DNA from: Verrucomicrobiota bacterium
GTDB lineage: Bacteria > Verrucomicrobiota > Verrucomicrobiia > Verrucomicrobiales > DEV007
Direction: 5' to 3'
Assembly (NCBI GenBank): GCA_002862135.1
Contig: PKCI01000147.1
Location: 16,402-80,401 of the forward strand
DNA: 64,000 bases
Under the pieces are notes generated by a model. That model worked only from the letters and a program-made list of their open reading frames with translations, ran no database searches and was not told where the DNA came from. A program made the translations under genes and the position numbers. Shown one piece after another: positions 1 through 64,000 of the stretch (the stretch's first letter is position 1; every line of letters begins with the position of its first letter).

Positions 1-1430
1 TCAGCACGTGGGGTGAGGGCGATCCACCTGACACTGCCGTCGACTACTATGAAGAGTTCATGGGTGACGGCATGGCCAAGCTCGACGGAGTGAAATTCTC
101 CGTCTGCGGCCTGGGCGACACCAGCTACGAGCACTTCTGCAAGATGGGTAAAGACTTTGATGCCCGTCTCGCTGCACTCGGAGGTGAGCGCGTCTTTGAT
201 CGCGCTGACTGCGACGTTGATTTCCAGGCGTCTTTCGACAAATGGCTGGACGGGGCCATCGGCGCGCTCCCCTCAGCTGCTGTGGCAGCAGACCTTCAAG
301 CTGCCGTGACTGCCGCTCCGACTGCTGCTTACGACAAGGCCAATCCCTACGAGGCCGAGATACTTGAAAAAGTCGTGCTTAACGGCACAGGCTCGATTAA
401 AGAGACGCTCCACGTTGAGCTTTCTCTCGAAGGGTCAGGACTGACCTACCAACCCGGCGACGCACTCGGCGTCTACCCGGTCAACCGCGCTGCTGACGTC
501 AATTCTATACTTGCTGCAACCGGCCTCAAAGCCAACGCCAAGCTCGGCGACAAGACTCTCGTTGAGGCTCTCCAGATCGAATTCGACATCACTTCATTGA
601 GTGCTGCTATTGCGATGAAATACAACGGCGTGGTTGGCAGTAAGGATCTCGAAGCCGCCATCGATGACAAAGCCACTTTTAAAGATTGGATTTGGGGCCG
701 CCAACTCGTGGACCTCATCGAAGCCTACCCGTTCAAGGAATGGACACCTGAGAGCTTCACCGAAATTCTCCGCCCTCTTGCTCCGCGCCTCTACTCTATC
801 GCGTCCAGCCTCAAGGCGCACGAAGACGAGGTTCACCTCACGATCGCGGCAGTGCGCTACAACAGTCATGGGCGCGACCGCGTTGGTGTCTGTTCCACTT
901 TTGTCGCTGACGAGGTAAACGTAGGTGATAAAGTCAGAGTCTACTTCCACAGCAACAATAATTTCCGCCTGCCTGAAAGTGGTGACACCGACGTTATCAT
1001 GGTGGGGCCCGGAACCGGTATTGCTCCCTTCCGTGCCTTTGTTGAAGAACGCGCAGCGACTGAGGCCAAAGGCAAGAACTGGCTCTTCTTTGGAGACCAG
1101 CATTTTTCCTACGACTTCCTCTACCAACTCGAATGGCTTGATTACCTCGACGACGGTATCCTGACCGAACTCACAACAGCTTTCTCCCGCGACCAGAAGG
1201 AGAAGGTCTACGTCCAGCACCGTCTCATGGAACACGGCGCCGAGATCTGGAAGCAGCTCGAAGGCGGAGCCCATTTCTACGTTTGCGGCGACGCCTCTCG
1301 CATGGCCAAGGACGTCCACCAGGCGCTTATGGATATCGCGCAGGAGCACGGCGGTAAAGACGCCAAAGAAGCCAAGGACTGGCTCTCAGCTCTCCGAAAA
1401 GAGAAGCGCTACCAGCGCGACGTTTACTAG
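1..1430 (+). CDS. cysJ: Sulfite reductase [NADPH] flavoprotein alpha subunit, 5'-truncated by the window
   Basis: Diflavin reductase that passes electrons from NADPH through FAD and FMN to the sulfite reductase haem subunit in assimilatory sulfate reduction. The reading frame is open from base 3, so the gene starts before the window; the ATG at 60 in the ORF track is internal. The first visible residues, STWGEGDPPD, are the end of the FMN flavodoxin domain. RLYSIASS is the FAD-binding motif, GPGTGIAPFRAF lies in the NADPH domain, and the protein ends in the usual YQRDVY. The remaining part is about 475 residues. A cytochrome P450 reductase-like relative is possible, but the C-terminus favours CysJ. 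Transcription converges on the sulfatase downstream. Confidence 0.93.
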   Translation, partial: STWGEGDPPDTAVDYYEEFMGDGMAKLDGVKFSVCGLGDTSYEHFCKMGKDFDARLAALGGERVFDRADCDVDFQASFDKWLDGAIGALPSAAVAADLQAAVTAAPTAAYDKANPYEAEILEKVVLNGTGSIKETLHVELSLEGSGLTYQPGDALGVYPVNRAADVNSILAATGLKANAKLGDKTLVEALQIEFDITSLSAAIAMKYNGVVGSKDLEAAIDDKATFKDWIWGRQLVDLIEAYPFKEWTPESFTEILRPLAPRLYSIASSLKAHEDEVHLTIAAVRYNSHGRDRVGVCSTFVADEVNVGDKVRVYFHSNNNFRLPESGDTDVIMVGPGTGIAPFRAFVEERAATEAKGKNWLFFGDQHFSYDFLYQLEWLDYLDDGILTELTTAFSRDQKEKVYVQHRLMEHGAEIWKQLEGGAHFYVCGDASRMAKDVHQALMDIAQEHGGKDAKEAKDWLSALRKEKRYQRDVY

Positions 1431-1503
1431 TCGGCGGTCAGTGTTCAGCAATCGGGCTATGGGGTCTCAATTTACCACTGATTGCTGACCTACCGACCGC
1501 TGA
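1431..1503. repeat. Imperfect inverted repeat, member of a dispersed intergenic family
   Basis: The arms 1431-1453 and 1480-1503 are near reverse complements (shared core GATTGCTGA plus ACCG-rich ends). The region is made of degenerate words like CAGT-ATTCAG-AATCGG. Similar words occur at 49807-49833, 51451-51471 and 57914-57985, always between genes. Confidence 0.5.
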
Positions 1504-1514
1504 TTACCGATTCC

Positions 1515-1545
1515 AACAGGGTTAGGTAACTCACTCAACCCTGTT
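1515..1545. terminator. Candidate hairpin terminator between convergent genes
   Basis: A perfect 9-bp stem (AACAGGGTT / AACCCTGTT) with a 13-base loop lies between the convergent ends of cysJ and the sulfatase. It is followed by only a short T run on the + strand, so a Rho-independent role is plausible but weak. Confidence 0.4.
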
Positions 1546-1558
1546 TACCACCGGAAGA

Positions 1559-3019
1559 TCACTCGTCCCGCTCGAACCACTCGCCGTAGGGCTGGTAGTT
1601 GTGATAGGGCACGGCCTTCTCTTTCCAGGCGTTGAGCTCACCGTCATATTTCTGACGTAGTTCTTTGAGCCTTTCCTGATACTCAGGATTCGATACGAGA
1701 TTGGTCAACTCGTAAGGATCTTTCCCGAGTTGATACATTTCCTCGGTTTTCTCGAAGCCATCCTTCTCATCGTAGGGCCAATAGATGTATTTCCAGTCCT
1801 TGGTCACAACCCCAAGACTCTGGACGGCTTTGGGACCCCACACGTTGATAAGTGGCAACTGAGTGTGCGTTTCAGCAGCCGGATTATCATAGAGCGGGAG
1901 CAGGCTCTTTCCGTCAATACCTTCGGGTATTTCAAGGCCAGCGAGTTCGAGCATAGTCGGATAGAAATCCGTATTCCCGGTCAAGGCACCACTTCGAAGT
2001 CGTTTTCCGGAATTGTCATGTCCGGGGATATAGACAATCATTGGAGCCCGCGAAGATTCTTCGTAGGGAATCACTTTGGATCCATAGCCGTGAGATCCAC
2101 AGAGGAACCCGTTGTCTGAAGTGAAAATGATCGCGGTGTTGTTCGCGACTCCAGCCTCCTCGAGCGCTTCGCGAATCATCCCGATCGCGACATCAACCCC
2201 GTAGATCTGCTGATGATAGATCGCCATGACCTGATCATATTTGTCTTTGTAACCCCAGCTTTCAAAGCGCTCATACTGGCGTCCCTGCCGGCTCTGGAGT
2301 GAGAAGTGCTCACCATTCTCACGACCATAGTTGGCCGGTTTTTTAAAGGTCTTACCTTCGTAGATATGGTCGAATTGCGGATCGGGAGTTGCCGGCATGT
2401 GAGGTGCCTTGAAGCTGATCGAGAGACAGAACGGCGCACCCCCCTTCGCTGAATCCTTGATAAAATCACGGCCAAAGGCTCCGTATGAAACACTCGCGTG
2501 CGGATACTCATCGGCATACTTTGCCATCGATTTGTTTTTCTTGGTGTCGTAGCTCGTCTGGCCCCGACCGGCACCCCAAGCATCGAAATCGTCTTCCGGA
2601 AGGTAGCCGCCCTTTTTGTCGTCCGGTTTGTCTGATACCTCAATGCCAATCTTGCCGGCAATGGCAGTGCGATATCCAGCGCCTCGAAGCAGGAGAGGAT
2701 AACTCTTGTCCCAATGCTCTCTCACAAGGTGCCCGTGCTCAAAGTTGCAGCCGTTCCGATACTCGAAAAGACCTGTGAAGATCGTCGCCCGGCTCGCCAT
2801 ACAGATTGCCGTGGTGTCATAATGACGATCAAAGGTTATCCCGTCCTCCGCCAACGAATCAATGTGAGGCGTCTTAACATCATCATTCCCATAGCATCCC
2901 AGCGAATAAATCGTCTGGTCGTCAGTTAGCAGAAACACCAAATTCATTGGCTCCGCAGCTCGGGAAGCCAACGAAGCGAGAAAAACCAGACCGAGAATTA
3001 AAAAAATAGGAGCTTTCAT
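1559..3019 (-). CDS. Secreted type I sulfatase (alkaline-phosphatase superfamily)
   Basis: Formylglycine-dependent sulfate ester hydrolase, probably acting on sulfated polysaccharides outside the cytoplasm. I chose the second Met of the ORF because MKAPIFLILGLVFLASLASRA is a good signal peptide; the ORF itself opens at 3046. LTDDQ (about residues 31-35) carries metal-binding Asp residues. CMASRATIFTG (about 73-83) is the sulfatase signature C-x-A-S-R whose Cys is converted to formylglycine. SDNG near the middle of the protein is the second metal site. About 487 residues is normal for the family. Substrate cannot be told from sequence. No maturation enzyme (FGE or anSME) lies in the window. 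The gene is divergent from the Fur-family gene. Confidence 0.9.
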   Translation of the reverse strand: MKAPIFLILGLVFLASLASRAAEPMNLVFLLTDDQTIYSLGCYGNDDVKTPHIDSLAEDGITFDRHYDTTAICMASRATIFTGLFEYRNGCNFEHGHLVREHWDKSYPLLLRGAGYRTAIAGKIGIEVSDKPDDKKGGYLPEDDFDAWGAGRGQTSYDTKKNKSMAKYADEYPHASVSYGAFGRDFIKDSAKGGAPFCLSISFKAPHMPATPDPQFDHIYEGKTFKKPANYGRENGEHFSLQSRQGRQYERFESWGYKDKYDQVMAIYHQQIYGVDVAIGMIREALEEAGVANNTAIIFTSDNGFLCGSHGYGSKVIPYEESSRAPMIVYIPGHDNSGKRLRSGALTGNTDFYPTMLELAGLEIPEGIDGKSLLPLYDNPAAETHTQLPLINVWGPKAVQSLGVVTKDWKYIYWPYDEKDGFEKTEEMYQLGKDPYELTNLVSNPEYQERLKELRQKYDGELNAWKEKAVPYHNYQPYGEWFERDE

Positions 3020-3129
3020 ATCCAAATGAGGGAGGATGGATACCATGCGTCCGGCAGAAACAGCAATAGCGGATATCCGATCCTGTCTTGCGTGAGATAG
3101 TCTAACGATTTACACTGGGAACAGATTTA

Positions 3130-3573
3130 ATGTCTCACTCGCACAATATAAAAGTCCCCAGTCTTGATGGTCTCCTTTCTACTTGCAGCGAGGCTGGCCT
3201 CAGGAAAACCAAGGCACTGGTCTCGGGATTAAAAGTGCTGGCATCGGCGAAGCATCCGTTGACCCTGCATCAAATTGCCAAATCCCCGATTTTTGACGTG
3301 GAATGCGATCCCGCCACCATTTACCGACTCGTCACCAAGCTGGAGGAACACCGCATCGTGAGGCGTATTGGTTTTCACAGTCGTGCTGCTCACTATTGCC
3401 TTCGCGAAGGGAATCATCAGGACTACTTGATCTGTCGCGACTGCGGCTCCATCGAGGTTCTAGATATTGCCTGCCCTGTTGAACATCTCGAAGAACAGAT
3501 TGCTTCAGACTGCGGTTATTCCGATCTGGAGCACGAGCTCGAGTTCTACGGTCGCTGCGGCACCTGCAAGTAA
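3130..3573 (+). CDS. Fur-family metal-responsive transcriptional regulator
   Basis: 147-residue DNA-binding repressor of the Fur/Zur/PerR family. The N-terminal winged helix spans about residues 20-85 (KTKALVSGLKVLASAKHPLT, then DPATIYRLVTKLEEHRIV, the recognition-helix region). The C-terminal metal and dimer domain has HQDYLICRDCG and ends in GRCGTCK, giving the two CxxC pairs of a structural zinc site. The sensed metal cannot be fixed from sequence. A zinc-uptake gene (znuA) 9 kb away makes a Zur role worth testing. The next genes are unrelated. Confidence 0.85.
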   Translation: MSHSHNIKVPSLDGLLSTCSEAGLRKTKALVSGLKVLASAKHPLTLHQIAKSPIFDVECDPATIYRLVTKLEEHRIVRRIGFHSRAAHYCLREGNHQDYLICRDCGSIEVLDIACPVEHLEEQIASDCGYSDLEHELEFYGRCGTCK

Positions 3574-3708
3574 TCACACAGCAGCCCTGGTAGATCCGAT
3601 GATTAGCGTCTACGCGCGAACTCTATCTGCTCGAATCCCCTGATTCCATGGGCTTTCTCAGTGTTGAGGAAGTGAATTTCCACTGCTTAAATTGGAATTT
3701 ACAGTTGT

Positions 3709-3726
3709 TCAAATCCACAGATTTGA
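3709..3726. promoter_or_regulatory. Short perfect dyad in the intergenic region after the Fur-family gene
   Basis: TCAAATC-CACA-GATTTGA is a perfect 7-bp inverted repeat 52 bases before the start of the next gene. It could be an operator or a small hairpin. Nothing else recognisable lies in 3574-3777. Confidence 0.25.
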
Positions 3727-3777
3727 TATCTTTCTACTAGTTAAATCGCAAACCTGCGAAACGGACCTTCCTGTGCC

Positions 3778-4182
3778 ATGAGATTTTCAGCGAATCGCGT
3801 TGCCTTTATTTTAGGCGCCTTCATCCTCGGCCTGATGGCTATCGACGGACTGCTCCAACTCAATCGGGAAGCACATGCTGGTTTCGGAATGGGAACCAGC
3901 CAATGGGTAAACGCTGACAGCGCCATGGCTCTTTTGCTGGTTGGTCTTGTTGTCGGCCTTGTTGCCGGAATCGCTATTTTCTTTGGCTCTCTCGTCTTGC
4001 GGGAGAAGCGCTGCACTGAAACCCCTAACGAAATTGACTCTTTGCTCGAGGAAATTTCCCGCGAAGAAACAAAGGAGAGAGAGAATCCTCTTTTCGTCGA
4101 AGACAACTCTCTCGAAGAACCGATCGAATCTCTCGATCCTTGGGAGCGACCCGCCGACTGGTGGAAGCGCGACGACGACTAA
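3778..4182 (+). CDS. Small two-TM membrane protein of unknown function
   Basis: 134 residues, not recognised. Two hydrophobic segments are visible, at about 8-25 (AFILGAFILGLMAIDGLL) and 50-72 (ALLLVGLVVGLVAGIAIFFG). They are followed by a strongly acidic cytoplasmic-type tail rich in Glu, ending in WERPADWWKRDDD. The gene converges on the xer gene. The regular membrane topology and codon composition suggest a real gene rather than a chance ORF, but no role can be inferred. Confidence 0.6.
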   Translation: MRFSANRVAFILGAFILGLMAIDGLLQLNREAHAGFGMGTSQWVNADSAMALLLVGLVVGLVAGIAIFFGSLVLREKRCTETPNEIDSLLEEISREETKERENPLFVEDNSLEEPIESLDPWERPADWWKRDDD

Positions 4183-4221
4183 GCTCCAGCCCTGACGCCA
4201 GCGTCTCCTCGGCCCACGTGC

Positions 4222-5118
4222 CTACCCTCTCGGGTGAAACTTCCGGTGCACATCACGAAGCTGTTTTTGATCCACGTGAGTGTAGATCTGTGTCGTTGAA
4301 ATGTCGGCGTGACCCAACAATTCCTGGATCACTCGCAAATCGGCACCATTGCCAAGCAGGTGCGTCGCAAAGGAATGACGCAACAGGTGAGGGTAGACAT
4401 TCTGTTCGATTCCGGCGAGCTTAGCCCGCTGCTTAACAATCTGCCAGATGCGTGTCGTAGTGAGTTTCTTACCCCACTTCGAGAGAAAGATCTCGCTTCC
4501 CGATTGCCGACTGACAAGTGAGGGGCGCTCTCCCTTAAGATAGCAGTTGAGTGCCTCCAATGCCGCGGAGCCCACAGGAACCACGCGCGTCTTATTCCCC
4601 TTCCCCGTTACCCGAATAGCCCCGTCCTCTAGGTAGATGTTCTCGAGTCGGGCATTAACGAGTTCGGAAACGCGCAACCCGCTAGAATAAAGGAGCTCTA
4701 GAATGGCAGTATCGCGACGAGCCAGGGGGCGGCTGTCCTCGCGGGACGCTTCGAGTAGTTTCTTCACCGAGAGCTCGTTCAGTGTCTCAGGCAAATATTT
4801 TTCAACCTTGGGCGAGTCGATCCCTTCGGCCACATCTTCACTTACCTTGCCCTTGCCAGCGAGGTAGCGGAAGAATATCTTTATGCCAATCAGGTTGACT
4901 CGAAGGCTTGAACTCGCGACGCGATCGTCCAGTCGGCGATGGGCCAAATAAGCTGTTAAATGGTCAAGAGTTACCTGCCCCGGTTCCGTCACACCCCGTT
5001 CATTCTCGAGCCACTCCGACAGGTGATCGAGTGCCCGCCGCACTGATAACTGATAGTTATCCGACAGTCCTTTTTCGACGGCCAGGTAGCGTAGGAAGCG
5101 TTCGATGTCCCGCTCCAT
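4222..5118 (-). CDS. xerD: Tyrosine recombinase XerC/XerD
   Basis: Site-specific recombinase of 298 residues, the usual Xer length, expected to resolve chromosome dimers at dif. The N-terminal SAM-like core-binding domain covers about 1-90. The catalytic domain shows all expected residues: Arg149 (SSGLRVSEL), Lys173 in TGKGNK, His244 and Arg247 in HLLRHSFATHLL, His270 in LLGHADISTT, and the nucleophile Tyr279 in QIYTHV. XerD is favoured over XerC by overall similarity, but I cannot separate them firmly. It starts 6 bases after the stop of the upstream 971-residue gene, so the two are probably co-transcribed. Confidence 0.88.
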   Translation of the reverse strand: MERDIERFLRYLAVEKGLSDNYQLSVRRALDHLSEWLENERGVTEPGQVTLDHLTAYLAHRRLDDRVASSSLRVNLIGIKIFFRYLAGKGKVSEDVAEGIDSPKVEKYLPETLNELSVKKLLEASREDSRPLARRDTAILELLYSSGLRVSELVNARLENIYLEDGAIRVTGKGNKTRVVPVGSAALEALNCYLKGERPSLVSRQSGSEIFLSKWGKKLTTTRIWQIVKQRAKLAGIEQNVYPHLLRHSFATHLLGNGADLRVIQELLGHADISTTQIYTHVDQKQLRDVHRKFHPRG

Positions 5119-5124
5119 TCGCGA

Positions 5125-8040
5125 TTAACGAAACCAGCCCTCAGTGATGTACTCAGTGATGACGTAGTGATTAATTCCGTGAGGAAAGGGCTTCTCCTCC
5201 ATCGTTATAATCACAGCCAGCGGATCTTGGTTGAGCGAAATCACCTCTTCAAACCGGGCCGCAATCGGGCTGTCTTTCTTCACAAAGGCATAGGTGGAAA
5301 ATTCATTGAGACCTCCGTAAGGCGGCTTTACCCGGTAAACGAAGTAGTCGTCGAGATTGGTAAATCCATCGCGATCAAGACCGTAGTAATCGGAGACACG
5401 ATTAATCACAACCCTCAAAGTGTGCGGACTGGGAATATCCCCAGCGAGGAACTTTACGAAGCGCTCATCCTGAAATTCGGAAAACACTTCCCAGTCGACC
5501 TTAAGAAGCCCGTCCTCCTCACGGATGATCATTGGGAAGCCAGGATCATTCTCGCTGCTTGAAATCAGATAAACCCAGTAAGGACCGCCCCTCTTTTTAT
5601 CTGGCTCCATCTGGAACAACGCCTTAGAAAAAGTAGCAAACTGCTTGAAAGGCCACTTCTGGTAATACTCCTCAATCGAGGGGCGGAGGCTGTCTCCACG
5701 GTAGACATATTTCATTCGGGTTTCCCAGTCAGGAGCCCGCAGGTAGGCATCGAGGAGATCGTGGGTTCGCCCTAACAAATCATCTGGAGATGTCGGAGCC
5801 GGGAAACCGGCCTCCAGATTGTAATTCGAAACGCTCATTGCCGCGGGAGATGCCACACCTTCCACAATCGATGTCGGCGATTGATCTTCAGGCGCACGGA
5901 CCAAAGGGGTGACTCCCGGAGCGTTATCGGCAACTGCCGTCACAAACTCGCTTGCAGCAGAATTCGCCATTTCCGTTAGAGACAGGCTGGTTGGGCCGGC
6001 GTTTCCAACCCCTTCCGGAGAAGAATCACCGTTTACAATACTTAGAACCCTCTCATCAAAAGACATGGCCGGGGCGTCACCTTCTTCACTAGTTGTGATT
6101 GCATCAGCCACAACATTATTGACCGGAGTTGGTTCCACCGGCGGATTCTCAACCGGAAGTGCCGGTGGGACGGTCGCAATAGGATTCTCTGTCGTCGCTG
6201 GCGGCTCCAGGATCTCCGTCGCCATTGTCGGGGGAGTTGGAGGATTGATGCTGGTCGGGACACTGCCACTGGGAGAATCAACACCCGGGGACATACCGAG
6301 GTTGGAGGAGGCCAGGGCCTCTGGCCCTTTGGCGATTGCTGGCGGAGGAGACTCTATTTCAGGGTCTGGAGTCGCTATGTCAATTCCACCCAGCGCATTG
6401 ATAACGAGAACTACCACCACGACAGCGATGATGGCAATGGCACCTATGGCAGAAAGCATTGCCACTCCGGTTCGGCTGGGTCCTCCGCTTTTACCACTGC
6501 CGGAACCGGCACCGAACATCTCGTCCAGTTCATTGGTTGCCGTGATCTTTTCGGTGTCTTCCTCGGGCTCGGGCAGCTCTGCCTCAGGAGCTTGGGGTGG
6601 CTTGGACGGAGTGATCGACTCAAGAGGTTTCGGGAGTTCCTGCTGCCCCACTTCCTCAGGTCCAGCAAAGATATCGTAAATGGGATCGCCCGCGTCTGCA
6701 TCATTTGACGGAAGTTCGTTGAGATCCAGCTTCGCTTTAACGTCCGAGAAACCAACGCCTGACGAATCGATCCCACTGAGGAACTGGTAAAAATCGTCTC
6801 CCAACTCAGTATCAACGTCAACCGCTGGCACTTCGACCATCTCATCTTCAACAACCGGTTCAAATCCCAGCTCTGATGTCATATCTTTCGGAGCCGGCTC
6901 AAGCGGCGCGGTTTTGGGCTCACGAGGCCCAACCCCAAATTCGTGGATACTATTATTAGCGAAATTCGTCTCTGGCTCATTTCCAGGCAGAAGGATCGGC
7001 TTGAGAGGCTCGGTAATTTCCAGTTCATCCATCGAAATCGATGGTTCTTCTTCTGAAATCTGGAGTTCGTCGATCGAAACAGCCAACTCATCGTGTGTCA
7101 ACGGCTCTAGCACTTCGCTCGTTTCCTCCACCAAAGGCTTAACAGTCTCATCAGGTTCTTGAATGACGTCGTTAAGCGGGGCGACCGCCTCGCCAATTGG
7201 AGCAGGAATTTCCGTGGCGGATTCCGGCGCCAGTTCCTCCTCAGCCACCAATGGCGCCGGAGTCAAAGCATTGATCGGTTCAATAGCCTCAACGGGGTCC
7301 TCCAAGCCTGAGAAATCCGGCGACTCGTTGCTTTCTTCTTGATTCTCAGCAAGACCCTTATTGGAGGTATGCGTCGGGAAGATGAAGTCACCAGGACTGC
7401 ACTGCCCCATCACGTCACCGGGCATCGGCAACACCAACTTAGTTGGCTCAATTTCTTCCTCGGGAGTCAAAGTTTCGGCCACATTGTTGCCTTGTCCCGC
7501 CAATGAAGTATCGAGGCGGGGAAGCTCACCCGGTAGCGAGGTATCCGCCTCACGAACAGGTAGTAGACTGCTCGGCCGCGGATTGATTTTAATGGGTTGC
7601 GTTTTAGCAACCGCTGGTGGCTCTTCGGTAACATGCTCCGGCGGAATCGGAGTAATCATGTCGTGCTGATTCGCTGCTGAAAGGTTTTCAGGAATAACGG
7701 GAGCAGGGGGAGCAACCATGCCACCGGTAAATACCGGAGCTTTCGGGGGTTGAGGAACCGGGACTGAAGCCGTTGTTTTGGCATCAATCGCGTTTACTCG
7801 AGGTGCCAGCGGCTCGGGAAGAACCATACTCTGTGAAGGATCATGAGCGATGACTGACTCAGGCTCAGGAGCGGTAATCAATTTTGACTCCACGCTAATT
7901 TCTTCAGTGAAGTTTTCGAAATCCGTAGGCGCCATTATCTTCACCCCGCACTTGGGACAAGGAGCAGTCACACCGGCAAGATGAGTCGGTACGCGGAGCT
8001 TTGCGTGGCAGTTCGGACAGGTGAATTTTATCTTTTTCAC
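5125..8040 (-). CDS. Zinc-ribbon, acidic linker, single-TM protein of unknown function
   Basis: 971 residues in three clear parts. Residues 1-40 form a treble-cleft zinc ribbon with two CxxC pairs (CPNCHAKL, CPKCGVKI), like the MJ0042/FYDLN-type ribbons at the N-termini of many PVC membrane proteins. About 40-530 is a low-complexity acidic and proline-rich region with repeated EELEI/EPL motifs. A strong transmembrane helix follows at about 545-570 (IGAIAIIAVVVVVLVINAL). After another Pro/Thr linker, the last 230 residues form a folded-looking domain rich in Trp, Tyr and Phe. I do not recognise that domain. The topology suggests a cytoplasmic ribbon and an extracytoplasmic C-terminal domain. 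xer follows it by 6 bases. Confidence 0.72.
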   Translation of the reverse strand: MKKIKFTCPNCHAKLRVPTHLAGVTAPCPKCGVKIMAPTDFENFTEEISVESKLITAPEPESVIAHDPSQSMVLPEPLAPRVNAIDAKTTASVPVPQPPKAPVFTGGMVAPPAPVIPENLSAANQHDMITPIPPEHVTEEPPAVAKTQPIKINPRPSSLLPVREADTSLPGELPRLDTSLAGQGNNVAETLTPEEEIEPTKLVLPMPGDVMGQCSPGDFIFPTHTSNKGLAENQEESNESPDFSGLEDPVEAIEPINALTPAPLVAEEELAPESATEIPAPIGEAVAPLNDVIQEPDETVKPLVEETSEVLEPLTHDELAVSIDELQISEEEPSISMDELEITEPLKPILLPGNEPETNFANNSIHEFGVGPREPKTAPLEPAPKDMTSELGFEPVVEDEMVEVPAVDVDTELGDDFYQFLSGIDSSGVGFSDVKAKLDLNELPSNDADAGDPIYDIFAGPEEVGQQELPKPLESITPSKPPQAPEAELPEPEEDTEKITATNELDEMFGAGSGSGKSGGPSRTGVAMLSAIGAIAIIAVVVVVLVINALGGIDIATPDPEIESPPPAIAKGPEALASSNLGMSPGVDSPSGSVPTSINPPTPPTMATEILEPPATTENPIATVPPALPVENPPVEPTPVNNVVADAITTSEEGDAPAMSFDERVLSIVNGDSSPEGVGNAGPTSLSLTEMANSAASEFVTAVADNAPGVTPLVRAPEDQSPTSIVEGVASPAAMSVSNYNLEAGFPAPTSPDDLLGRTHDLLDAYLRAPDWETRMKYVYRGDSLRPSIEEYYQKWPFKQFATFSKALFQMEPDKKRGGPYWVYLISSSENDPGFPMIIREEDGLLKVDWEVFSEFQDERFVKFLAGDIPSPHTLRVVINRVSDYYGLDRDGFTNLDDYFVYRVKPPYGGLNEFSTYAFVKKDSPIAARFEEVISLNQDPLAVIITMEEKPFPHGINHYVITEYITEGWFR

Positions 8041-8179
8041 TTTGTTATGCCTCTTGAGGGTTCAACACACAAGTGGGCTCCGCTGCCGCCTGTTCGCGGT
8101 GAAACAAACTTGCGGCCGAGTAAGGCGATTAGACACAATTGAGAGGTGAAACGGGAAAAGCCCTATAGGCTACGTTGTA

Positions 8180-8207
8180 ATCTTATCATTGAACCTCAAA
8201 TTTGCAA
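8180..8207 (-). promoter_or_regulatory. Candidate sigma-70 promoter for the 971-residue gene
   Basis: On the minus strand, TTGCAA, a 16-base spacer, then TAAGAT, about 140 bases before the start at 8040. It lies in the AT-rich 8041-8313 gap, in which I see nothing else. Confidence 0.3.
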
Positions 8208-8313
8208 ATTTTTGTTAAGAATCTTTTAAAATAAGGGGTTAATTACTCTCAATTTTGCGAAAATACCACTGGAACACTGCAAGAATTATAAAATTGCCTA
8301 TCGGCGGCCAAAA

Positions 8314-9648
8314 TTAAGCTTCTAGACGACACGGAACCAGAATCGCATCACTCATTCCATGGAGAATCTTCTTATCGCTCGGACAAATAGTGGCCAGAAC
8401 GCCTCCGAGGCGCACCTCCCAATCTCGAGCGCCGACAAAGTAATAGGGGCATAGCCGGACCCGGCCCTCCATCACTTCAATTTCACCCGTCTCCGGATTC
8501 AACCACGGGTGCTCGACCAATCGCCCATTGTGGAACCGCTGGAGGACAAATGGAGCCGCATCGAAGTTCGCCAGCGCCTCATCGACGGCTTCACCCCACT
8601 CCACCTGGGAAGCGTCGCTCCCGATCGTGACGCTCCGACTGCCCCAGGCGCGCTCGTTGAATCCGCTCAGCTTGAGAACCAGATCGCGCTCGGCTTGAGA
8701 AAACTGCTTCATCTCCGAAAAGTGCTGAATGCCCAAACCGGGGATAACGGCGTGATGAGGAACTTCCGCAGGGTCAACAATCCAACTCATCGGAAAGATC
8801 TCTCGCAGTCGGCGCCAGTTCCCGTCACGCAATTCGCGGCGCCAGACTTCCTTCAGCGGGTGAGACCAGAAAAGCGCCGACCACATTTTCTCCTCAAGCC
8901 ATGGCTTAAACGGACTGGTAACATCGATAGCGCCAGCAGCAGCAGCCTCACCTGCAGCTGCGCCACCGCGAACATTAGGAAGATCGAAGAGCTCAAAAAA
9001 GCGATACACGTCCCGACTTCCCGGTTTGTAAGTCTCCGCATCTGCTACCTGGAAATCCCCTTCCAAACGTTCCGAAAACCATTCCATTTCAGGCCGGTAA
9101 TTGCCTGCTTCTTCCGACACCAGAATATCAGCGGCATCCTTTTTAAAAATGGAGGAAAAACCCGAAAACATTCCGTCGGCTCCTCCTACGATCTCTGCTT
9201 GGGGAGTGATCGTAGAGTAGGCTTGACTCAGCCATGCGGTGAGACCAATACCCCCGGGGACAGAATCAAGTTCGCTGGCAGTGAATCCGTTTTCGATTAA
9301 GATGAGGTCCGGCCGAATCACACGGGGAACAGCTTCTGCCACCGGTGACCCCAGGCTCATCTCCAACAACGACTCCGGCTTGCCTCGATTAAGGTACTCC
9401 GCGATCCACCCCGGCAGTGAACCTTTCCGGCTTCGCCGATAAATTAAGTCTGCAGCCTGCTGAAATTTGAGCAGAATCGGCCCCAGTCGCACGAGGGTTT
9501 TGACCTCCCTTTTCGAAAGCGGAAATGCCTCAGGAGAAATCCGCCATGACTTTTCTGCAAATAGTCCGCCCTCAGGTAAGGAATCGCGGACTAGTCCGGC
9601 TCTTTCGATCGGATTCGCATGAGAAGAAATGGAAGGTTGGGGAATCAT
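8314..9648 (-). CDS. Uncharacterised 444-residue protein coupled to ruvA
   Basis: Not confidently recognised. It is soluble, with no signal peptide or TM segment. Segments such as RPDLILIENGFTASELDSVP, an Ala/Gly-rich stretch, and the C-terminal ...VEWGEAVDEAL...FVLQRFHNGR... recall the layout of ATP-grasp ligases, where a near-C-terminal strand carries FVLQ/FVxK-type nucleotide contacts. This is a guess. The start codon overlaps the ruvA stop by 4 bases (ATGA type), so it is translated with ruvA. Confidence 0.6.
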   Translation of the reverse strand: MIPQPSISSHANPIERAGLVRDSLPEGGLFAEKSWRISPEAFPLSKREVKTLVRLGPILLKFQQAADLIYRRSRKGSLPGWIAEYLNRGKPESLLEMSLGSPVAEAVPRVIRPDLILIENGFTASELDSVPGGIGLTAWLSQAYSTITPQAEIVGGADGMFSGFSSIFKKDAADILVSEEAGNYRPEMEWFSERLEGDFQVADAETYKPGSRDVYRFFELFDLPNVRGGAAAGEAAAAGAIDVTSPFKPWLEEKMWSALFWSHPLKEVWRRELRDGNWRRLREIFPMSWIVDPAEVPHHAVIPGLGIQHFSEMKQFSQAERDLVLKLSGFNERAWGSRSVTIGSDASQVEWGEAVDEALANFDAAPFVLQRFHNGRLVEHPWLNPETGEIEVMEGRVRLCPYYFVGARDWEVRLGGVLATICPSDKKILHGMSDAILVPCRLEA

Positions 9649-10244
9649 CCCTGTAATAGCCGCAGCGCAGTTCTCAACATTTCATCGGGCTGCACCATTT
9701 CTGCAGGAAGCTTGTCGATTACCTTCTGGGCTTCCGTTTGCTTGAACCCCAGGGAGATAAGTGCGAGAAGCACGTCATTCTTGGCCGCTGCATCCGGAGA
9801 TAGCGAAGTCCCTGCTGCCTGGTTTTCCCAAGCTTCCTTAACCCCGACTTTGTCGCTTAGCTCGAGAACAATTCGTTCCGCCGTCTTTTTACCCAGTCCC
9901 TTGACCTTGGCAATCGTGGTGATGTCACCGGATACCACCGCCTGCTTGAAGTCGGGGGTCGATAATCCACTTAGAACTGACATGGCGACCTTGGGCCCGA
10001 CCCCGGTTACCCGGTTAATCAGGAGACGAAATACATCACGGGATTCTTCATCTGCGAAACCATAGAGCGTCTGCTCCTGCTCACGAATGTGATGATGCGT
10101 CAGCACCTTGGTCTCTTCACCCATATTGCCAAAGTCCCCCTCCCCAATGAAAGGCACCACGACTTCGTATCCGACACCGCCGGCATTTATGACCAGGCGA
10201 CCGGGCCAGCTTTCTTCGAGCGTTCCTTGTAGAAATGTAATCAT
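9645..10244 (-). CDS. ruvA: Holliday junction branch-migration protein RuvA
   Basis: 199 residues, the normal RuvA length. The tetrameric protein binds Holliday junctions and loads the RuvB helicase. The N-terminal OB fold starts MITFLQGTLEES and continues through NAGGVGYEVVVP. Tandem helix-hairpin-helix motifs follow, with LLINRVTGVGPKVAMSVLSG and IAKVKGLGKKTAERIVLELSDK. The C-terminal RuvB-binding domain (DVLLALISLGFKQTEAQKVI) ends in LRTALRLLQG. ruvB and ruvC are not in the window. Confidence 0.95.
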   Translation of the reverse strand: MITFLQGTLEESWPGRLVINAGGVGYEVVVPFIGEGDFGNMGEETKVLTHHHIREQEQTLYGFADEESRDVFRLLINRVTGVGPKVAMSVLSGLSTPDFKQAVVSGDITTIAKVKGLGKKTAERIVLELSDKVGVKEAWENQAAGTSLSPDAAAKNDVLLALISLGFKQTEAQKVIDKLPAEMVQPDEMLRTALRLLQG

Positions 10245-10283
10245 CGGCGATAATTTCTTTCAAACCAACCTATTCCCGTGCGG

Positions 10284-10910
10284 ATGGCAACCGGATTTCA
10301 ATTTCTTCGACCTTCCTCTATTTTGGCGATTTTCGCGACTGCCCTGTTGACTCACACCGGGCGGGCCCAGGAAGACGCTCCAGCCAAGCGTGTCGGAATC
10401 ATCTTTGAGGGCACATTCGAAAAACACGTCAACTCCAAGAAACCGGCCGACAGTGAGCTGACCCAGATGGTTCCCTATTATGAATGGGATTACGGCGTGC
10501 GGGCTTTTGATGAAAGTTACTGGACCAAGAATCGATTCACCTGGGAGCGAATCACTGCTATCGCTGAGCGCCTCGGCGACGATCTCATGGAGGTCATTGA
10601 ACCGATGGCTGTCCGGGATGATCGGGGTGTTATCAAATACGCTTACATCAAAGACAAAGACCCTTTCCTCACCAGCATCATTCTCTCGAAGAAGCTGGTC
10701 GAAAAGTTCCGCGACTCGATGGGCGATTCCCTGCACGTCATGCTGATCGACCGACACATCGTCTACGTTTTCCCAGCCACCGGAATGCCGATTGCCGACT
10801 ATGGACCAGCTCTCGTCGATGAATACCGCAAGGCCAGACTGCCAGTCAGCCTTGAAGTGTTTCTCGTCGACGATTATGGCTTTCGGGTAATCGGTGAGCT
10901 GGAGCGGTAA
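10284..10910 (+). CDS. Secreted protein of unknown function
   Basis: About 208 residues. The ORF opens with GTG at 10278, but the ATG at 10284 gives a cleaner signal peptide (hydrophobic ILAIFATALL, cleavage likely near GRAQ-EDA). The mature part contains an FEGTFEKHV motif and paired aromatic residues (YYEWDYG). No catalytic motif is recognised. It is divergent from ruvA and converges on the sulfatase at 10917, with only 6 bases between stops. Confidence 0.6.
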   Translation: MATGFQFLRPSSILAIFATALLTHTGRAQEDAPAKRVGIIFEGTFEKHVNSKKPADSELTQMVPYYEWDYGVRAFDESYWTKNRFTWERITAIAERLGDDLMEVIEPMAVRDDRGVIKYAYIKDKDPFLTSIILSKKLVEKFRDSMGDSLHVMLIDRHIVYVFPATGMPIADYGPALVDEYRKARLPVSLEVFLVDDYGFRVIGELER

Positions 10911-10916
10911 TCAGGA

Positions 10917-12278
10917 TTACTCCCAAGCCTCGAGCACGTTGCGGTCTTCGACCGTCCACCAATTGCGGATTTCCGTCGCGAGTTGCTTGACGACGCCAGG
11001 GTTACCGGAAGCCAGGTTGGTATTTTCGTGAGGATCTTCAAGAAGGTTGAAAAGCTGAGGGCGCTTCTCAGTTCGAGGGTGCGTACTGGCATAGCGATTA
11101 ACCTTACCATCGTAGGTGAGAAGAAGCTTCCACTGGCCCCTCACAATCCACCGGTAAATCAGTGAATCTTCGGGACGGTCCACGTTAGCGATGTCATGAG
11201 CAAATGTCTCACCCAGCACCTCCTCGCGAGGAGTCGGCTTTCCACTCTTCAGAATCGGCATCAGATTCATACCGGGAAGTCCCTCGGGAGCTTCAATTCC
11301 GGCTGCGGCCAGCATTGTGGGAACGATATCAATACTGGAAGCCAACTGGTCACCACGATCACCAGGCTCGATGACTCCCGGCCAGCAGTACATCGTCGGC
11401 TGTCGAGTGCCTCCTTCATTTGCTGACTGCTTGGAGCGCGGGGCATACTTTCCACTGTCGACGCTTTGTATCCAACCATTGTCACAGATATAAACGAACA
11501 TCGTGTTTTCAGAGAGACCTTTCTCATCAATGAAGTCAATCAACTGCCCGCATGTGATATCGAACCACTCGCACATGGCGTAGTAGCGAGCCACGAAGTC
11601 GGAGTCCACTTTAGCGCGATACTTTTTGAAAAGTTCCTCGGGCGGATTGTGAGGTGTGTGAGGAAGGAACGGCGCATACCAGAGGTAGAATGGTTTCTCC
11701 CCCTCCATGGCATGCTCAACAAAGTCGAAGATCGGCTCCATGCCTTTGCGACCAATCTTTAGGCCATCATCTCCGTGGCGACCGCCCGGCTCAGGGAATC
11801 CTCGGGTCATTCCGTGAGTAAAACCGCCACGGGAGTAGTTTCCCTCCCACCACTTTCCCGACTGATGAGTCAGGTAGCCAGCTTCGGAAAGCAGGCGCAT
11901 AATGGTCGGCACGCGGTCCACATTAGAGATCAATTTTTCACGAAGAGCATCATATTCGGGCCCGGATTTCTTGCCGCCGGTCAATTCCGGAGACGGATCG
12001 TTGCCGCTAATCATATGCTGATGGGTGTAGAGCCCAGTCGCCAGAGTCATAAGCGACGGACGGCACAGCGCCGTGGGTACGTAGCCTCGACGAAAAACGG
12101 AGCTGCGCTCAGACAGCTTATCGAGATGAGGGGTTTCGATATGTTCGTGCCCCATGAAGCTGTAGTCGGTCCACGCCTGATCGTCGGACAGGATCAACAC
12201 AATGTTGGGACGTTCATCAGCGCCGGAGGCAATACCGGCAACCAGCAGCAGACTTAGGAAGGGGATTGTAAAACGCAT
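10917..12278 (-). CDS. Secreted sulfatase-family hydrolase with a CRPSL active-site motif
   Basis: Second type I sulfatase-like protein, about 453 residues from the chosen start MRFTIPFLSLLLVAGIASGA, a signal peptide. The ORF track starts 38 codons earlier, which would run past the divergent znuA ORF start. Metal-site motifs SDDQ (about 31-34) and CDNG are present. The formylglycine motif is CRPSLMTLATG (about 72-82), so the Arg of the classical C-x-P-x-R is Leu. This variant occurs in sulfatase-like proteins of PVC bacteria, so activity is likely but not certain. The HxxH-type PHTPHNPP segment fits substrate-side metal or sulfate contacts. Confidence 0.85.
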   Translation of the reverse strand: MRFTIPFLSLLLVAGIASGADERPNIVLILSDDQAWTDYSFMGHEHIETPHLDKLSERSSVFRRGYVPTALCRPSLMTLATGLYTHQHMISGNDPSPELTGGKKSGPEYDALREKLISNVDRVPTIMRLLSEAGYLTHQSGKWWEGNYSRGGFTHGMTRGFPEPGGRHGDDGLKIGRKGMEPIFDFVEHAMEGEKPFYLWYAPFLPHTPHNPPEELFKKYRAKVDSDFVARYYAMCEWFDITCGQLIDFIDEKGLSENTMFVYICDNGWIQSVDSGKYAPRSKQSANEGGTRQPTMYCWPGVIEPGDRGDQLASSIDIVPTMLAAAGIEAPEGLPGMNLMPILKSGKPTPREEVLGETFAHDIANVDRPEDSLIYRWIVRGQWKLLLTYDGKVNRYASTHPRTEKRPQLFNLLEDPHENTNLASGNPGVVKQLATEIRNWWTVEDRNVLEAWE

Positions 12279-12430
12279 GAAAGCAGCAAACAACGCACTC
12301 CCTTGATGTGTCAAACCGAGCCGGACCGCAATGATGGTGCTTTGTGTCTGCTCATGACGATACTGTGACCAATCCTGCAATTTGGCACCCATTCCTAACT
12401 TGACCTTTCGCCTGCTTCCCCCAACGTTAA

Positions 12431-12445
12431 TGCAAGTCTATTGCA
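12431..12445. promoter_or_regulatory. Candidate operator upstream of znuA
   Basis: TGCAA-gtcta-TTGCA is a perfect 5-bp inverted repeat with A/T flanks, ending 11 bases before the znuA ATG. Its position fits repression by a Fur-family (Zur-like) protein such as the one at 3130. The link is inference. Confidence 0.3.
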
Positions 12446-12456
12446 AAACTTGCTCC

Positions 12457-13476
12457 ATGAAAGCCACACTCCCCATTCTCCTCCTAGCCTTGGCCTGCTC
12501 TCTCGGATTCGGCAGCGCCGTTAATTCGTTCGCAGACGAAAAGCCTGTGATTTATGTTCCAGTCCCTCCCTACGCTGGGCTCGTCGAATCCCTGGTCGGA
12601 GATCTGGCGGAGGTGAGATCGATCGCATCGGAAAATGACGACCCTCACATTTTCTCCCCGACTCCAAAGGAACTCGCCAAGCTTTCGGTTGGAACCGTTT
12701 ACTTTGCTGCAGATCTTCCTTTTGAAGAGACACTTGTCACCAAGCTCAACGAGAGCAAAACCAAAGTGAAGATCGTCAGCCTTGTCGAAGGCCTGGAGCG
12801 CCGCTACTTCGGTGAGGGTGAACACGATTGTGAGCATGGGCACGACCACGACGATCATGCGGAACACGACCATGCGGAACACGACCATGCGGAACACGAC
12901 CATGCGGAACACGACCATGCGGAACACGACCATGCGGAGCACGACCATGGGCACCATGAACATGACCACGGCGACGGAGAACTTGACCCGCATGTCTGGC
13001 TTTCCCCCGCGCACCTGGTTGAGCAGATCCGCACCATCCAGGCTGAAGTTGATCCGCTTTTCGAAACCGAAGAAGCCAAATCAACGATCCAGGAAAATTC
13101 CCGTCAGCTCGTCCAACAGCTTCGAGACACCGATCGCGAACTCGCTGAGAAACTCGCTCCTTTCCGCGATCAGTCGTTCTATGTTTACCACGGAGCCTTT
13201 GGATATTTCGCCGACGCTTACGGCCTGAAGCAAGTCCCGGTGGAACTTAGCGGCAGAACCCCTGAGCCCCGTCAAATCGCTTCCATGATAGACAAGGCTA
13301 AAGAGGAGGGCGTTTCTGTCATCTTTGTGCAGCCGCAATTTGATCAAAACAGTGCCAAGGCAATCGCGGAATCCATTGGAGGGAACGTGGTGCCCATCGA
13401 TCCACTGGAAAGGGACATCATCGCCAACCTGAAGCACATTGCCGGCGAAATAGCTGCTTCTAAGTCCAACTCTTAA
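12457..13476 (+). CDS. znuA: Zinc ABC transporter substrate-binding lipo/periplasmic protein
   Basis: Cluster A-I metal-binding protein that captures Zn2+ (possibly Mn2+) in the periplasm for an ABC importer. I start at MKATLPILLLALACSLGFGS, a signal peptide; the ORF track adds 25 residues that do not look like a leader. Metal ligands are visible at His64 (DPHIF), His179 (DPHVW) and YHGAFGYF. Between the two halves lies a long His/Asp/Glu-rich loop (about 123-174) made of HAEHD repeats, a feature of zinc-specific members. About 339 residues. No ZnuB or ZnuC gene follows, so its permease and ATPase must be elsewhere. Confidence 0.9.
   Translation: MKATLPILLLALACSLGFGSAVNSFADEKPVIYVPVPPYAGLVESLVGDLAEVRSIASENDDPHIFSPTPKELAKLSVGTVYFAADLPFEETLVTKLNESKTKVKIVSLVEGLERRYFGEGEHDCEHGHDHDDHAEHDHAEHDHAEHDHAEHDHAEHDHAEHDHGHHEHDHGDGELDPHVWLSPAHLVEQIRTIQAEVDPLFETEEAKSTIQENSRQLVQQLRDTDRELAEKLAPFRDQSFYVYHGAFGYFADAYGLKQVPVELSGRTPEPRQIASMIDKAKEEGVSVIFVQPQFDQNSAKAIAESIGGNVVPIDPLERDIIANLKHIAGEIAASKSNS
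12856..12945 (+). repeat. 15-bp in-frame tandem repeat in znuA (HAEHD x6)
   Basis: Six head-to-tail copies of CATGCGGAACACGAC, the last with one A-to-G change. Five copies are identical at the DNA level, which points to recent expansion or homogenisation. Each copy adds HAEHD to the metal-binding loop and keeps the frame. Confidence 0.95.
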
Positions 13477-13627
13477 GGCCATCGGCACAGACCTGAGATT
13501 TCCTCAAAGGTTCCTGCCTAACTGTCGATATTGTGGCAAATATCCATAAACATAATTTCAGATAGGAACCCTCGAGGCGCCATTCTTTCGGCCACGATCT
13601 GCGAGTCTCTCCCCAACCACTAAGTAA

Positions 13628-13870
13628 CTGACGATTCCGACTCAAGCAGATCATCTCTTACATCGTAGCAACGCGGTAAAGTTCACTGACCACAGCAAAT
13701 TCAGCTTCACAATTCAAGGGATTGAACAATCAGGCCGCCATCAACCCTTGATGTCCATCGAGGACTCAGGAATCGGGATCGATCCGGAAGAGGGCAAAGC
13801 CCTTTTCTCCCGTTTTCGCCAAATCGATTCCGCCGTCGAGCGCGAAAACCCAGTGGCCCTGACGGCCTGA
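13628..13870 (+). pseudogene. Decayed histidine-kinase ATPase-domain fragment
   Basis: No ORF was called here, but one frame from about 13649 to the TGA at 13868 reads as part of a HATPase_c domain. NAVKFTD is the N box, IEDSGIGIDPE is the G1 box, and LFSRFRQIDSAVERE is the F-box region. The sequence then loses similarity exactly where the G2 box (GTGLGL) should be. A stop lies at 13625 and no start, HisKA or sensor region is found upstream. I read it as the remnant of a sensor kinase that once sat between znuA and prs. The rest of the 13477-13960 gap holds nothing I recognise. Confidence 0.75.
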
Positions 13871-13894
13871 CAACACTCCCGCGAGGCAAGCCAC

Positions 13895-13900
13895 TATAAT
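13895..13900 (+). promoter_or_regulatory. Candidate -10 element for prs
   Basis: A perfect TATAAT 60 bases before the prs start. No good -35 hexamer lies at the right spacing, so this is tentative. Confidence 0.3.
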
Positions 13901-13960
13901 CTTCGATTGTCGCTACATTTGGCTGGCGTTTTTTGACGTTTTCGCGAGGATGAAACCGGC

Positions 13961-14899
13961 ATGGAACCCGATATTCGAATCATCAGCGGAACAGCGCATC
14001 CCGAGCTTGCAGAAGAGATTTGTGAGTATCTCGGAGTAGGTAAAGCTGACACCACAGTTACCCAATTCCCGGACGGAGAAACCTTCGTCAAAATTAACGA
14101 GAACATCCGGAACCGAGATGTCTTCATCGTGCAACCGACGTGCCCGCCAACCAATGAGAGTCTCATGGAACTGCTCATTATGGTTGATGCAGCGAAGCGC
14201 GCCAGCGCCTCACGAATTACTGCCGTAATTCCGTTTTTTGGATATGCCCGCCAGGACCGGAAAGACCAACCTCGTGTTCCCATTACCGCCAAGCTTGTCG
14301 CAAACCTGCTCACAGCAGCAGGTGTCGACCGAATTTTAACGATGGATCTTCACGCGGGTCAGATTCAAGGCTTCTTTGATATCCCGGTCGATCACCTCTA
14401 CGCCAAGCCGGTCCTGATTCGCTACATGCGGGAAAAAGGGCTGACGGACAATATCGTTGTGGTTTCCCCTGATGTTGGCGGCATGAAAATGGCCCATTCC
14501 TACTCCAAGGCTCTTGAATGCCCCCTTGCCATCGTGGCAAAAAACCGAGTCAGCGCGACCGAAGTCGAGGCCATCAGCCTGATTGGCGAAGTGGAAGGAT
14601 GTAACGTCCTCCTTGTCGATGATATTTCCGAGACAGCAGGTACACTTACCTCAGCCGCCAAATTGCTTCAGAGTCATGGCGCCAAACGCATATTTGCCGG
14701 CGTTTCGCACGCTGTCCTGAATGATCAAGGCAAGCAACGAATTGCCGAATCAGATATCGAAGAACTCATTTCCACGAACAGCACCCCTTATGCTGTCGGG
14801 GAGAAAGTCACCATGGTCACCGTGGCCGAACTTTTAGGCGAAGCGATCCGCCGAATTCATTCTTCAGAGTCAGTCACATCTCTCTTTGACATCTCTTAG
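13961..14899 (+). CDS. prs: Ribose-phosphate pyrophosphokinase (PRPP synthetase)
   Basis: Makes PRPP from ribose 5-phosphate and ATP for purine, pyrimidine, His, Trp and NAD synthesis; cytoplasmic. 312 residues is the class I bacterial length. Diagnostic segments are FPDGETFVKINENIR, the flexible-loop FFGYARQDRK, the metal-binding DLHAGQIQGFFDIPVDHL, and the PRPP-binding loop VLLVDDISETAGTL. A GAGGA stretch about 10 bases upstream of the ATG is one of the few Shine-Dalgarno-like sites here. rplY follows after 76 bases, a common prs-rplY (ctc) arrangement. Confidence 0.96.
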   Translation: MEPDIRIISGTAHPELAEEICEYLGVGKADTTVTQFPDGETFVKINENIRNRDVFIVQPTCPPTNESLMELLIMVDAAKRASASRITAVIPFFGYARQDRKDQPRVPITAKLVANLLTAAGVDRILTMDLHAGQIQGFFDIPVDHLYAKPVLIRYMREKGLTDNIVVVSPDVGGMKMAHSYSKALECPLAIVAKNRVSATEVEAISLIGEVEGCNVLLVDDISETAGTLTSAAKLLQSHGAKRIFAGVSHAVLNDQGKQRIAESDIEELISTNSTPYAVGEKVTMVTVAELLGEAIRRIHSSESVTSLFDIS

Positions 14900-14919
14900 A
14901 GTGTAACGTAGATTTCGCG

Positions 14920-14933
14920 CCCCCCGGGGGGGG
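14920..14933. other. C6G8 homopolymer palindrome between prs and rplY
   Basis: CCCCCC directly followed by GGGGGGGG, without a loop, 43 bases before the rplY start. It could form a GC-only cruciform or affect the rplY leader. It is also a likely site of sequencing length error. Confidence 0.5.
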
Positions 14934-14975
14934 ACTGGAAAAAATCAACGAACTGATCCAAAACAGACTGATATC

Positions 14976-15644
14976 ATGGCTAAACAAGAAACTCTTCAGG
15001 CCGAAAAACGCGAAGTAAAAGGAACAAGTGCCTCCAAGCGTCTTCGCCGCGAAGGAACCGTGCCCGCTGTCATTTACGGCTCCAGCCAGCGCGAATACAT
15101 GATTCAGCTCAACTCCAAAGAGTTCGGCGATCTTGTCCGCCGCCAGAGTAGTCAGAACTTCATTGTGACTCTTGAAATCGAAGGTGCCCAGGAGAAGTCC
15201 AAGATGGCGATCGTCCAGGATGTTCAAAAAGACCCCCTCACCGGCAACCTAATCCACGTCGATTTCCGCGCTGTCAGCGAAAATGAGACCATTCACGGTG
15301 TCGTTCCGATCGAACTCATCGGTGAGCCTGCCGGCGTTAAAGGCGGCGGTCTCATGGAGCAGCTCGTGCGTGACATCGAGGTGCACTGCCGCCCAACCGA
15401 TCTTCCCGATTTTATCACCAACGACGTCAGTGACCTCGACATTGGCGATTCTCTTAAAGTGAGCGAGCTCAACCTCCCCGATGGTGTTACAACCAAGATG
15501 GACGGTGAGGTTCTTGTCGCCCTTGTTGCCCAGACCCGTGCCGCGGTTTCCGAAGGTGGCCAAGGTGAAGGTGGTGAAGGCGAGGCCACCGAAGGCGAAG
15601 CTGCTGCCGAAGGTGGAGTTGGCGAAGAAGCAGCCAGCGAGTAA
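14976..15644 (+). CDS. rplY: 50S ribosomal protein L25 / general stress protein Ctc
   Basis: Binds 5S rRNA in the large ribosomal subunit. 222 residues, so the long TL5/CTC form: an N-terminal L25 domain (about 5-95, with KRLRREGTVPAVIYG and VQKDPLTGNLIHVDF) and a C-terminal TL5-type domain (about 100-185, VPIELIGEPAGVKGGG, IEVHCRPTDLPDFI, DIGDSLKVSEL). It ends in a Gly/Glu/Ala tail of about 30 residues. A strong terminator follows. The usual neighbour pth is absent. Confidence 0.95.
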   Translation: MAKQETLQAEKREVKGTSASKRLRREGTVPAVIYGSSQREYMIQLNSKEFGDLVRRQSSQNFIVTLEIEGAQEKSKMAIVQDVQKDPLTGNLIHVDFRAVSENETIHGVVPIELIGEPAGVKGGGLMEQLVRDIEVHCRPTDLPDFITNDVSDLDIGDSLKVSELNLPDGVTTKMDGEVLVALVAQTRAAVSEGGQGEGGEGEATEGEAAAEGGVGEEAASE

Positions 15645-15677
15645 TCGACCCGACTGCATTACTGCTATAATTTGAGA

Positions 15678-15706
15678 AGCCTCGGGGTAACCCCGAGGCT
15701 TTTTTC
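15678..15706 (+). terminator. Rho-independent terminator after rplY
   Basis: Perfect 10-bp stem AGCCTCGGGG / CCCCGAGGCT with a 3-base loop followed by six T. It ends the prs-rplY unit and lies inside the ORF-track extension of the next gene, which argues for the start at 15711. Confidence 0.93.
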
Positions 15707-15710
15707 TGCC

Positions 15711-16739
15711 ATGAATTCACCGCTAGTATCTGTTGTCATGCCCCTGAGAAATGCGGAAGCAACTGTGGCGGAAGCCGTCGCCAGCCTGCGACAGCAGACC
15801 TGGCTAAACCTCGAGATTATCATGGTAGATCACGCTTCGGAGGACGATTCCCCGGTCATTCTCGAGGAAATGGCCGCAAGAGACGAAAGGATCCGCTGTT
15901 TCCGCCATGACGGGACCTTTGTGGAAGCCGCCAATCTGGCCTGGCAGTCAGCCCAAGGTGACCTCATCGCCCGGATGGACAGTGATGACGTCGCCCATGC
16001 CGAACGAATCGAAAAGCAGGTTCGGATGATGGACGCAAATCCTGGGCTTTCCGCTTGTGGCACCCTCGTCAACATCGTCAAACGAGGAGGAAACGGATCC
16101 AGCCTCCCCCCTGATGGCGGCTACAAGCGTTACGAGGACTGGGTGAATTCCGTGGTCACCCACGAGGAAATTTTCGTGCAGCGCTTTGTCGACAGCCCCG
16201 TGCCTAACCCAACCGCCATGGTGAGGCGCTCTGTGATAGAATCACTCGGCGGATATCAGGATCCGGTCTGGGCAGAGGACTATGATTTCTGGCTCAGGCT
16301 CCTCGAGGACGGTTATCGTATCGCCAAGGTTAACGAGAAGCTCTTGGACTGGTATGACAGTGACTCCCGGGCGACCCGAAACCTGAGCCGCTACGATTTG
16401 TCGCGTTTCCAGGCCGCCAAAGCCCATTTTCTCAAACGCATACCGGCGGTGGTTCAACTCGGTGTCGTTATTTGCGGCGCCGGTCCTGTTGGCAAAGAAA
16501 TGGCGCGTCTGCTCCGGGCCGCGGGACTCACCATTCACGCCTTCTTCGAAGTCAACGAACGCCAGATTGGAAATCGTATCTCCGGCATTCCGGTTCTAGA
16601 ATCCGCAGCGTTGCCAAACTTTGTCGGCCATGCCGTCGCTATAGGAGCCGTAGGACAGGAGGGCGCCCGCGACCGAATCCGCGAACTGGTCTCAAATTAC
16701 TCTTTTACAGAAGGAAAAGACTTTTTCTGCGTCGCATAA
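15711..16739 (+). CDS. Family 2 glycosyltransferase with a C-terminal Rossmann-like domain
   Basis: About 342 residues. The first 230 are a GT-A fold, with VSVVMPLRNAEATVAEAVAS at the start, the DHASEDDS loop, and MDSDD as the nucleotide-sugar/metal DxD motif; WAEDYDFWLRLLEDGYRI is the typical acceptor-side ED motif. The last 100 residues contain VVICGAGPVGKEMARLLRAAG followed by GNRISGIPVLES, like the dinucleotide-binding N-terminal domains of PglD-type proteins. The start is set at MNSPLVSVV, because the upstream ORF extension overlaps the terminator. Acceptor and sugar are unknown; it may act in surface glycan synthesis. Confidence 0.85.
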   Translation: MNSPLVSVVMPLRNAEATVAEAVASLRQQTWLNLEIIMVDHASEDDSPVILEEMAARDERIRCFRHDGTFVEAANLAWQSAQGDLIARMDSDDVAHAERIEKQVRMMDANPGLSACGTLVNIVKRGGNGSSLPPDGGYKRYEDWVNSVVTHEEIFVQRFVDSPVPNPTAMVRRSVIESLGGYQDPVWAEDYDFWLRLLEDGYRIAKVNEKLLDWYDSDSRATRNLSRYDLSRFQAAKAHFLKRIPAVVQLGVVICGAGPVGKEMARLLRAAGLTIHAFFEVNERQIGNRISGIPVLESAALPNFVGHAVAIGAVGQEGARDRIRELVSNYSFTEGKDFFCVA

Positions 16740-16770
16740 TGATGACTTTGAGGTACTTTCTCGCCCTTTT

Positions 16771-17556
16771 ATGCGCCGAAGAACACGATTTCGCCCCTGC
16801 ATTGATCTTCACCATGGAAAAGTGAAGCAAATTGTTGGTGGCACTTTAGATTCTTCCTCCGAAGAACTGAAAACCAATTTCACCAGCGACCAGAGCCCGG
16901 CCTGGTTTGCTTCGAAATTCGCCGAGGATAAACTCACCGGTGGTCATATCATCAAGCTCGGTCCCGGCAACGACGAATCGGCCCGCGCTGCGCTTGCCGC
17001 CTACCCTGGTGGCCTCCAGCTAGGCGGCGGGATTACGAATGAAAATGCAGCCGAATGGCTCGAGGCCGGAGCCTCTCATCTCATTGCCACTTCATTCCTC
17101 TTCGATGAGAGCGCCAGATTCCGGGAAGACCGCCTTGAGGCTCTTTTAGCTGAAACCGGCCCTGACCGCCTCGTCATTGACCTGAGCTGTCGGCGCATAA
17201 ACGACGGCTGGGTCGTGGTGATGAATCGCTGGCAAACAATCACCAATATGCCGGTGACCCTGGAAACCCTCGATCAACTCGCAGCCTCCTGTGATGAATT
17301 CCTTATCCACGCCGCAGATGTTGAAGGAAAGTGCGAAGGAATAGATGAAGAGCTCGTCGCCCTGCTCGGAAAATCGGGCAGGAAACCTGTCACCTATGCC
17401 GGAGGAGCTTCCTCCCTCGAAGACCTGGAGCGAGTCGACCAAATCAGCGACGGAGCGGTCGACCTCACCATTGGTAGCGCCCTCGACATTTTTGGCGGTG
17501 ATGGCGTAAACTACTCCGATTGCGTGATCTTCAACCAGTTGCCTGTAAGCCTTTGA
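16771..17556 (+). CDS. hisA: Phosphoribosylformimino-AICAR-P isomerase, eukaryotic (HIS6) type
   Basis: Histidine biosynthesis isomerase (ProFAR to PRFAR), a TIM barrel of 261 residues. The sequence follows the fungal/plant HIS6 form rather than the common bacterial HisA: CIDLHHGKVKQIVGGTL, KTNFTSDQSPAWFASKF, HIIKLGPGNDESARAAL, VIDLSCRRINDGWVVVMNRW, EFLIHAADVEGKCEGIDEEL and VDLTIGSALDIFGG. The catalytic Asp residues correspond to those in CIDLH and VIDLSC. It starts 31 bases after the glycosyltransferase. No other his gene is in the window. Confidence 0.92.
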   Translation: MRRRTRFRPCIDLHHGKVKQIVGGTLDSSSEELKTNFTSDQSPAWFASKFAEDKLTGGHIIKLGPGNDESARAALAAYPGGLQLGGGITNENAAEWLEAGASHLIATSFLFDESARFREDRLEALLAETGPDRLVIDLSCRRINDGWVVVMNRWQTITNMPVTLETLDQLAASCDEFLIHAADVEGKCEGIDEELVALLGKSGRKPVTYAGGASSLEDLERVDQISDGAVDLTIGSALDIFGGDGVNYSDCVIFNQLPVSL

Positions 17557-17609
17557 TTCATTTCATTTCCCATCAAACAAACATCCTCCTCCTGTATCGA
17601 TCTCATATT

Positions 17610-20435
17610 ATGATCCCCCGAATCCCCACCTGCCTGTTTGCCGTCATTACAGCACTGGTTGCACTGCCCGTCCTGGCCCAGAACGACCCGATTCCACTCC
17701 CCCAAGAAGATAGCGACATCCAACCCGACTCCGCTGTAACCTGGGGCGTTCTCGATAATGGACTTCGCTACGCCATTCTTCCGAATGCCGAGCCACCGAA
17801 CCGGGTCAGCATGCGACTCTACGTCGATGCCGGCTCGCTCATGGAAAACGACGATCAGCAGGGACTGGCTCACTTTCTCGAGCACATGGCCTTCAATGGA
17901 ACTACCAACTTCCCAGCTGGAGAGATGGTCGAGTATTTCCAGCGCCTCGGAATGGGGTTCGGGAACCACACCAACGCGCACACTTCATTTAACGAAACTG
18001 TCTACAAGCTGGAGCTTCCTAACACCGAGGCAGAGATGATCGATGAAGGTATGGGCCTACTTCGCGATTATGCGGACGGCATGCTGCTCCTTCCGGATGA
18101 AATTGAAGATGAGCGAGGCATCATCCTCAGTGAGAAACGAACTCGTGACTCCGTCAGCTGGCGCACCTTCGTTGAGCAGATCAAGTTTGCGCTTCCGGAA
18201 CATCGAGTCAGCATCCGCCTTCCTATCGGCACGGAAGAAGTTATTATGTACGCTCCCCGCGAGCGCTTCGTCGAGTTCTACGAGAATTGGTACACGGCCA
18301 ACCGCATGGCGATCATTGTGGTCGGAGACATCGACGCCGCGGAAACCGAAAAAGTCATTCGTGAGCATTTCGAGTCAATGGAAGCACGCGAAAAACGTGC
18401 AGATCCAAAAATGGGGAACATTGCCAAGCGCGAATTCGACGTTCACTATCATTACGAAAACGAAGCCGGTGAGACCTCCGTATCGATCGAAGCACTCAAA
18501 ACGCGAATCTCACCGCCGGACAACAGACAACGTCGGCTCAAAGACCTCCAGCGCATGGTGGCTGCCCGCATGATCAATCGCCGGCTCGAACGTCTCGCCA
18601 AGGAAGAAGATTCCCCTATCAGTTCCGCGACAATGCATGCGGGAGACTTTTACGACCTTGGCTTTGCTCTCTATTCCTCCATCGACGCCGATTGCAAACC
18701 AGAGGACTGGAAAGAAGCGCTTACCTTGATCGAGCAGGAACTGCGTCGTGCCCTCGAGCACGGATTCACTGATACCGAGCTCGCCGAGACCAAAGCCGTG
18801 ATTGGTCGTCTCTACGAGAAAGCCGCCAAGCAGATGGGAACCCGAAAGTCGCGGGACCTCGCCAACGAGATTGGACGCCGAATCGGATCACGCCAAATCT
18901 TCACCAGCCCGGCTGATGATCTCCCCCGAGTCAAGGAGGCCCTCGATTCAACCACTACGGTATCTACCCGTGACTCTCTGCGCGAGCTTTGGGGGAATGC
19001 CGAAGACACCCTGCTCATGCTCTCAGGCAATGCCGAAATCGAAGATGCTGTCGCCGCAATTCGAGGGGTCTATGAAGATAGCGGTCAAGTTGCCGTGGCG
19101 GCACCCGAAGAGAAGGAAATCTCAGCGTTCGCCTACAGCGAGCTTCCAGATGCCGGCGAAATCGCCGAACGCACCGATATCGAGGACATTGCCGTCACCC
19201 AGATCAAATTCGCCAATAACGTGCGCGCCAATTTCAAGGTTACTGATTTTGAAGACGAAACAGTTTACGTGAAAGCCCGCATCGGTTCCGGACGCATCAC
19301 TGAACCCAGCCCCGGCCTCAGCTTCTTTGCCTCCAGCGTTTTCAACAAGGGTGGCCTCGAGGCTCACAGCCACGACGAACTGAAACAGATTTTTGCGGGA
19401 GAGTCGGTGAGTTCCGCTTTCGGAATCGAAGACGATGCCTTCACCCTTTCCGGCCAGACCACCCCGAAGGACCTTGGAGCTCAACTCACCCTCATGCGCG
19501 CCTACCTGACTGACGCAGGCTTTCGCGAGGAAGCTGCGCTGGAATTCCGGAAAGCGCTCGACTACATCTACCAGCAGCTCAATCACACTCCGGGCGGATT
19601 TGCCCAGAACGAAGTGGCAAAGTACCTTCATTCGGGGGACAATCGGTTTGGTTTTCCCGCCAGGGAGACCCTCGAAGCGCTGACGACTTCGCAGGCGAGA
19701 GCGTGGCTGACCCCCGAACTCGAATCCGCCTACCTCGAAATCTCCGTTGTTGGCAGCTTCGATCTCGACGAAGCCATCAATCTGGTGGCTTCCACCTTCG
19801 GCAATCTGCCCGAGCGGAACGCAAAAAAAGCAGACTATTCAGAAGAGCGTCTGGTTTCCTTCCCCGAAGCTGGTTCGAAAGTGTTTACGTTCGAGTCGGA
19901 AATCCCGAAAGCGATGGCCGTTATCCACTGGCCAACCACCGACATCTACGAAATCGAGAAAACCCGTCGTCTCAGCATGCTTTCAGCCATCATGGATGAC
20001 CGGCTCCGAGTTAAAGTGCGCGAGGAACTTGGCGATGCTTACAGCCCTTTTGCTCACAACCTTCCGAGTGATACTTGGACGGACTACGGATACCTCTTCG
20101 CCTCCGTAACAGTGGCTCCCGATCAGGCCGAAGCCGTGACTCAGGTAGTGGCTCAGATTGCAGACGATCTCGCAACAGGTGAGGATATTACCGATGACGA
20201 ATTGGACCGGGCCAAGAAACCGCAGGTCACCTCCATCGAAGAAATGCGCCGAACCAATCGCTACTGGATGGGTAGTGTCCTTGAATCCAGCCAGGAATAC
20301 CCTGAGCGACTCGACTGGTCCCGATCATTCGTCGACGACTACAAGAACATCACGGTCGAGGAAATGAATGCCCTGGCCAAGGAGTTTCTCAGCTCTGAGT
20401 CGATGGTAGCGGTTGTGATCAAGCCGGAAGCTTAA
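17610..20435 (+). CDS. Secreted M16-family zinc metallopeptidase
   Basis: About 941 residues from MIPRIPTCLFAVITALVALPVLAQ, a signal peptide ending near VLAQ-ND; the ORF track start lies 30 codons upstream. The first domain has the inverted zinc motif HFLEH (in GLAHFLEHMAFNGT) and the distal Glu in EIEDERGIILSEKR. The second half repeats the M16 fold without the motif, as in two-lobed periplasmic processing peptidases (PqqL-like). It probably degrades peptides in the periplasm. The gene is preceded by hisA and is convergent with gmd. Confidence 0.9.
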   Translation: MIPRIPTCLFAVITALVALPVLAQNDPIPLPQEDSDIQPDSAVTWGVLDNGLRYAILPNAEPPNRVSMRLYVDAGSLMENDDQQGLAHFLEHMAFNGTTNFPAGEMVEYFQRLGMGFGNHTNAHTSFNETVYKLELPNTEAEMIDEGMGLLRDYADGMLLLPDEIEDERGIILSEKRTRDSVSWRTFVEQIKFALPEHRVSIRLPIGTEEVIMYAPRERFVEFYENWYTANRMAIIVVGDIDAAETEKVIREHFESMEAREKRADPKMGNIAKREFDVHYHYENEAGETSVSIEALKTRISPPDNRQRRLKDLQRMVAARMINRRLERLAKEEDSPISSATMHAGDFYDLGFALYSSIDADCKPEDWKEALTLIEQELRRALEHGFTDTELAETKAVIGRLYEKAAKQMGTRKSRDLANEIGRRIGSRQIFTSPADDLPRVKEALDSTTTVSTRDSLRELWGNAEDTLLMLSGNAEIEDAVAAIRGVYEDSGQVAVAAPEEKEISAFAYSELPDAGEIAERTDIEDIAVTQIKFANNVRANFKVTDFEDETVYVKARIGSGRITEPSPGLSFFASSVFNKGGLEAHSHDELKQIFAGESVSSAFGIEDDAFTLSGQTTPKDLGAQLTLMRAYLTDAGFREEAALEFRKALDYIYQQLNHTPGGFAQNEVAKYLHSGDNRFGFPARETLEALTTSQARAWLTPELESAYLEISVVGSFDLDEAINLVASTFGNLPERNAKKADYSEERLVSFPEAGSKVFTFESEIPKAMAVIHWPTTDIYEIEKTRRLSMLSAIMDDRLRVKVREELGDAYSPFAHNLPSDTWTDYGYLFASVTVAPDQAEAVTQVVAQIADDLATGEDITDDELDRAKKPQVTSIEEMRRTNRYWMGSVLESSQEYPERLDWSRSFVDDYKNITVEEMNALAKEFLSSESMVAVVIKPEA

Positions 20436-20471
20436 CTGGTTCTGGCTCACCATTCTCAAGGCTTTTTCTTT

Positions 20472-20490
20472 CAAGTCGAATCGCGACTTG
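20472..20490. terminator. Candidate hairpin between convergent genes
   Basis: CAAGTCG-AATCG-CGACTTG, a 7-bp perfect stem between the M16 and gmd stops, without a U tract on either side. Weak terminator candidate. Confidence 0.3.
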
Positions 20491-20530
20491 TGAGAAAACA
20501 GTTGCTGAATTCATATAGCAGATAAGATCG

Positions 20531-21577
20531 CTATTCTTCCCGCTTCGCTAGTTCCCAGTCAGCAGCAGCCATAATCTGGACCAATTCCTTGAACGTCACT
20601 TCTGGCTTCCACCCGAGAATACGCTCAGCTTTTGCCGGGTCACCTAGCAACTGCTCGACTTCTGCAGGTCGAAAGTAATCAGGAGAGACCTCGATCAATG
20701 TCTTTCCAGATGCGATGCAGATTCCTTTTTCCTCGACACCTTCACCCTCAAACTTAAGCGCGATCCCTACGGCATCGAAGGCATGCTCACAAAACTCACG
20801 CACTGTATGCATTTCACCGGTCGCACAGACGTAATCTCCAGGCTCTTCCTGCTGGAGAATCCGCCACATCATTTCGGTATATTCGGGGGCATAGCCCCAG
20901 TCCCGCTGGGCACCGAGGTTCCCCAGCAAAAGTCTCTCCTGAAGTCCCTCCCTGATCCGCCCCGCTGCGCGCGTGATTTTACGGGTCACAAAAGTTTCCC
21001 CCCGGCGGGGTGACTCATGATTAAAGAGAATTCCATTGGAAGCGTGGAGTCCGTATGACTCGCGATAGTTCACTACGATCCAATACCCATAAAGCTTTGC
21101 GACCCCATAGGGAGACCGGGGATAAAACGGTGTTGTCTCAGACTGGGGCACCTCCTGCACTGCTCCATACAACTCACTGGTGGAAGCCTGGTAAAAATGC
21201 ACCCGCTGATCCAACCCAACCTCCTTGATCGCGTCCAGAAATCTCAGAGTCCCAATCGCGTCTACTTCCGCAGTGTATTCCGGAACTTCAAATGAGACCT
21301 TAACGTGACTCTGAGCCCCGAGGTTGTAAACCTCATCCGGATCAATCTTTTCAAGTAAACGGTTCAGATTGGAGGAATCCGTCAGGTCTCCGTAATGCAA
21401 ATGAAACCGCCCCTCTTCTTTAAGAACTTTATCATTGTAGAGATGGTCGATGCGCGAGGTATTGAATGAGCTACTTCTTCGGATCATTCCGTGCACGCAG
21501 TAGCCCTTTTCGAGCAACTGCTCTGCCAAGTACGAACCGTCCTGCCCTGTGATACCTGTGACTAGTGCTTTCTTCAT
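20531..21577 (-). CDS. gmd: GDP-mannose 4,6-dehydratase
   Basis: Converts GDP-mannose to GDP-4-keto-6-deoxymannose, the first step to GDP-L-fucose and related sugars. About 348 residues from [22 protein letters not shown], the canonical Gmd N-terminus with the TGxxGxxG NADP motif; the ORF track start would overlap fcl. The active-site region shows [16 protein letters not shown] and the YxxxK motif in [26 protein letters not shown] is Gmd-specific. It lies 8 bases after fcl, so the pair is co-transcribed. Confidence 0.95.
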
Positions 21578-21585
21578 ATCTTCAA

Positions 21586-22518
21586 CTATATCCCGTTTTC
21601 CAAAAAATCTTGGTAAGCGAGTTTCAACCCTTCTTCGAGAGAAGTCGCAGCGTCCCATCCAAGCGATTGAATCAGGCTCGAATCCATCAACTTTCGCGGA
21701 GTGCCATCAGGCTTGGATGGATCAGTCAAAATCTTGCCATCGAAACCGACTGTCTCTGCGATCAGCTTCGCCAGTTTCCAAATAGAAACATCTGATCCAA
21801 CTCCGATATTAACCAGCGAGGGAGGATCATCCAACCCCATCAAGTGAAGACATCCATCGGCAAGATCATCCGCAAAAAGAAATTCACGAAGAGGCGAGCC
21901 AGTTCCCCAGATAGTCACACTGCTAGCTTCGGCTTCTACCGACTCGTGAAATCTTCGAATAAGGCCCGGGATGACGTGAGAATTCTTGGGATGATAGTTG
22001 TCGCCAATTCCATAGAGATTACATGGCATCGCCGAATGGAAGAGACAGCCGTGTTGTTGGCGATAAAATTCACAAAGCTTAAGCCCGGCGATTTTGGCAA
22101 TCGCGTATGCTTCATTTGTAGGCTCAAGAGGTGAAGTCAGGAGATACTCCTCCTTAATGGGCTGCTCCGCCATCTTGGGATAAATACATGAACTACCCAA
22201 AAAAAGAACCCGCTCTACTTTATTCTGGTATGCCGCATGAATCAGGTTTGAAGCGATCATCAAGTTGTCGTAGAGGAATTCAGCAGGATAAGTGCTGTTC
22301 GCAATAATGCCGCCCACTTTCGCCGCTGCGACCACCATGCAGTCAGGCCTTTGCTCTGCAACAAATTCAGATGCCGCGGATTGATCCCTGAGATCAAGTT
22401 TGCCACTTCCCGCAGTTACAATATTCTCGCATCCCCTTCGCCTCAGAGCCCTGACAAGGGCACCTCCCACCATTCCGCGATGCCCGGCTATATAATACTT
22501 TTTGTCTGAGGCTAACAT
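21586..22518 (-). CDS. fcl: GDP-L-fucose synthase
   Basis: Epimerase/reductase that completes GDP-L-fucose synthesis from the Gmd product. 310 residues. The N-terminal [18 protein letters not shown] is the NADP-binding GxxGxxG. Further motifs are [31 protein letters not shown] with the catalytic Ser/Cys, [15 protein letters not shown] with the YxxxK pair, and [24 protein letters not shown]. It stands between the regulator fragment and gmd and probably feeds a fucose-containing surface polysaccharide. Confidence 0.95.
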
Positions 22519-22581
22519 TTGACTTCTAAATTCTCTTTAACGCTTTAACCATCTCGTAATCATGGGGATGATGCTTCCGCC

Positions 22582-23042
22582 TCACTTGTAATATTTTAGC
22601 ATCGCAGCTACTCGGATTCTTACTTCGGTGGCGTCTTCGGTATCGGTCAACGATTCGTCGATCAAGCCCATCATCTCAGACAGGTGCCCCTTTCCATTCC
22701 GCAACCGAGGTTCGAGGCGATTCTCAAAAAGTGATTAGTGATACGGGAAACCTGGAGGTCCGCCCGATAATGTTCCCGTCGGTCCCCTTCGAGGGAATGC
22801 GAAGTTACTGCGCCAAGATCTTTCAAAAGAGAAAGCCCCTGGCTGAGACTACCCTTACTGATCCCTAATCGCGCCTGGATAGAATCCATGGGGAGCGCCT
22901 CAGGAAAGACAAAGAGCAGCCCATAAATCTGGCCGATCGACTTCGGCAGGCCAAACATCTGAACAAAAGGAACAAAATAGTCGATCGGCTCCTCCTCGAG
23001 GCGAGTCAGCTCAATCGCACTTTCGTTCGTTGTTGTCCCCAT
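22582..23042 (-). pseudogene. GbsR/MarR-type transcriptional regulator, frameshifted
   Basis: Winged-helix regulator with FGLPKSIGQIYGLLF and LGISKGSLSQGLSLLKDLGAV, typical of the GbsR branch of MarR. The called ORF (22671-23138) ends early in a sequence that does not fit the family. Shifting the frame at the A5 run on the + strand (22726-22730) restores a credible C-terminal helix (LEPRLRNGKGHLSEMMGLI...VAAMLKYYK) and a stop at 22582. One missing T on the coding strand would explain it. The start is set at MGTTTNESAIEL (23042). It could be a true mutation, a sequencing error or phase variation. It sits inside the sugar cluster and may regulate it. Confidence 0.7.
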
Positions 23043-23234
23043 AACTATTGGACGCCCATTTCCGCCACTTATATTCCCCGGCCAATTGTCGGTCCGGAGC
23101 CCCCCCAACCAGTTCGAAGATGAAAAGTAACCGTGCACAAATGGAGGCCCGTAAACAGTAAAAGGGCTTTTAAAGTTTGTTCAATCAAAAGTGCACAATA
23201 CCTCTGCGCCCCGGAAATCAGTGGTTCCAAAGGA

Positions 23235-24326
23235 CTAGAGCCTAGAAATCGCGGCCCCGAGACGCTCCTGATCTTCCCAACTCACATAGGGGCTCATCGG
23301 CAGGCTCAAGCCGAGAGAAGCGATTTTCTCGGTCATCGGAAAATCCCCTTCCCGATGGCCGAGATTAGAGAAGACGGGCTGAAGATGCAATGGGACGGAA
23401 TAGTACTTCACGGAAGGTATCTCAGCTTGCGACAAAACTGCCTGAATTTGATCCCGGTTTTCGCTCAAGATAGTGTATTGAGCATAGACCGAGGTGTTGC
23501 CCTCAGCTACCTTCGGCAGCTCAACCCCGGCGTTAGCGAGGACTTCAGAGTAGCGCTCGGCGACTCGTTGGCGCATGACGATCTCTTCGTCAAAAATCGC
23601 CATTTTCGCTATCACGACGGCAGCTTGGATCGAATCAAGTCGACCGTTAATTCCAAGCACAGGATGATGATCCCTTTTTTCCTGGCCGTGCAGTCGGATC
23701 CACCGCATCCGCTCTGCCAGTTCATCATCGTCAGTAAAGATGGCGCCACCGTCACCATAGCCGCCCAAAGGCTTCGACGGAAAAAACGAAGTGCTGCCGA
23801 TCGTAGCAAGCCCTCCGGAACGTTTCCCGTGATGAGTCGCACCAAAACTCTGTGCTGCATCTTCAATAACGGGGATATCGCCCATCTCTTTTGCGATGCG
23901 GTTTATCGCTGCCATATCGCTGGTTTGCCCATAGATACCGACTGGCATGATCGCCTTTGTTTTTTCCGTTATAGAAGCTCTAACAAGCTCGGGATCCATG
24001 TTCCAGATGACCGGGTCGATATCCACAAATACCGGAGTCGCTCCAACCAACCCGATCACTTCAGCGGTTGAGATCCAGGTGTAGGGCACCGTTATCACCT
24101 CATCCCCAGGCCCTATCTCTAATGCCATCAGGGCCATAAGAAGAGAGTCAGTACCTGATGAGACTCCAATGACATGGCGAGAACCCACATAATCAGCCAG
24201 AAGACTCTCCAGCTCAACTAGTTCCGGCCCCATGATGTAGAGACCATGATCGAGGACAGCGGCAATCCGACGATCAATATCGTTACGAATCCGGGCCTGC
24301 TGGGCTTTCAAATCGATGAAGTCCAT
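23235..24326 (-). CDS. DegT/DnrJ/EryC1/StrS aminotransferase, WbpE-like
   Basis: PLP-dependent nucleotide-sugar aminotransferase, about 363 residues from MDFIDLKAQQARIRNDIDRR, the standard N-terminus of the WbpE group; the ORF track extends 60 codons further without similarity. GVSSGTDSLLMALMAL binds the cofactor phosphate, EDAAQSFGA carries the PLP-ring Asp, and FPSKPLGGYGDGGAI has the Schiff-base Lys. WbpE acts on UDP-3-keto-GlcNAcA; the substrate here is inferred only. It heads the leftward sugar cluster. In 24327-24568 I see no gene. Confidence 0.9.
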   Translation of the reverse strand: MDFIDLKAQQARIRNDIDRRIAAVLDHGLYIMGPELVELESLLADYVGSRHVIGVSSGTDSLLMALMALEIGPGDEVITVPYTWISTAEVIGLVGATPVFVDIDPVIWNMDPELVRASITEKTKAIMPVGIYGQTSDMAAINRIAKEMGDIPVIEDAAQSFGATHHGKRSGGLATIGSTSFFPSKPLGGYGDGGAIFTDDDELAERMRWIRLHGQEKRDHHPVLGINGRLDSIQAAVVIAKMAIFDEEIVMRQRVAERYSEVLANAGVELPKVAEGNTSVYAQYTILSENRDQIQAVLSQAEIPSVKYYSVPLHLQPVFSNLGHREGDFPMTEKIASLGLSLPMSPYVSWEDQERLGAAISRL

Positions 24327-24568
24327 AAGTCTATCGACTTCCGTCATTCGGAAGCGCGGCGAAGGTAGGCGCATCCACTCAATGGCGCCAGCGAAATCGA
24401 CTTGAGACACCTGCGGCAGACGAAGAGCGCCCGGCCTGCCCGAATACACGACCGCGCCCGTTTCGGCCCCCGACCAGTGGTTAGGTGAACAATCAACACC
24501 CAGCAATCCGGGATTTCAGCCCGTGCAATAACTGCAAACGCCTGCCCCGGCGGAAAAAACTCAAACCA

Positions 24569-25165
24569 CTAGTTCGACTGCCAATTCGTGATATGGCGGG
24601 CCTGATCTTCCTCCGCAGTCGGGTCGGCATCCACAATCGACCACAGATCATAGGTCGGATTAAAAGTCTCCCTCTCTTCCGGGTCAATATTCGGCGGTTG
24701 CGCAAGGTAACGAAACTCGTTTCCGTAAGCATCCAGAACGACGAATTTTCCGTCCCCGGAAACACCCACACGAGGGTCCTTGGACTCCTGATTCTCTTTG
24801 AAGGAAAGCTTGGGAACATAGACTTTCTCATCTGTGTCAAAGTCGACTTCACCGTCTTCGTTCCAGTCGCCGGACAGGTGCTTGTAAAGCACTGATGCGC
24901 CTTCAATTCCAACGGTATCACGGTCTCCACCATTCGGCGGATTCTGCGGATAAATACCGTGATCCAACTGATATTTGGAAAGCCCATCCGCAAACTCCGC
25001 CATCATTCGCTCTACCCGCCCGCGATTAATCTTCGACTGGATGCCGGGCAAAGCCGCTATCAACAAGCCAGCCAGGATAACCATGATGGCAATCACGGTC
25101 ATCAACTCAATCATGCTGAAGCCAGCCGCATGATGCTTCTTAGCAGAGATTTTCATAGTCATCAT
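24569..25165 (-). CDS. gspG: Type II secretion/type IV pilin-like major pseudopilin (GspG-like)
   Basis: 198 residues. A basic leader ends in a prepilin-peptidase site G-FSMIEL (Gly15/Phe16 from the first Met; starts at 25165 and 25156 are both possible), with Glu5 of the mature form present. The hydrophobic N-helix is MTVIAIMVILAGLLIAALP. The C-terminal part has DAYGNEFRYL and YDLWSIVDAD, the conserved GspG-type globular motif. It is last in the gspE-gspE-gspF-gspG unit, 76 bases after gspF. The prepilin peptidase is not in the window. Confidence 0.88.
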   Translation of the reverse strand: MMTMKISAKKHHAAGFSMIELMTVIAIMVILAGLLIAALPGIQSKINRGRVERMMAEFADGLSKYQLDHGIYPQNPPNGGDRDTVGIEGASVLYKHLSGDWNEDGEVDFDTDEKVYVPKLSFKENQESKDPRVGVSGDGKFVVLDAYGNEFRYLAQPPNIDPEERETFNPTYDLWSIVDADPTAEEDQARHITNWQSN

Positions 25166-25241
25166 CGTAATAGGCGATGTTCTGCCATGTCAATACATTG
25201 TAAATATCGACACAACCTGTTGTTTGCTCTTTTTTCCACCA

Positions 25242-26510
25242 CTAGCCTGCGGCGTTGTTCATCTCGGTGATGATCGTAATCATCGGCATGAATAGGGCCA
25301 CGACAATCGTCCCGACGATGCCAGCTAGGAAAACGATCATAATCGGCTCAATCATGGAAGTCATCGCATCGACGGCGTTGTCGACCTCGTCATCATACAC
25401 GTCAGCGATTTTCAGAAGCATATCCGGCAACTGACCGGTTTCTTCACCCACGTCGACCATACTGATCACCATGGGAGGGAAAATCTTACTCGCTTCGAGC
25501 GGCGCGACGACGGACTCACCTTCGCGAACCGCCTCATGGACCTTATCGATCGCTTCGGCTACCACGACATTACCGGCCGTATCGCGGGTAATATTGAGCG
25601 CCTGAAGAATTGGCACACCACTGGTCACCAAAGTTCCCAGTGTACGGGTGAATCGGGAAATCGCCCCTTTAAGCGCCACCGGACCGAACACGGGAACATA
25701 GAGTTTCCATCTATCGATGATGCGACGCCCTCCTTTGGTCATCGCGAATAGCTTCCAGCCTGCGTACAACACGCCGCCCCCAAGCACAACAATCAAGAGG
25801 TTGTCCTGGACAAATCGGCTAATCGCAATCACCACCTGAGTAATCTTGGGTAACGGCTTGTCGCCAAGCATTTCAGCAAAGATACGCTCGAAACGGGGAA
25901 CGATCACCGCCATGAGGAAGATCAAGATCGCAATCGCAATCACGATCACAATGATCGGATAAACCATCGCTGAAACGATGCGGTTCTTGAGCTTCTGTGC
26001 CTTTTCTTGATACTCAGCAAGACGAATCAATACGAGTTCAAGCACACCACCCAGCTCACCGGCTTTCACCATGTTGACATAGAGCTTATCGAAAATTCGG
26101 GGGTGTTGACCCAGACTCTCCGAGAAAGTCGAACCACCCGCAACGGCATCAGCAAGGTGGTTGATCGTTCCGGCCATCACCTTGTTTTTCTCCTGCTTAC
26201 CCAGCACTGAGAGTCCGCGGAGCAGCGGAAGGCCGGAGTCAACCAGGGTCGCCAACTGACGGGTGAAGATCATCAAAACCTTCCCCTTAATGCGACCACC
26301 GACACCGGTTCCTGCCTTTGCCTTTGCGCCTTTCTTCGCCCGACGCTTTGCTGTGCCTGACACTCCGCCCTTACCGGTCGGAGCTACCTGAGTCGGATAA
26401 AGCCCGCCCTTACGAAGCTGAGCAATGGCATCCGCCTCATTGCTTGCCGAGATCGATCCTGTCGTTTCTTCCCCCTTTGCATCCAGGGCAATGTATTCAA
26501 AGTTCGCCAT
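25242..26510 (-). CDS. gspF: Type II secretion/type IV pilus inner-membrane platform protein
   Basis: 422 residues with two repeated T2SSF domains. The N-terminal signature is MANFEYIALDAKGEETTGSI, followed by a Lys/Ala/Gly-rich linker at about 58-78. LMIFTRQLATLVDSGLPLLRGL opens domain 1 and RFTRTLGTLVTSGVPILQAL opens domain 2. TM helices occur near 170-205, 225-245 and 385-410. VDVGEETGQLPDMLLKIADVYDDEVD is the conserved cytoplasmic loop. It anchors the ATPase and drives pseudopilin assembly. Confidence 0.93.
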   Translation of the reverse strand: MANFEYIALDAKGEETTGSISASNEADAIAQLRKGGLYPTQVAPTGKGGVSGTAKRRAKKGAKAKAGTGVGGRIKGKVLMIFTRQLATLVDSGLPLLRGLSVLGKQEKNKVMAGTINHLADAVAGGSTFSESLGQHPRIFDKLYVNMVKAGELGGVLELVLIRLAEYQEKAQKLKNRIVSAMVYPIIVIVIAIAILIFLMAVIVPRFERIFAEMLGDKPLPKITQVVIAISRFVQDNLLIVVLGGGVLYAGWKLFAMTKGGRRIIDRWKLYVPVFGPVALKGAISRFTRTLGTLVTSGVPILQALNITRDTAGNVVVAEAIDKVHEAVREGESVVAPLEASKIFPPMVISMVDVGEETGQLPDMLLKIADVYDDEVDNAVDAMTSMIEPIMIVFLAGIVGTIVVALFMPMITIITEMNNAAG

Positions 26511-26608
26511 ATTTTTTCTAATGCAGTTTACGTTCGTGAAGTTCTCCTAATTCACCGTAGCGATTCACCCACCAAAGTGTCGATGGAAAACCGCCACGGC
26601 CAACGTCA

Positions 26609-28315
26609 TCAGGTGTATTTCAGCACCTCTTCGATTGTCGTGATTCCTCCAAATATATTTCTCAGGCCATCTTCCCTGAGCGTCTTCATTCCAAGCTCCT
26701 GAGCTTTTTGTTTAAGCACCACCGTAGCAGCGCGCTGGGATACCAGCTCACGAATCGGATCCGTCATATCGAGAAGCTCAAACAAGCCCTGTCGTCCACG
26801 ATAGCCCGTGTCGTTGCAGGCATCGCAGCCCTGGCCAGTGTAGAACTCACGGCCTCCTGTATCAGCTTCGGTCAATCCGAGTTGCGCAAGAACCGCTGCC
26901 GTCGGATTGTAAGCCACCTTGCAGTCTGGACAGATCCGTCTCAAGAGACGCTGTCCCAGCACACCTTCAAGCGTTGCCGCGACAAGGAAGGGCTCACAAC
27001 CCATGTCAACAAGACGAGTCACCGCACCCGGAGCATCGTTAGTGTGGAGAGTGGAGAGTACAAGGTGTCCGGTAAGCGATGCTTGGATCGCAATCTGAGC
27101 CGTCTCAAGGTCACGCATCTCACCTACCAGAATTTTATCCGGGTCCTGACGCAAGAAAGCTCGCAGCACCCGCCCGAACGTTAGACCAATGTTCTCATTG
27201 ACCGGTACTTGCATGATACCGTCCATGTCATATTCGACTGGATCCTCAGCCGTGAGCAATTTGGAGTCTTCCGTATTTATCCGTCGAAGACAGGCATACA
27301 AGGTTGTGGTCTTACCGGCCCCCGTTGGGCCCGTGCAAATAAAGATACCGTTTGGTTTATCAATCGTGTCCGTGACGTATTCGTAGACTTGAGGCTCAAG
27401 ATTCAGTGTCTCCAAATCGAGATTAACATTAGATCGATCTAGAACACGCAACACGACACTCTCACCAAACGCAGTCGGAAGTGTCGATACCCGCATATCA
27501 ACCGGCTTATCATTAATTTCCTTAGTGATTCGACCATCCTGGGGAAGACGAGTCTCAGCAATGTTCAATCCTGACATCACCTTGATCCGGGAGATAATTG
27601 CAGCCTTTAGGTGTTGAGGCGGCGGCGCCATTTCATAGAGCGCACCGTCGACGCGGTAACGAATCTTGAAGTCATCTTCAAAGGGCTCGAAGTGAATATC
27701 AGACGCTTTCTCTTTGATCGCCTGGTAGAGGACCAGGTCAACATAGCGAATGATGGGTGCCGAGTTGGATTCCTCTTCAAGATCTTCTTCGGAAAGAGCT
27801 GCCACCTCTGCACGAATCGCCGCAAGAGCATCGCTTTCACCGCCTCCGGGGCCGGCTTCACCGCCCTCTCCGGCACCACCAGCACCGCCACCGTAATAGA
27901 AACGCTCGATCAATTCCGATATCTGCTCCGCAGGAGCAACCGCCGGGATGATGGTTTGGTCGAGAGAGAAACCCAACTCCTCTAAATTCTGGGGGTCGAG
28001 CGGATTGGCGATCGCCACCTGAAGGCCTCCATCGAGAAACTGAATCGGGATTGCCTGATAAAGCTTAGCGGTTCCCGCAGGGACCGCCATCAACACCTGC
28101 TGAGCAGGCTCAAAATCACTGAGATCATAATACTCTCCGCCAATATCCTGAGCCACCAGCTGGAACAGCTGGTCACGCTGAATGATGCCCATTTGCTCCA
28201 CCGCCTGGGTAATGTCCACCCCACTCTCGTGACCTGCAGTGATGTATTCGCTTCTCTGGGAGTCATCAATCAACCCCCGGGAAATCAAAAGATCGATTAC
28301 ACTTTCAACCGTCAT
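26609..28315 (-). CDS. gspE: GspE/PilB-family secretion ATPase (second of two)
   Basis: 568 residues. The N-terminal GspE N1/N2 (MshEN-like) region is at 1-135, then a Gly-rich linker (about 142-159, GGGAGGAGEGGEAGPGGG). The ATPase domain follows, with Walker A GPTGAGKT (about 329-336), an Asp-box TAEDPVEYDMDGIMQVPV, Walker B region ILVGEMRDLETAQIA and His-box STLHTNDAPGA. The four-Cys zinc knuckle CPDC...CDAC is typical of assembly, not retraction, ATPases. It follows the paralogue at 28352 by 36 bases, and gspF follows it. Confidence 0.93.
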   Translation of the reverse strand: MTVESVIDLLISRGLIDDSQRSEYITAGHESGVDITQAVEQMGIIQRDQLFQLVAQDIGGEYYDLSDFEPAQQVLMAVPAGTAKLYQAIPIQFLDGGLQVAIANPLDPQNLEELGFSLDQTIIPAVAPAEQISELIERFYYGGGAGGAGEGGEAGPGGGESDALAAIRAEVAALSEEDLEEESNSAPIIRYVDLVLYQAIKEKASDIHFEPFEDDFKIRYRVDGALYEMAPPPQHLKAAIISRIKVMSGLNIAETRLPQDGRITKEINDKPVDMRVSTLPTAFGESVVLRVLDRSNVNLDLETLNLEPQVYEYVTDTIDKPNGIFICTGPTGAGKTTTLYACLRRINTEDSKLLTAEDPVEYDMDGIMQVPVNENIGLTFGRVLRAFLRQDPDKILVGEMRDLETAQIAIQASLTGHLVLSTLHTNDAPGAVTRLVDMGCEPFLVAATLEGVLGQRLLRRICPDCKVAYNPTAAVLAQLGLTEADTGGREFYTGQGCDACNDTGYRGRQGLFELLDMTDPIRELVSQRAATVVLKQKAQELGMKTLREDGLRNIFGGITTIEEVLKYT

Positions 28316-28351
28316 ATAAAAACTTCCGTTAAACGTTCTCCTATTGAGGAA

Positions 28352-30031
28352 TTAATCCGCATCAGCCATGGTAACACGAATCACTTCAGAAGGTGTCGTA
28401 GTTCCCGCCAGCACCTTCCGCACACCATCCTCCCGGAGGGTTCGCATCCCTAGTTCCCTCGCGCGCTTGCGCAATTGAGAACTCGATTCATCTCCATTAA
28501 TCAAGAGACGAACTTCTTCGGTAATATTAAAAATCTCAAAGAGCCCCATCCGTCCCTTGTGTCCAGTCATGCGGCACGTCCGACAGCCTGAGCCTTGCTT
28601 AATATCTGCCTTGTCCAACTGCTCCTGAGTCAGACGAAGAGCTCGAATATCTTTTTCGGTAATTTTCCCAGCCGTAATGCAGTCAGGACAAATCTTACGA
28701 ATCAGGCGCTGTGCCATGATGGAGCGAACTGCACTCGCAATCAGGAATTTCTTAACGCCAATATCAGCCATACGAGCCACGGCCGAAGGCGCGTCATTCG
28801 TGTGAAGCGTACTGAATACCAAGTGCCCGGTGAGACTTGCGTTAATCGCAATGGAAGCAGTCTCAAGGTCGCGAATCTCACCAATCATGATGATGTTCGG
28901 GGCCTGTCGAAGGATGGATCGCAGCGCTGCCGCGAACGTCATCCCGATGTCTTCCTTCACTTGGACCTGGTTAATACCGGAAAGCAGGTATTCGACCGGA
29001 TCCTCAACCGTGATGATTTTTCGGTCTGACTTGTTAATGGCATTCAAACAAGCGTAGAGAGTAGTCGTCTTACCGGAACCCGTAGGACCCGTCACCAGGA
29101 TAATTCCGTCCGGCAGGCGAATCAGGTCGTTAAAGTTCTGCTCGTCATCGCTGAAGAATCCCAACTGCGGCAAACCGATCGAGAGAGAGCTGCGGTCTAG
29201 GATACGCATGACGATACTCTCGCCACAACTGGTCGGAACCGTAGAGACACGAAGGTCGAGATCACCACTGCCGAACTTCGCCTGAATTCGACCATCCTGC
29301 GGCACGCGCTTCTCAGCGATCGCCATGGTGCCGGTCATAATCTTGATTCGACTGACCACGGAGGGAAGCAATCGCAACGGGTGGCTCTGGACTTTGTGAA
29401 GAGCCCCGTCAATCCGGTAACGGATCCTCAATTCATTTTCAGTTGGCTCAATGTGGATATCAGAAGCCTTATTCTGATAAGCCTCCTGAAGAATCTGATA
29501 CACCATTTTAATGATGGGTGCATCACCACCTTCACCCTCTCCACCTTCTGTCACCGCAATCGCTTCACCATCGAGTTTCTGAATCTGATCGGAATCGAGT
29601 TCCGACGCATAGAAATCCAGCTGACGCTGCTTGATCGCAGAATCCGAGGCCACCACAAACTCAGGCTCGACGGAAAGAATATGACGCGCAGAGTCAAGCG
29701 TATCGAAATCAAGAGGGTCAGTGACCGCGATCACCAGCGAACCATTCGACTCAGCGATGGGAACGATTTTGAAACGAAGCGCCTGCTCGCCAGAAATATG
29801 AGAGGCCACTGACGGATCGATTTCCATCTTCTGGAGATCGACATATTCCATCCCTGCATTGTTAGCCAAAACCTCGGCCACGTTTTCATCCGTGACGAAG
29901 TTCAGCGAAATCAGGGCCTCAAGGGTCGATTCCGTGGACTTCTTTTTGTGATTCACGTCTTCCAGAGCGGCGGCATCGAACAGATGCGCCTCCTGCAACA
30001 GTTCAAGGAGGTAGGATTCGTTCGCGTACAA
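28352..30031 (-). CDS. GspE/PilB-family secretion ATPase (first of two), TTG start
   Basis: 559 residues. Residues 1-160 form the GspE N-terminal domain. The ATPase domain has Walker A GPTGSGKT (about 315-322), TVEDPVEYLLSGINQVQV, GEIRDLETASIAINASLTG and STLHTNDAPSAVAR, plus a CPDC...CRTC zinc knuckle. The start codon is TTG: the only upstream codons before an in-frame TAA are CCT ATA TCA GTT. The two paralogues differ most in the N-terminal domain and linker, so they may power different steps or form a mixed ring. The 30032-30182 gap holds a 14-bp palindrome. Confidence 0.9.
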   Translation of the reverse strand: MYANESYLLELLQEAHLFDAAALEDVNHKKKSTESTLEALISLNFVTDENVAEVLANNAGMEYVDLQKMEIDPSVASHISGEQALRFKIVPIAESNGSLVIAVTDPLDFDTLDSARHILSVEPEFVVASDSAIKQRQLDFYASELDSDQIQKLDGEAIAVTEGGEGEGGDAPIIKMVYQILQEAYQNKASDIHIEPTENELRIRYRIDGALHKVQSHPLRLLPSVVSRIKIMTGTMAIAEKRVPQDGRIQAKFGSGDLDLRVSTVPTSCGESIVMRILDRSSLSIGLPQLGFFSDDEQNFNDLIRLPDGIILVTGPTGSGKTTTLYACLNAINKSDRKIITVEDPVEYLLSGINQVQVKEDIGMTFAAALRSILRQAPNIIMIGEIRDLETASIAINASLTGHLVFSTLHTNDAPSAVARMADIGVKKFLIASAVRSIMAQRLIRKICPDCITAGKITEKDIRALRLTQEQLDKADIKQGSGCRTCRMTGHKGRMGLFEIFNITEEVRLLINGDESSSQLRKRARELGMRTLREDGVRKVLAGTTTPSEVIRVTMADAD

Positions 30032-30110
30032 AACTGATATAGGTTAAGGAGGTTCTCGGTAATTTCTTACTGTCTGCAGAGCACAAACCAGTTGAACATT
30101 GGGAGGGTTC

Positions 30111-30124
30111 CCACACCGGTGTGG
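30111..30124. promoter_or_regulatory. Perfect 14-bp palindrome upstream of the gspE operon
   Basis: CCACACCGGTGTGG is perfectly self-complementary and lies about 80 bases upstream of the first gspE start. This suits an operator for a dimeric regulator; no specific regulator is recognised. Confidence 0.35.
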
Positions 30125-30182
30125 ACGGAAATTAGAGAAATTGATCGGGCACGTGAAGAAAAAAACGTCGAAAACCTAAAAT

Positions 30183-31169
30183 TTAAGGTCTGGGAAATCG
30201 GAAGGCATAATCTCCAGCATTCACCGAAACATCTGGGGGAAAATTAGCGTTTTCAAAAAAGTCATAACCTTCTTTCAGATTCATCCAGAAATCGATCCAT
30301 TCCGGCTGCTTCTTCCACTCCTGCTCCATCCTTTTATCGGTCATTCGAAACGGAAAAACATTCACCCTAAAGAGTCGTTGCCCGGATTGAAGCGCTGCAT
30401 CAGACAGTGCGTAGACTTCACTCATGTCTTCAGATGAAAGAATAAAAGCTCCGCTGTCATTTTTCCCACCATGGATCAGCAACCCACTCCCGGTTCGGCC
30501 GTGGTAGGTGTCATACTCATTTGGAAAACCCAGATCCACGCCAAGAAAATGGGGGGTCTCGGGCCTCATTCGGGAAGCACTCACATAATAAAAGCCCTCA
30601 GGAACCTGGCGATCTCCCTCTTTGAGTTTTGGCCCCAACTTCCCGGACCACCCCTTCAGACGATAAACCTTATACAGCGTGTAGTGAAAATTTCCTCTGC
30701 CGCGCATCCAGACCTCCAGTTCGTTTTCTTCTTTGAAAAGCCTCAGGAATACGGGGTCCCCCACGGAGAGGTGCAATGTGGCAAGAGCTTTATCAGCCCC
30801 GACCAACGCGTCTTTCGCTGCCGCTCGGGCCGTGCTCGATTCAGCAGAATCCAGCATGGGATCAGAAGGCAATCCCCTGAATCCGCTGTCTCTTGAAGGC
30901 AGAACTCCCTCCAGTAATCGCATGGTCCGCTCAGCCAGGGGATACGGCTTTAGCTCTGCCCAGCTTTCCTCAGCTCTCAGTGCGCTAGTTTTCGGCCCCA
31001 GCTCCCCCGGAAACCTAGCCTTCCACGCCTGAGGGAAATCCGAAAGTTCTTGATAAATTCCGATCTTCTCCCCTCCTTCGAAGCGCCACTCCAAACAATC
31101 CCTGACCAAACATGGGGAGGCAATCCCCACGGCGATCAAGAGCACTGAAACTAAAAAGCGGCCAAACAT
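30183..31169 (-). CDS. YafK-type L,D-transpeptidase homologue lacking the catalytic Cys
   Basis: 328 residues with a signal peptide or N-terminal anchor (MFGRFLVSVLLIAVGIASP). The C-terminal half aligns by eye with the YkuD domain of YafK-like enzymes: VPEGFYYVSASR, HFLGVDLGFPNEYD and TGSGLLIHGG. The catalytic motif HGG-x-x-S-x-G-C is here HGGKNDSGA, with His233 kept but Ala (241) in place of the nucleophilic Cys. The codon is GCT at 30447-30449, not a single-base error from TGT/TGC. It is probably a non-catalytic peptidoglycan-binding or regulatory protein. Confidence 0.75.
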   Translation of the reverse strand: MFGRFLVSVLLIAVGIASPCLVRDCLEWRFEGGEKIGIYQELSDFPQAWKARFPGELGPKTSALRAEESWAELKPYPLAERTMRLLEGVLPSRDSGFRGLPSDPMLDSAESSTARAAAKDALVGADKALATLHLSVGDPVFLRLFKEENELEVWMRGRGNFHYTLYKVYRLKGWSGKLGPKLKEGDRQVPEGFYYVSASRMRPETPHFLGVDLGFPNEYDTYHGRTGSGLLIHGGKNDSGAFILSSEDMSEVYALSDAALQSGQRLFRVNVFPFRMTDKRMEQEWKKQPEWIDFWMNLKEGYDFFENANFPPDVSVNAGDYAFRFPRP

Positions 31170-31210
31170 TTTTATAACATTTAATTAGTATTTCTGAAAT
31201 TTCAAGTCAT

Positions 31211-31216
31211 TATAAT
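31211..31216 (+). promoter_or_regulatory. Candidate -10 element for the MTA phosphorylase gene
   Basis: TATAAT in the AT-rich stretch 82 bases before the likely start. No convincing -35 is visible. Confidence 0.3.
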
Positions 31217-31297
31217 TAATTTACTCACTCGTTGCCGCTAAGAACCGGCCCATTTGCCACTTGGACAATTCTTGTTCTCTTCGTACATTTGCGCTCC

Positions 31298-32182
31298 ATG
31301 ACTGAAGATTCTCAACCCGACACTGCCGTAGGTGTTATCGGCGGCTCGGGCCTCTACGAACTAGAGGGGCTTACCGATATCAAGGAGATCGCAGTCGAGA
31401 CCCCCTTCGGAAAAACGTCTGACGCCATTATCTCCGGGCGCATCAATGGTCGCCGTGTCTACTTCCTACCTCGCCACGGAAGAGGACATCGCATCCTGCC
31501 CTCAGAAGTGAATCATCGGGCCAACATCTGGGCCCTTCGCTCTCTCAACGTGCGATGGATTATTGCCGTCACCGCCGTGGGATCCTTGCGCGAAGAATAC
31601 CATCCCCGCGATATTGTTCTTCCCGACCAGTTTTTTGACCGCACCAGCCGTCGGACCGAGCACACCTTCTTTGGCAGCGGAATCGTCGCCCACATTGAAT
31701 TCGGAGATCCTATCTCAAGCCAACTTAGAGAAATGCTCTACGAGACTGCAGGCGAACTCGGGAAAACCGTTCACAACGGCGGCACCTATGTGAACATGGA
31801 CGGCCCTGCTTTTTCCACTAGGGCAGAATCAGAGACCAATCGCAAACTTGGCTTCGACCTCATTGGAATGACCAACCTTCCGGAGGCCAAACTGGCTCGG
31901 GAAGCCGAAATTGCCCTGGCCACTTTGGCCATGATCACTGACTACGATTGCTGGAAGATTGAGGAAGATGCTGTTACTGCTCACTCTGTGATCGAGCATG
32001 TCCAGGCAAATGCAGCAACTGCGCGAGAGATTCTTCAGGCGGTGATTCCGAAAATCCCGACCAATCCGGATTGGCCCGAGCATTCGGCTCTCGACAACGC
32101 GCTCTTTACCGCACCGGAGATCTGGCCGACAGATACTTCAGAGTCACTCCGACCCATTCTATCAAGATTTATTGGTAATTAA
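31298..32182 (+). CDS. mtnP: S-methyl-5'-thioadenosine phosphorylase
   Basis: Splits methylthioadenosine (from polyamine and other SAM-using reactions) into adenine and methylthioribose-1-phosphate. About 294 residues from MTEDSQPDTAVGVIGGSGLYELEGL; the ORF track start is 22 codons earlier. VIGGSGLYEL has the phosphate-binding Gly/Ser, FLPRHGRGHRILPSEVNHRANIWAL is the class II purine nucleoside phosphorylase signature region, and MDGPAFSTRAES and MITDYDCW fit the MTAP branch. A closely related guanosine/inosine phosphorylase is possible. No other methionine-salvage gene is nearby. Confidence 0.92.
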   Translation: MTEDSQPDTAVGVIGGSGLYELEGLTDIKEIAVETPFGKTSDAIISGRINGRRVYFLPRHGRGHRILPSEVNHRANIWALRSLNVRWIIAVTAVGSLREEYHPRDIVLPDQFFDRTSRRTEHTFFGSGIVAHIEFGDPISSQLREMLYETAGELGKTVHNGGTYVNMDGPAFSTRAESETNRKLGFDLIGMTNLPEAKLAREAEIALATLAMITDYDCWKIEEDAVTAHSVIEHVQANAATAREILQAVIPKIPTNPDWPEHSALDNALFTAPEIWPTDTSESLRPILSRFIGN

Positions 32183-32226
32183 GATTTTTCCTAAATTAAT
32201 TCCTTCACCATTACCCGGCAAATCCG

Positions 32227-33045
32227 TTGAAAGTTTTCAGATCACAAACCTGTCTCGCTTTGGTCCTGACTTTTGCCGCAGTCACTTTCCCCAGCTGCAA
32301 AACTCCGTCCGGATTAAAAAAAGGCAAAGCCAACCCCCTTGCGTTGGCTGGCAACACGGCAAGAAATACCGCTGGCCTCGATTCACCATCGTGGAATCTA
32401 GTGGGAAGCCAGAATCTTCCCGCCTCCGTCGGAATAAAGGATTCTTACTACAAAGTTGAGACCAGCCTCCCCTTCATTGCACTGACCTTCGATGACGGTC
32501 CTCATCCTTCCAACACACCTCGTCTTCTCGACATTCTTAAGGAACGGAACGTCAAAGCCACTTTCTACGTTGTTGCGACAAATGCCCGGGCCTATCCCGA
32601 AATCATGCGTCGCATCATTGCTGAGGGTCATGAAATCGGAAATCATACAGTGACCCATGGAAACCTTGCCAAGATGTCACCCGCTGGCGTAAGAAAGGAA
32701 CTCACCGAGGCTCATGACTCGATTGTTGCAGCGACCGGGGTCGCCCCTCGCACGATGCGTCCTCCCTATGGAGCGATCACTTCTTCACAAAAAAAATGGA
32801 TCCGCGAAGAGTTTGGTTACCCTTCCATCATGTGGTCGGTTGATCCGGAAGATTGGAAGAAGCCCGGCTCATCTGTGGTGACTTCCCGTCTCGTCAAAGG
32901 AGCTTCACCAGGTGGCATTCTCTTGGTTCACGACATTCACGTTTCGACTATTGATGCGATTCCCTCCACCGTCGACCAGCTCCTCGCAAAAGGCTACCAG
33001 TTCGTCACGGTCACGCAACTCATTGCGATGGATGGTAACGGCTGA
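32227..33045 (+). CDS. Polysaccharide deacetylase (NodB family), exported
   Basis: 272 residues from a TTG start. The N-terminus has a signal sequence with a Cys (AAVTFPSCKT) that could be a loose lipobox. The CE4 domain starts at about residue 78: FIALTFDDGPHPSNTPRLL carries the catalytic Asp pair, EIGNHTVTHGNL the zinc H-x3-H motif, RPPYGA motif 3, and ILLVHDIH the final His. It removes acetyl groups from a GlcNAc polymer, probably peptidoglycan or a surface polysaccharide. It starts 44 bases after mtnP. Confidence 0.9.
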   Translation: MKVFRSQTCLALVLTFAAVTFPSCKTPSGLKKGKANPLALAGNTARNTAGLDSPSWNLVGSQNLPASVGIKDSYYKVETSLPFIALTFDDGPHPSNTPRLLDILKERNVKATFYVVATNARAYPEIMRRIIAEGHEIGNHTVTHGNLAKMSPAGVRKELTEAHDSIVAATGVAPRTMRPPYGAITSSQKKWIREEFGYPSIMWSVDPEDWKKPGSSVVTSRLVKGASPGGILLVHDIHVSTIDAIPSTVDQLLAKGYQFVTVTQLIAMDGNG

Positions 33046-33101
33046 TTAGCTTTTCAGGTTTCCTCACGGGACTCCTGGTCGGAAATCATCCAGCGTGGCA
33101 T

Positions 33102-35159
33102 CTACGCTCCTGCCGGAGCTAATTCCCCGGGAAAATCATCTCCGCGATTTTTCTCCTCTTCATCAGCAGGACGCTGCTTGGACTCTGCTTCACCAGGGAG
33201 GTCTGGGGGAGTCGGAGCACTCGGCGGGTTTTGGATCTCACCAAACTCCATGATTTCCTCGATGTGTGCGCCATCAAGAGTCTCGTATTCGAGCAGTGCT
33301 CGGGCAATCGCCTCGAGCTTTTCCCGATGCTCAGTGAGCAGTCGAGTCGCCTCAGAATAGGCCTCGTCGGTCAGCTTGCGTACTTCATCGTCAATCTGCT
33401 GGGCAGTGGCTTCAGAGTAATTGCGCGGAGAGGAGATATCGCGAGCGAGGAACACCTCTCCCTGCCCTTCCCCGTATTCGATCATGCCGAGGTTGTCGCT
33501 CATGCCCCAGTTGCAAACCATCTTGCGGGCGATTTCGCTGGCTTGGCGGATGTCTCCGGCAGCGCCATTGGTGACGTCACCAAAAACAAGTTCCTCGGCA
33601 ACACGCCCACCCATGATGAGAACGAGCCGATCAAGCAGATACTGCTTCTTGTAGCTGTGCTTGTCTTCGACGGGAAGATACATTGTGACACCAAGAGCCG
33701 GGCCCCGCGGAATGATGGTAACCTTGTGCACCGGGTCCGTGTCTTTGACTAACATACCCAGAAGAGCGTGGCCCGCTTCGTGATAAGCTGTGAGTTTCTT
33801 TTCGTCTTCACTAAGTGCGAGGCTGCGTCGTTCCTTACCCCAGCGTACCTTGTCACGAGCTTCCTCAAGCTCGGAAGTGGTAATTGCTTTGAGTCCCTTA
33901 CGGGCGGCCAGAAGAGCGGCTTCGTTGATTACATTGGCAAGTTCGGCACCCGAGTAGCCGGGAGTTCCGCGGGCGATCACACCCATGTCCACTCCTTCGG
34001 CTAACTTCACGCCCTTGGCATGAACCCCGAGAATCTCTTCTCGACCCTTCACGTCCGGAAGACTCACCGTAATCTCACGATCGAAACGGCCGGGACGAAG
34101 CAGTGCCGGATCGAGCACATCGGGGCGGTTTGTGGCAGCAATGATGATGACCCCTTCCTGGGTGTCGAAACCATCCATCTCCACGAGCAGTGCATTCAAA
34201 GTCTGCTCGCGTTCGTCGTGACCTCCACCAAGACCATGGCCACGATGCCGACCAACTGCGTCAATCTCATCGATGAAGATCAAGCAGGGGGCGTTTTTTT
34301 TGCCCTGTTCAAACATATCGCGGACCCGAGAAGCACCCACGCCTACGAACATCTCGACAAAGTCGGAACCGCTGATGGAGAAAAAAGGCACGTCTGCTTC
34401 GCCGGCGATAGCGCGAGCTAGAAGGGTCTTCCCGGTTCCGGGTGGGCCCACCATGAGCACACCCTTTGGTATGCGACCACCAAGGCGCTGAAATTTTTTC
34501 GGATCACGAAGGTATTCGACAATCTCCCAGACTTCTTCCTTGGCTTCCTCAACGCCGGCAACGTCTTTGAATGTCACCTTGTTTTTGTCCATCGCCATGA
34601 GCTTGGCCTTGCTTTTGCCAAAGCTCATAGCGCCCTTACCGGCAGCTTTAATCTGATGACGGAAGAGGAAGTAGAGCAGGATCAGAAGAAAGAAAATCGG
34701 AAGGTAGAATGACATCAGCATCATACCGAGCCCGTCGCTTTGAGTGGGAAGGTCTGAAATCACGAGATTGTTTTTCGCCAGCGTCTCTTTCAATTCCTCG
34801 CCGACATAACTGAGAATCACTGGAGCCGAAAACCTACCGTACTTGTTGCCGCCGTTCCTCTCAGGGTCCTCAACTTCAAACCAGCCCTGTATGAATTGTT
34901 TGGCGCTTCCATCCTTCTGAACAATCTCTAGCAAATGTGGCGGTTTGAGCTCGGCATCGATGTGAATTTTTCCGGATTCAGCAAGCTTCTCAAACTCAGC
35001 ATATGTGATCTGACGGGAGGAATCCGACGCAGATTTTGACCAGATAGCAAGGCCGAACAGACTCATCGCAACAAACAACAGAATGAGACCCTTCCAATTG
35101 AATCCACCTTCTCCACCACCTTGGCGCTGATCTTTGTTATCTGGTTCTTCGTTTTGCAT
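33102..35159 (-). CDS. ftsH: ATP-dependent zinc metalloprotease FtsH
   Basis: Membrane-bound AAA+ protease that degrades misfolded membrane proteins and regulators. 685 residues. TM1 is at about 23-41 and TM2 at about 146-167, with a periplasmic domain between. The AAA module has Walker A GPPGTGKT (238-245), Walker [11 protein letters not shown], the SRH in [20 protein letters not shown], and the pore motif FVGVGA. HEAGH (460-464) binds the catalytic zinc. The C-terminus has a Pro/Glu-rich tail. The long 35160-35449 gap separates it from a divergent ECF sigma gene. Confidence 0.97.
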
Positions 35160-35316
35160 GGAGTCGCTGAGTTAGAGAGTATGGGAGGTTTTTTGCCGAG
35201 CCAATGCGCGGAAGCTAACATAGGGCATTGCCACGCGCAATGTCAGCCTGTGCTGAGTCCAAACGCGCTAGTATAGATTACGTTTGAAGGCAGCAGCGTA
35301 TAGCAACAAACGCATC

Positions 35317-35381
35317 ATTTATGAAAATAAAGTCCAATAGGCCGGGCCTCAACCCGACTTGAGGCTTACTAATTCATAAAT
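35317..35381. repeat. Nested inverted repeats in the ftsH/sigma intergenic region
   Basis: An outer 9-bp perfect pair (ATTTATGAA 35317-35325 / TTCATAAAT 35373-35381) encloses an inner 7-bp pair (GCCTCAA 35346-35352 / TTGAGGC 35359-35365). It could be an operator pair, a cruciform, or a leader or terminator structure. Confidence 0.45.
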
Positions 35382-35411
35382 ACAAAAACATTAGAAATTC
35401 TTATTAATATT

Positions 35412-35440
35412 TTGTTTGAGAAGTTTTTTTCATTTTATAA
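35412..35440 (+). promoter_or_regulatory. Candidate promoter of the ECF sigma gene
   Basis: TTGTTT, a 17-base spacer, then TTATAA. The start of transcription would fall within a few bases of the ATG at 35450, so the mRNA would be leaderless or nearly so. Confidence 0.4.
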
Positions 35441-35449
35441 GTTACACTC

Positions 35450-36040
35450 ATGAAATCTGAAACACAGCCCAAGCCAGCCTACGACGATGCCGCAGATGCA
35501 GTGGCGCTTCACGAGATAGCCAACGGCGACCGGTCTAGCTTCCGAAAAATATACGACAGATACGACGGACTGCTTTTCACCACCATCGATAAGGTTCTGA
35601 ACGACCGACAGGACTCTGAAGAAGTTCTTCAGGAAGTCATGGGGTCCCTCTGGCGCAAGGCGCACCTTTATCACCAAGGGCGAGGCCGCCCGGTGACTTG
35701 GCTGGCATCTATGGCGCGCAACCGGGCTATTGATCGTCTCCGCGCTAAGCAGCGGCAGGCCCGCCTCAGATCAGCCTACACCGACGAAATTGGTGTGATT
35801 CCCCGCGGGGCGCCTGGAATCAGTGGGCTCGAAGCCGCCTCTCGCCGCGATACCTGCCAGACCGTTCGCTCAGCCATCCTAGAACTCACCGACGTACAGC
35901 GTGAAGCCATCGAAAAAGTCTACTTCGAAGGCCTCACCCAGCAGCAAATTGCCGATCAACTTGGTGAACCGCTTGGCACCGTCAAAGCCCGTGTGCGCCG
36001 GGGTCTCGCCAAGCTCCGTAAAACAGTGAAGCCTGCCTAA
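35450..36040 (+). CDS. ECF-type RNA polymerase sigma factor
   Basis: 196 residues. Region 2 spans about 25-95 (FRKIYDRYDGLLFTTIDKVLNDRQDSEEVLQEVMGSLW, then GRPVTWLASMARNRAIDRLR). Region 4 spans about 135-190 (LELTDVQREAIEKVYFEGLTQQQIADQLGEPLGTVKARVRRGLAKLR). It resembles SigK/RpoE-like ECF factors. No anti-sigma gene follows; the next gene is rph on the other strand. Its targets and control are unknown. Confidence 0.9.
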   Translation: MKSETQPKPAYDDAADAVALHEIANGDRSSFRKIYDRYDGLLFTTIDKVLNDRQDSEEVLQEVMGSLWRKAHLYHQGRGRPVTWLASMARNRAIDRLRAKQRQARLRSAYTDEIGVIPRGAPGISGLEAASRRDTCQTVRSAILELTDVQREAIEKVYFEGLTQQQIADQLGEPLGTVKARVRRGLAKLRKTVKPA

Positions 36041-36067
36041 TCCGCCGAAGGCAATAAAGGATGCTCC

Positions 36068-36835
36068 TCAGTCGAGGCGCGTCAGCATTTCGACGTTGGC
36101 TGCTGGGTCGAAGGTATCCAAGGCCGTCCTTTGCAGTTCCGCGATTTCGGAGATTCCCTTTTTGCTGTAACGCAGCATTTCCAGCATCTGCTCCTCGGTG
36201 AAGGTGGCCTCCTCCCCCGTCCCCTGCATTTCAATCAATTCGAGGTCTGCAGTCATCGCGTAGTTAAAATCGACACTGGCGTCCTTGTCTTCGTGGTAGT
36301 TCAAGTCAAGGCGGCTCTCCCCTTCCCAGATCCCGGCGCTCACGGCAGCGGCAAGTTTCTCCATCGGTGAAGACTCCAGCTTTTTCGCAGTGATGAAACG
36401 CTGAAACGCCATCTCCACTGCGACGCAGGCTCCCGTAATCGAAGCGGTCCGGGTGCCCCCGTCCGCACGCAACACATCGCAGTCGATCCAGAGAGTGCGC
36501 TGCCCCAGTTTCTTCAGGTCAACCACCGCACGGAGGCTTCGACCGATCAGGCGCTGAATCTCAGAGCTGCGGCCATCCAGTTTTCCACGGGAGATATCGC
36601 GAGACTTCCGCTGCAAGGTCGAATACGGCAGCATGCTGTATTCCGCGGTCAGCCAACCGCCCTGAACATTCTGGTGCATCATCCAGCGCGGCACGCCTTT
36701 TTCCAGCATGGCGCTGCAGATTACCCGCGTTTCCCCGAAACCCACAAGCACGCTGCCGTGGGCCAACGGTGCAATATCGAGTTGGAAAGTCACATCCCGG
36801 AGTTGGTCATTGGTGCGTCCGTCGATTCTAGTCAT
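36068..36835 (-). CDS. rph: Ribonuclease PH
   Basis: 3'-to-5' phosphorolytic exoribonuclease that trims tRNA 3' ends. 255 residues, close to the usual 240. Signatures are MTRIDGRTNDQLRDVTFQ, RVICSAMLEKGVPRWM, WLTAEYSMLPYSTLQRKSRDISRGKLDGRSSEIQRLIGRSLRAV (the catalytic core), TLWIDCDVLRADGGTRTASITGA and the final acidic DLNYHEDKDASVDFN metal site. It converges on the ECF sigma gene and is divergent from lpxK. Confidence 0.96.
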   Translation of the reverse strand: MTRIDGRTNDQLRDVTFQLDIAPLAHGSVLVGFGETRVICSAMLEKGVPRWMMHQNVQGGWLTAEYSMLPYSTLQRKSRDISRGKLDGRSSEIQRLIGRSLRAVVDLKKLGQRTLWIDCDVLRADGGTRTASITGACVAVEMAFQRFITAKKLESSPMEKLAAAVSAGIWEGESRLDLNYHEDKDASVDFNYAMTADLELIEMQGTGEEATFTEEQMLEMLRYSKKGISEIAELQRTALDTFDPAANVEMLTRLD

Positions 36836-36952
36836 GCCTAACGAAGTGGTCTAATAGCAGGGGAATTGCAACCGTTCACATTCGCAGTTGCTTCTGAGCA
36901 CAATTCATTCACCATAAAATGCCTATACGAAAGCAGGCGGACCACCACCAAG

Positions 36953-38143
36953 ATGGGGCAAACTTCGGAAAAACTGGAACAGTTCGCCATCGACGTCATT
37001 CTTGATCGTCGCAAGGGAGTCCGTGCCTCCGCCTTGAGGGGCTTCCTCGGTAGCATGTCCCATCTCTACACTGGATTGGTGAATCTGCGCCTCTGGCTCT
37101 ATCGCAATCGCTTGCTCCGCGAGCGCAACCTGGGTTGCCTCGTCGTCAGTATTGGAAACCTCACCGTCGGCGGAACCGGCAAAACACCTGTCGTTGAGAA
37201 ATTCGCGCGCTCCCTCCAGGACGGAGGTCGGCGCGTTGCCATTCTCAGCCGCGGCTACAAATCGGTGAAGCAGCCTTTCCTCAAACGCCTCGTTGGAAAA
37301 ATTCAGGGCAAAAACGAGATCGACCCCCCACGCGTGGTCAGCGACGGGAAGTCACTCCTCCTAGATTCTAAAACAGCCGGCGACGAACCCTACATGCTGG
37401 CGGCCAACCTCAAGGATGTTCCCGTGGTCGTCGACAAGGACCGAGTAAAGAGCGGCAAGCACGCTATCGCAGAGCTGAACTGCGACACGCTCATTCTCGA
37501 CGACGGGCTCCAGTATCTTCGCCTCAAACACCGGCTCGACATCGTACTCGTCGACCGCTGGCACCCCTTTGGAACCGAGCGCCTACTCCCTCGCGGCACT
37601 CTGCGCGAGCCGCCGAAAAACCTGAAGCGTGCCTCCTACATCTTCATTACCAAGTGCAATGGTGAGCCGAATGATGAGCTCATCGAGCGCATCCGCCTCT
37701 ACAACCGCACTGCAGAGATCATTGAGTGCGAACACCGTCCCCGCTATCTCCAGCATATTGAAACCCGTGAGACCCGTCCTCTCGGTGATATTAAGAAAGC
37801 CAAGGTCGGCACAATCAGCGCGATCGCAGTTCCCGAAAGCTTTGAAGAAGGTGTGCAAAAGCTTGGCGCCGAGATAAAAGCCACCTGCCGCTTTACTGAT
37901 CACCACCGTTTCACGGAGCAGGAAATTATTTCGTTCATCAACTGCTGTGTCGAATCCGACGTGGACATGATTATCACAACGGAGAAAGATGCCGTCCGCT
38001 TTCCCAGGCTCGCCCGGATGGATGTGCCAATCTATTTTCTTCGGGTCGAAATCGGTATTCTCAGTAACGAGGAGAGTTTTGGTCACTGCATTCAGCGAAT
38101 CTGCTTGCCTCGTGAACCAATTCCAGCTCGTAATTTTTTCTAA
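36953..38143 (+). CDS. lpxK: Tetraacyldisaccharide 4'-kinase
   Basis: Inner-membrane kinase of lipid A biosynthesis that phosphorylates the 4' position of the disaccharide precursor. About 396 residues from [15 protein letters not shown]; the ORF track opens at an upstream TTG with no similarity. The P-loop is in [16 protein letters not shown], followed by ILSRGYKS, the DEP motif ([22 protein letters not shown]), [22 protein letters not shown] and [12 protein letters not shown]. The N-terminal helix near 30-55 is the membrane-associated part. Its presence indicates an outer membrane with lipid A. Confidence 0.95.
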
Positions 38144-38152
38144 CAAGGACCG

Positions 38153-38695
38153 ATGATAATTCTCGCCGGCATCTTTGACGGCATCGACTGGGGTGCCGTG
38201 ACTGACGTTCTTCTATGGACTTCAATCGTCCTGCTGCTTGCCATCGGATTACTCGGCACCTTTCTTCCGGTCGTTCCCGGGACCACTCTCATTTGGGCCG
38301 GGATCTTAGTGCACTACTTCAGCTTCGGGATGGAAGACTCCAAGCTGACCTGGCAAAGCATTGTGGTCATTACCATGCTCTACATCATCTCAATCGTCGT
38401 CGACTGGTTTTCGGGAGCGATTGGGGCCAAGTGGTTCGGTTCGAGCAAATGGGGGATCGGAGGAGCCATCTTCGGCGGCATCGTGGGCCTTTTCTTCGGA
38501 CTCCCCGGTCTCATCATTGGCCCTGTTCTCGGCGTCTTTCTCTTTGAAATGCTCTTTGCCAAGAAAGAGGTCAAGGATGCCTCCAACTCCACCGTTGGGA
38601 CCGTTGTGGGCGGCGTGGCCGGCCTTTTTGCCCGGGTTCTCATTGCCCTTACTATGATCGCCTGGTATCTCACCGACGCCTTCGTCTTCAATTAG
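38153..38695 (+). CDS. DUF456-family membrane protein
   Basis: 180 residues with about four to five TM helices. LLLAIGLLGTFLPVVPGTTLIWAGIL is the family-typical first repeat, and GIGGAIFGGIVGLFFGLPGLIIGPVLGVFLFEML is a glycine-zipper segment like those in DUF456 proteins. Function is unknown. It starts 9 bases after lpxK, so the two are probably co-transcribed, which hints at an envelope role. Confidence 0.8.
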   Translation: MIILAGIFDGIDWGAVTDVLLWTSIVLLLAIGLLGTFLPVVPGTTLIWAGILVHYFSFGMEDSKLTWQSIVVITMLYIISIVVDWFSGAIGAKWFGSSKWGIGGAIFGGIVGLFFGLPGLIIGPVLGVFLFEMLFAKKEVKDASNSTVGTVVGGVAGLFARVLIALTMIAWYLTDAFVFN

Positions 38696-38747
38696 TTGAA
38701 AACTGATGCTTGAGCCCGGCACGAGACTAGCTGTTGCGTAGGTCGCC

Positions 38748-40835
38748 ATGGCATCACCCGATTCCCTCGCCAATCGAGAATTACAGCCCCATCGTATCCA
38801 ACTCGAAGTTGTGATCCTCGGTGGTGGATTTGCAGGTGTTTTCTGCGGTCAGAAGCTCGGCCGAAAATTCCGATCAGCCGGAATACCTCCGCATAAAGCT
38901 GCTATCATCTCGGAACAGAACTACATGGTTTTTCAGCCCATGCTGGCCGAGGTGGCAGGAGCCTCCCTCGGACCGAGCCACGTGATCAATCCGATCAGGC
39001 GCCTTTGTCGTGGCATTACAGTCTACCGCGGCAGCGTGGAACATGTGGATCTTGAGAAGAAGGAAGTTCGCATCAACACCGGCAATTTCTCGCCCGGAAT
39101 CATTATTGAGTTCCAGCATATCGTCCTTTCGCTCGGAGCCGAGATTGATCTGAGTCGGGTCCCCGGCATGCCTGAGCATGCGCTCCTCATGCAGAACGTA
39201 GGTGATGCGATGATTCTTCGCTCCACCATTATCTCGCGAATTGAGGAAGCAAACGCTCAATACGACGAAGCTCTCCGCAAGCGACTCCTGACCTTTGTTG
39301 TCGTCGGTGGCGGATACTCGGGTGTCGAGACGGCGGGCGAAATGCTGGACATGCTTCACGAAACCTCAAAGTTCTACACAAACGTGAACCGGGAGGACAT
39401 CCGCGTCGTCCTCGTTCACAGCCGTGATCGAATTCTTCAGACCCTTGGAGATGAGTTGGGCGACTACGCCAGCCGCAAACTCGTAGATCGAGGACTTGAG
39501 CTGATCCTCAACGAACGAGTCCGCGCTGTCACCTCAACCAAGGTCTATCTTCAGAGTGGCGATGAAATCGAGACCTCCACCGTGGTCTCCACGGTTGGCA
39601 ACGCTCCCAACCAGGTCATCCGACGCCTTTGCGATGATTATGACGTCCCGCACAATCGGCATCGCCTCATCACCGACGAATATCTCCAGGTTGAGGACTT
39701 TGACTACGTTTGGGCTGCTGGTGACTGCGCCGCTGTTCCACTGGCGGATGGCGGTGGCGCTCCTTGTCCGCAGACTGCCCAGTTTGCCATGCGACAGGGC
39801 ATCTGTCTCGCCGAGAACTTGTTGCGGCGCGTCCGTGGGCAGAACCCCAAACCGTTTCTCTTCAAGGGACTCGGAGAGCTTGCTTCCATCGGACACCAGA
39901 CAGCAGTTGCCAGTATCTTCGGCCTCAAGTTCTCTGGCCTCATCGCCTGGTTCATGTGGCGCTCCATTTACCTGATGAAGCTGCCCGGTCTGGATCGTAA
40001 ATTGCGCGTCATCATCGACTGGACGCTCGACTTGTTCTTTCCTCGCGACATCAACCTGCTAAACCCCAGATACACCAAGCTACTCCAACAGGTGCACCTG
40101 GAACCAGATGACCGCCTCTTCAACCGCGGGGAACCCGCTTTCTCACTCTATGTGGTCAAGAGTGGCCAGATAGACCTCCACGACCAGGATGGCTCGGTAA
40201 TACGTTCCATCGAAGAGGGCGACTACTTTGGCGAACGTGCCCTTGTTCATGGAGGTGGCTATCTTTACGATGCCGTTTCCAAAGGACGCACAGAGCTGGT
40301 TTCACTTAGCGGTGAAGTGGTCCTACCTTTCTTCGAGTCCAGTCGGAGGTTTAAGCGCGTTCTTGCGAAGACGACCGCCCAGGAATCGGCCGAAGGTGAG
40401 TTGCAATCGGTCACCGAAAAGCTCGAGCCCGATGTGCTCGAGAAGCCAGTTTTGGAAGTCATGCGGACCAACGTTGCGACCCTGAATCCGAATCAACTTC
40501 TCCAAGAAGCCGTCGATCTTTTCAGAACTCGCCGTTTTAGCACTTACCCGCTTGTTGATGACGAGGGAATACTTCGCGGCGTTCTCAGCCGCGAATCCTT
40601 CTTTGATTTCATCAAGCGGGATGGTATCGGCAAGGACTGCAAGCTCGACCAGATCGAACCCATGCACCTTCCAGTCTGCTCAAGCGATAACACTGTTCAG
40701 CAATCGCTAGAACGAATGATCCGATACGGACGCTATAAGTGCCTGATCTGTGACAGTGATGATCACCTTCTCGGGATCATCACGGTGATGGACCTCATCG
40801 GCGAAAGCATCAAGGAAGCTCCCGCGATGACTTGA
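38748..40835 (+). CDS. NDH-2-like FAD oxidoreductase fused to cNMP-binding and CBS domains
   Basis: 695 residues. Residues 1-430 form a two-dinucleotide-fold reductase related to type II NADH:quinone dehydrogenases: FAD motif VVILGGGFAGVFCG, NAD motif VVVGGGYSGVETAGE, and the second FAD motif YVWAAGDCAAVPLADGG. A membrane-associating amphipathic region (FSGLIAWFMWRSIYLMKLPG) follows. About 440-550 is a cyclic-nucleotide-binding fold (NRGEPAFSLYVVKSGQI, EGDYFGERALV). About 566-690 holds two CBS motifs (VMRTNVATLNPNQLLQEAV and LERMIRYGRYKCLICD). Enzyme activity thus seems tied to nucleotide sensing. It converges on glyS with one base between stops. Confidence 0.88.
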   Translation: MASPDSLANRELQPHRIQLEVVILGGGFAGVFCGQKLGRKFRSAGIPPHKAAIISEQNYMVFQPMLAEVAGASLGPSHVINPIRRLCRGITVYRGSVEHVDLEKKEVRINTGNFSPGIIIEFQHIVLSLGAEIDLSRVPGMPEHALLMQNVGDAMILRSTIISRIEEANAQYDEALRKRLLTFVVVGGGYSGVETAGEMLDMLHETSKFYTNVNREDIRVVLVHSRDRILQTLGDELGDYASRKLVDRGLELILNERVRAVTSTKVYLQSGDEIETSTVVSTVGNAPNQVIRRLCDDYDVPHNRHRLITDEYLQVEDFDYVWAAGDCAAVPLADGGGAPCPQTAQFAMRQGICLAENLLRRVRGQNPKPFLFKGLGELASIGHQTAVASIFGLKFSGLIAWFMWRSIYLMKLPGLDRKLRVIIDWTLDLFFPRDINLLNPRYTKLLQQVHLEPDDRLFNRGEPAFSLYVVKSGQIDLHDQDGSVIRSIEEGDYFGERALVHGGGYLYDAVSKGRTELVSLSGEVVLPFFESSRRFKRVLAKTTAQESAEGELQSVTEKLEPDVLEKPVLEVMRTNVATLNPNQLLQEAVDLFRTRRFSTYPLVDDEGILRGVLSRESFFDFIKRDGIGKDCKLDQIEPMHLPVCSSDNTVQQSLERMIRYGRYKCLICDSDDHLLGIITVMDLIGESIKEAPAMT

Positions 40836-40836
40836 A

Positions 40837-42420
40837 TCAGTGAATTTGGTCAAGAAGAAAGTTCCGGAGATCCGCAATCGCGATGCGCTCCTGCTTCATG
40901 GAATCACGATGACGTAGCGTCACTGTATCCTTGAGCTCGTCGCCGGCTTCACCCAGCGTGTCGAAATCAATCGTCACGCAGAAGGGGGTTCCCACTTCGT
41001 CCTGTCGACGATAGCGACGACCAATTGCAGCCGTTTCATCATAAAAGACGGTCATGAACGGAGTCAGCAGCGACTGGACTTCACGAGCCTTTTCAACCAG
41101 CTCGGGCTTGTTCTTCAAAAGCGGGAGCACCGCCACCTTCATCGGAGCCATGCGGGGTGAAAAACGCATCACGGTTCGCACCTCTTCCTTGCCTTTGTCA
41201 TCGGTGACAGTCTCTTCGTCGAAGGCTTCACAGATCAGCGCTAGGATGGTGCGGTCGCAACCGGCACTCGGCTCAACCACGTGAGGAATCAGCCTCTCCT
41301 TGGTCTCGTCGTCGAAGAACTCCAGCGGCTTGCCACTGTGCTCTTTGTGCTTGCTGAGGTCGTAATCGGTGCGGTAAGCCACACCTTCAAGCTCCTGGAT
41401 GCCGAAGGGAAATTCATATTCGATGTCGTAAGTCTTTTTGGAATAGTGGGCACGCTCACCATCCGGTACATCGAGGATGTGCAGGTGCTCGCGAGGAATC
41501 CCGATCTCTTCGTAAAACTTGAGACGCTTCTCAAGCCACTCATCAGTCAGGGCCATCCCTTCATCCGGGCGACAGAAGAACTCAATCTCCATTTGCTCGA
41601 ACTCGCGGGACCGGAATGTGTAGTTCCGCGGATTAATCTCGTTTCGGAACGACTTACCAATCTGGGCGATCCCGAAAGGAAGTTTCACGCGGTTGGTTTC
41701 AGCCACGTTCTTAAACTGGGTAAAAATCGTCTGGGCCGTTTCCGGTCGCAGGTAGGCTACACTGCTTTCGTCACCGTCCTCAGCCGAAGCCCCCATGTGG
41801 GTCTTGAACATGAGGTTGAACTCACGCGGCTCGGTCAGCTGGGACCCGTTTTCCGGGTTGAAACTGGTGGTGCCCGTCACTTCCCCGGTGGACTCACCGG
41901 TAAGCTCGAGCTTTTTCGGGGAAATCTGCTTATCAGTGAGAAACTGCGCGTAGTAGAGGCGCGCCGTCTTGCGAGCCTTGTTTTCGTCCTGTCCCTCGGT
42001 CGCGAGCACGGAGTATTCGCGGTCTACCGACCAGCCGGACTCCTCGTGAGACGCGCCAGAGTATTTGTAAACCGTTCCATCCTGCGGATCGATCTGGTCA
42101 GCGCGCAGACGAGCCTTGCTGAGCAGGCAGTCACACATCGGATCGGAAAACCCGCCGACGTGACCGGATGCCTTTAGCACTTCCTGGTGAGTCAAGATGG
42201 AGCCATCCATCCCGAGGATATCTTCGCGCTCCTGCACATTCTTGCGCCACCAGTATTCTTTGAGATTGCGCTTCAGCTCAGCACCGAGCGGACCATAGTC
42301 CCAGCAACCGTTGAGGCCCCCGTAAATTTCGGCGGATTGGAAAATGAATCCGCGACGCTTGCACAGACTCACGATTTTCTCCATCAGGACCGTATTTTTT
42401 TCTGAAGCTGCTTCGCTCAT
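40837..42420 (-). CDS. glyS: Glycyl-tRNA synthetase, single-chain type
   Basis: Charges tRNA-Gly. This is the homodimeric (eukaryote/archaea/Gram-positive-like) class II enzyme, not the alpha2beta2 bacterial one. About 528 residues from MSEAASEKNTVLMEKIVSLC; the ORF track start lies 18 codons upstream. Motif 2 and surrounding core include YLRPETAQTIFTQFKNV, LPFGIAQIGKSFRNEINPRN and FRSREFEQMEIEFF. PHVVEPSAGCDRTILALI is motif 3. The C-terminal anticodon-binding domain begins near MAPMKVAVLPLL. Confidence 0.96.
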   Translation of the reverse strand: MSEAASEKNTVLMEKIVSLCKRRGFIFQSAEIYGGLNGCWDYGPLGAELKRNLKEYWWRKNVQEREDILGMDGSILTHQEVLKASGHVGGFSDPMCDCLLSKARLRADQIDPQDGTVYKYSGASHEESGWSVDREYSVLATEGQDENKARKTARLYYAQFLTDKQISPKKLELTGESTGEVTGTTSFNPENGSQLTEPREFNLMFKTHMGASAEDGDESSVAYLRPETAQTIFTQFKNVAETNRVKLPFGIAQIGKSFRNEINPRNYTFRSREFEQMEIEFFCRPDEGMALTDEWLEKRLKFYEEIGIPREHLHILDVPDGERAHYSKKTYDIEYEFPFGIQELEGVAYRTDYDLSKHKEHSGKPLEFFDDETKERLIPHVVEPSAGCDRTILALICEAFDEETVTDDKGKEEVRTVMRFSPRMAPMKVAVLPLLKNKPELVEKAREVQSLLTPFMTVFYDETAAIGRRYRRQDEVGTPFCVTIDFDTLGEAGDELKDTVTLRHRDSMKQERIAIADLRNFLLDQIH

Positions 42421-42501
42421 AGTTCGGTTTTCTAAAAAAAGGGGGACAACATAGCCGCCACATTCTATCCGCAAGGGGAAAGTGCCCGCAGGGTCTCCTC
42501 A

Positions 42502-42529
42502 TTGACTCAAAATCGCGCTTTGATAAACT
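42502..42529 (+). promoter_or_regulatory. Candidate sigma-70 promoter for rpmB
   Basis: TTGACT, 16 bases, TAAACT. The same -10 hexamer and spacing recur at the tRNA-Gln promoter. It would give a leader of about 108 bases before rpmB. Confidence 0.55.
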
Positions 42530-42643
42530 AGAGGCTCAATCGGCTGGATTTTCCCTTGACCCTCGCCGTTTTTCGCGGAAATTGCCCGCCCTCACAAAGT
42601 CGGGGCCCGAAAAACGGGACACAGAATTTAACAGATCTTCACG

Positions 42644-42907
42644 ATGGCTAGAGTATGTAAAATTACTGGTGCTAAAGTTACCTCCGGACGCCGAATCCAC
42701 CGCAGTGGTAAGGCGAAAAAACAGGGTGGCATCGGCCGCCACGTCACGAAGACTGTGAAGCGTCAATTTAAGCCCAACCTGCGTCAGAAGCGCATCTGGG
42801 TTCCTGAGCTTGGCCGCTACGTCCGCGTAAAGGTGAGCGCTCGCGGTCTCAAGACTATCGACAAGAACGGCGCTTACAAGACGCTCAAGAAAGCTGGACT
42901 TATTTAA
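42644..42907 (+). CDS. rpmB: 50S ribosomal protein L28
   Basis: 87 residues, a normal L28 length. MARVCKITGAKVTSGRRIHRSGKAKKQGG and the C-terminal RYVRVKVSARGLKTIDKNG are the diagnostic parts. No Shine-Dalgarno sequence is visible before the ATG. Confidence 0.95.
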   Translation: MARVCKITGAKVTSGRRIHRSGKAKKQGGIGRHVTKTVKRQFKPNLRQKRIWVPELGRYVRVKVSARGLKTIDKNGAYKTLKKAGLI

Positions 42908-42932
42908 GTCCACTTGGCAGAAACGGTGTCGG

Positions 42933-43556
42933 ATGTCTGACGCCCTCCATATTGCCGAACCGGGAGACGCCCAGGAAGTCTCCCTAGCTCGTGCCATCGC
43001 CCTACTTGGCGTCACGCCAGGGTCAGCTGCGACTTTTCTTTTCGACAACCGCGGAGATCTGCCCGGCGCCTGGCAAATCTGGCAGGACCAGTGCCTCGAG
43101 CCTCACCTCGGCCCGAACTTCGTGGAGGCTTACGAATGCGGCAGCCAATTCCGTATTGACGAAGTCCAGGCCATCGATTGCCTACTCGACGTCAAACTCA
43201 CTGACCAGGTTCGCGAACGCAGTATTGCCGCCGGCAAACCGTTCCTTGAAGGCAAAGAGGAAATGAAGGGCAACAAAGACTGGGTCAAATACAATGAGCG
43301 GGTTGGTAAGGGGCATTCCCCCGGTCACATCTCCGTAATTTTCGCCCTTCAGTCGGCACTCTATCACCTCCCCCTGGCCTCAGCGCTATCCGCCTACATT
43401 TGGTTCGAATTTCAGTCCGGCCTCCCCCGAGAGCTTTCCCGTGAATCTCTCTCCGAGCTCTCAACCGTGTTCGAAAAAGCTCTTGTTCATGTCGCCACTG
43501 CTGTGAGAGAGCACGGTGGCCAGACCGATGGCTCTGGAACCTTTCGGGTGGTATAA
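42933..43556 (+). CDS. Uncharacterised 207-residue protein between rpmB and clpS
   Basis: Not recognised. It is soluble and mostly alpha-helical in appearance. A hydrophobic helix-like part at about 130-160 (HISVIFALQSALYHLPLASALSAYIWFEFQSGL) slightly recalls UreF-like helical proteins; this is only an impression. It starts 25 bases after rpmB and ends 16 bases before clpS, so the three are probably one unit. Confidence 0.65.
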   Translation: MSDALHIAEPGDAQEVSLARAIALLGVTPGSAATFLFDNRGDLPGAWQIWQDQCLEPHLGPNFVEAYECGSQFRIDEVQAIDCLLDVKLTDQVRERSIAAGKPFLEGKEEMKGNKDWVKYNERVGKGHSPGHISVIFALQSALYHLPLASALSAYIWFEFQSGLPRELSRESLSELSTVFEKALVHVATAVREHGGQTDGSGTFRVV

Positions 43557-43572
43557 CCTCCTCCTTGTGATC

Positions 43573-43866
43573 ATGTCTTCGGATATCGACGAAATCACTA
43601 TTACCGAAGTTGAAACTGAGACCGATCTCGATTCGACCTGGAATGTCATCGTTTACGATGATCCGGTGAACTTGATGAGTTTCGTCACCCTGATCCTCCA
43701 GCGAGTGTTCGGTTACCCGAAGGAGAGAGCTCAGTCCCTCATGATGGAGGTTCACCGGGAAGGTCAGTCTATCGTCTGGACTGGCAATCGTGAGCAAGCG
43801 GAGCTCTACGTGCAACAACTTCAGAGCTATCAGTTGCTCGCTGCGATGAAGCGGGTCACTGATTAA
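43573..43866 (+). CDS. clpS: ATP-dependent Clp protease adaptor ClpS
   Basis: About 97 residues from MSSDIDEITITEVET; the ORF track adds 19 codons overlapping the previous gene. WNVIVYDDPVNLMSFVTLILQRVFGYPKERAQSLMMEVHREG is the ClpS core, including the N-degron pocket residues and the D-D-P-x-N segment. It delivers N-end-rule substrates to ClpA/ClpC-ClpP. Its stop overlaps the convergent DUF1287 gene by 11 bases. Confidence 0.94.
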   Translation: MSSDIDEITITEVETETDLDSTWNVIVYDDPVNLMSFVTLILQRVFGYPKERAQSLMMEVHREGQSIVWTGNREQAELYVQQLQSYQLLAAMKRVTD

Positions 43867-44464
43867 CCGGGTGATACCGGTAGTGTCCCAAGATCTTCCA
43901 CTGATCGATCCCGGTATCCTTGACCGGACCGCTGCCAATGTTGTGAACAAAGGCGTCGGGACCCACCACGATTCCAATGTGCCAGAGGCCGTTTCCAGTT
44001 AGGTCCCAAGCTATCAAATCTCCAGGCAAGATCTTCCCCTCGGCTTTCGCCCCGCTCCGCTCAAAGAACTTCTGCAAGTTCGGAACGCGTCGGTGATCAA
44101 TATTTCGATCGGTCGTCGAGAGCCCCCAGTTTTTCGGGTAAGAGGAGAAACTGCTTCGCATGTCCTCGTGAACCAGCTTCTGGAGATCAATCCCCAGCGC
44201 CCGGTAGGAGCGAATCACCACATCAGTGCACACCCCCGTGTCAGCCGGCACATCGCCACCGGGATACTCGATCGCCACGTAGGCCGGGTCGTAGCGCACC
44301 TCTTGGGTTGTGCGGAACAGAGCCGCCTTCACCAATTGATCTGAAAAGCCGTCGTTCGCTGCACCTCCAGCCGATTCCTGGGCTGACAGCATCTCGGCCA
44401 GCACCCAGACGCCGAATAGAATGAGGGAAAGGTAGTTCATGGGTGTCTTTACGGTTCGACGCAT
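43856..44464 (-). CDS. DUF1287-family secreted protein (NlpC/P60-like fold)
   Basis: 202 residues with an N-terminal signal or anchor (MNYLSLILFGVWVLAEMLSAQ; ATG at 44440 is an alternative start). The family-typical block is VRYDPAYVAIEYPGGDVPADTGVCTDVVIRSYRALGIDL, which contains the probable catalytic Cys, then NIDHRRVPNLQKFF, PGDLIAWDL and HIGIVVG with a conserved His. By fold it may be a cell-wall or amide hydrolase; function is unproven. The 44465-44714 gap holds a short direct repeat and no convincing gene. Confidence 0.82.
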   Translation of the reverse strand: MRRTVKTPMNYLSLILFGVWVLAEMLSAQESAGGAANDGFSDQLVKAALFRTTQEVRYDPAYVAIEYPGGDVPADTGVCTDVVIRSYRALGIDLQKLVHEDMRSSFSSYPKNWGLSTTDRNIDHRRVPNLQKFFERSGAKAEGKILPGDLIAWDLTGNGLWHIGIVVGPDAFVHNIGSGPVKDTGIDQWKILGHYRYHPVNQ

Positions 44465-44538
44465 GACCCCCTTTCAATTTTCAGAAAAATTCTTCACTTT
44501 GGGCGGTTCGCTCGATTTGCCCCCGCCGAGTCCGACTG

Positions 44539-44571
44539 GGTTATGCCACCCAACAGGGTTATGCCACCCAT
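44539..44571. repeat. Two direct copies of a 15-bp word
   Basis: GGGTTATGCCACCCA occurs at 44539-44553 and 44557-44571, separated by 3 bases. It lies upstream of the DUF1287 gene; an operator pair or slippage product are both possible. Confidence 0.7.
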
Positions 44572-44714
44572 TTGGCCCTTTTAACCCGTCGCTTTCTTCA
44601 GCAAGACATTCGCCAAAGGCACGAAGCACCCGGCTCCACTGGAGGAGATCCCGGCTTTTTCCCGTGAATGGATCACGGTCACGACTGACATTTCAACGAT
44701 AGAACGAGTCCGCT

Positions 44715-45578
44715 CTAATCCATCGTGACTTTGACCTCATCGGCAAGCTCAATCGTCATTCCTTCGATATTGCGGAACAAATCGCGCAACGACTCTTCCG
44801 AAACGGCGTCAGGATTATCAGCCGCACTGTCGATAAAAGCGGCAAAATCCGGATCCCGCATCACTGCTGAAACGTCGGTGTCACTCATGATGATGAGATT
44901 CCCCGTCGTGTGCTCAGCCGTGGTTTCGACCACCTCACCTTCTATCCTGACAAAGAACGCGATCTTCATTCCCTGCGTGGCGCTGGCGGCCATCGGGAGT
45001 GTCTGCGAGGGCTTCATTCCCATCTCCTTTGCCTGGTTAATCTGCTCCTGATCGATCAGGTCGTTCATCCCGCCGGCTATCATGGTGGAATGAATCGTCA
45101 GCTCATTCCCCTCCATCGTAAAGGTGATGCTGCCCCCTTCTTCTTCTCCAAAACTCTGCCCCTTAGCTTCGACATACTCCCTCGCCGCACCCGGCAGAGA
45201 ATTCTGATCCAGCTTCACGGTGCGAATATCGTCAAACGTGTAGTGCACCGTATAGCCAATCCAGCCTTCGTCATCACGACCCGGATCATGTTTCACATAA
45301 GTGACTCTCTCCCCGTAGATAGCCGCATCTCTCTCCAGTGATTCCCTCTCCGGCGTCACGAGTCCCTGCAATCCGCCAAGATCAGGAACATTCAACCCAA
45401 GCCCTCCACCTCCCGATGCCTGCTCCAGCAAGGACAGCACCTGGGGTGAAAAATAATAGCGTGTCACAATGTCACCGGATCCGTCCTTTTTCACACTGAC
45501 GACCGTCGAGGTACGAATGCATGAACTGAAAAGAAAACACGCGGCGATCAACAGGAATGCTGTTCCCAAGCGGTTCAT
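44715..45578 (-). CDS. Putative lipoprotein of unknown function
   Basis: About 287 residues from MNRLGTAFLLIAACFLFSSCIRT, a lipoprotein signal with lipobox LFSSC; the ORF track adds 25 codons. The mature part opens with STVVSVKKDGSGDIVTRYYFS, resembling the beta-rich start of LppM-like and other verrucomicrobial lipoproteins. No catalytic motif is seen. It follows the PBP2 gene on the same strand after 78 bases, so it may belong to the same envelope unit. Confidence 0.7.
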   Translation of the reverse strand: MNRLGTAFLLIAACFLFSSCIRTSTVVSVKKDGSGDIVTRYYFSPQVLSLLEQASGGGGLGLNVPDLGGLQGLVTPERESLERDAAIYGERVTYVKHDPGRDDEGWIGYTVHYTFDDIRTVKLDQNSLPGAAREYVEAKGQSFGEEEGGSITFTMEGNELTIHSTMIAGGMNDLIDQEQINQAKEMGMKPSQTLPMAASATQGMKIAFFVRIEGEVVETTAEHTTGNLIIMSDTDVSAVMRDPDFAAFIDSAADNPDAVSEESLRDLFRNIEGMTIELADEVKVTMD

Positions 45579-45656
45579 GAGGTTACGGTATACCTGCACA
45601 TTTCGCTCTGGCAAGCGCAGGAATGCCGCATCCATGCGACAAACCCACGGCACAAA

Positions 45657-48059
45657 CTAGCGGCGGCGGTTGCGGAAAATACCGTCTAACAAGCCCCCGC
45701 CACGCAAAGGCTGGGGTGCGGCGGTCGGATCGTTGGGGACCGGAATGAGTTCGATTGGACCTTCCCGAAAAATTGACTGAACCGGGCCGCGATAAGAAAA
45801 CCCTTCCTCAGGTTCACTGTGGAGTTCTTTTAATTCAGTCGCGGCGTCGCGAACCTTGTTGTAGTTCTCTTCGGTGAGGTAACGCTTCAGAAAAGCTCCC
45901 ACAACCGGGGCCGCTTTACTACCGCCGCCAACAGTTTCACCGGGATCACCTTCGTAGATCACCGCGAAGGCATAGACCGGATACTTGGACGGAAAGTATC
46001 CCGCGAACCATGCCACGTTCTGCTCGTCGGCCACCTTCCACTGCCCCGTTCCAGTTTTTCCAGAAACAGTAATCTTGTGAGCCGCCTTCCGTCCAGTACC
46101 GTTACCAGCGTTCACCACATCATACATGCCGCGCTGCACGGTCCGCAGTGAGTAGTTATCAACCCGCAAGTTGGTCACCACTTCGGGCGGGAAGGTGCGG
46201 ATGATCTCATGGTTGAGATCCTGGATCTGAGTCACGAGGCGCGGCTTCAGCACTTCGCGACCGTTTCCGATCGCCGCCATCATCCGCGCAATCTGCAGGG
46301 GGGTCGTTTCGACTTTACCCTGGCCGATACTCATCACGGCTTCTTCACCGTCGGACATGAGGTATCCATACTCATCGAGCCAATAGCGGTTGCTGGGAAT
46401 GAAACCGGAGTTCTCGTTCAGTGGAATCCCCGTTTTCTGCCCGAGCCCGAGACGCGTCGCCATGTAGCTCATAGAATCTGATCCGGCGCGCGTCGCCACT
46501 TCGTAAAACCAAGTGTTACAGGAACGAGTGATGGCCGCCACGACGTTCATGTAACCTTCATCGTTTTTATTCCAGTTGCGCATCACCACGGTACCGATCT
46601 GCCAAGCTGACGGGCAGGGATAAATATCAGAGGCGGAGATGTATCCGCTCTCTAGGAAACCGAGAGCAACTGGAATTTTGAATGTGGAGGCTGGAGGATA
46701 AGCGGCACGAAAGGCACGCGCGTAAAGCGGCTTGTCAGGGTCCTCAACGAGAGCGGAGTAGTTCTCCTGGGAAATGGACGGAATGAATGTATTCGGGTCA
46801 AAGGACGGGTTGCTTGCCATCGCCATGACATCGCCGGTGCGGCAGTCCATGATCACCATGGCACCCCGCTTGACCTGTTCCTCAAGGAGCTCTTCGCAGA
46901 TCCGCTGCATCTCGAGATCAATCGAGGTGACCACGTTATAGCCGGGCCGTGGATACTCGAGCACGTCCTCCTTCACCTTGCTGCCGTCAGCTTCGAAAAG
47001 AACATTGGTTCGACCGGGCTTTCCGCGAAGGTCAGTTTCAAAAGCCTCCTCAAGACCATCGACCCCCATTCCCTGGCCCCACATGTCTTCATCATTTACA
47101 ATTGGGCCGGTCAGTCGTGGTGGACGCTTACCCACATAGCCAACCACGTGGCCGAGGGTCTTTCCCTGCGGATAGTGGCGCAGGTAAATTGGATGAAGAC
47201 TAAGCCCCTCCATCTGTTGACGGCTCAGGTTGTCCACCTGCTCATCAGTGAGAACAGAAGAGAAGGTTAATGGTACCCAGCGACGGTCCTTGTAGTGGCC
47301 GATCACGACGCGGCCGGGCAGGTCCCACTGAGTTCCGAGAACGCGGTTCACGTGAACGATGCGCTCGCCGGCGTATCGAAGCACCTCGGCATCAGAAACC
47401 TCCGTTCCGAGAAATGGAAAATTGATTGCAGCGTAGTAAGCTACCCTGGATTGAGCCAACGGATAACCGTTCCGGTCGAGCAACTGTCCACGCGGAGCGG
47501 GAATAGAAAATGAGAATGTGCGCGCTTCAGTCCGCGTCGCCAAACTCGACTTATCACCGTCCCGGTTGATATTTTGAGATTTAGCAAGGATGTCCTTGGC
47601 ATTAATCATCACGGAGGAAGGCGGCGCATCTTCGATCTTCTTCACGATTGATTCTTCCTCAGACACCTTCTCTTCAACGGTGGCGTCCTCCGCCATTTCG
47701 GTTTCCTCGGGAGTCTCCCCATCCTGCTCGGCTCCCGGTGCCAGTTCCATTGGAATCTCGACAACCGCGTCAGTTTCTCCGGGGGCCGAAGTAACCACCT
47801 CTGGGGCCATTGCAGGCTCCGAAGCCAGAGCCTCTTCTTCAAACTCCGGGATGGCGATGAAGTCGGGCACCTCCCCGGAAGACGCGTCAGCTTCCATACC
47901 CTCGCGGGCGGACGGAAGAACCGGCGCGGGCGCAGGATCTTTTTCCTCTGCCTGAACGGGGGGCGGCGCAGTCTCTTGGGCGAAGCCGAAAAACGGCATC
48001 TGAGCCGCCATCAAAACGGCCGGAATAAATGGCGTTACCCGACGAGTTAGAAAAAGCAT
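45657..48059 (-). CDS. mrdA: Penicillin-binding protein 2 with a long acidic N-terminal extension
   Basis: Transpeptidase for peptidoglycan in cell elongation. About 800 residues, longer than the usual 600-650. The N-terminus reads as a signal peptide (ends near GFAQ-ETA) instead of a typical anchor helix, followed by about 130 residues rich in Glu, Pro and Ala. The PBP dimerisation domain starts near APRGQLLDRNGYPLA. The catalytic motifs are PPASTFKIP (SxxK), SRSCNTW (SxN) and VSGKTGTGQ (KTG). uvrC lies upstream on the same strand. The ATG at 48083 is an alternative start. Confidence 0.9.
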   Translation of the reverse strand: MLFLTRRVTPFIPAVLMAAQMPFFGFAQETAPPPVQAEEKDPAPAPVLPSAREGMEADASSGEVPDFIAIPEFEEEALASEPAMAPEVVTSAPGETDAVVEIPMELAPGAEQDGETPEETEMAEDATVEEKVSEEESIVKKIEDAPPSSVMINAKDILAKSQNINRDGDKSSLATRTEARTFSFSIPAPRGQLLDRNGYPLAQSRVAYYAAINFPFLGTEVSDAEVLRYAGERIVHVNRVLGTQWDLPGRVVIGHYKDRRWVPLTFSSVLTDEQVDNLSRQQMEGLSLHPIYLRHYPQGKTLGHVVGYVGKRPPRLTGPIVNDEDMWGQGMGVDGLEEAFETDLRGKPGRTNVLFEADGSKVKEDVLEYPRPGYNVVTSIDLEMQRICEELLEEQVKRGAMVIMDCRTGDVMAMASNPSFDPNTFIPSISQENYSALVEDPDKPLYARAFRAAYPPASTFKIPVALGFLESGYISASDIYPCPSAWQIGTVVMRNWNKNDEGYMNVVAAITRSCNTWFYEVATRAGSDSMSYMATRLGLGQKTGIPLNENSGFIPSNRYWLDEYGYLMSDGEEAVMSIGQGKVETTPLQIARMMAAIGNGREVLKPRLVTQIQDLNHEIIRTFPPEVVTNLRVDNYSLRTVQRGMYDVVNAGNGTGRKAAHKITVSGKTGTGQWKVADEQNVAWFAGYFPSKYPVYAFAVIYEGDPGETVGGGSKAAPVVGAFLKRYLTEENYNKVRDAATELKELHSEPEEGFSYRGPVQSIFREGPIELIPVPNDPTAAPQPLRGGGLLDGIFRNRRR

Positions 48060-48130
48060 TACAGTCAATAGGTTGGATTCCACATTAGCACCATCTCGAG
48101 GTCTCGCCCACTGGGAATACGCAGGATTAC

Positions 48131-49732
48131 TCAGTGAGTTTTCAAAAAATGTAGAATTTCCAGAGCCAGGTTCTGCGTGATTCCCTGGACCTTGGCAATT
48201 TGCTCAGGCGTCGCCTTCCTCAGGCGGGTCAGGGAGCCAAACCTCTCGAGGAGGCGCTCCTTACGAGCCCGGCTCACTCCAGGGCAGTCATCGAGAATAC
48301 TTTCCTCCACACGGCGCTTCATAAGGAGCTGGTGATAGCCGTTGGCAAAGCGGTGGGCTTCATCACGAATCCGCTGCAACAGTTTCAAGGCTCCCTTGTC
48401 ATGGGGAATCAATAGGGGTTCCGGTTCGCCCGGACGAAACACTTCCTCCCGCTGCTTAGCCAATCCAATCACAGGAAGGTCGTGCAACCCCAAGCGGTTG
48501 AGCTCCTTCACTGCCATGCTGAGCTGTCCTTTTCCTCCATCAACAATGACGAGGTCGGGCAGACGCACGAATGGCTTCCGTTTTTTATTTCCGCCATCCT
48601 GTTCCGTCTTTTCTACACTACGTTCGATCCGCCGCATTGCTTCGAGCGGACTCTCCTGAGTGGTATCAGCTTCGTCGTCACCAACCTGTTCACGCGCTTC
48701 GAGCAGGATGCGTGAGTAGCGGCGTCGCACCACTTCCGCCATACTGGCGAAGTCGTCTTGGCCCTTCACACTCTTGATCCGGTAACGGCGGTAATTGCTG
48801 TTATCTGAGACTCCGTTCTTGAAGCGCACCATCGACGCCACGATATGGTTGGAGGAAATGTTAGAGATGTCAAAGCACTCCATCACTGCAGGCTCACGCT
48901 CGAGACCAAGGTATTCCTGGAGCTCCTTCACATCCGCTTCCGGATTGATCGCCTTACCCGGCACCCCACGTTTCCGGAACTGGCGCGTCGGTCGCAGCGT
49001 CTTCTTCAGGTTGTCGATCATGTCGCGCAACTGGGCGGCCCGTTCGAAGTCAAGCGCGGTGGCAGCTTCCTCCATTTCCTCCTCGATCGATCGAATCAGT
49101 TCCTTGGAATGACCCTGGAGGAATTCGCAGGCCTGTTCCACTTTCACGAGATAGTCCTCCCGCGTGATCCGGCTGATACACGGAGCTGTGCAGTTCTTAA
49201 TCACATCGTTGTGACAATGCTGGTAGTCCTTCTCTCCGGGACTCATTGGACGACAGTTGCGCAGGCCAAACTCCTTGTTCATCCATGAAATGGTCTGACG
49301 AAGTGCCCCGGAATGGGCAAACGGTCCAAAGTAGCGGGCCCCGTCATCTTTCTTCATCCGAGTCAGCTGAAACTTGGGCCAAGGCTCTTCGGGGTGCACC
49401 TTCACGAGCAGGAAGCGCTTATCATCACGGAAGGCCACGTTATACTTGGGCCGGTATTCCTTGATCAACTTGCCTTCCAGCAGCAGAGCTTCGGGTTCGT
49501 TGCGGACCTCGTGAATTTCAAAATCCCAAATGCTCTCAATCAATGCCCGTGTCTTATGCTCTGCGATGCGCTGGCGTGACGGCGCGAAGTAAGACGCCAA
49601 TCGCTTGCGCAGGTCACGCGCCTTCCCAACATAGATCACCGAACCGAGGCGGTCCTTGTGGAGGTACACACCCGGCTTGTGCGGAACATCCCGCAGTTTC
49701 TTCTGGAGGTCTAGCTTGGCGTCGTTGGGCAC
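48131..49732 (-). CDS. uvrC: Excinuclease ABC subunit C
   Basis: Makes both incisions in nucleotide excision repair. 533 residues, on the short side of the family (about 600). Domains in order: GIY-YIG nuclease (KPGVYLHKDRLGSVIYVGKARDLRKRLASYF), UVR/UvrB-binding helix pair (EEEMEEAATALDFERAAQLRDMID), RNase H-like UvrC domain (PAVMECFDISNISSNHIVASMV, DLVIVDGGKGQL), and the C-terminal helix-hairpin-helix (DDCPGVSRARKERLLERFGS). Confidence 0.95.
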   Translation of the reverse strand: MPNDAKLDLQKKLRDVPHKPGVYLHKDRLGSVIYVGKARDLRKRLASYFAPSRQRIAEHKTRALIESIWDFEIHEVRNEPEALLLEGKLIKEYRPKYNVAFRDDKRFLLVKVHPEEPWPKFQLTRMKKDDGARYFGPFAHSGALRQTISWMNKEFGLRNCRPMSPGEKDYQHCHNDVIKNCTAPCISRITREDYLVKVEQACEFLQGHSKELIRSIEEEMEEAATALDFERAAQLRDMIDNLKKTLRPTRQFRKRGVPGKAINPEADVKELQEYLGLEREPAVMECFDISNISSNHIVASMVRFKNGVSDNSNYRRYRIKSVKGQDDFASMAEVVRRRYSRILLEAREQVGDDEADTTQESPLEAMRRIERSVEKTEQDGGNKKRKPFVRLPDLVIVDGGKGQLSMAVKELNRLGLHDLPVIGLAKQREEVFRPGEPEPLLIPHDKGALKLLQRIRDEAHRFANGYHQLLMKRRVEESILDDCPGVSRARKERLLERFGSLTRLRKATPEQIAKVQGITQNLALEILHFLKTH

Positions 49733-49806
49733 AGTGAAGTATACGCCAGTTATCGGTGGAAGGGCAAACTGCTCATGGGCTCTAATTATCTTCAGCCAAA
49801 ACCCTT

Positions 49807-49833
49807 CAGCGCCAATCAGCGACCATCAGCGGT
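49807..49833. repeat. Degenerate CAGC/AATCAGC repeat, intergenic
   Basis: The stretch has AATCAGCGACCATCAGCGG words like the elements at 1431 and 57914. It lies between gpmI and uvrC. A short direct repeat (CTTCGCACCTTT, twice) follows at about 49859-49890. Confidence 0.4.
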
Positions 49834-49908
49834 GTCCCACCGCGGAGCCCATCCGAAACCTTCGCACCTTTTATCTTCGCACCTTTCACCGCTCCGAAGG
49901 CGCGCCGG

Positions 49909-51444
49909 CTACTTCTTCGTCAGCAGCGGCGTTCCGGTCATTTCGGCCGGAGCCTCGAGTTCGAGCAAATCTAGCATGGTCGGCGCGATGTCAGCGAGCT
50001 TGCCGTCTCCGAGCTCATACTGGTCAGCGTCTTCAGCCACGTAGATCATTGGCACCAGGTTGGTGGTGTGCGCTGTCTGGGGAGATCCGTCAGGATTAAT
50101 CATCACTTCACAGTTTCCGTGGTCTGCGGTGATAAGCAATTTACCGCCCAGTCCTATTACTTTCTCGACGACGCGGCGCACGCAGTCGTCAACCACCTCG
50201 ACAGCCTTGATCGCTGCCGGCACGCTGCCAGTGTGACCAACCATGTCGGGGTTGGCGTAGTTGATGATGGCCATGTCGTAGTCCTCGATGCGATCAAGAA
50301 TTGTCTGGGTCACGCCCTCAGCGGACATCTCCGGTTTCTCGTCGTAGGTCGCGACATCCTGCGGTGACTGGAGCATCTGACGGTCTTCTCCGGGATTCTC
50401 TTCCTCGACACCACCGTTGAAGAAGAAAGAGACGTGAGGGTATTTCTCTGTCTCCGCGATCCGCAGCTGAGTCATACCCGCCGCCGACACCACTTCGCCG
50501 AGCGTGTTGGTCAGCTCTTCCGGTGGAAACACGATGGGACAACCGTAGGTCTCGTCGTATTCGGTCATGGTGTAGTAACTGATATCCGGGCGCACGCGAT
50601 CGAAGCCGTTGAAGTCATCCTTGAGAAAAACAATGCTAAGCTGGCGGCCACGATCAGCGCGGAAGTTGAAAAATAAGACCACGTCACCGTCACGAACACG
50701 CTGTTCATTGGCGTTTTCGAACACCATTGGGGTGAGGAATTCATCAGTGAGATCCTCAGCGTATTTCTCGGCCACCGCCTCGGAGGGCAGGATCTCTTTC
50801 TCTTCGCCGATGCCGTTGACGATGGCATCCCAGGCCAACTTGGTCCGCTCCCAGCGCTTGTCGCGATCCATCGCGTAGAAGCGACCGATCACCGTGGAAA
50901 TCCTAGCGCCGGACTCCGCCAGCTTGTCCTCGCAGTTGGTGAGGTAGTCCTTACCGCCAGTCGGAGAGGTATCACGACCATCAGTGATGGCGTGAACCAT
51001 GATATCATCGACGCCGGCAGCCTTGGCCGTCGCCGAAAGCGAGCAAAGGTGATCCTGGTGGCTGTGCACCCCGCCATCGGAAACCAGACCGATGAGGTGA
51101 AGTCGGCTGCTGCTAGCCTTGGCGAAAGCATCATGGAGCACCCTGTTGTTGCCCAGTTCGCCGTCTTCGATGCATTTATTAATCCGGGTAAAATCCTGGT
51201 AAACGATGCGTCCGGCACCGAGGTTGAGGTGTCCAACCTCGGAGTTACCCATCTGGCCTTCCGGCAGACCCACATCCATACCACTGCACGAAATCTGCGA
51301 CGTCGGATATTTGGCATGCATCTCGTCTGTGAACGGCGTTTCAGCGAGACGCGGGCAGTCGCCCACCGCTTCCGCAGCTTCCGGTCCACCGGGGTTATCA
51401 CCCCATCCGTCACGAATGATTAATACAACAGGTTTCTTGGCCAT
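49909..51444 (-). CDS. gpmI: 2,3-bisphosphoglycerate-independent phosphoglycerate mutase
   Basis: Glycolytic enzyme, about 511 residues from MAKKPVVLIIRDGWGDNPGG; the ORF track start is 29 codons upstream. DGWG (12-15) and the catalytic Ser68 in MGNSEVGHLNLGAGR lie in the phosphatase domain. VHSHQDHL, AITDGRDTSP, FYAMDRDKRWERT and LITADHGNCE supply metal and substrate residues. No Shine-Dalgarno sequence is visible before the ATG. Divergent from cdsA. Confidence 0.96.
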   Translation of the reverse strand: MAKKPVVLIIRDGWGDNPGGPEAAEAVGDCPRLAETPFTDEMHAKYPTSQISCSGMDVGLPEGQMGNSEVGHLNLGAGRIVYQDFTRINKCIEDGELGNNRVLHDAFAKASSSRLHLIGLVSDGGVHSHQDHLCSLSATAKAAGVDDIMVHAITDGRDTSPTGGKDYLTNCEDKLAESGARISTVIGRFYAMDRDKRWERTKLAWDAIVNGIGEEKEILPSEAVAEKYAEDLTDEFLTPMVFENANEQRVRDGDVVLFFNFRADRGRQLSIVFLKDDFNGFDRVRPDISYYTMTEYDETYGCPIVFPPEELTNTLGEVVSAAGMTQLRIAETEKYPHVSFFFNGGVEEENPGEDRQMLQSPQDVATYDEKPEMSAEGVTQTILDRIEDYDMAIINYANPDMVGHTGSVPAAIKAVEVVDDCVRRVVEKVIGLGGKLLITADHGNCEVMINPDGSPQTAHTTNLVPMIYVAEDADQYELGDGKLADIAPTMLDLLELEAPAEMTGTPLLTKK

Positions 51445-51626
51445 AACGGGGCAGTAATCGGACAGTAATCCCCTTTTCGCAACCATTTCAATGGAGCGGA
51501 GGCGCCACACCACCAAAGCCCCCGATTTCATGATCTTTCAGGGCCACATTTCTCCCCCTTCCCCACCAAATATTCATTGCCAAGCCCCATCGCTGACTGT
51601 TTCATGAAAGCCATCGAACGAGCGTG

Positions 51627-52577
51627 ATGCCCGAAGAACCCGCCGCTGACTCACCTGACTCCCCGGATTCGAAGCCCGGGAACGCATCTGAGCCGACCTC
51701 GAGAGGTTCCGCCAAGAAGCGGGCCTTCAAGGCGCGTCTCATAAGCACTATTTTTTTGGTCGGAATACTCTTTGCCGCCTTCCTCTTTTCCCAGGTCTGG
51801 CTCTACGGGGTGCTCTTCGCAATTCTCTCCATGGGGGCTTTGATTGAGTATTTCCGCCTCTTCCCGATCCGTGGCTTCCGCCGCTTCCGTTGGCAAACTT
51901 ACGGGGTAAGCGCGGCTTACATTGTTTTGCTATTCTCCCCTTTCTGGGGATTCGAAGCCACCTGGCTGAGAGAACTCGATGGCCTCGCCGTGGCCGCATT
52001 GGTCACGCTGGTCGTCCTTGAACGATTGCGTTTCCCTCTGGAGGGCTTCCGAACGCTGGATGAAATCGCGGCCACCATCTTTGGCTTCATCTATTGCGTC
52101 CTGCTCTTCGCCTTTATTCCAAAGCTGCTCATGCTGCCACTGGAGAACACGGCCGGAGAACCCTCTTCACACTTTTACCTGATCTATCTTGTCGCCGTGA
52201 CCAAGCTCACCGATATGGGCGCCTACATCGTCGGCTCTCTCATCGGACGCGATAAAATGATCCCCCACGTCAGTCCCGGTAAAACCTGGCAGGGCTTCGG
52301 TGGTGCCATTATTTTTGCCGTTGGCGGCAGCTTCAGCCTCTACTTCGCCGTGGGTGATCAGATCCCGCAGATCACTCCTGTTCACGCTGCCGCGCTCGCA
52401 GTTCTGCTCGCACTCGTCGCGGTCCTTGGTGACCTCGCCGAATCGATTCTCAAGCGCAGCCTCGAGGTCAAGGACAGCGGCCAAGTCATGCCCGGTATCG
52501 GAGGATTTCTAGACCTGATTGACTCGATGATTTTCACCGCTCCGCTTTTCTACGTTTACCTGCTCATTTTTTCCTGA
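51627..52577 (+). CDS. cdsA: Phosphatidate cytidylyltransferase
   Basis: Makes CDP-diacylglycerol for phospholipids. About 316 residues from the ATG at 51627 (a GTG lies just before it). The N-terminal 35 residues are polar; about eight TM helices follow. SPGKTWQGFGGAIIFAVGGS and the C-terminal GDLAESILKRSLEVKDSGQVMPGIGGFLDLIDSM are the CDS family signature, in the GIGG-LDLID variant of the HGG-DR motif. Its TGA overlaps the dxr ATG by one base. Confidence 0.93.
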   Translation: MPEEPAADSPDSPDSKPGNASEPTSRGSAKKRAFKARLISTIFLVGILFAAFLFSQVWLYGVLFAILSMGALIEYFRLFPIRGFRRFRWQTYGVSAAYIVLLFSPFWGFEATWLRELDGLAVAALVTLVVLERLRFPLEGFRTLDEIAATIFGFIYCVLLFAFIPKLLMLPLENTAGEPSSHFYLIYLVAVTKLTDMGAYIVGSLIGRDKMIPHVSPGKTWQGFGGAIIFAVGGSFSLYFAVGDQIPQITPVHAAALAVLLALVAVLGDLAESILKRSLEVKDSGQVMPGIGGFLDLIDSMIFTAPLFYVYLLIFS

Positions 52578-53740
52578 TGGCCGAACCATCCTCCCCGAAG
52601 AAAGTCGTTGTTCTTGGCTCCACCGGCTCCATCGGCGAAAGCAGCCTGAGCGTGGCGCGTGATATCCCAGAACGCATGGAGGTCATTGGCCTAGCCGCCC
52701 ATCGTAGGGTCGACTCTCTCGCCAAACAGCTCGCTGAATTCGATGTCAAACAGGGTTGCATCTTTGACCCTAAAGGGTTGGATCAGCTCAAAACGCAAAT
52801 CGCTGACGACGTCACCCTTTACACCGGCGAAGACGGACTCGTCGAACTCGCCACCCTGCCCGAAGCCGACATGGTGCTCATCGCCATTGTCGGTGTTGCA
52901 GGACTTCGGCCCGCTCTCGCCGCGATCGAAGCCGGCAAGGACATCGCCGTGGCGAGCAAGGAGATCCTCGTCATGGCCGGTGAAGCCGTCATGAGCGCTG
53001 CCCGTGAGAAGGGCGTTCGCGTTCTTCCGGTCGACTCGGAGCACAACGCCATCTTCCAGTGCCTCGAAGACCGCTCCCCTACCGACGTGTCTCGGCTCAT
53101 CCTCACCGCGTCCGGAGGTCCGTTTCGCGAACTGCCGGCTGACCAACTAGCAACCGTGACCAAGGCGCAGGCACTCAAACACCCGACCTGGGCGATGGGC
53201 CAGAAAATCACAATCGATTCCGCGACTCTTTTTAACAAGGGGCTAGAAATGATCGAAGCTCGCTGGCTCTTCGACATCGAAATGCAGCGTGTCGACGTCA
53301 TTGTTCATCCGCAGAGCATCGTCCATAGCATGGTCGAGTTTATCGACAACTCCGTACTGGCGCAGCTTAGCACAGCGGACATGTGTTTTCCGATTCAATA
53401 CGCCATCACCTGGCCGGACCGGGTTCCCAACACGCTTCCACCGCTCGACTTCGCCGAGCTGGCTCAGCTCAATTTTGAAGCACCCCGCTGGGACGACTTC
53501 CCCGCCCTCAATCTTGCCAAGGAGGCCGGAGAAAAAGGTGGCACTCTTCCTGCCGTCATGAATGCCGCCAACGAAGTCGCCGTCGCCGCCTTTCTCAAAG
53601 AATTGATCTCTTTCCCGAAAATCTGGGAAACCGTGGAGGAGACCATGTCATCACACAACTCGATCACTCATCCAAGCCTGGAAGAAATCATCGATGCTGA
53701 CCTTCAGGCGAGAGCCAAAGCAACCGAGCTGATCTCATGA
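52577..53740 (+). CDS. dxr: 1-deoxy-D-xylulose 5-phosphate reductoisomerase
   Basis: Second, committed enzyme of the MEP isoprenoid pathway. 387 residues. NADPH motif VVVLGSTGSIGESSL, then ASKEILVMAGE, PVDSEHNAIFQCL and WAMGQKITIDSATLFNKGLEMIEA, with the metal-binding Asp and Glu residues. The C-terminal part has the usual NAANEVAVAAFL. It is translationally coupled to cdsA before and the ROK gene after. The rseP gene often found next to dxr is absent. Confidence 0.96.
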   Translation: MAEPSSPKKVVVLGSTGSIGESSLSVARDIPERMEVIGLAAHRRVDSLAKQLAEFDVKQGCIFDPKGLDQLKTQIADDVTLYTGEDGLVELATLPEADMVLIAIVGVAGLRPALAAIEAGKDIAVASKEILVMAGEAVMSAAREKGVRVLPVDSEHNAIFQCLEDRSPTDVSRLILTASGGPFRELPADQLATVTKAQALKHPTWAMGQKITIDSATLFNKGLEMIEARWLFDIEMQRVDVIVHPQSIVHSMVEFIDNSVLAQLSTADMCFPIQYAITWPDRVPNTLPPLDFAELAQLNFEAPRWDDFPALNLAKEAGEKGGTLPAVMNAANEVAVAAFLKELISFPKIWETVEETMSSHNSITHPSLEEIIDADLQARAKATELIS

Positions 53741-54726
53741 GCAAAGAGAAGCGCCGATACGAAGGAAGAGTCTGGGTCGGTTTTGACCTCGGCGGAACCA
53801 AGATGCTGGCCAAGGTCTTCAACGACGACTACCAGACTCTTGGACGCGCCAAGCAGAAAACGCAGGGAGCCAAGGGCTCCAAGTCCGGCCTCTCGAGAAT
53901 GGAATCGGTTATCGACGAAGCGCTCGACGACGCCGGAGTCAGCCCCAACCAGATCGCCGGAATTGGTGTCGGTTGTCCCGGCCCCATCAATCCTGACGCT
54001 GGCGTACTCCTCGAAGCACCCAACCTCGGCTGGCGCAATGTGCCGATCGAAGATCACCTCGGCAACGCCTTTGACTGCCGCTCCGTGATCTGCAACGACG
54101 TCGATGCCGGCGTCTACGCTGAGTATGAGGAAGGGGCCGCCCGCGACGCACGCTGTGTGGTTGGCATATTCCCGGGAACCGGTATTGGCGCCGGTGCCGT
54201 CATGGACGGCAAACTCGTCCAGGGAGCTGCTCTATCCTGCATGGAGCTGGGTCATATCCCCCTCTTTCCGGAAATCTCCGGCCACGGCGAAGGAGGCACC
54301 ACTCTCGAGATGGAATGCTCCCGCCTCAAGATTGCTTCCGAATCCGCCCGTGCGGCCTATCGCGGCCTCGCGCCGAACCTGATGGAGGCTTGCGGCACTG
54401 ACCTATCCAGCATCACCAGCGGCAAGATTGCAGCAGCAATCGAAAAGGGCGATATCGAGATCGAAAACATCGTTTGCCGTGCCGCTATTTTGCTAGGGTG
54501 CGGAGTGGCGACGGTCGTCCACCTTATGGCTCCCGATGTTATAGTGCTGGGTGGTGGACTCGTTGAGGCCATGCCGAGGATCTACGTCGACACAGTGCGC
54601 CAGTCTGCCCTCGATCGCGTCCTTCCCCCTTATCGCGACAGCTTTACTATCGTAGCTGCGGAGCTCGAAGACGACGCCTGCGTGATCGGCTGTGCCGCCT
54701 GGGCCCGAAAGATTATTGAAGCGTAA
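53737..54726 (+). CDS. ROK-family sugar kinase
   Basis: 329 residues. FDLGGTKMLAKVF is the phosphate-1 motif, GIGVGCPGPINPDAG the ROK signature region, CNDVDAG carries the catalytic Asp, FPGTGIGAGAVMDG the phosphate-2 loop, and MELGHIPL the E-x-G-H motif. The Cys-rich zinc site of classical ROK repressors and glucokinases is missing; only isolated Cys residues occur. Glucokinase or another hexose kinase is likely. The start overlaps the dxr stop by 4 bases (ATGA), which suggests coupled translation. Confidence 0.88.
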   Translation: MSKEKRRYEGRVWVGFDLGGTKMLAKVFNDDYQTLGRAKQKTQGAKGSKSGLSRMESVIDEALDDAGVSPNQIAGIGVGCPGPINPDAGVLLEAPNLGWRNVPIEDHLGNAFDCRSVICNDVDAGVYAEYEEGAARDARCVVGIFPGTGIGAGAVMDGKLVQGAALSCMELGHIPLFPEISGHGEGGTTLEMECSRLKIASESARAAYRGLAPNLMEACGTDLSSITSGKIAAAIEKGDIEIENIVCRAAILLGCGVATVVHLMAPDVIVLGGGLVEAMPRIYVDTVRQSALDRVLPPYRDSFTIVAAELEDDACVIGCAAWARKIIEA

Positions 54727-54759
54727 GCAGGAGGCGACGTTATCCCTCCGAAGATTCCT

Positions 54760-56658
54760 ATGGAAAACCGTAGCTACGAAACGACAGCCCGAAAGATGGA
54801 CACGATGCCTCCGGGCATCCCCTACATCATCGGTAACGAAGCCGCTGAGCGATTCAGTTTCTACGGGATGCGGACCATCCTTACCATCTTCATGGTGAAT
54901 TACCTCTGGCTTATGGGAAGCTCCCCGATAGAGCGCATGACCGATACGGTAGCGAAGACCCAGTTTCACAACTTTGTTTCACTGGTTTACTTCACCCCCA
55001 TCGCCGGAGCCCTGCTCGCCGATCTTTTCTTCGGCAAATACCGCGTCATTGTCCTTCTATCTATCGTCTACTGCCTCGGTCACGGAGCCCTTGCTATCAT
55101 GGGAATGTGGGGAGAAGCTTCCTTCTGGCTCATGATGGGTTTGTGGCTCATCGCTATCGGATCGGGCGGCATCAAACCCTGTGTCTCGGCACATGTCGGT
55201 GACCAGTTTGGGTCGCAAAACCGCCACCTGCTGCCGCGAATCTTTAACTGGTTTTACTGGTCCATTAACCTCGGAGCTTTCCTTTCTACCCTTCTCACGC
55301 CCTGGCTGCTGGAATGGTACGGCCCTCACTGGGCGTTTGGAGTTCCCGGCGTTCTCATGGCCTTGGCAACGCTCGTCTTCTGGATGGGTCGCTGGAAGTT
55401 TGTTCACATTCCTGCCAAGGGCACGCCCTTCATCAAGGAACTCTTCAGCGGCGAAGGCCTCAAGGCCATCGTGAAACTCTCTGGTATCTACGTCTTTGTG
55501 GCCGTCTTCTGGGCGCTCTTTGATCAGAGCGGTTCCTCCTGGGTTCTCCAGGCAGAAAACATGGACCGCAACTGGCTTGGAGTGGAATGGCTACCGAGTC
55601 AGATCCAGGCGCTGAATCCCATTCTCATCCTGACATTCATTCCTCTATTCTCCTACGTGGTCTACCCAGCAATCGACAAGGTATTCCCGCTGACCCCACT
55701 CCGGAAAATCAGCATCGGCTTGTTCATCATGGTCATCTCCTTTGTCCTCGTGTCCATCGCCCAGGCCAGAATCGATGCGGGGCAAACCCCCTCTATTTCC
55801 TGGCAGCTACTTGCCTACGTTTTTCTGACTGCGGCCGAGGTCATGGTCTCCATCGTCTGCCTCGAGTTCAGTTACACTCAGGCGCCCAAGACGATGAAGT
55901 CAGTCATCATGGCGATCTTCCTATTCGCCGTTTCCCTCGGCAACCAAATCACAGCACAGATCAATAACTTTATCCAGGTGCCCGACCCTATTGCCAATAT
56001 CGAAGCGACCGGCAATGAAGTCGCACTCGGCGGATTCGACCAGAAGACCGGCACGCAGGATGACATCAAGGTTACCTTCAACAAAGAAGGCAGCCGTAGC
56101 GACCTCACCTTTGCTTCACGCGATTCAATTGACCTGCTTCTCGATCAGATCAGCAACAAGGTAGCCGAGAACAATCACCTCGCCCTGAGCACCAGCGAGG
56201 GTGAAGTGATCACCAACGCCGTCAACGATCCATGGGGCAATCCCTACCGCTACCGCCTCGTAAACAGGAATCTGGCCCGCATCTGGAGCCTTGGCCCCGA
56301 CGCCACTGATAAGACCGAGTGGGATCAAGGCGCGACCCTGACGATCGATCGCCCGTCCAGCAAGGAGCCTACCGCCTTCTCCAAGATTATTGGCAAGATT
56401 CAGCCCGAGAAAACGTGGTTGGAATCGCGCCGCGCGAAACTGGGCCTTCCCACCGAGGAAGAAATGGCGGAGTCCGGCCCTATCATTTCCCGCAGCTATT
56501 TCGTCGGGGGACAGGTGAAGTTGGAGGGAGCCTCCTACTTCTGGTTCTTCAGCGGACTGATGCTGGCTGCCGCCCTTCTCTTCCTGGTCGTAGCCAAGCT
56601 CTATAAGCCCAAGGAATACTATCACGAAGAGGCCAACGACACCGAAGCTAAGGACTAA
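54760..56658 (+). CDS. POT/PTR-family peptide transporter with a GspG-like extramembrane insertion
   Basis: Proton-coupled oligopeptide transporter of 632 residues, against about 500 normally. NEAAERFSFYGMRTIL holds the ExxER proton-coupling motif (about 27-31); FNWFYWSINLGA and the FYWSIN segment are family signatures. About a dozen TM helices are visible. Between the last two, residues about 408-590, lies a hydrophilic insert with GFDQKTGTQDDI, DPWGNPYRYRL (490-500) and IWSLGPD (508-514). These match the C-terminal globular motif of GspG pseudopilins. The last TM is about 592-613. It starts 33 bases after the ROK gene. Confidence 0.88.
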   Translation: MENRSYETTARKMDTMPPGIPYIIGNEAAERFSFYGMRTILTIFMVNYLWLMGSSPIERMTDTVAKTQFHNFVSLVYFTPIAGALLADLFFGKYRVIVLLSIVYCLGHGALAIMGMWGEASFWLMMGLWLIAIGSGGIKPCVSAHVGDQFGSQNRHLLPRIFNWFYWSINLGAFLSTLLTPWLLEWYGPHWAFGVPGVLMALATLVFWMGRWKFVHIPAKGTPFIKELFSGEGLKAIVKLSGIYVFVAVFWALFDQSGSSWVLQAENMDRNWLGVEWLPSQIQALNPILILTFIPLFSYVVYPAIDKVFPLTPLRKISIGLFIMVISFVLVSIAQARIDAGQTPSISWQLLAYVFLTAAEVMVSIVCLEFSYTQAPKTMKSVIMAIFLFAVSLGNQITAQINNFIQVPDPIANIEATGNEVALGGFDQKTGTQDDIKVTFNKEGSRSDLTFASRDSIDLLLDQISNKVAENNHLALSTSEGEVITNAVNDPWGNPYRYRLVNRNLARIWSLGPDATDKTEWDQGATLTIDRPSSKEPTAFSKIIGKIQPEKTWLESRRAKLGLPTEEEMAESGPIISRSYFVGGQVKLEGASYFWFFSGLMLAAALLFLVVAKLYKPKEYYHEEANDTEAKD

Positions 56659-56855
56659 ACGGCGGGACGCTGAGGCGGGGCCCCTCGAATGGTCGGCTCC
56701 GGCTCCTTCCACGACCACGATGATCGACCTGAAAACTAAGCTCCTAAATCCAACGTTGCTTGGGTGGAAGTCGTCACTCCAGTCACTACCTCTTGAATTT
56801 TCGAAGAATCTCAGAACTGCGGAAAAGCGGCGCTAAAAAGCTCGAAAAACACCAC

Positions 56856-56883
56856 TTGAAAACCTCCAAATACCAAGTAAACT
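56856..56883 (+). promoter_or_regulatory. Promoter of tRNA-Gln
   Basis: TTGAAA, 16 bases, TAAACT, with the predicted start about 6 bases before the tRNA. Nothing else is seen in 56659-56895. Confidence 0.6.
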
Positions 56884-56895
56884 CCCGTCCCGCGT

Positions 56896-56969
56896 AACCT
56901 CATGGTGTAACGGTAGCACAACAGATTTTGGTTCTGTTTGTCAAGGTTCGAATCCTTGTGAGGTTGCCA
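56896..56969 (+). tRNA. tRNA-Gln (anticodon TTG)
   Basis: A 7-bp acceptor stem pairs fully (AACCTCA / TGAGGTT). The anticodon arm ACAGA-TTTTGGT-TCTGT places TTG in the anticodon position, and the T arm is CAAGG-TTCGAAT-CCTTG. The discriminator is G and the 3' CCA is encoded. Confidence 0.95.
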
Positions 56970-57034
56970 CTTCTTTCCTGCCGGGACCGGTCACTCTGCC
57001 GCTCAGACCAACCCTTCCAAAACGATCGTTTCTC

Positions 57035-57913
57035 ATGCTCAGCGGCCTGCGCACTCTCCTGATTCTCGGACGCGTTTCCAACCTGCCCACCGTATGGACC
57101 AATGTCTCTGTGGGCTGGTTTCTCTCGGGAGGGGGCTGGCAAACCGAGTTCGCCTCGATCCTGCTTGGCGTCAGCCTGCTCTACGTCGCCGGCATGACTC
57201 TGAACGACGCGTTCGATGCGAAATGGGACAAGGAGCACGGAGCCAACCGCCCCATTCCATCAGGCAGAATGTCGTTGCCGGCCGTGTGGATTACCGGCCT
57301 ATTCGAAATGGCCACCGGTATCGCTGTTTTGCTGCTATTCACCTCGTTTCACCTCTACCTGCTTATCGGCCTGCTTGCGGCGATCCTGCTTTACAACTGG
57401 ATCCACAAACGCTGGGCCGGATCGGTTCTTATCATGGGTGCCTGCCGCGCGCTCGTTTATGCGGGAGCCGGCAGCGCTGTTGCTGTCCACATCTCGGACA
57501 TCGAACTTCCAGGTCTTGTCTGGGTGGTTGCTTTCATCTCCGTAATCTACATCGCCGGCCTCACGCTCGCGGCCCGCAGCGAACACCTCAAAGGCGCCAA
57601 GGGCCCGGGAATTCTTCCCCGGCTCATGCTGATGTTTCCCGTTCTTTTTCCCCTGCTCGGCTCTCGCACTATGCCTCACAGTCTCGCCAATGTCTCACTT
57701 GTCGTCGTTGGTGTGATCGGTATCTGGGCCTGGGTCTCCATCACCCGAGACTGGCTCAAGAAACGCATCTCCATCGGCGTCGCCTACGCCATTGCCGGTA
57801 TCGCGTTCTACGATGCCGCCATCCTCGCATTCGCCGACTGGCGCGCCGCGGTGGCTGCACTCGGTTGCTTCGTCCTCACCCTGGGAGCACAGCGCGTCAT
57901 TCCCGCGACGTGA
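57035..57913 (+). CDS. UbiA-family prenyltransferase
   Basis: 292 residues with about eight TM helices. RVSNLPTVWTNVSVGWF precedes the first Asp-rich motif NDAFDAKWDKEHGANRPIPSGR (NDxxDxxxD, binding Mg-prenyl diphosphate). The second region is less typical, with KHLKGAK-type residues and no clear DxxxD. It may make a quinone or lipid-linked aromatic product, or be an EboC-like protein; the acceptor cannot be named. It follows the tRNA by 65 bases, with nothing that looks like an operon. Confidence 0.8.
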   Translation: MLSGLRTLLILGRVSNLPTVWTNVSVGWFLSGGGWQTEFASILLGVSLLYVAGMTLNDAFDAKWDKEHGANRPIPSGRMSLPAVWITGLFEMATGIAVLLLFTSFHLYLLIGLLAAILLYNWIHKRWAGSVLIMGACRALVYAGAGSAVAVHISDIELPGLVWVVAFISVIYIAGLTLAARSEHLKGAKGPGILPRLMLMFPVLFPLLGSRTMPHSLANVSLVVVGVIGIWAWVSITRDWLKKRISIGVAYAIAGIAFYDAAILAFADWRAAVAALGCFVLTLGAQRVIPAT

Positions 57914-57930
57914 TCGATTGTCAGTGATCC

Positions 57931-57965
57931 GTATTCGGTAGTCAGTTCTACCGACTACTGAATAC
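57931..57965. repeat. Intergenic hairpin of the dispersed repeat family
   Basis: GTATTCGGTAGTC and GACTACTGAATAC (12 of 13 bases complementary) flank a 9-base loop, just after the prenyltransferase. Surrounding words match the elements at 1431 and 51451. Confidence 0.55.
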
Positions 57966-58023
57966 CGACCACCGGCCACCCCTTTCATTGACCCCCGAAA
58001 CTCAAACCAGTAACCTCTCCCCC

Positions 58024-58551
58024 ATGCAGGTTTCACTCATTGTCAGTGTCATTGGCCCCGACCGCCCCGGTCTCGTAGAACAACTTTCTTCCGCAGTCAC
58101 CCAGGCAGGTGGCAACTGGGAGGGCAGCCGCCTCGTCCGTCTCGGAGGCCAGTTTGCCGGCATGGTCCAGGTTATCCTTCCCGAAAGCCAGCTTCAAGCT
58201 CTCGAGTCTCAACTCGTCTCCCTCGAATCCGCAGGACTCAAGGTCACTTCGGTTCACTCCGGAGAACAAACAACCGATGCTGCCAATGGAACAGCCGTGA
58301 ATCTAGAAGTCGTGGGACAGGACCGCTCCGGCATCGTCAGTACGATTTCCAAGGTCCTCGCCGACCAGGGCGTCAACGTCATCGAACTCGCCACCGATTG
58401 TAAGGACGCTCCCATGTCAGGGGAGCGACACTTTCACACCACCGCCAAGCTCGGCCTTCCGGGTAACATTGACCTCGCTGACCTGCGATACAGTATCGAA
58501 GAAATCGCAACCGACCTCATAGTCGAGTTGGATTTGAATATTGAGCGATAG
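58024..58551 (+). CDS. GcvR-like tandem ACT-domain protein
   Basis: About 175 residues from MQVSLIVSVIGPDRPGLVEQLSSAV; the ORF track opens at a TTG 12 codons earlier. Two ACT domains, at about 1-75 and 90-165, each start with a V-x-G-x-D-R-x-G-I/L-V motif (GPDRPGLVEQL and GQDRSGIVSTI). The layout is that of GcvR, the partner of GcvA in glycine-cleavage control in enterobacteria. Here no GcvA is present, so the ligand and target are open. Convergent with the YhaM-like gene. Confidence 0.82.
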   Translation: MQVSLIVSVIGPDRPGLVEQLSSAVTQAGGNWEGSRLVRLGGQFAGMVQVILPESQLQALESQLVSLESAGLKVTSVHSGEQTTDAANGTAVNLEVVGQDRSGIVSTISKVLADQGVNVIELATDCKDAPMSGERHFHTTAKLGLPGNIDLADLRYSIEEIATDLIVELDLNIER

Positions 58552-58607
58552 CAAGGCAGCCGGTCCAGGGTCTCAGCTTCCGCGCGACCGCAGCCCGCTC
58601 TCAACCA

Positions 58608-59801
58608 CTAAAACGGCTCCAGTCGCTCTTCCGTATCCTCAGTCGGCAACGCATCTGTTAAAGCCTGCACTTCCTCACCCGTTACAGAGGCGACTGTTTT
58701 CTCTGCTTCCGGTTTTTCAATCTCCGTCACCGCTTCATCCACCTCTGCGATCCCACTTTCAATAAACACTGGCAATGGCGCCACCAATCTCCCTGGCAGA
58801 GGCCTGACACGATCATACACCTGCTTGGCCAGTTCCGGTGCCACCTCGTAACCGCGGTCAAACATTTCCATCTTCGCGTCGAGGTTATCAATGTAATGCA
58901 GGGCCTGCGCTTCAGGCGTCTTCGGCACCACCGGCGATCCAAACGCCAACTCACCATGATGCGAAACAATTAAGTGCAGCAAGTGAAGCCGCACCCGCTC
59001 CGAGGCCGGCTCGAGATCCTGCCATTCCTCCCTCAGGCCGTCTTCATCCAGCAATTCACGCCAAAGCTTGTTCACGATTTCCATCCCAAGCGGGATGTGA
59101 CCAATTAATTCACCGATTTCGGTGTAAGGCATCGTGAACCCTTTCTCCTCGTAGACATTCTCCCACAACTTGCCAACATCGTGAAACAACACTCCTGCCA
59201 CGAGGAGGTCGCGGTTCAGCATTGAATAGGCCTCACAAATCTGCACCGCCGACCGCATCATCTGAGCGACGTGTTCAACGAGACCGCCACGCCTTGCATG
59301 GTGATAATCCCGCGCTGCGCCCGTTCGCTTGAAGCGCTCTCCAAATTGCTTCAGGAATCCCACACACAGCCCGGCAATCCGAGGATCCGATATCGCCGCC
59401 ACCGTCATTTCGATGAATGCATAATCCTCCTCCTGCTTAGCTCGCAGGCTTCCAGAACCAGCCAGTAGCTCGGTCGTTTCCTTCTCATCAAGAACGCGGG
59501 CAACCCACTTCTTGCCATCAATGGAGCGGCCGTCATTACCCAGACCAAACTCACCTGACACCTCCACAAATTGCGCGTTACGGAGCTGTCCACAAAGTTC
59601 GAACATCGGCGTATTGTTCCAGACACGCAGGACTAAGGTCTCCTCGGCATCAGCAAACGTGAGCTCGTAAAACGGGTTTCCGGTCTTGGTCGTTTTCTGA
59701 AGGCACTTCTCCAGCTGCGCCCGAAAACCGACTGACTGAGGCACCGGCCCAGCGCCTTGCTTGAGATCACGAATTGAGAGGAAATCCATTGACTCCGACA
59801 C
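58608..59801 (-). CDS. YhaM-like HD-domain nuclease with an OB fold
   Basis: 397 residues. The N-terminal OB-fold (about 5-115) has VGFRAQLEKCLQKTTKTGNPFYELTFAD. The HD domain (about 155-320) shows HHARRGGLVEHVAQM, LFHDVGKLWEN (the HD pair), GHIPLGMEIV and LLHLIVSHHGE, all metal ligands. This is the architecture of the Firmicutes 3'-5' exoribonuclease YhaM/CBF1. It ends in an acidic tail. The true start may be the Met at residue 5. Confidence 0.85.
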   Translation of the reverse strand: MSESMDFLSIRDLKQGAGPVPQSVGFRAQLEKCLQKTTKTGNPFYELTFADAEETLVLRVWNNTPMFELCGQLRNAQFVEVSGEFGLGNDGRSIDGKKWVARVLDEKETTELLAGSGSLRAKQEEDYAFIEMTVAAISDPRIAGLCVGFLKQFGERFKRTGAARDYHHARRGGLVEHVAQMMRSAVQICEAYSMLNRDLLVAGVLFHDVGKLWENVYEEKGFTMPYTEIGELIGHIPLGMEIVNKLWRELLDEDGLREEWQDLEPASERVRLHLLHLIVSHHGELAFGSPVVPKTPEAQALHYIDNLDAKMEMFDRGYEVAPELAKQVYDRVRPLPGRLVAPLPVFIESGIAEVDEAVTEIEKPEAEKTVASVTGEEVQALTDALPTEDTEERLEPF

Positions 59802-59904
59802 TAGCGGGTCACGCCATCGCTGGCTACCAACTTTTGCACGGGCCCGCTCAAGATGATAGCAATGCCACGCCGAGGCGTCCGCCTCACATCACTCCCTCCT
59901 TTCA

Positions 59905-59927
59905 GCGTAGGGAAGATATCTCCCTAC
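59905..59927. other. Hairpin CGTAGGGA/TCCCTACG
   Basis: A perfect 8-bp stem with a 7-base loop in the 59802-60455 gap. No T tract follows on either strand. Confidence 0.35.
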
Positions 59928-60193
59928 GTCTTTCGAACCCACAGCCGAAAATAGGCTCCATCAAGCAACACGCGTGCGAGGTAAGCACCAAGCATGATGA
60001 CCTCGATAAGGACAGCCGGGCTGAGCAAACCTCCCGTCACGTCGGCCCCGATCTGATCAAAAACTATCCCATGCTGATTCACCAGCCAGAGCGTTCCAGC
60101 GAGGGCACCGCCATTGAGCGGCAGTTGTCGGAACCGTATTAACCAAGTTCTTCGAAGGAGCCTCGCCACGAAACAGGCGCCGCCAGAATCCAT
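59924..60193 (-). CDS. Possible small membrane protein
   Basis: 89-residue ORF with two hydrophobic stretches (GGALAGTLWLVNQHGIVF and SPAVLIEVIMLGAYLARVLL). The only argument for it is that membrane-like composition; no start signal or family is seen and overlapping ORFs exist in other frames. It is the sole gene candidate in 59802-60455. Confidence 0.22.
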   Translation of the reverse strand: MDSGGACFVARLLRRTWLIRFRQLPLNGGALAGTLWLVNQHGIVFDQIGADVTGGLLSPAVLIEVIMLGAYLARVLLDGAYFRLWVRKT

Positions 60194-60405
60194 CCCCTCG
60201 CCTTTGGGCTCATCATGCGATGAGACATCGTCCTGGTGCGGGCAACTGGAGAGATCTCGGAATTACGATAGGCATCCATTTTCAGAAAATTCGGCCTGAA
60301 ATTGATAATAGATTTCATAAATAAAAGAAAATTGAGTAAGTTTATGGGATAGGTCCCCCACTCTCGCGGTATTGATTTGTGGGCCCTCCCTTGCAGCCTT
60401 CCCCA

Positions 60406-60434
60406 TTGTCCACCGTCACCGGAGGTGGTATAAA
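60406..60434 (+). promoter_or_regulatory. Candidate promoter for the large ABC transporter gene
   Basis: TTGTCC, 17 bases, TATAAA. The predicted transcript starts about 15 bases before the ATG at 60456. Confidence 0.5.
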
Positions 60435-60455
60435 CTAGCCAGCTCAATCCAGTCC

Positions 60456-63400
60456 ATGGCGAAACCATCTTCCACTGTCCGGGATCCGGCCTCAGAAATC
60501 GGAACCCGGGGAAAGAAATCCCGTCCCGAATCCAGCCTCTCCCGCTCCCGCAGTCGACTCTGGACCAGGGTCCAGCGCAGCCTCTTCAAAAGCGAGACCC
60601 CGCGTACCGAGGAGTCGATGCTGCCCATGCTCATCGAGGTGTTCGCCGGCTTCACCAAGCTCGATGGCCAGGTCATCGAGGCGGAGATCGACTCCATTCT
60701 CGGCTTTCTCCGCTACGACTTTCCCGAGACGGTATACACTGAACTGCGCCAACTCTTTATGAAGTCCCTGCACCAGCGGCAGGACCTCGAAGCCATCGCG
60801 ACCGACCTTGCCGATGAACTCCCCCTCGAAGATAAGGTTCTCCTCGGCGTGCAGCTCTACGTGCTCATCAGCCGGGCAGGACTTCCGAAGGAAAACCTCA
60901 TCACCTTCTACCAGTTCATGACCACGCTCGGCGTCGCGTCCGAGGCCATCAACATCGTTTACCAGCTCAACACCAGCGAGCTCTCCCAGCTTGAGCAGAG
61001 CGCTAACATTACCAACGAAGCTCCCGCCGACGGCAATGAAGCCCACCAGCTTGAGTCTCTGATCCTTTCGACCCAGAATAACGCCGACGTTTCCATCGCT
61101 TCCAATGATGAGGAACATTCCGTAGTCGCCTTCCGCTTTATCAACCTCATCCTCATTAAGAACCTTGGCCCCGGCGTAATTCTTGCCCGCGGACGCCAGG
61201 TCGCGGCCGGGGAATTCTGCCGCGTCTACGAAGGCCAGCGCATTCTCATCGGGGAGGAAGTGCTCGCCTTCGAAGATCTCGTCTTTTACTTCAACACGAA
61301 AAAGAATGTTTCCTCGGTTCAGCTTTACCTCGCCCAGGATAGCAGCGGCAACCAGTTCATCGAGAAGACCCGAACGAAGCAGAGCTACCTGAGCGCCTCT
61401 TTCGGTCTCGACATTCAGGTAGAAGTGCTCAACACCGTAGAAGCTGTCATCGGCAAGAAGCCGCTCGAGCGCGGCGCCAAGTTTCAAGTCACTTCGCGCG
61501 ACACAATCGACTTTCCCGATCACTCGGAAATTTCATTCGACGACCTCCGACGCAAAGCGCGCGAACTCGGTGGGCGATTCAGTCTCGCCCCGAATCGGTC
61601 CGTTTACCTGGTTTCCAACGACCCGTCCCAACTCAGCCCCGGCGACATCCTTCTCACCCCCGGAGTTTCCGGTAATGTGCTCCTCCGGATCCGGTGTGAC
61701 AATGCCACCAAGACCGGTCACCTCGAGATCATCGAATCTGAGCGCGCCATCGCCGTCGAAGGCGAACCGGTCAAGTCCAACGCACCGCTTCGGGACGGTG
61801 CTGTCATTTCCCTGAGCGGAGGCCAGTACCTGCGCTGCCACTTCTCCGAAAGTATCATCGAGGAAGAGCGTAACGTCATCACCACGCTCAAGGCGCGTGA
61901 CCTCAGTCACAGCTTCGACCGCCGCACTCAGGCGCTCGACGGGGTCACTTTCTCGATCCAGCGCGGCGAAATGGTCTGCGTTATGGGTCCCTCCGGATGT
62001 GGTAAGTCCACTCTGCTCAAGGCGCTCGGCGGACAGCTCAAGCCCCGCCGCGGCCGCATCGATCTTAACGGCGTCGACCTCTACATCGAGCACGACAACC
62101 TCAAGTCCTACATCGCACTGATCCCGCAGGACGAGACCTTCGACCCGCTCCTCACCGTCGAGGAAAACCTCGACACCGCCGCCGCGATTCGCGCGCCGCA
62201 CTTTCCCGTTTACGAACGAAGCCGTCGCGTTGACTCCAAGCTGATCGAACTGGGCCTCAACGAAATCCGTCACCGTCTTGCCGGCGACAGCCAGACCAAG
62301 AGCCTCTCCGGCGGCCAGCGGCGACGTCTCGACGCCGGCATGGACATGATCGGTATCGCCGACGTTTACCTCTTTGACGAGCCCACCTCCGGCCTCTCTT
62401 CGAAGGACTCCGAGCACGTGCTCGACATGATCCGTGGCCTGACCCACAACAAGATCACTCTCGTTTCCATTCACCAGCCCAGCAGTCGACTCTTTCACAT
62501 GTTTGACAAGGCCATCCTGCTCGATCAGGGCGGCAAGCTCGCCTTCTTCGGCACACCTGTACAGATGCTGGAATACTTCAACGAAGCCCGAAAGCAGGAA
62601 GGTATTCAGACCTCCTCATTACCCGACGTCGATCCTGACACAGTCGTCAACTTCACTCCCGACTTTATCTTCGACGTGATTGAGACCCCGTTGCGCGACC
62701 TCGGCGGCGACGTTATTTACGAGCGAGACACCCGCGGCAACCTCATCCCCGCTCGACGTTTCAGTTCCTCCTTCTGGGCCGATCGGTTCCAGACCTATCG
62801 GTTGCTCGAGGAAGTGAACCTGCGCGAACTCGAGGCCGACACCTCGCAGTCCGTTGCCTCCCTTCAGAAAACGCCGCAATCTCCGCCGCGGAAGTTCGCT
62901 CACGACACAGTTCGCTTTCTCAATCAGCTGAAGCGCGCCTTCTTCAGCAAGCTGAGAAACCGGGCCAACCTCGCCACCACCCTTCTCGAGGCTCCCCTGC
63001 TCGCTTTCCTCATCGCGATGGTCCTGCGCTATTCTGAGGACGGCGACTACAATTTCGCCAATGCCTTTCACATCCCCACCTATCTCTTCCTCAGCCTCGT
63101 TGTGGCTCTCTTCCTCGGCATGACCAACTCGGCCGAAGAAATCATCCGTGATCGGGCCCTGCTTATGCGGGAGCGGCATCACGGATTCCGAGTCACGGGA
63201 TACATCATCAGCAAGTACATCTCGCTGGGTTTTTTCGCCCTGATCCAGTGTGTCATTTACCTCATTATCGGTGACGCGATTCTCGGAATACGCGAGATGT
63301 TCTTCTCCAATCTCACCTGGATGTTCCTCACCGCTTTTGTTGGCGTTGCCACCGGGCTCGTCATCTCCTCGATGGTCAGCAGCCCCAAGACCGCGATCAA

Positions 63401-64000
63401 CATCATTCCGCTTATTCTTATTCCTAACATCATCCTCGGGGGTGCCTTGATTAAATACGACGAGATGAACCGCAGCCTTAATTTCGCCCAGTTTTTCCTC
63501 GGTGAGCAGGATGAAGAAGACAGTAAACTCAAGGTACCGCCCATCTGTCACTTCATGCCCCTGCGTTGGAGCTACGAATCGGTCATCATCGAGCACGCAG
63601 AATATAATCCCGCCAGTATTCTCACCAACCACATCGAAACCGAGATCCAGACCTTCAGCGAGATCCCGCTTGACCAGAAATTGACCGACGAGCAGTCCGA
63701 ATACCTTTACCAACTCAAGCAGGCCCTCGCCGTCGTACACGGCCTCCAAGGCGAAAACCCGCGCAGCGTCAGCAAGCAGCTCACCACCATTCGCAGGTCC
63801 CTCAATGAACTAACCTTCGATCCCGAACCCTACTTCGCGAAGTCAGATGGAGAGACCCAGACCTACACTGCGACCGAGCTTTACCTCAACGAAAAGGTCC
63901 AAGACCTCTACAACCGCGCTGAAGTCGAACGCCAGGACTACCGCCGCGTCGACAACCCGCCCAACGTTTTCTTCGGGCAGGAGCGGCAGTTCCGCGTCCC
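60456..64000 (+). CDS. TerB-like/FHA-like/ABCG-type ABC transporter, 3' end outside the window
   Basis: The frame is open from the ATG to the window end (over 1,180 residues) but is missing from the ORF track because it has no stop. About 53-160 is a helical TerB-like domain (LIEVFAGFTKLDGQVIEAEI, DKVLLGVQLYVLISRAG). About 180-460 is beta-rich, possibly with FHA-like modules. The ATPase begins near 473, with GPSGCGKST at about 510, signature LSGGQRRR near 617 and VYLFDEPTSGL as Walker B. After a linker, an ABC-2/ABCG membrane domain starts near 840 (RALLMRERHHGFRVTGYIISKYI). The fused order ATPase-then-membrane is the ABCG layout. The substrate is unknown. Three long antisense ORFs over it are shadows. 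Confidence 0.88.
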   Translation, partial: MAKPSSTVRDPASEIGTRGKKSRPESSLSRSRSRLWTRVQRSLFKSETPRTEESMLPMLIEVFAGFTKLDGQVIEAEIDSILGFLRYDFPETVYTELRQLFMKSLHQRQDLEAIATDLADELPLEDKVLLGVQLYVLISRAGLPKENLITFYQFMTTLGVASEAINIVYQLNTSELSQLEQSANITNEAPADGNEAHQLESLILSTQNNADVSIASNDEEHSVVAFRFINLILIKNLGPGVILARGRQVAAGEFCRVYEGQRILIGEEVLAFEDLVFYFNTKKNVSSVQLYLAQDSSGNQFIEKTRTKQSYLSASFGLDIQVEVLNTVEAVIGKKPLERGAKFQVTSRDTIDFPDHSEISFDDLRRKARELGGRFSLAPNRSVYLVSNDPSQLSPGDILLTPGVSGNVLLRIRCDNATKTGHLEIIESERAIAVEGEPVKSNAPLRDGAVISLSGGQYLRCHFSESIIEEERNVITTLKARDLSHSFDRRTQALDGVTFSIQRGEMVCVMGPSGCGKSTLLKALGGQLKPRRGRIDLNGVDLYIEHDNLKSYIALIPQDETFDPLLTVEENLDTAAAIRAPHFPVYERSRRVDSKLIELGLNEIRHRLAGDSQTKSLSGGQRRRLDAGMDMIGIADVYLFDEPTSGLSSKDSEHVLDMIRGLTHNKITLVSIHQPSSRLFHMFDKAILLDQGGKLAFFGTPVQMLEYFNEARKQEGIQTSSLPDVDPDTVVNFTPDFIFDVIETPLRDLGGDVIYERDTRGNLIPARRFSSSFWADRFQTYRLLEEVNLRELEADTSQSVASLQKTPQSPPRKFAHDTVRFLNQLKRAFFSKLRNRANLATTLLEAPLLAFLIAMVLRYSEDGDYNFANAFHIPTYLFLSLVVALFLGMTNSAEEIIRDRALLMRERHHGFRVTGYIISKYISLGFFALIQCVIYLIIGDAILGIREMFFSNLTWMFLTAFVGVATGLVISSMVSSPKTAINIIPLILIPNIILGGALIKYDEMNRSLNFAQFFLGEQDEEDSKLKVPPICHFMPLRWSYESVIIEHAEYNPASILTNHIETEIQTFSEIPLDQKLTDEQSEYLYQLKQALAVVHGLQGENPRSVSKQLTTIRRSLNELTFDPEPYFAKSDGETQTYTATELYLNEKVQDLYNRAEVERQDYRRVDNPPNVFFGQERQFRV

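Follow-up and report, generated by a model that had tools for sequence, protein, structure and literature searches.

The window, by which we mean the whole 64,000-nucleotide stretch of DNA analyzed here, carries a gene for a POT/PTR2 family proton-coupled oligopeptide symporter interrupted by a large insert (Table 1). The PTR2 profile (Pfam PF00854) covers the membrane core of the 632-residue reading frame with an E-value of 5.8e-82 (276 bits; cut-off 27). Among solved structures, the product aligns best with PepTSo (2xut; phmmer E 8e-94), PepTXc (6ei3; 2e-83), and mammalian PepT2 (1.6e-72) and PepT1, and its best NCBIfam match is the oligopeptide:H+ symporter model TIGR00926 (E 5.9e-99, under the curated cut-off of that model). 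Residues E27, E30, R31, K139, D255, and E360 are invariant in an alignment of 44 sequences. From family knowledge we take them to be the ExxER motif of TM1 (E27, E30, R31), the lysine of TM4, the acidic residue of TM7, and the glutamate of TM10. Since these core transport residues are invariant, the protein should, by family membership, be a working proton-coupled di/tripeptide importer. The description of an otherwise normal proton-coupled peptide transporter in an earlier note on this DNA agrees with both the PTR2 match and the canonical core residues.

Table 1. Features of the POT gene and its insert (window coordinates; aa, residues of the product).
Feature	Coordinates	Strand	Basis
POT/PTR2 family proton-coupled oligopeptide symporter, 632 aa, 12 TM, with predicted periplasmic insert	54760..56658	+	PF00854, phmmer, TIGR00926
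TM1-TM11 transporter core (aa 16-404); conserved E27xxE30R31, H70, K139, D255, E360	54805..55971	+	invariant alignment columns, model helices
Predicted periplasmic insert (aa 405-590, 186 residues) between TM11 and TM12	55972..56529	+	absent from insert-less POTs; model pLDDT mostly >80; positive-inside count
N-terminal subdomain of insert (aa 418-452): strands around acidic loop GGFDQKTGTQDDI	56011..56115	+	
GTQDDI, in the N-terminal subdomain	56050-56067	+	
GspG-like module (aa 454-530): helix-helix-strand-strand-acidic loop-strand	56119..56349	+	T2SSG, TIGR01710, PDB GspG matches, HHalign, model
DPWGNPYRYRL, within GspG-like module	56227-56259	+	
Acidic loop GPDATDKTEWDQ of GspG-like module	56293-56328	+	
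C-terminal segment of insert (aa 539-590): three short helices, then a strand, G583-G584 leading into TM12	56374..56529	+	
TM12 (aa 591-614)	56530..56601	+	AlphaFold model

In the full-length AlphaFold model, built from 44 homologues (pLDDT 82.7, pTM 0.85), the transmembrane helices run from 20-51 through 377-404 (TM11) and end with 591-614 (TM12), leaving residues 405-590 as a separate domain. The helices number 12 because the two extra TM6-TM7 helices of other bacterial POTs are absent; the alignment with 2xut skips about 70 residues at this point. The TM6-TM7 loop is 135 residues long in two further POTs (L190 and L191), compared with 94 in L189 and L192.

The insert is hydrophilic from residue 408 to 590, with 21 Lys/Arg, 28 Asp/Glu, and no cysteine. 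Both its placement between the last two transmembrane helices, right to within a few residues, and the motifs DPWGNPYRYRL, IWSLGPD, and GTQDDI were correctly given in the earlier note. Assigned cytoplasmic loops contain 17 Lys/Arg against 3 in the periplasmic loops, so that, by the positive-inside rule and its TM11 and TM12 flanks, the insert should lie on the periplasmic side. Seven positions in it are fixed overall: G512, D514, D522, W553, G583, G584, and G590. The first three belong to the module and are invariant in 44 members; in 69 members, G512 is still invariant and D514 and D522 are conserved in at least 90%. Together with nearby carbonyls, D514 and D522 are candidate Ca2+ ligands. 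Most of the insert residues that are invariant across both phyla in which it occurs fall in the C-terminal segment, where W553 and G583-G584 are invariant and R557 nearly so. HHalign detected no similarity of this segment to pseudopilins. In the N-terminal subdomain, the alignment of relatives shows conservation of G425, D427, T432, D434, and D435, and the loop GGFDQKTGTQDDI may be a second calcium-type loop. Its HHalign match to the pseudopilin calcium loop is weak (69%). It reaches 44% against the insert's own module, of which it may possibly be a second copy.

The earlier note proposed a search for the same insert in other Verrucomicrobiota, and the insert proved to be widespread. A POT match was found in 221 of the 289 genomes of the order, more than 100 of them matching through the insert to TM12. 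Most Verrucomicrobiales POTs found have the insert, as do part of those in Planctomycetota, where a related POT occurs in 58 of 392 sampled genomes, about 22 of the 58 with the insert. Continuous reading frames in so many genomes of both groups rule out a one-off fusion or assembly artifact. The insert is absent from the examined members of one family (our code f4) and one genus (g19). The length of the TM11-TM12 loop is bimodal, 6-24 residues without the insert and 121-241 with it, and no intermediate length was seen; in the insert-less POT L108, the site reads VNWWVEHHKDG on one side and AALDGAAYYWFF on the other. In L093, L095, and L097, the insert is cut to about 124 residues and lacks the N-terminal subdomain, its first half having been lost in these lineages.

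In a tree built on the transporter core alone, without the insert residues, 53 of 54 insert-bearing POTs form one clade (SH-aLRT 99). The sole outlier in the free tree is L137, and a tree uniting all 54 is not worse (p-AU 0.82). Because this unification costs no likelihood, one gain is the simplest account, and the data are consistent with a single origin in the ancestor of a POT subfamily shared by Verrucomicrobiota and Planctomycetota; independent gains in the two phyla are not needed. In the computable cases, the insert has a dN/dS of 0.09-0.34 (0.12 against L002), which indicates that it is under purifying selection. Relative to the core, its dN is higher by a factor of about 4-7. A low dN/dS combined with faster change than the core is as expected of a constrained, peripheral domain.

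The resemblance to GspG is seen at several levels. The T2SSG profile (PF08334) reaches 21.2 bits when run on the insert by itself (gathering threshold 21) and 18.4 on the whole protein, and it matches 30 of 44 relatives at E-values up to 1 (best 3e-6). The NCBIfam GspG model TIGR01710 matches 35 of 69 members (best 1.5e-4); the score is 14.7 relative to a cut-off of 88.85. When the insert profile was searched against 177,635 PDB sequences, the top eight were all GspG, EpsG, or PulG chains (E 0.004-0.04). HHalign against twelve pseudopilins gave 98.2% for the insert, and 98.7% when restricted to its middle part; the alignment spans 38 columns at 47% identity, with E-values of about 1e-14 to 1e-16. 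This HHalign figure is biased upward because 11 of the twelve come from loci retrieved by the insert's own profile; the Pfam and PDB results are free of this bias. An insert-only AlphaFold model from 69 sequences (pLDDT 85.7) has, in its own numbering, helices at 49-65 and 73-80, strands at 92-97 and 100-105, the acidic loop, and a strand at 118-125. This is the order alpha1-alpha2-beta1-beta2-(calcium loop)-beta3 described for PulG (PMC6692295). A Foldseek search of the PDB with a 187-residue model of the whole insert returned no fold match; the fold relation to GspG thus rests on the sequence profiles and the element order. The comparison of a predicted structure with GspG, suggested in the earlier note, is thereby answered in part: the order of elements agrees, and a whole-domain counterpart was not recovered.

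These comparisons argue that about 40 residues (DPWGNPYRYRL...GPD..T.WD) share ancestry with the GspG beta-hairpin and its calcium loop. The homology spans about 40-75 of the 186 insert residues. Likeness to GspG is confined to the middle of the insert, and to speak of an inserted pseudopilin, as the earlier note did, is an overstatement; what stands of that claim is the C-terminal module of GspG type. Pfam N_methyl does not match the protein, and neither a class III leader nor the N-terminal pilin helix is present. With no such leader and the module lying inside a loop, the insert is not a pseudopilin. The window does contain a pseudopilin gene (24572-25189, reverse strand), beside a T2SSF and two T2SSE genes, and its product carries DAYGNEFRYL and YDLWSIVDAD, as had been pointed out. 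This product matches Pfam N_methyl only and not T2SSG, which makes its "gspG" label uncertain and places the insert closer to GspG than that protein is.

Five non-pilin proteins (L084, L085, L089, L197, and L202) end in D-x-W-G-x-P-F/Y-x-F-H...IRSxGPD...T-x-DD, as pseudopilins and the insert do. Their module aligns with that of the insert at 97.7%, nearly as well as the pseudopilins; a pilin leader was not seen in any of the five, and L202 matches no Pfam family. Since hairpin and loop recur in such proteins, the module is a building block in wider use in these phyla and not proof of a link to secretion.

The surroundings of the gene were also considered as a clue to a partner. In close relatives, the upstream neighbors are DXR and ROK genes, and at the Planctomycetota loci scanned they are unrelated ones (RNase PH, SpoU methylase, histidine biosynthesis, and a TPR protein). 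In the scanned neighborhoods, which differ among lineages, the POT gene is linked to neither a peptidase nor a binding protein; we set aside an operon clue, and the result weighs against the docking or capture reading given below.

We propose that the insert is a periplasmic accessory ectodomain for docking or capture, folded around Ca2+ by a GspG-type module and gained once; we give this reading a probability of roughly 45%. On this view, the subfamily ancestor would have acquired the domain a single time, as an expansion of its last periplasmic loop, and at the center of the domain would lie an alpha/beta module of pseudopilin type that has a calcium-type acidic loop. The module would bind Ca2+ and be folded by it, and the domain, as an accessory, would hold a periplasmic partner (a peptidase, a peptide-binding protein, or an envelope component) or peptides near the mouth of the transporter; the basic transport cycle would be carried out by the core helices. 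Substrate capture, raised in the earlier note, is possible within this scheme. Variable length, absence from relatives, faster evolution, and few fixed residues are together what an accessory domain would show. The ectodomain of mammalian PepT1/PepT2 is likewise modular and a trypsin binder, and transport persists after its removal (PMC4597091). It is this combination, together with the mammalian parallel, that leads us to favor docking or capture. Second in our order of preference, and somewhat unlikely, is a regulatory lid or gate, in which a calcium-stabilized domain sits on the periplasmic mouth with its C-terminal helices and VGG coupled to the movement of TM11 and TM12, making uptake dependent on Ca2+ or an envelope signal. 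The conserved WLExR...VGG stretch beside TM12 could mark the domain as a functional part of a gate, counter to the accessory reading: W553, G583, G584, G590, and the nearly invariant R557 all adjoin this helix. The pTM of the full-length model, high despite a 186-residue insert, hints at a fixed placement. However, close POT relatives with a 10-residue loop presumably function without any insert, and the members that have dispensed with its first half also argue against a gate. A structural or protective elaboration (stability, shielding from proteases, or spacing from peptidoglycan), with no specific ligand and retained because the fold came to include its edges, comes third and is unlikely. 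Rapid sequence change and large length variation would fit it, and unrelated inserts in other Planctomycetota POTs suggest that the transporter tolerates decoration; yet the acidic loop and the DPWGxPxxY motif (G512, D514, D522) have been retained over two phyla, and purifying selection acts on the insert.

Two other readings concern the module itself. That its similarity to GspG is convergent, reflecting a generic type of acidic beta-hairpin loop that is widespread in these proteomes, is improbable. The match is short (38-40 residues), the single-sequence scores lie near threshold, and Foldseek was negative, but the shared order D-x-W-G-x-P-x-x-Y / I-x-S-x-G-P-D / T-x-D, the profile identity and E-values given above, and the lead of GspG in the unbiased PDB search all speak for common descent. 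Contact of the module with the type II secretion or type IV pilus machinery, or its joining a pseudopilus so that secretion is coupled to peptide uptake, is very improbable. The idea, advanced in the earlier note, draws on the homology with GspG and on the T2SS/T4P-type genes of the same window (about 24.5-30 kb). It fares badly against the missing N-methyl leader and pilin helix, the tethering of the module by transmembrane helices at both ends, and its occurrence in non-pilin proteins of these phyla; moreover, the scanned neighborhoods show no linkage to secretion genes, the nearest T2SS/T4P-type genes here being about 25 kb away.

The insert is not an ordinary, well-described POT domain: outside the T2SSG stretch, neither Pfam nor NCBIfam has a family for it, and text searches of the literature gave no result. 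No description of a POT with such an insert was found there, an absence that is not proof. A POT subfamily with its own ectodomain is a variant on a known transporter type. POT transporters are used to model how humans take up drugs and peptides, and the role of their extra extracellular domains is unsettled. With an ectodomain that some genomes have and their relatives cleanly lack, the subfamily offers tractable proteins for asking what such domains do. Its central module suggests that the pseudopilin calcium module is reusable outside filaments.

Compared with GspG/PulG (PF08334, TIGR01710), the insert shares the DPWGNPY-Y hairpin, the acidic loop, and the alpha1-alpha2-beta1-beta2-loop-beta3 order; it differs in having no pilin helix or leader, in being embedded in a transporter loop, and in its extra N- and C-terminal segments. 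The closest solved cores, PepTSo (2xut/4uvm) and PepTXc (6ei3), are 34-37% identical to the window protein and, unlike it, have two extra TM6-TM7 helices and no TM11-TM12 insert. Insert-less POTs such as L108, L169, and L149 have cores about 55-60% identical to the window protein (Verrucomicrobiota) or to L044 (Planctomycetota) and differ in their TM11-TM12 loop of about 10 residues. Among Planctomycetota POTs, L187 (G699:C163:77847-80794; 662-residue reading frame) has a 223-residue TM9-TM10 insert with two Big_9 Ig-like stretches (E 6.8e-15), in the position of the mammalian PepT1/PepT2 ectodomain and of comparable fold class; it was seen in one genome only. Six others (L183, L184, L185, L186, L188, and L196) have unrelated TM9-TM10 inserts of 57-205 residues, some apparently repetitive. 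A broader conjecture, which we regard as doubtful, is that peptide importers of the PVC group evolved periplasmic ectodomains repeatedly at two loops to dock periplasmic peptidases or peptide carriers, with a pseudopilin calcium module co-opted for one of these ectodomains; bacteria would then have arrived convergently at an arrangement like that of PepT1 and trypsin. The best functional parallel of the insert would be the ectodomain of PepT1/PepT2 (SLC15A1/2). Both transporters are 12-TM POTs with a TIGR00926-like core, including the histidine on TM2, and in both a modular extracytoplasmic domain of about 200 residues interrupts the C-terminal bundle. The mammalian domain consists of two Ig-like folds between TM9 and TM10 (PMC4597091), a loop of only 12 residues with no Ig-like tandem domain in the window protein, whereas the insert, of other ancestry, separates TM11 from TM12 and includes a GspG-like module. 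It seems to represent a bacterial counterpart, so far undescribed, to the additional domain of the mammalian gut peptide transporters.
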